From a virus: a DNA stretch of 20,718 nucleotides. The position numbers and the translations under genes were made by a program. This document shows, in pieces, positions 1-20,718 of this stretch. The stretch lies in the IMG/VR virus record IMGVR_UViG_3300005753_000065, positions 1-20,718 of that record; one strand, given 5' to 3'. Below the pieces are notes generated by a model. That model was given only the letters and a program-made list of their open reading frames with translations. It searched no databases and was not told the DNA's origin. The first letter of the stretch is position 1; every line of letters begins with the position of its first letter.

Positions 1-464
1 CCGCTGATCCTTCTCAGGGATCAGACGTTGAGCGTGTACAAAGAGCGCAAGCTGTTTACATGATGGCTACAGATCAACCACAGCAAGTCATTAATTATCG
101 GGAGGCGGTAATTGATTTGCTTGAGGCCATGAAATCACCAGACATAGAAAGACTTGCACCGGAGCCAGATCCGAACGCGCAGGATCCAATGCAGCAATTA
201 ATGATTGCTCAAATGCAGATGGAAGCTGAAATGAAGCAAAAAGACCAAGAGTTAAGGCAGAATGCACAGCGATTACAAGAGCAGAAATTGGCGATGGAAG
301 CCGCCAAAACAATGAGTGAATTGGGCTTGGCGGCTGACGAGCAAGAAGCAAAAATAACCAAGATGTATGCTGAAACCTTAAAGACTTTGGTTGAGGCAGG
401 AATAGCAAGCGGTGAACAAGCAATCGCCGCAGCCAAAGATATTGAAAATACCTTTATACGCTAG
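1..464 (+). CDS. Portal protein, C-terminal part (5' end outside window)
   Basis: The frame is open from the window edge (first full codon at 3) to the TAG at 462-464, so this is the last ~154 residues of a longer protein. The visible part starts with a helical stretch (DVERVQRAQAVYMMA) and continues through INYREAVIDLLEAMKSPDIE. It ends in a long Gln/Glu/Lys/Met-rich helix (LMIAQMQMEAEMKQKDQELR) that looks like a coiled coil. This is the usual C-terminus of podovirus portal proteins, the dodecameric ring through which DNA is packaged and ejected. The ATG at 60 is internal, because the frame is open upstream. Position just before the co-chaperonin, scaffold and coat genes supports the call. 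The clip and stem domains lie outside the window, so family assignment rests on the tail and on synteny. Confidence 0.75.
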   Translation, partial: ADPSQGSDVERVQRAQAVYMMATDQPQQVINYREAVIDLLEAMKSPDIERLAPEPDPNAQDPMQQLMIAQMQMEAEMKQKDQELRQNAQRLQEQKLAMEAAKTMSELGLAADEQEAKITKMYAETLKTLVEAGIASGEQAIAAAKDIENTFIR

Positions 465-465
465 G

Positions 466-540
466 CATGCCGCTGAAATTAAATATGGATTCCATCGAAA
501 TCATGGAAATAAAGCGTATTTATTAAAGGAGGTAAGGTGA
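466..540 (+). pseudogene. Relic of an HNH endonuclease C-terminus
   Basis: Immediately after the portal stop, a 25-codon open stretch in a different frame reads HAAEIKYGFHRNHGNKAYLL and ends in TGA at 538-540. The AAEIKYGFHRNHG core matches the C-terminal tail typical of phage free-standing HNH endonucleases. It also matches the tail of the small protein at 4595-4795 (AEIKYGYHKNHGR). No start codon, catalytic His-Asn-His core or N-terminal domain remains, so it is best read as the leftover 3' end of a deleted homing endonuclease gene. The Shine-Dalgarno of the next gene now lies inside it. The match is seen in the sequence; the history is inferred. Confidence 0.6.
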
Positions 541-831
541 ATGTCAGACCAGAAACAGCCAGACCAATACAAACGGATAACCCAGGCACAATTTGAGATT
601 TGGCTTGATAATCCTGTGACAATCGCATACATGCAATGCCTGGAATGGTCGGCTGCACAAATTGAGGAAACAATGAGTAAAGGTGGTTTTATCGACTCAA
701 GTAATGCCGATTTAACTATGAGTCAATTGCATTCAGCGATGGGTGAGGCCAGAGGTCTTATTGACGCTACGTTCCCAGAAATTTTATTTGAAAAACATGA
801 AATGTTAGAACTAAGAGAGGATAAAGAGTGA
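541..831 (+). CDS. Small phage protein of unknown function
   Basis: This encodes a 96-residue acidic, probably mostly helical protein with no motif I recognise. The start is well supported: AAAGGAGGT at 525-533 lies 7 bases before the ATG, one of the strongest ribosome binding sites in the window. There is no signal peptide or membrane segment. The gene ends in a GTGA overlap with the co-chaperonin gene, implying translational coupling. Its place between portal and co-chaperonin suggests a role in head assembly or packaging, but nothing in the sequence proves it. Confidence 0.7.
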   Translation: MSDQKQPDQYKRITQAQFEIWLDNPVTIAYMQCLEWSAAQIEETMSKGGFIDSSNADLTMSQLHSAMGEARGLIDATFPEILFEKHEMLELREDKE

Positions 832-1259
832 TCACAATAACGCAAGAGGTTATAGAAGAAGCATGCAACTTAATTGCAGAAGGTGTTCCACAAGCGGTGG
901 GGTATCGTTTAATGATTAAGCCTATTGAGGCATCAACGCAAATGGAGTTGGCAGAAAAAAAGAAAAATCCAGAATTGGCTAACGTTGGTTTTATTATGAA
1001 AACCAATTATCAAGCTGAAAAGGAAACGCGGGGCACACATCATGGTATTTTGGTTAACAAGGGTGAATTTGCATTTAGAGCCGATCAATTAGGTAGTAAA
1101 GATTGGGTTAGTGAGGGCGATGTGCTTATTTTTGATCGATATTCGGGTGTTGTGGTCGAGTTGCCGCCTGGAAGCGGCGAAAAGTACCGGTTTACAAACG
1201 ATGAAAGCGTTCTGGGAAAAATGGTTCCACGTGGCGAGTCAAAAAACACTTTAGATTAA
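828..1259 (+). CDS. GroES-like co-chaperonin
   Basis: This 143-residue protein shows the GroES/Cpn10 pattern. VGYRLMIKPIEA (24-35) corresponds to the first GroES strands. A loop of about 20 residues follows and ends in GFIMKT (54-59), the position of the GroEL-binding mobile-loop tripeptide (IVL in GroES). KETRG (65-69) corresponds to the STRG turn, and VSEGDVLIFDRYSGVVV (94-110) to the conserved VGDIVIF...GV core; a C-terminal strand near VLGKMV completes it. It is longer than bacterial GroES (~97) and T4 gp31 (111), with ~20 extra N-terminal residues. Phage co-chaperonins cap host GroEL so that coat protein can fold; the gene lies just before scaffold and coat. The start is GTG at 828 (GTGA overlap), with GAGAGG at 815-820 as ribosome site. 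The fold call is by pattern, not alignment. Confidence 0.75.
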   Translation: MITITQEVIEEACNLIAEGVPQAVGYRLMIKPIEASTQMELAEKKKNPELANVGFIMKTNYQAEKETRGTHHGILVNKGEFAFRADQLGSKDWVSEGDVLIFDRYSGVVVELPPGSGEKYRFTNDESVLGKMVPRGESKNTLD

Positions 1260-1297
1260 TTAACCATCGTAAGTTATTGAAATAGAAAGGACTAAGA

Positions 1298-2227
1298 ATG
1301 TCTAACTCTGAACAAGAAATGAACATGGCGCTAGATAAGCTCGAAATTGAACAGCTTGATAATCAACAGAGCGATATTAATAAAATTGAACAAGATCAGC
1401 CAACTGATTCTGAAGACACTGAATTAAATCAACAGAGCGATACTAATGAGCCAGCGGCAAAACCGCCAGGATTTCTGAGCTACGACGAATGGATAGATAA
1501 AGGCAAAGACCCCGCCGACTATCGTGGCGAAAATGCTTATAAATCCCAGTATGAATCCTTGCAAGAAGTACGTGAATTGAAGAATGCTATGGGCCAGGTA
1601 GTCGATAGCATGGAAACTTGGAAACAAGAACAGAACGACAAAATGGCTATCCAGGTCGAGCAAGCGAAAGAAGATGCTTTAATCGAACTCGAAAAAGCCA
1701 AAGAAGATGAGGACATGAACGCAGCTTTGGCGGCGCAGGAAAAAATAAACAAGCTGGAAAAACAAAAAAAGGCACAGAAGCCGCCACAACTTAACCCTGT
1801 CATAACTGATTTTGCAACCAAAAACCCGATTATCGATACGACTAGCACTCAGTATAATGCAGAATTTCACCAGGATATGATCACTATTCATAATAACAAA
1901 CTTGATCAATTATTAGGCGGGGATAGGTCTAAAGCGGAAAACCTGACAGGCAGACAGGTCGAGCGTGTGCAAAAATGGGCATTCGAGCAGGCAAAAGGAT
2001 TGCATCAGGAAAAATTTGTTAGTCCTAAGAATCGACGCACTACGATTACTGCTCCAAAGCAGAGGCCAACAAACACCAAAGGCGATATATCAACTAGGCT
2101 GAAAACTATCACGGGAAACAGCAAAAACAGCAATGACGTTAACCCAGCTAATGATATCTACGAGATATTGAAAGAAAAAGACCCAGCGGCGGCAGAAACT
2201 TTTGCGAAAAACATGTTAGGAGATTAA
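1298..2227 (+). CDS. Capsid scaffolding protein
   Basis: This encodes a 309-residue hydrophilic protein (P22 scaffold is 303). Residues 1-57 are acidic, Gln/Asn-rich and probably disordered. Residues 58-95 (GFLSYDEWIDKGKDPADY...) resemble the conserved segment of podovirus scaffolds of the type GW..keEW.gdp..w. Residues 110-160 form a highly charged coiled coil. Residues 205-240 are helical, and a basic linker (NRRTTITAPKQRP) precedes a C-terminal helix ending DPAAAETFAKNMLGD. Acidic N-terminus, central coil and basic C-terminal part are typical of scaffolds that direct procapsid assembly and then leave. AAAGGA at 1286-1291 supports the ATG. No protease gene is visible nearby, so exit without cleavage, as in P22, is plausible. 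Confidence 0.8.
   Translation: MSNSEQEMNMALDKLEIEQLDNQQSDINKIEQDQPTDSEDTELNQQSDTNEPAAKPPGFLSYDEWIDKGKDPADYRGENAYKSQYESLQEVRELKNAMGQVVDSMETWKQEQNDKMAIQVEQAKEDALIELEKAKEDEDMNAALAAQEKINKLEKQKKAQKPPQLNPVITDFATKNPIIDTTSTQYNAEFHQDMITIHNNKLDQLLGGDRSKAENLTGRQVERVQKWAFEQAKGLHQEKFVSPKNRRTTITAPKQRPTNTKGDISTRLKTITGNSKNSNDVNPANDIYEILKEKDPAAAETFAKNMLGD
1361..1447 (+). repeat. Two in-frame 21-bp direct repeats in the scaffold N-terminus
   Basis: Positions 1361-1381 and 1427-1447 are the same 21 bases with one mismatch, 66 bases (22 codons) apart, encoding NQQSDIN and NQQSDTN. The repeat lies in the acidic, probably disordered part of the scaffold protein. Confidence 0.8.
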
Positions 2228-2231
2228 TCAA

Positions 2232-2855
2232 ATGGGTAGGCCAAAGAAAGTAAAAACCGAGATAAAAAAAAATACAGAGGCTGTAAAAATAGCAACGACT
2301 GAGCCAGTTATGCGAGGGAAAGAGCAAAACAAAAATATTAGGCCTCCGATTGGTGAGGAGAAAGATATCAACAAGTTATCCAAAGCCGATAAAATACGCA
2401 TGGCTACTGGTAAACAATTGAGGTTAGATGTGTCATTTTATAGCCGATTACCAGAATATGAGAATATGACGTTATTTTTGGAGGAAGACCGAAACGGTGC
2501 CGTTGAACGCTGGTTGCATATTGGCGCGTCACTAGTGCCAAGACGATCTAAAAGCTTGGTATCTTTTAAAGGGTTTACCGATCGACCAGAAAGCGAGTGG
2601 GCATGTTTTCCTGTAGGTTCTGACGAGGCTGGGAACACATTAATGAACTTTCTAATGTTTATGCCAAAAGAAGAATACTATGCGCTACGTATTGCACCAA
2701 AAGAAGCCAGAAACAAGGAAATCCTAGAGGCGTTAGGACATGGTCGGGTTGCGGAAGGTGAGCGGGTTATGCCTGGGGTATCGGGGATCAGAACTTATGC
2801 ACCGAACAATCCAAGTGGAACGGGCAAAGGTTTTGAACAGTCTCACGAAGCGTAA
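2232..2855 (+). CDS. Head-region protein of unknown function
   Basis: This encodes 207 residues and starts 4 bases after the scaffold stop, with GGAG at 2219-2222. It begins MGRPKKVKTEIKKN, a strongly basic start with a GRP core like an AT-hook, followed by a Lys-rich disordered ~50 residues. A more ordered middle (residues ~55-165) contains QLRLDVSFYSRLPEYENM and ALRIAPKEARNKEILEALG. The C-terminal ~35 residues are Gly/Pro/Asn-rich. There is no membrane segment or enzyme motif. Its position between scaffold and decoration/coat genes suggests a capsid or packaging role, and the basic end could touch DNA, but I do not recognise the family. Confidence 0.7.
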   Translation: MGRPKKVKTEIKKNTEAVKIATTEPVMRGKEQNKNIRPPIGEEKDINKLSKADKIRMATGKQLRLDVSFYSRLPEYENMTLFLEEDRNGAVERWLHIGASLVPRRSKSLVSFKGFTDRPESEWACFPVGSDEAGNTLMNFLMFMPKEEYYALRIAPKEARNKEILEALGHGRVAEGERVMPGVSGIRTYAPNNPSGTGKGFEQSHEA

Positions 2856-2858
2856 TAT

Positions 2859-2887
2859 TTGAATATTGCACGAAAATAGTCTATAAG
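2859..2887 (+). promoter_or_regulatory. Possible sigma70-type promoter before the capsid genes
   Basis: TTGAAT at 2859-2864 (4 of 6 to TTGACA) is followed after exactly 17 bases by TATAAG at 2882-2887 (5 of 6 to TATAAT). It sits at the start of the largest intergenic gap, ~120 bases upstream of the decoration/coat pair. In A+T-rich DNA such matches arise by chance, so this is a candidate only. Confidence 0.35.
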
Positions 2888-2947
2888 CTATGTAATATAT
2901 TAAGTATTTGGTCAAGAGCGCCGAATATTAAAAAGGTTTCCTATAAG

Positions 2948-2993
2948 CGTTAGGTTCCTGCCGTCCCAAAGAGAGGACAAAAGAAACTTAACG
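2948..2993 (+). promoter_or_regulatory. Possible leader hairpin upstream of the capsid gene ribosome site
   Basis: CGTTAGGTT (2948-2956) can pair with AACTTAACG (2985-2993): nine pairs, one of them G-U. Inside it GTCC (2963-2966) can pair with GGAC (2975-2978) around an 8-base loop. The structure ends just before the strong ribosome site AGAGGAGG that precedes the ATG at 3012. No T-tract follows, so it is not a classical terminator. It could stabilise the mRNA of the highly expressed capsid genes. Role inferred. Confidence 0.3.
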
Positions 2994-3011
2994 ATTAGAG
3001 GAGGCCGTATC

Positions 3012-3617
3012 ATGGCTAATACAGATGCAGCATTTGGAGCTGTGCCGGTCGGCACAACTGATGGCTCCGATTATCACGGAAAATTGCGCGAAGTCGAATT
3101 TCTTGTTGGCGACACTGTTGCTTGCGGAATTGGTGACTTTGTAACTCATCAAGGCACTACCGGTACAGATGGTAAAACGCCAGTCGTGGCGCGAGCCGCT
3201 GCAGGTGGTGCACTTATCGGCGCAATCGTTTCATTCGTCCCAAATTTCTCAGATGAGGGTACGCTTTCATCTACTCCAAATCATCGTGCGGCAAGTACAT
3301 CTCGTAAAGCAATGGTTGCCTGGGGTTCTCAGGTTCTTTATGTAATTCAAGAAGATGGATTGGTGACGCCATTAACAGCGGGCGATGCTGGGAGAAATGT
3401 TGATCTTGCAACAGTAGCAAACCCTAATACGACAACTGGCGTTTCGACGATGGAAATAGATAGCACAACAGTATTAGATGCAACGGCGCAATTGCGTTTG
3501 CATCACTTAAGCACAGATGTTGATACCGTGTTGGGTACTACTGCTGATGGAGTTAACGCGAATTGGATCGTTAGTATTAACGAATCACAAGACGCACTAG
3601 GCACGGGGATTTCATAA
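3012..3617 (+). CDS. Probable capsid decoration/stabilisation protein
   Basis: This encodes a 201-residue beta-rich protein, low in Lys and Cys, rich in Thr, Val, Ala and Gly. The pattern AFGAVPVGTTDGSDYHGKLR at the start, a middle with VGDFVTH-like strands (GDTVACGIGDFVTHQGTT) and an end reading ATAQLRLHHLSTD...NWIVSINESQD resemble small structural proteins that precede the coat gene in many podoviruses of environmental bacteria. Such proteins usually bind the outside of the capsid lattice. The start has an excellent AGAGGAGG site, as expected for a protein made in high copy, and the gene ends one base before the coat ATG. The decoration role is inferred from position and composition. Confidence 0.6.
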   Translation: MANTDAAFGAVPVGTTDGSDYHGKLREVEFLVGDTVACGIGDFVTHQGTTGTDGKTPVVARAAAGGALIGAIVSFVPNFSDEGTLSSTPNHRAASTSRKAMVAWGSQVLYVIQEDGLVTPLTAGDAGRNVDLATVANPNTTTGVSTMEIDSTTVLDATAQLRLHHLSTDVDTVLGTTADGVNANWIVSINESQDALGTGIS

Positions 3618-3618
3618 T

Positions 3619-4533
3619 ATGGCTAATCCATCAGGTTTGGTTACACAAGGTACAGAAGCACGTCTACTCCAAGAAGGTATCAATGCTATTGCTACGATAG
3701 AATACAAAGATAAAGAAATGGAGTACGACAAAATTTTCATCACGAAAAAGTCCGAAAAAGCTTACGAGCTTGACGTGTCGTTGTCACCATCAGGCTTAGC
3801 AAGTTTAAAGCCCGAAGGAACCGCGACAGCTTACGATGGTGAGAAACAAGACTTCACGACCACTTACACTCACGCCGTTTATTCATTAGGCACCATTATC
3901 ACAATGGAAGCTGCGATGAATAACTTGTATCGTGATTTAATCACCAAGGCCGGTAAAATACTTAAACGTTCATTGGTTCATACCGACGAACAATTAGCGG
4001 CTAACGTTATTAATAATGCTTACGATGCCAACTTTGCAATTGGTGACGGACTGCCCTTATTCTCAACGGCTCACTTGCTTGGTAAAGGTGGAACATTTTC
4101 TAATCGTTTCAGCGTTTTTACTCCGTTAAGTCAGGCAGCTGTTGAAGATGCGACTATTGCGGTCGAGGATTATCGTGACGGTGCCGGTCTGTTGATCGAT
4201 GCACGTGCAACCAGCTTGCATTTGCCGCGTCAATTACGTTACACAGCGGATCGAATCCTATCTTCTCGTTTCGAGCCAGGTTCAGCAAATAATGCAATCA
4301 ATCCCGTTGTCGATGTATTCCCAGGAGGCTACCACGTCAATCATCGATTCACGTCATCAACTGAGTGGCTTATTAAGACCGACATTGACGAAGGGTTTAA
4401 AATCTTTGATCGTATGGGTTATGTGTTTGATCAAGATAACGATTTTGGGACCAGTAATTATCGACATAAGGGTATGCTATACAAATCCTATGGGGTCACT
4501 GATCCTAGATGTTGTTACGGTTCCGGTCAGTAA
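3619..4533 (+). CDS. Major capsid (coat) protein, HK97 fold
   Basis: The 304-residue product has the layout of HK97-fold coat proteins of the gpT-like type. A helical N-terminal arm is followed by a strand segment (AYELDVSLSPSGLASLKPEG), then a long spine-helix region (MNNLYRDLITKAGKILKRSL). GLPLFSTAHLLGKGGTFSNR follows (from about residue 145), a signature of this coat subgroup. An A-domain contains LIDARATSLHLPRQLRYTADRIL, and the end carries DEGFKIFDRMGYVFDQDNDFGT...RHKGMLYKSYGVTDPR. It is shorter than P22 coat (430 residues), leaving no obvious room for the P22 insertion domain. The start at 3619 follows the upstream stop by one base, so the two genes are probably coupled. The role is fairly certain; the subgroup is from memory. 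Confidence 0.85.
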   Translation: MANPSGLVTQGTEARLLQEGINAIATIEYKDKEMEYDKIFITKKSEKAYELDVSLSPSGLASLKPEGTATAYDGEKQDFTTTYTHAVYSLGTIITMEAAMNNLYRDLITKAGKILKRSLVHTDEQLAANVINNAYDANFAIGDGLPLFSTAHLLGKGGTFSNRFSVFTPLSQAAVEDATIAVEDYRDGAGLLIDARATSLHLPRQLRYTADRILSSRFEPGSANNAINPVVDVFPGGYHVNHRFTSSTEWLIKTDIDEGFKIFDRMGYVFDQDNDFGTSNYRHKGMLYKSYGVTDPRCCYGSGQ

Positions 4534-4555
4534 CGATTATACCATAATGTAGTTT

Positions 4556-4605
4556 TATGTCAGCATAGTTGCTCATTTTATATGGAGAGTGATTATGCTG
4601 ACATA
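4556..4605 (+). repeat. Perfect 12-bp inverted repeat spanning a start codon
   Basis: TATGTCAGCATA (4556-4567) and TATGCTGACATA (4594-4605) are exact reverse complements separated by 26 bases. The loop contains the ribosome site GGAG (4584-4587), and the right arm contains the ATG (4595-4597) of the HNH relic gene. In RNA the hairpin would hide that start codon. There is no downstream T-run, so it is not a simple terminator of the coat gene. Confidence 0.8.
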
Positions 4606-4795
4606 TCAAGAGGCTGCAACAGTGCTTGAGTACAACCCTGTTACCGGAGAGCTAAAGTGGCAATCGTACATTTGCATTGACAGTAAACAGAAATATCTAG
4701 GCGTTTACAAGTATCTTTGTGATGCTGAAACGGCAAGAAAAGAAGCAGAAATAAAGTACGGCTACCACAAGAATCACGGTAGAACCGATTTATAA
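4595..4795 (+). CDS. HNH endonuclease remnant with catalytic core deleted
   Basis: The 66-residue product joins the two ends of a phage HNH homing endonuclease. MLTYQEAATVLEYNPVTGELKW (1-22) is the usual N-terminus. Residues 25-50 (YICIDSKQKYLGVYKY then DAETARKE) resemble the AP2-like DNA-binding strands and helix. EAEIKYGYHKNHGR (50-63) is the C-terminal tail. Full proteins are ~150-170 residues; the ~90 missing here include the metal-binding His-Asn-His core, so no nuclease activity is expected. The frame is intact, so a short DNA-binding product could still be made. I chose ATG 4595 over GTG 4589 because GGAG at 4584-4587 fits it better. Position directly behind the coat gene is typical of free-standing homing endonucleases. 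Confidence 0.65.
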   Translation: MLTYQEAATVLEYNPVTGELKWQSYICIDSKQKYLGVYKYLCDAETARKEAEIKYGYHKNHGRTDL

Positions 4796-4840
4796 ACAAT
4801 GCGAATTCGGGAAACCGACGTTAGTGCATAAGGGGTTAAA

Positions 4841-5779
4841 ATGACTACAATTTCCAGTTATCCGAATGGTTTTACTGATGGCGTTACTATCCGTGGTATG
4901 CCGATCTTACAAACCTACTCAGGGGAAATATTTTACGTTAGCAATGCCGATATTTTGTTAAGTAAGGGTAATCGGGTTGCAGGTTTAGACCAGGCGAGCG
5001 GCGGCACATTCAGTAGACCTTTTAGAACAATTGATTTTGCTGTTGGCCAATGTACTGCTAATCGCGGCGATATTATCATTGTGTTGCCAGGCCATACAGA
5101 AGACATTGCCAGTTCAACGTCATTGGTTATTGATGTGGCTGGGGTTGCTATTGTTGGACTTGGTTCTGGCTCACTACAGCCAGAATTGAATTTTTCAACG
5201 ACATCTGGATCCATTGAAATGGATGCAGCAAATTGCGCTTTAGTCAATCTCAATATAAAAGCTGATCTTACAGCGGTAGTCGTCGGTGTTAATGTCGATG
5301 CGAATAACTGTACTATTCAGGGTTGCACGTTTGATTATGCGAATACTGGTGATGATTTTGTTACTATGATCGATATCGATAATGTTAACGGTGCGGCGGT
5401 AATCGATTGCAGATTGATTGCAGAAGACGCCGCCGGTTGTGCCGAGGCTATTCGATTAGACAATTGTGACAATGTCATCATAGAAAACAATCATATTTAT
5501 GGTGATTTCACAGATGGCGCTATTATCGGCGAAGGTGCATCAGGTGTAAATCTGACTATCAGAAATAATACCATTTATAATTCTGACACGACAGCAGGTT
5601 TTTTGGTTGATTTGAATGTTGCATTTACGGGGCTATTAATAGGAAATCGTATGGGAACATTATTTGCAACAGCACCAGAAACAGCGGTAGATCCAGGAAG
5701 TTTACTTTGCTTAGAAAATTATGTTGCTAATGCGGTCGACGAATCTGGAACAATAGTACCAATAACCTTATCAACATAA
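4841..5779 (+). CDS. Beta-helix virion protein, copy 1
   Basis: This encodes 312 residues. The first ~110 (MTTISSYPNG..., FYVSNADILL, SRPFRTIDFAVGQCTANRGD, VLPGHTEDI) are shared closely with the product of 5931-6905. The rest consists of short repeating strands rich in Asn, Ile, Val and Asp (NCTIQGCTFDY, NVIIENNHIYGD, NLTIRNNTIYNS), the signature of a right-handed parallel beta-helix such as pectate lyases and tail spikes. No catalytic Asp/Glu set is evident. It lies among structural genes behind the coat gene, so it is probably a head fibre or decoration, perhaps carbohydrate-binding. AAGGGG just upstream supports the ATG. The virion role is inferred. Confidence 0.65.
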   Translation: MTTISSYPNGFTDGVTIRGMPILQTYSGEIFYVSNADILLSKGNRVAGLDQASGGTFSRPFRTIDFAVGQCTANRGDIIIVLPGHTEDIASSTSLVIDVAGVAIVGLGSGSLQPELNFSTTSGSIEMDAANCALVNLNIKADLTAVVVGVNVDANNCTIQGCTFDYANTGDDFVTMIDIDNVNGAAVIDCRLIAEDAAGCAEAIRLDNCDNVIIENNHIYGDFTDGAIIGEGASGVNLTIRNNTIYNSDTTAGFLVDLNVAFTGLLIGNRMGTLFATAPETAVDPGSLLCLENYVANAVDESGTIVPITLST

Positions 5780-5788
5780 GAGTTTTAA

Positions 5789-5914
5789 ATGACGACTATT
5801 TCTAACTATCCATCTGGTATAAATAGAATAGGCAATCAAAGAACGGATGATATTGGGGCAGCAAAAACCTCAAACGACACGTCCGCTTCTGTAACAGTGT
5901 CAACTGATGCTTAA
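5789..5914 (+). pseudogene. Collapsed third copy of the beta-helix gene (41-codon minigene)
   Basis: The frame reads MTTISNYPSGIN, the start of both neighbouring beta-helix proteins. It then jumps directly to IGNQRTDDIGAAKTSNDTSA and on to a stop, which is the last ~28 residues of the 5931-6905 product. About 280 residues of the expected middle are absent and the frame is preserved. The 5' end differs from both neighbours at many third codon positions, so it is its own old copy; the 3' end is almost identical to that of the next gene. A weak AAGAG ribosome site precedes it. It may still be translated; I class it as a degenerate copy left by an internal deletion. Confidence 0.75.
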
Positions 5915-5920
5915 ATTGGA
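5828..5920 (+). repeat. 93-bp direct repeat, left copy
   Basis: This is 93 bases matching 6819-6911 with two differences (T/C at 5854/6845 and T/G at 5911/6902). Both are synonymous third codon positions. The repeat covers the coding end, the stop codon and the first bases of the intergenic spacer, and the two copies bracket the second beta-helix gene at an offset of 991 bases. Confidence 0.9.
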
Positions 5921-5930
5921 TATAAAATAA

Positions 5931-6905
5931 ATGACAACAATTTCAAATTATCCAAATGGAATCAATGGTTTGTTGCTTCGTGGTGTACCGACGATCATAC
6001 CGCATCCAGGTCAGAGTTTTTGGGTAAGCAATGCGGACGTTTTATTGAATAATGGGAATTCGGTAGTTGGGGTTGATCAAGCTGGCGGCGGGGAATACCA
6101 AAGACCCTTTAGAACAATCGATTTTGCAATAGGACAATGTACTGCCAATCGTGGTGACGTTATTTACGTCATGCCTGGTCATGTCGAGACGATAACTGCA
6201 TCAGGTGGACTCAATTTAGATGTTGCTGGAATTACCATTATTGGTTTAGGTAGAGGGACGTTACAACCAAGAATTGACTATACCGCTACATCTAGTTCTG
6301 TTCAGATCAACTCATCGAATGTTTCGATCTGTAATGTTAATTTCCATGCTAACGTTACAAGCGTTACGTTAGGAGTTGATATTGTAGCGTCATCATCAGA
6401 CACATTAATAAAAGGGTGTTATTTTGACGTTGAAACAACAGCAACGGACGAATTTTCTATTGTTATAGATATAAAGACTGGTTGCAACAGAACAATTGTA
6501 GAAGATAATATAATTGATATGGGCTTAGGTGGTAGCAATACTGGTGTTCGTTTATCGGCTGGTATTAGTACTGGTGTTGTCATAAAAAATAACAGAATAG
6601 TAGGTGATTATTCGGCGGGTTGTATTGCCACTACATTTTCGGGGATAACTGAATTGTACATCGAAGATAATCTGTTGATGCAAGGTGGCACAGGAAACCT
6701 AAATGCTGTAGCGGTAATCAACAATAATGCAAACACAACAGGCGTTGTGAGAAATAACGATATTGTTTGTGATGTCGCGACTTTTGCATTGCAAACAGTC
6801 GCAAATGGAATGACATTTATAGGCAATCAAAGAACGGATGATATCGGGGCAGCAAAAACCTCAAACGACACGTCCGCTTCTGTAACAGTGTCAACTGATG
6901 CGTAA
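5931..6905 (+). CDS. Beta-helix virion protein, copy 2
   Basis: The 324-residue product is a paralogue of that of 4841-5779. The N-terminal block is nearly the same (MTTISNYPNG, FWVSNADVLL, RPFRTIDFAIGQCTANRGD, VMPGHVETI), while the C-terminal two thirds have diverged but keep the beta-helix pattern (NVSICNVNFHANV, TIVEDNIIDMG, GVVIKNNRIVGDY, ELYIEDNLLMQG). It ends in a Thr/Ser/Asp-rich tail (SNDTSASVTVSTDA) that copy 1 lacks. The likely role is a capsid-surface or fibre protein with a conserved attachment end and a variable outer part. The ribosome site is weak (GGAT). The gene is bracketed by the 93-bp direct repeats. Confidence 0.65.
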   Translation: MTTISNYPNGINGLLLRGVPTIIPHPGQSFWVSNADVLLNNGNSVVGVDQAGGGEYQRPFRTIDFAIGQCTANRGDVIYVMPGHVETITASGGLNLDVAGITIIGLGRGTLQPRIDYTATSSSVQINSSNVSICNVNFHANVTSVTLGVDIVASSSDTLIKGCYFDVETTATDEFSIVIDIKTGCNRTIVEDNIIDMGLGGSNTGVRLSAGISTGVVIKNNRIVGDYSAGCIATTFSGITELYIEDNLLMQGGTGNLNAVAVINNNANTTGVVRNNDIVCDVATFALQTVANGMTFIGNQRTDDIGAAKTSNDTSASVTVSTDA

Positions 6906-6911
6906 ATTGGA
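6819..6911 (+). repeat. 93-bp direct repeat, right copy
   Basis: Partner of 5828-5920, forming the true 3' end of the second beta-helix gene plus its downstream spacer. Recombination between the copies would remove the whole intervening gene and leave the minigene intact. Confidence 0.9.
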
Positions 6912-6920
6912 GAATAAAAA

Positions 6921-7445
6921 ATGTCACAACAATGGTTTTTAGATCAAGCGAGATTGGGTAATGTATATCATTCTCACAATACGACCTCCGGAGCTGTTAC
7001 TGTTCTTAGTGCAACTTGTACAGGATTGGTTATTGAAAATCCATTCGGGTCAAATCAAGATTTAATCATAGAAAGTATGTCTTTTGTTGGGTCGACGCTT
7101 TCAACTATTCGAGAGATTGGTGTGGCGGTTAACGCGACTATCGATCAAACGGGCTCGACCACTACGACTGCAGCCGTCATTCATAACGGGCGAAACACTG
7201 GGAGTAATGCTGATGTAGGTGTAGCCCAGTCGTTTAGTATTGCAACATTGCCAGCAGCACCAGTATGGTTGCGCTCAATCGGTAATGCTCGGGTAACTGG
7301 TGCGGTAGAAGGTTTAACAGCTATCAAGGCAGAGTTTGATGGTACGTTGATTGTTCCGCCTGGCGGGTTTATCTGCTTTTCAACGCTCACAGCAGCGGCA
7401 ACCGGTTTATGTTCGGCAACATGGGCCGAAGCGGATATTCTGTAA
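6921..7445 (+). CDS. Small beta-rich virion protein
   Basis: This encodes 174 residues with almost no Lys, rich in Thr, Ala, Val and Ile, suggesting a beta-sandwich. Features are SNQDLIIESMSFVGSTLSTI in the middle and EFDGTLIVPPGGFICFSTLT near the end. The same layout (NLFIGDISIGAVETVLW, then RFDGSLILGPGDAIAVEY) occurs in the product of 12156-12704, so the two are probably distant paralogues. There is no enzyme motif or membrane segment. GGAG at 6909-6912 serves the ATG. Its place among head-surface and neck genes indicates a structural role; the exact site in the virion is unknown. Confidence 0.6.
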   Translation: MSQQWFLDQARLGNVYHSHNTTSGAVTVLSATCTGLVIENPFGSNQDLIIESMSFVGSTLSTIREIGVAVNATIDQTGSTTTTAAVIHNGRNTGSNADVGVAQSFSIATLPAAPVWLRSIGNARVTGAVEGLTAIKAEFDGTLIVPPGGFICFSTLTAAATGLCSATWAEADIL

Positions 7446-7849
7446 TGGCTCACAAAATAACCGTTACCAATATTTTACCAGGGGAGCATCGTTCGCAATT
7501 TCACGTCTTTTTATTGAGTGACGGAGTATCAGGAGAATTATCCGATTATGTATTAATCGATCCTGTTGCCGATTTAGGTATCAACAGTATTGGTAGACCA
7601 GCTATCGAGATGATCACTTATAACTTTGCCGGATTCGATGCTAGAGTGGAATTCGATTCTGGATTGGTGGATGATAATATGATATGGGTGTTACCTCAAG
7701 TCGGTGATAACCATATTGATTTCAATCCTTGGGGTGGTTTAAAAGATAAGTCAGGCATTGATGGTACTGGAAATCTACAGATAACAACAACTGGATTCGG
7801 TGCTGCAGATAGCCAAGGATCAATATTGTTAATGGTGAGGCACAGCTAG
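7445..7849 (+). CDS. Conserved virion-associated protein
   Basis: This encodes 134 residues from an ATG overlapping the upstream stop (TAATG), which I prefer to the in-frame ATG at 7409 inside the previous gene. The sequence starts MAHKITVTNILPGEHRSQFH and includes VLIDPVADLG, FAGFDARVEFDSGLVDD and WGGLKDKSGIDGTGNLQI. From memory this resembles a small structural protein found near the beta-propeller gene in several podoviruses. It is beta-rich with no catalytic motif. It ends in a TAGTG overlap with the next gene, so the two are coupled and perhaps partners. Confidence 0.6.
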   Translation: MAHKITVTNILPGEHRSQFHVFLLSDGVSGELSDYVLIDPVADLGINSIGRPAIEMITYNFAGFDARVEFDSGLVDDNMIWVLPQVGDNHIDFNPWGGLKDKSGIDGTGNLQITTTGFGAADSQGSILLMVRHS

Positions 7850-9063
7850 TGGGTCGACGTTATCGGTCATTCTCTACATTTTCACCGAATGATAGTAATA
7901 CAATTTGTGATGTCACTGGCTTTAAATCAAAAATAAGTCAGGTTGTTAAGCGCTGGGAAGGTTTTATGGTTATCCCAGAAGCGTTTCATCCTAGGCAGCC
8001 TCAAGATTTTCCCGTTATACCTGTAACTCAGCAAATATTCCCTTCAAGGGTAGAACCTAATATAGAAAGTGTTACGACTTGTTATGACCCTCCTATAATT
8101 TGGTCAAAAAAGGACGACGTTACAGGCGATCTATACAGCGTTTGCGAAAACAATGGATTATGGGTAACGGTTGGCGATGGTGGTCTAATCTATACGTCTA
8201 ACGATGCGGGCGAATCATGGGAGCAGCAAACATCAGGCATATTAAACGATTTAAGATCCATAAAATACTGGAATGGTAATTGGTATATTGCATCAATGAA
8301 TATTGGTGGTGCCGCACCACCAATATTGAAATCGGCTGATGCTGTAATATGGGTAGACCTTGGCGTTACGTTTACAAACGAAAGCTACGTAGATATAGCT
8401 GTAAATGATACAAATTTACTTATAGTCGGCTGGGATAATGAAACGTCGTATTACTTACAGACTTCTGATGGGATAAGTTTTAATCAATATGTGTGGGCGA
8501 ATGAAAACAATTTACGTGGCTATGGAATTGCCTGGAATTCTCTAGATAGTAATTGGGGGGTTGTTGGTGGCGGTGGGTTTTCAGATTTATTAGGCCCGAT
8601 ATTTTCCCTTGTCGACGAAGCGTTTAATTGGACAGAAGGAAGCGTAACCGGTGCAACAGATGCGTTATGGAGCATTGACCATGATGGTACTAACTGGATA
8701 GTTGCCACAAAACCAACACAGATATACACCTCTTTAGATGGCCTAACTTGGACTTTGCAAACTAATCAAAGTATGGGAAGCGATAGCCCTTGGAAATTGA
8801 GTCATAATAATGTAACCGGATGCAATTCGGTCACTATTTTGCTTTGTGGTGGCGATACGCTTGGAAAAATAATAATGTCAAATGATCATGGCGTAACCTG
8901 GACACAAAGTTATATCTCTGATACTACGGTTACAAATATGAGCGAAGCACATTATGCACAAGGTATTTGGATGGCGGTTGGCTATAACGGAAGGGTAATT
9001 GTTGGAATTGCTGATGCTTCCGTATTGAATTCAACTATAGCAGAAATAGTCGGAGTAATTTAG
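7849..9063 (+). CDS. Virion protein with Asp-box beta-propeller
   Basis: The 404-residue product begins at a GTG overlapping the upstream stop. Residues 1-75 form a separate N-terminal module (GFKSKISQVVKRWEGFMVIP, then RQPQDFPVIPV) like conserved starts of other podovirus structural proteins, probably the attachment end. Residues ~85-390 are a beta-propeller with Asp-box (BNR) motifs: SNDAGESW at 117-124, TSDGISF at 205-211, TSLDGLTW at 294-301 and SNDHGVTW at 344-351. Blades carry WVTVGDGG, NWIVATKP and WMAVGYNG. Asp-box propellers occur in sialidases and sugar-binding proteins, but the sialidase Arg triad is not evident, so binding is likelier than hydrolysis. It could be a side appendage that recognises host glycans. 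Confidence 0.7.
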   Translation: MGRRYRSFSTFSPNDSNTICDVTGFKSKISQVVKRWEGFMVIPEAFHPRQPQDFPVIPVTQQIFPSRVEPNIESVTTCYDPPIIWSKKDDVTGDLYSVCENNGLWVTVGDGGLIYTSNDAGESWEQQTSGILNDLRSIKYWNGNWYIASMNIGGAAPPILKSADAVIWVDLGVTFTNESYVDIAVNDTNLLIVGWDNETSYYLQTSDGISFNQYVWANENNLRGYGIAWNSLDSNWGVVGGGGFSDLLGPIFSLVDEAFNWTEGSVTGATDALWSIDHDGTNWIVATKPTQIYTSLDGLTWTLQTNQSMGSDSPWKLSHNNVTGCNSVTILLCGGDTLGKIIMSNDHGVTWTQSYISDTTVTNMSEAHYAQGIWMAVGYNGRVIVGIADASVLNSTIAEIVGVI

Positions 9064-9071
9064 GAGATATT

Positions 9072-10040
9072 ATGGCTGGGTCAGGTATTTACGTACTAAG
9101 TAAAACCTTAAATGAGGTAGCGGCAGAGGCTTTTGATATTTTACAGATCGGTGCCGACGGTGAAACATTGGGCGGTGATATGCTTGGTCGTGCAAAAATA
9201 TCATTAAATTTAATGCTGAAAGAATGGCAAACGCAAGGAATGCATTTATGGTCGGAAACAGAAGGCACGCTATTTTTAACCGTAGGTCAAGAGAAATACG
9301 ACTTCCGTAAAACCTCTACTCATATTGCCAACACGTGGTACGAAACAACAACAACGGCGGCGACCTCTGCCAGCGCAACGTCAATACTAGTTACAAGAAT
9401 TGCAAACATTAAAGACGGTGACGTAATAGGAATTATACAGAATGACAACAATCTATTTTGGACTACTGTTAACGGTACTCCTAGCGGTCTCACAGTTCAG
9501 CTTGATGATTCAATTACACTAGCATCTGTCAGTGGTGCGCATATCTATAATTATCGTCCAGGTACTTCAACATCTCCCGAGTTAATCCCTGTATCCAGAG
9601 TGTTAAATGTTCGGCGGCGAGAGTTAACCGATTATGAAATACCTATCGTGTTTACTTCTAGACAGGATTATTTTGACCTTCCGAATAAAGAGCAGATAGG
9701 AACGCCTATCCAGGCCTACTATTCCAGGCAAGACATAGCCGGTGAAACATCTGGAATAATGTATTTGTGGAACTCGCCTAGTTCGTCTGTGCCAGTCATT
9801 AATTTCACTTATGAACGTAAATTAGAAATATTAATCAATAATGATGATACTGTCGATGTTCCTGATTACGCACTTGATGCGTTGATTTATTGTCTTGCGT
9901 TGCGGTTGGTTCAAAAATTTGGAACTAGCAAAGAACTTGCGTTGTGGATTAAGGCAGACGCCAATAGATTGAAAAATGACATGCTTTCTTATGATTCGAC
10001 TTTATATCCGGTTAGGATGAAAATGAAAAGATATGGCTAA
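9072..10040 (+). CDS. Head-to-tail adaptor, P22 gp4-like tail accessory factor
   Basis: The product has 322 residues; P22 gp4 has 166. The N-terminal helices (TLNEVAAEAFDILQIGADGE, then RAKISLNLMLKEWQTQGMHL, residues 11-60) and the C-terminal helices (VPDYALDALIYCLALRLVQK onward, ~262-322) match the two halves of gp4. Those halves read LVRAALRKLGV...LEAMMAEW and PDYALEATAKII. Between them sits an extra beta-rich block of ~200 residues. gp4-type proteins form the first ring below the portal and hold packaged DNA. Position directly before the gp10-like gene, as in P22, supports this. GGAG at 9063-9066 supports the start, and the end overlaps the next gene by 8 bases. Confidence 0.7.
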   Translation: MAGSGIYVLSKTLNEVAAEAFDILQIGADGETLGGDMLGRAKISLNLMLKEWQTQGMHLWSETEGTLFLTVGQEKYDFRKTSTHIANTWYETTTTAATSASATSILVTRIANIKDGDVIGIIQNDNNLFWTTVNGTPSGLTVQLDDSITLASVSGAHIYNYRPGTSTSPELIPVSRVLNVRRRELTDYEIPIVFTSRQDYFDLPNKEQIGTPIQAYYSRQDIAGETSGIMYLWNSPSSSVPVINFTYERKLEILINNDDTVDVPDYALDALIYCLALRLVQKFGTSKELALWIKADANRLKNDMLSYDSTLYPVRMKMKRYG

Positions 10041-11451
10041 ATTTTTATTAAGCGGTCGAGAAAGTGATTACGATTCTAAAAAGAATCGAGGCCGGTCTAT
10101 CAATATCATTAATGAAGGAAATGGAAAAGAATTTATCAGCGCACGTCGTACCGACGGATTAACGTTGTTTGCGACATTACCGGCGGGGCCAGTGCGTTCC
10201 GATCTTTTGGTTAACGATGGTTTTGTCTACGTTGTATCAGCGGGAACATTATACAGGGTTAATATACTTGGAAATGTAGAAACTCTTGGAGCTGTCGGTG
10301 GCGTAGGTCGTGCCAAATTGGCGGCTAATGCGTTTCCAGGCGATTCACAGATAATGGTTTTAAATGGTTCCGGTGCTGGTTACATTTACACTAATACTAA
10401 TGGTTTGGTAAAAATAACAGATTTTGATTTCAACTTAAGTTCGTCGGTTACAGTATTAAATGAGAGATTTTGGTTGTCAAAGGATAATAGTAACGAGTTT
10501 TTCGGGTCTTTATTGTCAGATGGCAATCAGTATAATCTTAATTCTGCCGCTAGCGCCGAAGAATCGCCCGATAATGTTGTCGCTGTAATAGCAAAAAAAT
10601 CCGCATTGTGGGTGCTTGGTATTAATACTACTGAGTATTGGCAAACTACTACAGACCCTGATTTACCATTACGGGCTGTTAGAGGTGGGTCTAAAGAGTG
10701 GGGGATTATTGCTAAGGATTCGTTAGCAGAAGTTAATGATAACTTTGCATTTTTAGCAAGTGATCGAACCGTTAGGTTGATGCGTAACAACCAGTTAACA
10801 AAAATATCTAACCTTGAATTTGAATTGAAAATTAAAGGGAATGGCACGACAGCTTTTCCAGGTTTTACGACTATCTCGGATGCTTATGGGTTTTTCGTGG
10901 ATGGGCCGATACATTCAATTTATTACATTACGTTTCCGACAGAGGGTTATACTTGGGGGTACGATATAAACTCAGGGTTATCGCATACCAGAGAATCGGA
11001 AACCCTTGGGTATTGGCGTGCTAATGGCGCGGTAAAACTTAACGAAAAAATAATATGTGGCGATACTCAAAGCGGTATTTTATGGCAGTTAGACCCTGCC
11101 AATAAAACTGAAAACGGTGCAATTATGCGCGCTACTCTTATCACTCCTACTGTATCTTACGAGAAAAACGTAACCATTCCATTGATTGAAATTGATATGG
11201 AAGTGGCGCAAAACGACGATCCGACTATTAATCCAAAGATGATCGTATCTTATACAAAAGACGGCGGAAACACCTATACTAATAAAGGTCATGTTGATCT
11301 AGGTAATTTTGGTGATCATAGAAAGCGAGTACCTTTACGCAGTTTTGGAAGGTTAGTCCGTCATAAAGATTTTGGTATCAAGTTAGAGATAACGGACGCC
11401 GTTGGTGTTAGGTTTTATGGTGCACATATCTATCCTAGGATGGGCATGTAA
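10033..11451 (+). CDS. Packaged DNA stabilisation protein, P22 gp10-like
   Basis: This encodes 472 residues, the same length as P22 gp10. Repeating strand blocks (LLVNDGFVYVVSAGTLYRVN, FFGSLLSDGNQYNLNSAASA, ALWVLGINTTEYWQTT, NFAFLASDRTVRLMRNNQ) give a beta-propeller-like body. GYFGFVDG-type and tail elements (ISDAYGFFVDG, YYITFPTEGYTWGYD, then VGVRFYGAHIYPRMGM) match the gp10/tail-hub family. The C-terminal ~110 residues form a second beta domain. gp10 assembles below gp4 and forms the hub that binds tailspikes and the needle. The start overlaps the previous gene, and the stop overlaps the next start (TAATG), so the tail-plug genes are translated as a unit. Confidence 0.8.
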   Translation: MAKFLLSGRESDYDSKKNRGRSINIINEGNGKEFISARRTDGLTLFATLPAGPVRSDLLVNDGFVYVVSAGTLYRVNILGNVETLGAVGGVGRAKLAANAFPGDSQIMVLNGSGAGYIYTNTNGLVKITDFDFNLSSSVTVLNERFWLSKDNSNEFFGSLLSDGNQYNLNSAASAEESPDNVVAVIAKKSALWVLGINTTEYWQTTTDPDLPLRAVRGGSKEWGIIAKDSLAEVNDNFAFLASDRTVRLMRNNQLTKISNLEFELKIKGNGTTAFPGFTTISDAYGFFVDGPIHSIYYITFPTEGYTWGYDINSGLSHTRESETLGYWRANGAVKLNEKIICGDTQSGILWQLDPANKTENGAIMRATLITPTVSYEKNVTIPLIEIDMEVAQNDDPTINPKMIVSYTKDGGNTYTNKGHVDLGNFGDHRKRVPLRSFGRLVRHKDFGIKLEITDAVGVRFYGAHIYPRMGM

Positions 11452-12020
11452 TGGCGACTCAATTAGATGCCAATATGGCTTTGATGGAGGTTGATCCGAG
11501 CACTAAAGAGATTAAAGCCACTCCGTATTTTGAAGATTATCTCTATAATTTGGTGTTATCCACTGGTAGTAATAGTGCTACGATAATAACGCAAAGCGAA
11601 ACGTCAGCTTTGAGTGCCGATAAGTTTCCGATGTTAACGGGCCTGGTCATGAAGTTGTTGAGACAGGTTGATAGTCTTGTTAATGCTGTCGATAATACAA
11701 TTGAAAATGCTAAAATAAGACAGTTAGAAATAGACACGATGAGTTTTGTTGGTAAGGTTAAAATTATAGATTATACCTCAATCAATAAAGACTGGATTGA
11801 GGCAAGAAATAAAATAACTATTAAGCTGCCTAGTAATCCGTTGGTAAATGATCAGGTTATTATTTCTAATGGTGATAATAGTTTGATTCGAATTTTAGGT
11901 AATGGCAATAATATTAAGTACACGACTACCGACACATCTATAAATATTAGAAATCAGGGGACAAGCTTACATTTTCAATTATTCGATTATCAGGGTACAC
12001 AGTATTGGCGGGTTAGATGA
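11451..12020 (+). CDS. Possible tail needle or tail-tip protein
   Basis: This encodes 189 residues. Residues ~60-95 (FPMLTGLVMKLLRQVDSLVN...IRQLEI) have heptad-spaced hydrophobics suited to a coiled coil. Residues ~100-189 form a beta domain with ITIKLPSNPLVNDQVIISNG and IRILGNGNNIKYTTTDTSIN, ending LFDYQGTQYWRVR, a pattern common at the end of trimeric tail proteins. In P22 the gene after gp10 is gp26, the trimeric coiled-coil needle that plugs the tail (233 residues). Synteny plus coil plus tip domain make a short needle the best guess; a fibre chaperone or another tail-tip protein is the alternative. Translation is coupled by TAATG. Confidence 0.5.
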   Translation: MATQLDANMALMEVDPSTKEIKATPYFEDYLYNLVLSTGSNSATIITQSETSALSADKFPMLTGLVMKLLRQVDSLVNAVDNTIENAKIRQLEIDTMSFVGKVKIIDYTSINKDWIEARNKITIKLPSNPLVNDQVIISNGDNSLIRILGNGNNIKYTTTDTSINIRNQGTSLHFQLFDYQGTQYWRVR

Positions 12021-12169
12021 GTATCGAGGCGGATAACGTAGAAAACGAATTAACAACAGAAGAATTATTGAAATTGATACTCATTGAGTTAAAAATTTCT
12101 AACGAATATAACGCTAGAATGCATGAAGAAAAAATAACACACGAGGATATTGATAATGAGCACTATTGA
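12017..12169 (+). CDS. Small acidic protein, 50 residues
   Basis: The frame starts with an ATGA overlap on the previous stop and ends 14 bases inside the next gene. The product MSIEADNVENELTTEELLKL... is strongly acidic and mostly helical: ELLKLILIELKISNEYNARM is an amphipathic helix, then KITHEDIDNEHY. Similar short ORFs with an EELL.LILIELK helix are common between podovirus tail genes, and I know no assigned function. The tight overlaps on both sides favour a real gene. It could be a small assembly partner of a neighbouring tail protein. Confidence 0.6.
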   Translation: MSIEADNVENELTTEELLKLILIELKISNEYNARMHEEKITHEDIDNEHY

Positions 12170-12704
12170 TGATGGCGGAGGGAAAAACGGAAAAGCAACA
12201 GTATCGACAACGCAACGGTTAGATGTTTCAGCCAGGGTTGCGTCTAGACCATTATATGCAGCTAGGGATGGTGGACTTTCATTCTCGGCGATATATCATG
12301 GTACTGCGGCTGCAGGTGATTACGTAGCATATCTAAAAAACACATCAAGCTCGAAAAATCTATTTATCGGAGATATTTCGATAGGTGCTGTCGAAACCGT
12401 TTTATGGAAAATGTTTTTTGTTACTGGAACCGCTGCGGCTGGTGAGTCAGTCACACCAACACCAACAAACAGATCAAAATCAATTCCAGCGGAAGCTACT
12501 GCAATGGCTGGTGATACGGCAATAACAGGTTTAACCGCTGATGGTGAATTTAGCACTATTAGAAGTGCTGCGACAAATAATGCAGAAGAAAGATTTGACG
12601 GTAGTTTGATACTTGGGCCTGGGGATGCTATAGCCGTTGAGTATGATACAGGTACAACAGGAATTTTTGAGGTAGATATTAATTTTCATTATGAATCTCT
12701 TTAA
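12156..12704 (+). CDS. Small beta-rich virion protein, paralogue of the 6921 gene product
   Basis: This encodes 182 residues from ATG 12156. I prefer it to TTG 12150 because GAGGAT at 12143-12148 spaces correctly. Residues 1-30 (DDGGGKNGKATVSTTQRLDV) are Gly/Lys-rich. The body has AIYHGTAAAGDYVAYLKNTS, NLFIGDISIGAVETVLWKMF and a closing RFDGSLILGPGDAIAVEYDT, matching the layout of the 6921-7445 product. The N-terminal KDG/DGGGK(N)G(R)A element also recurs in the next gene (LKDGSGKNRAAAITVDQEV), suggesting a shared attachment end. It is probably a minor tail or head appendage protein; no enzyme motif is seen. Confidence 0.6.
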   Translation: MSTIDDGGGKNGKATVSTTQRLDVSARVASRPLYAARDGGLSFSAIYHGTAAAGDYVAYLKNTSSSKNLFIGDISIGAVETVLWKMFFVTGTAAAGESVTPTPTNRSKSIPAEATAMAGDTAITGLTADGEFSTIRSAATNNAEERFDGSLILGPGDAIAVEYDTGTTGIFEVDINFHYESL

Positions 12705-12709
12705 TTGTT

Positions 12710-13336
12710 GTGTTATTTTTTAGATTAAAAGATGGATCTGGAAAAAATAGAGCGGCTGCGATAACAGTAGACCAGGAAGTTTGCACAATAACAGCACCCT
12801 ATCCACCGTTAGCAGAGCAAAAGGTTATACCATTTAGGCAATATTTGACGGATGACGGCCTATCTGGTGGGACTAAAGATATGGGGGTCGATGGGTCGGT
12901 CAATGTCGTGGATTATTACATACCATCAGAACCAGAAAATGATAGGTATATAACAACATTAAATTTTATTATTGGGTACGGAACATCTGGGCAACCTAAC
13001 GAGTGGGCGGATGGAGCGGCTTTAACAAATGGAAATAGATTATTTTACACATCAAGACATGGTGAGAAAGACATACACGATGGGATAAAAACAAACCAAG
13101 ATTTTTTTAGATTAAGTTTTTCGCCAATCCCCACAGGTTGGGAGGTAAGGCACATTAATGCAAACAATGATTATGGATATTTTATAACATTGGATTTAAC
13201 AAAATTAGGGCTACCATTTGGGGTTAAGTTAGACAGAGGATCGTCGCAAAAATTAACTATGCAAATACGAGATAATGCCGGAATTGATGCGGATTCTTTT
13301 GATTGTATAGCTTATGGCTTTGACAGATTCGAGTGA
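12710..13336 (+). CDS. Virion-type protein of unknown function
   Basis: This encodes 208 residues from GTG 12710, 5 bases after the preceding stop. No Shine-Dalgarno is visible, so translation probably depends on coupling. MLFFRLKDGSGKNRAAAITV resembles the start of the upstream protein. Strands follow (DRYITTLNFIIGYGTSGQPN, NGNRLFYTSRHGEK, DYGYFITLDLTKLGLPFGVK), suggesting a jelly-roll-like beta sandwich. It has no membrane segment or catalytic set. Lying between tail genes it is probably a small tail or decoration component; I do not recognise a named family. Confidence 0.6.
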   Translation: MLFFRLKDGSGKNRAAAITVDQEVCTITAPYPPLAEQKVIPFRQYLTDDGLSGGTKDMGVDGSVNVVDYYIPSEPENDRYITTLNFIIGYGTSGQPNEWADGAALTNGNRLFYTSRHGEKDIHDGIKTNQDFFRLSFSPIPTGWEVRHINANNDYGYFITLDLTKLGLPFGVKLDRGSSQKLTMQIRDNAGIDADSFDCIAYGFDRFE

Positions 13337-13342
13337 GGTTTT

Positions 13343-13696
13343 ATGTCAGTAAAGTATATTGATGTAGTACAAGAACAGGTTACGGTGGCTAATGTAACGA
13401 TGTACACGGCACCGATATCATCCAGCTTTGAGAGTGCTCATATTATATTTTGTAATTGCACCAACGAAGGTATTGTTGATACTGAACTGACTATTAATAT
13501 CGTTCAGCAAGGTGGTTCTGTTTCGGTAACAAATCAGTATTTTCCTCCAAAAGTTATATTTGCTGGGCGGACTGATCCGTTAACACCACTTGTTGGAGTT
13601 ACGTTAAAGGCCGGAGATTTTATCAGCAGTATTGGCGAGTTTGTGAGTAACTTAAATTTAAAGATAACGGTTAAGGAAATATATTCAGATGCGTAA
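13343..13696 (+). CDS. Small beta-sandwich virion protein
   Basis: The 117-residue protein has the pattern VTMYTAPISSSFESAHIIFC, LTINIVQQGGS, then PLVGVTLKAGDFISSIGEFV and LKITVKEIYSDA. From memory this is a widespread small phage structural protein with the layout v..YTaPa...a.v......N.......v.i.l...g.....l....L..GD.i.......v.v...gvE. It usually lies beside tail or decoration genes. The ATG is preceded by GTGAGG at 13334-13339. The last 8 bases overlap the sulfotransferase-like gene. Location in the virion is inferred, not shown. Confidence 0.6.
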   Translation: MSVKYIDVVQEQVTVANVTMYTAPISSSFESAHIIFCNCTNEGIVDTELTINIVQQGGSVSVTNQYFPPKVIFAGRTDPLTPLVGVTLKAGDFISSIGEFVSNLNLKITVKEIYSDA

Positions 13697-14168
13697 ATTT
13701 TTTGTGGTTGGATTGCCACGAAGTCGAACGTATTGGATGAGCATTTATTTATATTGTACGCATGAGGCATTTCATTATAATGAAAATTACAAAACATTTA
13801 TGGACAGCAAAAGCTTTGGAGATTCAACAACGTGCTACCCTTGGATTAAAAATTATATTACTGATAATCCTATTGTCGTTATAGAAAGAGATTTAGATGA
13901 ATGTTTTCAGTCATCGATAAAGTTATTTCCAGATATTAAAATAAAAACACTGGAACATATGCAATCAGAATTGGAAGGTATCGATGTTTGTTTACGTATA
14001 AAGTACGAAGATATCAACGAACGGTTACAAGAGATTTGGGAGTATTGCCACGAATCGCCGTTTAATAGCGTTAGAGCTGAAAAATTAAAAGATAATCACA
14101 TGGAAAACTATCCTTTAATTGAGGCAACGCAACAAGAGATTAAAAAATTGTATGCCGCAAACGCATAA
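13689..14168 (+). CDS. Sulfotransferase-like P-loop protein
   Basis: The 159-residue protein opens with FFVVGLPRSRTYWMSIYLYC (4-23). GLPRSRT fits the phosphate-binding loop of PAPS-dependent sulfotransferases (G.PRSGT). ERDLDECFQSSIKLFP (about 67-82) fits the second PAPS-binding region (R...D...S). It is shorter than usual (~250-300), so the acceptor-binding part is reduced and activity is uncertain; it might be a non-sulfating P-loop relative. Homologues are known in some phage structural clusters, but their target is not established. It overlaps genes on both sides and is paired with a hydroxylase-like gene, suggesting joint modification of a virion protein or a host surface molecule (inference). 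Confidence 0.6.
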   Translation: MRKFFVVGLPRSRTYWMSIYLYCTHEAFHYNENYKTFMDSKSFGDSTTCYPWIKNYITDNPIVVIERDLDECFQSSIKLFPDIKIKTLEHMQSELEGIDVCLRIKYEDINERLQEIWEYCHESPFNSVRAEKLKDNHMENYPLIEATQQEIKKLYAANA

Positions 14169-14709
14169 AAAACTTGATTTAGTTGTTGATACCAAGCCAC
14201 TAAAAAGAGCGCTTGCAACGCATAGCTATTTGTTTGACCAGTTTACGTTTAGAAAAGATGACCCCAGATCACCACATGTAGAAATGTCAGATATTATTTT
14301 CAGATATCGAGATATACGATTTTACAATGATGACAGAGATAAATTTAATGAAGAACACACGGCAGTTTGGTACGAGTCGGCACAAATAGTGCCATGTGTT
14401 AAAGATATCGTATTTCGTATCATGACTTATGTGCGTGGAGAACAGCTTGGTATGGTGTTGTGTACTAAACTTGGACCAGGTAAGAAAATTTACCCGCATA
14501 CGGATAGTGGGTGGCATGCTACTCATTATTCTAAATTTTACGTAGCGGTAAAGAACGAACCAGGCGCAGTATTCAGTTTTGTTGATGGCAGCATTGATCC
14601 AAATGAAGGGGAAATATTTATGTTTGATAACTCGCAATTGCATCAAGTAGATAATGATTCAACGGCTGAACGAATCGCGTTAATCGTTTGCATTAAAGGG
14701 GAATTCTAA
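14152..14709 (+). CDS. 2-oxoglutarate/Fe(II) dioxygenase, Asp/Asn hydroxylase-like
   Basis: This encodes 185 residues from ATG 14152, overlapping the previous gene by 17 bases; the in-frame start at 14119 would overlap far more. The double-stranded beta-helix signature is complete: iron ligands H116 and D118 in YPHTDSGWH, distal ligand H164 in SQLHQVDN, and R174 in ERIALIV placed to bind 2-oxoglutarate. KFYVAVKNEPGAVFSF and GEIFMFDN are the intervening strands, as in aspartyl/asparaginyl beta-hydroxylase-type enzymes. Such enzymes hydroxylate Asp, Asn, Pro or small molecules. Phage copies are common in aquatic viruses with unknown targets. The neighbouring sulfotransferase-like gene suggests a two-step modification, which is inference. 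Confidence 0.75.
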   Translation: MPQTHKKLDLVVDTKPLKRALATHSYLFDQFTFRKDDPRSPHVEMSDIIFRYRDIRFYNDDRDKFNEEHTAVWYESAQIVPCVKDIVFRIMTYVRGEQLGMVLCTKLGPGKKIYPHTDSGWHATHYSKFYVAVKNEPGAVFSFVDGSIDPNEGEIFMFDNSQLHQVDNDSTAERIALIVCIKGEF

Positions 14710-15458
14710 TGCCTGCTGCATGGGTGGCGGCGGCGACAGTAGCGGTAGGGGTTTATAGCGCAGATCAAGCCAAAAAAACAGCCGAAGAAAATCGTGCTGC
14801 GTCGGCGGCTGGACAAGCTAAAAATCAAGAGTTCAGCGAACAACGATTTGCAGAAGCTAAAGGATATATGAATCCATATATTGAGGACGCCAGAACAGCG
14901 CGTAATCAGCTTATGGTTGAAATGGGATTGGCACCAGGTGAAGCAAACACAGCTTATATGGAATCGCCTGGATACTTGGCAGCAATGGAAGGAGCAGAGC
15001 AGCGTATGGCCAGTGGTGGTATGGCCTATTCTGGTGCGCGTGCCGGTGCGACCCAGAGGACAAGTGCTCAATTTTACAACAATTACATGGGTATGTTGCA
15101 GAATATTGGCAATCCGGATGCAGCTACAAACCTGTCGAGTTTAGGTATGGATCAGGCGGCAACGCTGGGAAGTCAAAACCAGGCCTACATAAATTCACAA
15201 AATCAGGCTAGATTACAAGGTACTGAAGCGCAAAACGCAGCGTTGGCCGATATGATGTCGGGAATTTCAAATATTTACGCTGGATCACAAGCAGGAGGTA
15301 ATACTACTACGATGACCAGTGCAGGCACAACACAGACGTCCAGTGTGGGCGCAGGCGCAACACCACCAGGAGGAGTATCCCAACAAGGTGCCGGAATGCA
15401 TTCGCAATATAACCCTTATGCAGGGACAACCGCTTACGGTGAGGAAGAGTATATCTGA
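14709..15458 (+). CDS. DNA ejection protein, P22 gp7-like
   Basis: This encodes 249 residues (P22 gp7 has 229), starting in a TAATG overlap. It begins with a hydrophobic Ala/Val stretch (MPAAWVAAATVAVGVYSADQ) and a charged helix. A segment of the phage DNA-transfer family follows: ESPGYLAAMEGAEQRMASGG, then SGARAGATQRTSAQFYNNYM and YINSQNQARLQGTEAQNAAL. The tail is low in complexity, rich in Gly, Thr, Ser and Gln. Gln/Ala/Gly-rich composition and the SPGY element are typical of proteins packed in the head and ejected first to help DNA cross the envelope. It is the first of three ejection genes in the P22 order. Confidence 0.75.
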   Translation: MPAAWVAAATVAVGVYSADQAKKTAEENRAASAAGQAKNQEFSEQRFAEAKGYMNPYIEDARTARNQLMVEMGLAPGEANTAYMESPGYLAAMEGAEQRMASGGMAYSGARAGATQRTSAQFYNNYMGMLQNIGNPDAATNLSSLGMDQAATLGSQNQAYINSQNQARLQGTEAQNAALADMMSGISNIYAGSQAGGNTTTMTSAGTTQTSSVGAGATPPGGVSQQGAGMHSQYNPYAGTTAYGEEEYI

Positions 15459-16531
15459 TGGCTTTATACACACCGTTTATGGAAAAAGTGGGCTCAACGT
15501 TGGGTGCGTCAATGGCAAGAACCGGACGTGCTGAATTAGCAGGCAGTGCCTACATGGGCGACCAGAACGCCATGCAAGAACTCATGCGGGTCGATCCTGA
15601 CTTGGGTATACAAATCCAAGAACGTCAGCGTATGAGCCAGCAGAAACAAGTGCAAGGCGATACGGCGGCGCTAAAGAAAGAGCAGGAGAAGCGTAAAATC
15701 TACATGGGCAACCGTAAATTAATGGACAATATTTTTAAGGAAGCGGCCAAACTTGACGATTATGACCAGTCTTTAGCCTACGTACAACGCCGATTTGATG
15801 AGGCTAGCGACATATTGGGCGAACATGCGGACGCCAGCGGATTTACACAAGAGGTATATGCGCAGGTTAAAAAGGTGTTTGGTGCTGAAAAATCGGGAGC
15901 GTCTTCGCCATTTTCAAAAATCGATCCAGGTGATTACACTTCTGACTCGTTAAAACAATTTCAAGAGGGTAACGATTTTTCAGTATTAGAGAAAAAGATT
16001 GTAGAAAAGCCAGCGGATCTAGCTAAGGAGCTGCAGACAAATTTTAAAAATTCTAAGGTCTTACGTGGAGAGTTCACGCAGGCCACTAAAGAATTTGCGT
16101 CAATTAATGACTCCTATGGACGTATCAATGTATCGGCTAAAGACCCATCACCTGCTGGTGATTTATCGTTGATATTTAATTATATGAAAATGCTTGATCC
16201 TGAATCAGTTGTACGAGAGTCAGAATTTGCTACAGCAGCAGCAACAGGTTCTTACGGCGATAGAATGCAGAATGTCGTTAATAAAATCGTAACCGGCGAA
16301 AAATTAACCGCTAAACAAAGAGCTGATTTTGTTGGTAGAGCGAAAAAACTCTATAATGAAGCAGCCAGAATCCATAAAGGTAGAGTGGCAGAATTTTCTA
16401 AAAAAGCTGAACAGTTTGATATTGATCCGAGTCAGGTTATTTTCGAGCGACAATTTCACGAAAAAGGAGCTGTTCAAAAACCTGCTACCGAAGTAAATAT
16501 TCAAAGTTTAGTTGATAAATATGCCGACTAG
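15458..16531 (+). CDS. DNA ejection protein, P22 gp20-like position
   Basis: This encodes 357 residues, starting in a TGATG overlap. A Met/Gly N-terminus is followed by long charged helices (IQIQERQRMSQQKQVQGDTA, then LKKEQEKRKIYMGNRKLMDN). The C-terminal third has the segment PSPAGDLSLIFNYMKMLDPE, then VVRESEFATAAATGSYGDR and an R/K-rich helix. That segment recurs in ejection or internal virion proteins of many podoviruses. It is shorter than P22 gp20 (471) but occupies the same slot between the gp7-like and gp16-like genes. It probably forms part of the trans-envelope channel after ejection. The family link is through the C-terminal segment; the gp20 equivalence is by order. Confidence 0.7.
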   Translation: MALYTPFMEKVGSTLGASMARTGRAELAGSAYMGDQNAMQELMRVDPDLGIQIQERQRMSQQKQVQGDTAALKKEQEKRKIYMGNRKLMDNIFKEAAKLDDYDQSLAYVQRRFDEASDILGEHADASGFTQEVYAQVKKVFGAEKSGASSPFSKIDPGDYTSDSLKQFQEGNDFSVLEKKIVEKPADLAKELQTNFKNSKVLRGEFTQATKEFASINDSYGRINVSAKDPSPAGDLSLIFNYMKMLDPESVVRESEFATAAATGSYGDRMQNVVNKIVTGEKLTAKQRADFVGRAKKLYNEAARIHKGRVAEFSKKAEQFDIDPSQVIFERQFHEKGAVQKPATEVNIQSLVDKYAD

Positions 16532-18329
16532 ACAGCAGTTAGAAAGCGCGTTAATGAATGCCGATAAAGCAGGAGATTTTAAGGCTGCTAAGATGCTGGC
16601 TAATGCTTTAAAGGTTGGCTATTTTGGCGAAGTCGTAACAATCCCTGAAGGTGTACCGGTAACGCCAGATATTAAAGCGGCACCACAACCAGGTATAGAA
16701 ACGCCAGGGCCAACGTCGTTAAGTGCCGGGATAAGCGCTGTAGTTGAGCCAGCGGCTACAATTGCAAGCGGTGCAATTGCTGAACCGATTGCTGGATTGG
16801 CTGGTATTGCCACGTTGCCATTTGCTGATGTAGGCCAGGCAACAGAGAATATCGAAGCGGTACGCAAAGCGTTAACATTTATCCCGCCAACAAAGGAGGG
16901 AATGGCTAGTCTGCAAAAAATTGCAGAAGTTATGGAACCAATAGCTGAAACAGTGGAGAAATTTGAACAGGCTAGTGGTGACGTTGGTTACGAAATAGGT
17001 GGCCCTATCGGCGGCGCTATTGGTGCGGCGGCACCAGCGGCGGCTATGTCAGCTTTAGGGTTGGGGCCAGTACGACGGGCGATAGGTGGCACAGCTAAGG
17101 GTATATTTCAATATCAAAGCCCAGCTAAACAGGAAATAGCAAGGCTATTAAAAGACGATCCAGCAGATATTGAAACGGCTAAATTTAAAATCAAAGAGCC
17201 TGGAATGGGTAAGGAGCAGCTTAAAGATAGAACCGGCCTGCAAAAATATCTGGATATTGGCGGGCCAAAAATAAAAACCGACAAGGTAGCGGTCGAGGCC
17301 ATAAAACAGGGATTTGATGAGGGAGTGATTGCGCCAATAAAGGGCGCGTCTAGCCATGATAAAAAAATCCTTTATAAAATGGCCGTGGTAATGGAGAAAG
17401 GCAAAAGAAATGCGCTATATGGCGTGGAAAACAGACCAGGCGATATTGTTGGCGATTCACTGATGAAGCGAGTTAAGGTTATTTATAAAGCTAATAAATC
17501 AGCAGGAAAAAGAATAGACGGTGTAGCTAAATCACTAAAAGGTCATAAAGTTAATCATATTCCTGCTGTAGATGAATTTATGGCTGACTTAGGTGATATG
17601 GGTATTTCTGTTACAGACGATTTAAATTTGAATTTCATGGGTTCAGATATCGAAGGTTTAGCAGGGCCAGAAAGGGTTATTTCTCAAGTATTTAAACGAA
17701 TGAGAAACACTAAGCCACCAGATGCTTACGAACTACACAGGATGAAAAAGTTTATTGACGAAAATGTGACTTATGGAAAAAATGCGGAAGGTTTAGCCGG
17801 TAAGGCTGAAATTATTGTGAAAAAACTAAGGAATAATATTGATAATATATTAGATGCCAACTTTAAAAAATATGATGATGTTAATACGGCTTATTTTGAG
17901 ACTATACGCGCACTAGATTATTTGCAAGATGTTGCTGGCAAAAAAATGGATTTAACAGGGCCAGATTCAGAAAAATCGGTAGGTACACTTTTGCGCGGGT
18001 TAATGAGTAATAATAAATCAAGAATAAGATTATTGCGTTCTGTTAAAGAAATAGAAAAAGTATCGAAAAAATACGGCGGTAAATCAAAAGACAATTTAAT
18101 GATGCAAGTGTTGTTTGCTGATGAACTAGACAGCATGTTCGGGTCAGCGGCTAGAACGTCATTTCAGGGCCAAATAGGGCAAGCTGTTGACAGAACCGCG
18201 CAAGCCGCTGTTAGTCCGGTAGCGGCGGGAATTGGCGCGGCCTCTAGAGCCGCTGAAAAATTACGAGGCATTAATCAAAAAAAAGCTTTTAAAACTATTA
18301 AGCAATTACTCAAAGGCAATAAGAAATGA
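16521..18329 (+). CDS. DNA ejection protein, P22 gp16-like position
   Basis: This encodes 602 residues from ATG 16521 (P22 gp16 has 609). I chose it over TTG 16512 because MPTRQQLESALMNADKAGDF is the standard start of this helix-rich module. Residues ~65-110 and ~155-185 are Ala/Gly-rich hydrophobic segments (ISAVVEPAATIASGAIAEPI, then GGPIGGAIGAAAPAAAMSAL) that could enter a membrane. The remaining ~400 residues are charged helices (YKMAVVMEKGKRNALYG, RMKKFIDENVTYG), ending in a basic tail (KAFKTIKQLLKGNKK). The protein is probably stored in the capsid and ejected with the DNA. It overlaps the gp20-like gene by 11 bases and the fibre gene by 4 (ATGA). Confidence 0.7.
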   Translation: MPTRQQLESALMNADKAGDFKAAKMLANALKVGYFGEVVTIPEGVPVTPDIKAAPQPGIETPGPTSLSAGISAVVEPAATIASGAIAEPIAGLAGIATLPFADVGQATENIEAVRKALTFIPPTKEGMASLQKIAEVMEPIAETVEKFEQASGDVGYEIGGPIGGAIGAAAPAAAMSALGLGPVRRAIGGTAKGIFQYQSPAKQEIARLLKDDPADIETAKFKIKEPGMGKEQLKDRTGLQKYLDIGGPKIKTDKVAVEAIKQGFDEGVIAPIKGASSHDKKILYKMAVVMEKGKRNALYGVENRPGDIVGDSLMKRVKVIYKANKSAGKRIDGVAKSLKGHKVNHIPAVDEFMADLGDMGISVTDDLNLNFMGSDIEGLAGPERVISQVFKRMRNTKPPDAYELHRMKKFIDENVTYGKNAEGLAGKAEIIVKKLRNNIDNILDANFKKYDDVNTAYFETIRALDYLQDVAGKKMDLTGPDSEKSVGTLLRGLMSNNKSRIRLLRSVKEIEKVSKKYGGKSKDNLMMQVLFADELDSMFGSAARTSFQGQIGQAVDRTAQAAVSPVAAGIGAASRAAEKLRGINQKKAFKTIKQLLKGNKK

Positions 18330-19732
18330 GCAACAACTTAATTAATCCTTATCAACAGTTCAAAGACTCTACTGGACAACAGAGATCAAACGGTACAATA
18401 ACGTTTTTCGTCAACACGACTACGACTCTTGCTACCGTTTACTCAGACGAGGCATTAACCGTCGCGCAATCTAACCCGTATACGCTGGATGCATTTGGCC
18501 GAATTCTAGCAGATGTGAAATATGCGGACATATTAACGATACAGTTAGCAAACAAAGACGGGTCGGATATTGAGACTATTGATAATGTGCTGACGACAAA
18601 CGCTACTGGCAGTCTAGCAACAGACCTGTTATCAACAGCGGTAGCCAAGGGTAAATCCTTAGTGCAAGGTTCGTTTATTGATAATGTCAATACCGTATTA
18701 AGCGCGTCTACTTACACTGTTGTATTAGCCGACAGAGGATCGTTAATAGAGCAAACCAGCGTCCAATCCACTACCGTCACATTATTACCAGCAGCGACGG
18801 CAACAGATGGTTGGACTATCGCCTTTCGTAATAATTCTGCAACTGGAATATGGACAATCCAGGGTAACGGCGGCGAAGCAATAAACGAAGGTTTGACGGT
18901 TATATTAGCAGTAGGCGAATGGTGTGTATTGGTATCTGATGGAACATCAGCATGGCGTGCATTGATATCAAATGAGCCCTATTTAAAAGCGGTTACAGCT
19001 ATCACTGGTAACACGACAGTAGATTCAGGCGACAGAGGATTGATATTTAATGCGTCAACGTCGCCTACGGTAACAACACCAGCGGCGGCTACCGTAACGG
19101 AAGGTTTTAGCTTTACTGTTAGAAATTCAGGTGCTGGTATTATTACTGTTGATGGAAATGGAGCTGAAACAATTAATGGTTCGGCGTCATTAGCTTTGTC
19201 AGTGCAGCAATGGGCAACATTTGTTTCTGATGGCACTAATTGGTCTGCTGTTGGTGGTACTACCGGTACTATATCAGCGCCAAGCGTAGGTTTGGTTGTG
19301 CAAACGGTCAACCTACAGGATGGTGAAAAAGTAACAGGTTCAACGGCATTGCCGCACGACGATACTATACCTCAAAGCGCAGAGGGTACGGAATTTATGA
19401 CTTTAGCGATAACACCTCTATCGATTACAAATTTATTAAAAATCGAAGTTATATTTAATTATGAAATCGGATCTTCCGGCCTTAGAGATATTGGTGTGGC
19501 TTTATTTAAGGATATAGATGCAAGCGCTTTAGCGGCGGTGCGTAATATTGACTCGGCTAGACAGGTTTCTTTGATTCATTGGGTTGTAGCAGGCGATCTA
19601 ACAGCGAGAACCTACAAAGTACGTGCCGGAACTAATGATGGTGTTGGAATAAATTTTAACGCTGCAGGCGGCGCAAGAGTATTTGGTGGTGTAAGTGCTT
19701 CGACGATAACTATAACAGAGTACACGGCATAA
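18326..19732 (+). CDS. Receptor-binding tail fibre with P22-tailspike-type head-binding domain
   Basis: This encodes 468 residues. Residues 1-90 (NPYQQFKDSTGQQRSNGTIT, VYSDEALTVAQSNPYTLDAF, IETIDNVL) match the head-binding domain of P22-type tailspikes, which docks on the gp10/gp4 tail machine. Residues ~129-212 and ~228-310 are two copies of a beta domain: each has DRG, a polar strand, T..PAA, a turn with F.VRN or F.FRN, G.W/ITI.GNG.E.IN, and W..LVSDGT.W. Residues ~320-468 form a C-terminal beta domain (NLQDGEKVTGSTALPHDDTI, then EGTEFMTLAITP) common at the ends of phage fibres and probably the receptor-binding part. There is no beta-helix or glycosidase domain, unlike P22 gp9. Confidence 0.8.
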   Translation: MSNNLINPYQQFKDSTGQQRSNGTITFFVNTTTTLATVYSDEALTVAQSNPYTLDAFGRILADVKYADILTIQLANKDGSDIETIDNVLTTNATGSLATDLLSTAVAKGKSLVQGSFIDNVNTVLSASTYTVVLADRGSLIEQTSVQSTTVTLLPAATATDGWTIAFRNNSATGIWTIQGNGGEAINEGLTVILAVGEWCVLVSDGTSAWRALISNEPYLKAVTAITGNTTVDSGDRGLIFNASTSPTVTTPAAATVTEGFSFTVRNSGAGIITVDGNGAETINGSASLALSVQQWATFVSDGTNWSAVGGTTGTISAPSVGLVVQTVNLQDGEKVTGSTALPHDDTIPQSAEGTEFMTLAITPLSITNLLKIEVIFNYEIGSSGLRDIGVALFKDIDASALAAVRNIDSARQVSLIHWVVAGDLTARTYKVRAGTNDGVGINFNAAGGARVFGGVSASTITITEYTA

Positions 19733-19742
19733 GGCGTTTATA

Positions 19743-20036
19743 ATGGCTGTAAAGCGCAGGCAATCGGACGGTATAACCTACAATAAAATAGTTGTTGGTT
19801 TAGTAGCTTCTATGTTTTCGACCGTCATGGGCCTGTTAGTTTATATTTATTCGACCGATCAAGCTAGAGCAGAAAAATATCAAAATGAGATAACAGTTCG
19901 TATCGAAAAAACAGAAATACAAGTTCAGGAAATTAAAACGCAAAACATAGTGTCGTATTCTCATCAGGTTAACTTAGATGCTAGGATAGAAAAATTCATC
20001 AAAGAAAGTCGAAATTATTGGAGGAAAAACCAATGA
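19743..20036 (+). CDS. Membrane plus coiled-coil protein, possible inner-membrane spanin
   Basis: The 97-residue product has a basic N-terminus (MAVKRRQSDG), a single membrane segment at about 16-36 (IVVGLVASMFSTVMGLLVYI) and a charged helix rich in Lys, Glu, Gln and Ile (EKYQNEITVRIEKTEIQVQE...) likely to form a coiled coil outside the inner membrane. That layout fits an Rz-like i-spanin, which links inner and outer membranes during lysis, though no embedded Rz1 lipobox frame is recognised. Holin or an unknown membrane protein is possible. It directly precedes the DUF5675 gene with an ATGA overlap, placing it in the lysis cassette. Confidence 0.55.
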   Translation: MAVKRRQSDGITYNKIVVGLVASMFSTVMGLLVYIYSTDQARAEKYQNEITVRIEKTEIQVQEIKTQNIVSYSHQVNLDARIEKFIKESRNYWRKNQ

Positions 20037-20464
20037 AATTAACTAGATTCGGATCAATCCCAGGGATAGGGACATTCGGACAGCTTGATATTGGTACGTA
20101 TAAATTTTTTACAGTTGAGCGTGAGTGGCTTAATAATACGCCTAGTAAATCCTGCGTTCCATCCGGAGAGTACGATCTAGAGGTTCATAATTCAAACAAG
20201 TATCCAGATACATATTGTATTTTAGGCGATACTGTATCGCACTATGCGAGCGATAAAAAGCGTTCTGTATGCTTATTTCATGCCGCTAATTATCCGACTG
20301 ATGTAAAAGGTTGTATAGGTCTGGGTAAAACTTTAACCTATATTAATGGTCAATTAGGTGTAACTCACTCAAAAGATTCCATGGAAATATTTAGGCGGCA
20401 CATGATTGAAAATGGAGAACGTGAACGACTCATTATAACCGACAAGGTGATCAGCTATGTTTAA
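20033..20464 (+). CDS. DUF5675 family protein, possible lysis enzyme
   Basis: This encodes 143 residues from ATG 20033 (GGAGG at 20020-20024). Family features visible are a Thr/Gly-rich first hairpin (IPGIGTFGQLDIG), TVEREWLNNTPSKSCVPSGE (27-46) and FHAANYPTDVKGCIGLG (82-98). These correspond to the ERPW..N....SCIP.G and H..N.....GCI.LG blocks of DUF5675. H83 and C94 are spaced somewhat like the His and Cys of YkuD L,D-transpeptidases, which suggests but does not show cell-wall activity. No lysozyme, amidase or peptidase gene is seen in the window, so this protein could act in lysis. The domain assignment is fairly firm; the function is not. Confidence 0.7.
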   Translation: MKLTRFGSIPGIGTFGQLDIGTYKFFTVEREWLNNTPSKSCVPSGEYDLEVHNSNKYPDTYCILGDTVSHYASDKKRSVCLFHAANYPTDVKGCIGLGKTLTYINGQLGVTHSKDSMEIFRRHMIENGERERLIITDKVISYV

Positions 20465-20639
20465 GCAAACCATAAAACAGTTTTTTACATCTAAAACAAA
20501 TTACGTTGCAATGTTTTCGATTGTATCGGCTAGTGTTGCTTATTTTGGTATGCAAGCAATATCGTTTGAAACATATATGATGTATGTAGAGGGCGGGGTT
20601 TTAGGTATCACCATCAAAGACGCGATTGCTAAAAAATGA
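20457..20639 (+). CDS. Small holin-like membrane protein
   Basis: The 60-residue protein has a charged start (MFKQTIKQFFTSKTN), a hydrophobic segment at 15-34 (YVAMFSIVSASVAYFGMQAI) and a second weaker one (MMYVEGGVLGITIKDAIA) before a KK end. Proteins of the type MFK..KKFFTSKTNW... are frequent beside phage lysis genes and are often annotated as holin-like. It overlaps the DUF5675 gene by 8 bases and the next gene by 4 (ATGA). A pore-forming holin or a holin regulator fits; the sequence alone cannot decide. Confidence 0.55.
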   Translation: MFKQTIKQFFTSKTNYVAMFSIVSASVAYFGMQAISFETYMMYVEGGVLGITIKDAIAKK

Positions 20640-20718
20640 GTTGGTTAACCGATCTATTTACGCCAAATATCACTGAGCCAGTGGAAGCAATCGGCGGCGT
20701 ACTAGATGATTTATTCAC
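20636..20718 (+). CDS. Start of a probable 3-TM holin (partial, runs off the window)
   Basis: An ATGA overlap starts a frame open to the window edge. The visible 27 residues, MSWLTDLFTPNITEPVEAIG then GVLDDLF, match the usual start of small phage membrane proteins of the gene-transfer-agent 3-TM holin type (MS.l..l......pieavg.v.D.lft). The membrane segments would lie beyond the window. The call rests on a short N-terminal pattern and position after lysis-type genes. Confidence 0.5.
   Translation, partial: MSWLTDLFTPNITEPVEAIGGVLDDLF

Follow-up and report, generated by a model that had tools for sequence, protein, structure and literature searches.

The coat gene and its neighbours

The window, by which the whole analysed stretch of 20,718 nucleotides is meant (IMG/VR virus record IMGVR_UViG_3300005753_000065), carries behind its coat protein gene two genes for beta-helix proteins, termed bh1 and bh2, a short open reading frame between them, termed the stub, and a direct repeat of 93 bp which the ends of the stub and of bh2 share. 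The features are as follows.

3619-4533, + strand: major capsid (coat) protein gene; Pfam PF25209 Phage_capsid_4 above the cut-off; relatives at 84% identity or less
4595-4795, + strand: HNH homing-endonuclease remnant, in which an in-frame deletion has removed the middle and KWQ marks the join of start and C-terminal tail
4841-5779, + strand: bh1, beta-helix protein gene; PF13229 below the cut-off (E 9e-5); groups with L101/L014
5789-5914, + strand: stub, probable 41-codon relic of a third bh gene with the start joined to the tail, as judged from the sequence and a length equal to that of the predicted bh2 deletion product
5828-5920, + strand: upstream copy of the 93-bp repeat, consisting of the 3' part of the stub and spacer (sequence, self-match)
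5931-6905, + strand: bh2, beta-helix protein gene; AlphaFold2 parallel beta-helix, pLDDT 80.6; in a clade with L004/L005/L006
5953-5962, + strand: first of two copies of the 10-bp direct repeat CAAATGGAAT, at the 5' end of bh2
6802-6811, + strand: second of the CAAATGGAAT copies, at the 3' end of bh2 and in the same frame as the first
6819-6911, + strand: downstream copy of the 93-bp repeat, consisting of the end of bh2, the stop codon and spacer with the start of the next gene's ribosome site
6921-7445, + strand: downstream structural-region gene, located after a single bh gene in L023, L039, L051 and L190

The remnant at 4595-4795 is 75% identical to the start and the tail of the HNH gene found at the same site in L042, where the copy is cut by the contig end, while L043 has a complete HNH_3 gene at this site. 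The catalytic HNH core is missing from 4595-4795, start and tail alone aligning to L042/L043, and the L042 gene carries the 8-bp repeat AAATGGCA at both breakpoints. At L028, the tail alone is left at the HNH site (10794-10862), and another HNH endonuclease C-terminal tail (ARHAAEIKYGFHRNHG) is found in the window at 436-507, at the end of the first gene and before the open reading frame at 541. Selection against polarity in a late operon may be the reason why both remnants of the window are still in frame.

Downstream of the bh genes, a scan with the protein encoded at 6921 found one locus, L190, which carries a single bh gene. The product of 7849-9063 (404 aa) starts with approximately 64 residues corresponding to a conserved protein, which has 82-98 aa in most relatives, here fused with a domain rich in repeats that carries motifs of the GDGGLIYTSNDAGESW type; no Pfam family was found above the cut-off. 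Farther on, an aspartyl/asparaginyl beta-hydroxylase-like gene (14119-14709; PF05118, E 2e-9) adjoins a weakly sulfotransferase-like open reading frame (13689-14168).

Two beta-helix genes of probably different origin

The label beta-helix, which an earlier note had assigned from the sequence, is borne out by the AlphaFold2 model of bh2, a parallel beta-helix with pLDDT 80.6 and pTM 0.83, and by the fold search, where the best PDB matches of bh are polysaccharide-cleaving enzymes and tailspikes at approximately 13% identity. On the level of sequence families, bh1 reaches 22.6 bits against Pfam PF13229, below the cut-off of 25.9, and bh2 has no PF13229 match; PHROGs holds no family for bh1 or bh2, and a PDB sequence search with the bh profile gave no match. 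Residues 26-100 in the N-terminal part of the bh proteins are conserved and the C-terminal half is variable, a pattern which suggests a conserved attachment part combined with a variable surface. Encoded directly behind the coat gene, the bh proteins are likely placed on the head. Proteins of the same slot that are not beta-helix proteins (L022, L043, L047, L056 and others) also start with an M(S/T)xxxYPNG-like motif, possibly a shared anchor peptide.

In the tree, bh1 (with L101/L014) and bh2 (with L004-L006) fall into separate clades with support of 100/99 each, and the coat proteins of these phages are only distantly related to the coat protein of the window (34-39% identity for L004-L006, 28% for L014). 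The window's two copies would therefore most likely have come from different lineages by exchange. A recent duplication of bh1 giving rise to bh2 was rejected, with the two in different clades and at 17-36% identity in the C-terminal half.

A repeat made of two gene tails

The 93-bp direct repeat (5828-5920 and 6819-6911) agrees at 91 of 93 bases over a spacing of 991, exactly as had been claimed for it. The BLASTN self-match of the window (E = 2e-43) excludes a chance origin. Both mismatches, T/C at 5854 and T/G at 5911, are synonymous third positions, and the longest exact run is 56 bp. While the earlier note was right about the position of the copies and about their content of coding end, stop codon and spacer, the upstream copy is not free-standing, as it lies inside the intact 41-codon open reading frame of the stub, which falls under the usual size limit of open reading frame lists. 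Since the upstream repeat comprises the stub's last 29 codons (stop counted) and spacer, the two repeats are, as read from the DNA, homologous gene tails rather than free flanking elements. No further occurrence of the repeat was detected in other phages by BLASTN, among the loci or in the viral collections, and a repeat family shared across phages was rejected; none of 40 other loci with a bh gene shows a comparable flanking repeat.

The stub is translated as MTTISNYPSGINR followed by IGNQRTDDIGAAKTSNDTSASVTVSTDA, with the repeat-encoded part opening IGNQRTDD. Its start MTTISNYPSGIN resembles the starts of bh genes and its end that of bh2, so both ends of a known gene are joined and the beta-helix core is missing. 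Within bh2, the 10-bp direct repeat CAAATGGAAT occurs in frame at 5953-5962 and 6802-6811, and a deletion between the copies predicts an open reading frame of 126 nt, the exact length of the stub, which aligns without gaps to the predicted product with 37 of 41 residues identical and four different. Upon shuffling of the bh2 codons (n=2000), an in-frame repeat of at least 10 bases joining both ends arose in 31 cases and the stub length in none. In the AlphaFold2 model, the predicted deletion takes residues ~11-293 and with them the whole helix, leaving the disordered N-terminus and the last strands. The length match is exact, with the CAAATGGAAT copies at 5953 and 6802 known from bh2 and not from the stub's own parent gene.

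A slot with a varying number of genes

The earlier note had proposed a comparison of relatives for zero, one or two copies at this site, and the number of bh genes indeed varies. The stretch from the coat gene to the gp4-like gene is fully visible in 64 loci, some of which are repeats or near-copies of one contig; 16 of the 64 have no bh gene and 48 have one, and in this comparison the window alone has two. L106 holds two tandem bh genes, and the 51-kb contig IMGVR_UViG_3300010234_000140 carries at least four bh genes in a tandem array behind the coat gene (L114 1-2252 and L127 5983-7654). Both ends of this contig lie inside the array, where two copies match exactly over 53 bp. The same contig has a GIY-YIG endonuclease open reading frame just upstream of the coat gene. 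Since bh1 and bh2 fall into different clades, the differences among phages resemble the outcome of horizontal exchange and not that of unequal crossing-over at the 93-bp repeat. A close relative with another arrangement was not found by exact pattern scan of viral contigs, the phages collection gave no DNA match, and no relative emerged from a genome scan with the head-closure protein.

Origin of the repeat

The reading preferred here, at a probability of about 0.8, is that the 93-bp repeat is the surviving tail of an internally deleted third bh copy, the outcome of ordinary duplication and decay in a variable slot. The order at the locus would then most likely be bh1, deleted bh relic, bh2, all descendants of one beta-helix gene family. 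Extra bh genes would arrive by duplication and by exchange with other phages, slippage or illegitimate recombination at short repeats would remove the core of the third copy, and the stub's tail would have stayed, or have been kept, nearly identical to that of bh2 through recent duplication or gene conversion. Homologous recombination across the 93-bp repeat could later excise or amplify bh2 as a side effect, and not as a dedicated switch. Consistent with a relic, the varying number of bh genes (0, 1, 2) and the arrays elsewhere show that copies come and go, and the neighbouring HNH remnant has lost its middle in a similar way, between the repeats seen in L042. A simple duplication of bh2 followed by deletion does not suffice, as the first 39 nt of the stub agree with bh2 at 29 positions (26/39 with the predicted product) and the following 93 at 91; a hybrid origin or conversion of the tail must be added. 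The deletion therefore probably took place in a diverged third gene whose tail was later homogenized, or else the stub is a hybrid.

Against a relic stands that the stub is still open and has a start codon, so that a function is possible. That it encodes a functional protein of 41 aa, an N-terminal anchor and a C-terminal tail with the helix left out, such as a small peptide that binds the capsid or has a regulatory role, is nevertheless very unlikely. The frame is intact, the two changes relative to the bh2 tail are synonymous and the start MTTISNYPSG resembles the motif which opens many proteins of the slot, not all of them beta-helix proteins; yet two substitutions are too few and the constraint on bh2 itself could account for them, the bh2 model shows partial disorder in the residues of each piece, and neither a stub-like open reading frame nor a bh tail outside a bh gene was found in the other loci (approximately 190 for the former). 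An assembly artefact is highly improbable, even though the window is a metagenomic contig of the IMG/VR record and assemblers of short reads may join repeats wrongly: at the left junction of the stub (5827/5828), any shared sequence is too short to cause a k-mer misjoin and the repeat copies can be told apart at 5854 and 5911, which makes misassembly unlikely, and the stub is an in-frame open reading frame of the length that a deletion predicts.

The earlier note had interpreted the locus as a gain/loss or swapping cassette, in which recombination at the 93-bp repeat would regularly excise or amplify bh2 and produce mixed virions. A repeat of approximately 90 bp with an exact run of 56 bp is long enough for recombination of the RecA or Red type, which makes it plausible in principle that bh2 is occasionally lost or amplified. 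When the 991 bases are removed in silico, bh1, the stub and gene 6921 remain, the last with an intact GGAG ribosome site, in line with the claim that excision would spare the neighbours, the number of bh genes differs among relatives, and the 51-kb contig breaks precisely where copies in its array match. Such potential is, on the other hand, a consequence of any recent duplicate. Regular switching is unlikely: no relative carries such repeats, the variation among relatives involves divergent clades, as expected from exchange and not from excision at the 93-bp repeat, the stub offers a simpler origin for the repeat, and a near-identical strain with a second arrangement was not found in the collections searched. 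What the sequence comparisons support is gain and loss of bh genes over evolution, and not a gain/loss or swapping device; a dedicated cassette is not supported, given the explanation of the repeat as the tail of a deleted copy and the different clades of bh1 and bh2. It is quite unlikely that the stub together with the bh2 tail would serve as a recombination landing pad, where the tail left by a frame-safe deletion would allow new beta-helix genes to enter, leave or multiply behind the coat gene, such that one population would contain virions with different surface proteins. The literature on repeat-flanked phage virion genes yielded no paper describing this form.

Meaning and comparison with known systems

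As a relic, the stub makes the window a record of the stepwise build-up and erosion of a phage variable slot, where genes from different lineages would stack behind the coat gene and surplus copies, as well as the homing endonuclease, would be shortened by deletions that run from one short repeat to another and keep the frame. Were bh2 shown to be excised across the 93-bp repeat in a real population, mixed virions would arise by a simple route.

In phage and poxvirus gene arrays, genes are duplicated in tandem and copies are deleted or converted. The window shares with them neighbouring paralogues, near-identical patches and copy-number variation among relatives, whereas amplification inside one phage population has no counterpart in the window data.

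With respect to the encoded proteins, bh shares the parallel beta-helix fold with phage tailspikes and pectate-lyase-type enzymes (Pel9A, TM 0.60), but differs from them in its low identity and in its gene position. The beta-helix cement protein LH3 of atadenovirus (PDB 5g5n, 6qi5) is among the fold matches of bh, albeit a weak one (TM about 0.2), and the bh genes lie directly behind the coat gene, a position from which their proteins may be placed on the capsid. The capsid decoration protein Dec of phage L has an OB fold in contrast to the beta-helix of bh (PMC6449081).

A close likeness in mode of decay is provided by homing endonucleases, the genes of which decay in ICP1 and other phages by in-frame deletion next to essential genes, including, as reported for ICP1 gp174, deletion between internal repeats, and are variably present beside the capsid gene (PMC10448857). 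The window has an HNH remnant of this type directly beside bh1. Unlike in decay of the ICP1 type, in the window not the endonuclease alone, but a beta-helix gene too would have been reduced to its start and tail.

Follow-up and report, generated by a model that had tools for sequence, protein, structure and literature searches.

Downstream of the major capsid protein gene in a 20,718-nt virus record with phage structural genes, analysed here over its entire length (hereafter, the window), we identified a 41-codon open frame, or minigene, that we consider, with moderate confidence, to be a relic, namely what recombination has left, in frame, of a third beta-helix paralogue within a slot that is modular and unstable. 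The interval between the capsid gene and the structural gene that forms the right border of this slot contains, all on the plus strand, an HNH-like frame, the beta-helix paralogue A, the minigene and the beta-helix paralogue C (Table 1).

Table 1. Features of the capsid-side slot in the window (nt, nucleotides; positions are those of the window)
Feature	Positions	Strand	Remarks
Major capsid protein gene	3619-4533	+	left border of the slot; Pfam Phage_capsid_4 above cut-off
Collapsed HNH endonuclease remnant, 68 aa	4595-4795	+	ORF from GTG 4589, ATG 4595; PHROG 99 HNH match
Beta-helix paralogue A, full-length	4841-5779	+	Pfam Beta_helix E 9e-5, below cut-off; family alignment A2
Minigene, 41 codons	5789-5914	+	ATG 5789, TAA 5914; open frame MTTISNYPSGIN-R-IGNQRTDDIGAAKTSNDTSASVTVSTDA
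Minigene codons 1-12, N-terminal tag MTTISNYPSGIN	5789-5824	+	8/36 nt differ from C, 11/36 from A
Junction codon AGA (Arg), codon 13	5825-5827	+	matches neither gene C end
Minigene 3' part (codons 14-41, stop codon), gene C end copy	5828-5914	+	2/87 nt differ, both synonymous
Spacer between minigene and C	5915-5930	+	similar to the post-C spacer; repeat D1 stops here
Beta-helix paralogue C, full-length, 324 aa	5931-6905	+	60-62% identical to L004/L005
Gene C end	6819-6905	+	source or sister of the minigene 3' part
Spacer downstream of C, before the next gene	6906-6920	+	resembles the same-place spacer in L023
Next structural gene (MSQQWFLDQARLGN...)	6921-7445	+	right slot border; also the neighbour in L023, L039, L051, L107

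The minigene, in which the frame, the start and the stop are all intact, is a real, non-chance structure. When aligned to the C product, it covers residues 1-12 and 297-324, with 284 residues absent; thus, in a test for in-frame internal deletion, it presents both ends of a longer homologue, collinear, with the middle missing and the frame kept. The first-pass annotation of this DNA had described two joined gene ends with some 280 residues lacking, the 5' end diverged from both neighbours and the 3' end nearly identical to that of the next gene except for two synonymous differences, and the alignments bear out all of this. Codons 1-12 differ from gene C by six synonymous codons and one replacement (Asn to Ser), and the differences in the shared end (28 codons and the stop) are ATT/ATC and GCT/GCG; the two parts are unequally diverged from C (8/36 vs 2/87 nucleotides; Fisher p 0.0008). 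The similarity extends beyond the coding end, a detail absent from the first-pass annotation, in the form of a direct repeat of 103 nt (5828-5930 and 6819-6921; 94% identical) that spans the entire intergenic spacer as far as the next start codon and is too long and too alike to be accounted for by chance. These observations establish the minigene as a mosaic in which a diverged 5' end of greater age is followed by a young copy of the C end and the spacer. The beta-helix body is absent from the minigene, to which the family profile gave no match at E 1e-4. Gene A and the minigene share a reading frame, and readthrough from A was considered as well but was set aside because two TAA codons intervene.

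Both full-length paralogues are mosaics, too. Residues 1-85 of C are closest to A and to the protein of locus L023 (64%), and the body is 61-72% identical to those of L004 and L005; the body of A is closest to that of L014 (51-55% identical). The N-terminal 85 residues of A and C are related to each other, and the bodies are nearest to those of different phage groups. The parent of the minigene was probably a C-like gene because the 5' end contains 'GIN', as do C, L023 and L051, whereas A and most others have 'GF'. The post-C spacer resembles the one that precedes this downstream gene in L023, which makes the junction between C and the gene that starts at 6921 the most likely source of the copied piece.

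The slot probably gained extra beta-helix genes that combined the local N-terminal part with bodies related to those of other phages. Subsequently, a single recombination event with two template switches could have linked the old copy, at codon 12, to the C end, copied this end together with the spacer and then resumed at the start of C; alternatively, the end of the old copy would have been converted by C first, and the middle deleted afterwards. Chance could explain why the frame survived, or else the translation of so short a frame is harmless to that of the downstream gene C, and any product would probably be inconsequential. Counting against this history, the regions of the parent around the breakpoints are lost, so that no direct repeat or microhomology is demonstrable for the minigene itself. 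Simple tandem duplication of C with a later deletion was rejected because it would not yield a diverged 5' end. The earlier proposal of a collapsed older third paralogue with a homogenised end seems broadly right: it fits the mosaic and is close to our preferred reading, but a single template-switching event in which the C end and spacer were copied would explain the same facts without a separate homogenisation.

A capsid-protein scan confirmed 128 loci, and the best 80 of these (L021-L100) were taken as relatives of the window. In the 39 loci for which the slots were listed, the beta-helix gene, where present, is single, and no intact homologue of the minigene was found at the same place. Among 177 loci, a count from which repeats of the same contig were removed, with some near-identical contigs remaining, and which also includes 4 distant loci from bacterial genomes, the beta-helix family (A2 profile) is represented in 107, with one copy in 105 and two copies in L122 and the window. 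The pair in L122 (3983-4888 and 4881-5654) is the only other tandem beta-helix pair found, and neither of the profile matches spans the N-terminal motif region. Neither a full-length third copy, the lack of which weighs against our reading, nor another minigene was detected in the slots of the relatives or in the loci scanned. Among the ORFs with the N-terminal motif described below, 66 run for at least 120 residues and six shorter ones matched a loose pattern, the minigene being the only one of these six with the motif at the start and family sequence behind it; some near-identical contigs are included in these counts as well.

Searches farther afield were similarly unproductive. The exact DNA of the minigene 3' end had no matches in the other IMG/VR records scanned, near-identical records possibly lying outside the scan, and none were obtained with degenerate SNYPSGIN (serine as TCN only). 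Degenerate NQRTDD(I/V)G matched six stretches, of which two are the L004 and L005 contigs again under new identifiers, three belong to an unrelated family of 101-aa proteins and one (L104) has no matching ORF listed. GenBank phages yielded no matches in the DNA search and one distant record, MW202647, in the protein search; the bacterial genomes searched contributed the 4 distant loci. No description of the slot motif or the minigene was found in the literature at the level of titles and abstract openings. The first-pass annotation had named the lack of a third copy in relatives, along with confinement of the minigene to one assembly, as an outcome contrary to its reading, and, among the loci and records scanned, this is largely what we observe, with a single copy in nearly all loci, no other short version and no IMG/VR match.

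A second in-frame collapse, which is of the same form and favours the relic reading, was identified in the window about 1 kb upstream of the minigene. Compared to L042:5519-5986, the HNH remnant shows 75% identity at both ends and a jump from K21 to K121, that is, a loss of 100 codons including the HNH catalytic core, with the frame kept. In L042, the intact HNH homologue, which is cut by the contig end, occupies the corresponding position immediately after the capsid gene, and an 8-nt repeat, AAATGGCA (KWQ ... KWQ), is present at both breakpoints; hence, for this remnant, there is both an intact homologue in the same position and a direct repeat at the breakpoints. L043 has a full HNH gene in the slot that matches HNH_3, and no match to HNH_3 was found in the 68-aa frame of the window. 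A screen for further end-to-end collapsed frames, which covered 103 sources including the window and 4741 short ORFs, 41 of which passed the 3'-end filter, singled out the HNH remnant; most of the others look like homologues that are partial, on the reverse strand or naturally shorter. In this screen, the minigene was scored against L004 and L005 only and not against C, presumably because of a start-position filter, and the result therefore provides no independent confirmation of the minigene.

In PMC10448857, the endonuclease gene gp174 of ICP1 is described as carrying an in-frame 228-bp deletion produced by recombination between degenerate repeats, and endonuclease genes are said to lie near essential genes, with capsid genes present in 31% of the T5orf172 neighbourhoods. 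The HNH remnant is directly comparable to these collapsed homing-endonuclease alleles (gp174*) in both the in-frame internal deletion and the repeat recombination. Unlike gp174*, the minigene is a remnant of a structural gene, its deletion takes away a far greater share of the gene, and a breakpoint repeat is not demonstrable for it. Endonuclease activity could be linked to the turnover of the slot. If frames were random, both of the neighbouring collapses, HNH and minigene, would be in frame in one case out of nine, which is a mild hint at constraint and a point against a mere relic.

The AlphaFold2 model of C (44 sequences; mean pLDDT 81.2, pTM 0.82) contains strands from residue 29 to residue 303, and residues 1-16, 18-22 and 305-324 have pLDDT below 50. 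According to this model, what the minigene retains is the last predicted strand plus the two poorly ordered ends, the rest of the helix being missing altogether. A search of the PDB with the predicted fold returned nothing at E 0.001 or better, the weak matches (best E 1.7e-3) being pectate-lyase-like enzymes and tailspikes; one predicted viral protein matches the C model well (E 2.9e-13). The short N-terminal (F/Y)PNG-like motif that is typical of the capsid-side slot proteins appears in the minigene as NYPSG. The pattern [FYLM]P[NSGTAED]G, picked after the sequences had been seen, occurs within the first 22 residues in 19 of the 28 distinct slot genes vs 13 of 1592 other ORFs; the 28 remained from 38 entries given, the L043 HNH gene was excluded manually, and the near-identical L056 and L057 were both counted. 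Eight of the 19 (L036, L038, L040, L043, L044, L047, L056 and L057) show no match to the beta-helix profile. Judging from this distribution, the motif is possibly a capsid or virion attachment tag.

Because the minigene retains the front motif that is typical of the slot, a small, tag-only product is possible. Such a 41-residue protein would dock on the virion via the N-terminal tag and fill or regulate the sites that A and C would use. The prevalence of the motif among slot genes, in part outside the beta-helix profile, is compatible with this scenario, as are the intact frame, start and stop, the synonymous nature of both 3' changes and the predicted retention of mainly poorly ordered regions, such that no broken beta-helix remains. 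However, two synonymous changes and no replacement in 28 codons of a single genome have p of about 0.08 under no selection, the minigene is known from one genome only, and the docking role of the motif is putative. We consider a retained tag-only protein unlikely, and the earlier suggestion that the minigene is kept as a small product finds no positive support. The synonymous excess in codons 1-12 (p 0.003) probably reflects selection that acted before the collapse. Still less probable, in our estimate, is the more elaborate version in which the peptide kept from the collapsed copy would occupy a docking site and thereby set the ratio of the A and C beta-helix proteins on the particle, with the short motif of this group addressing unrelated proteins to the capsid.

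Similarly low credence is given to the minigene as a translational leader that would hand ribosomes to gene C, the ribosome-binding site of which (TTGGATAT) looks weaker than those of the relatives. The minigene stop is located 16 nt before the C start, and the spacer before C contains GGATA where the one after C has GGAGA; but such spacing is ordinary in phage operons, and the predicted RNA fold of the region is little better than those of shuffled sequences (z -1.0). No Rfam families were found in the window, promoter-like sites are as numerous as in shuffled sequences, and there are 7 terminator-like sites vs 1.7 expected.

The two copies of the approximately 100-nt repeat flank C, an arrangement in which recombination between them could delete or exchange this gene. 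Nevertheless, we find it very unlikely that the copied end is kept as an anchor for the exchange or restoration of cassettes, given that no exchange product or restored third gene was present in any relative examined and that tandem repeats in general allow this without being maintained for the purpose; the first-pass idea of an anchor for restoring a full gene is unsupported, as the searches turned up no phage whose third copy is full or restored. An assembly artefact of the metagenomic contig, which the single assembly and an adjoining repeat of about read length might bring to mind, is equally improbable because the minigene 5' end has a sequence of its own that differs from both A and C, and because there are defined sites at which the two repeat copies disagree; a collapsed repeat would produce neither of these.

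If the minigene is, as we favour, a relic of a third paralogue, it provides a snapshot of the turnover of the capsid-side slot, which would involve exchange of bodies, tandem copies, collapse of one of these and collapse of a neighbouring endonuclease. As a more general by-product, slot proteins whose bodies are dissimilar share a short N-terminal motif, from which an attachment tag for the capsid or virion is predicted. In modular phage fibres and spikes, a common N-terminal anchor is combined with exchanged bodies. The slot family resembles these proteins in the conserved N-terminal part, the swapped bodies and the predicted beta-helix, but differs in that it is encoded directly behind the capsid gene and has only weak PDB matches, its virion location being putative. 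The head fibre protein gp8.5 of phi29 is an appendage protein that is encoded directly after the major capsid gene. The slot family shares this place behind the major capsid gene with gp8.5, phi29 belonging to a different phage group. PMC13320782 concerns tailspikes rather than a capsid-side slot. Elsewhere in the window, an aspartyl/asparaginyl beta-hydroxylase domain (PF05118, E 1.8e-9) is encoded at 14119-14709, amid phage structural genes.
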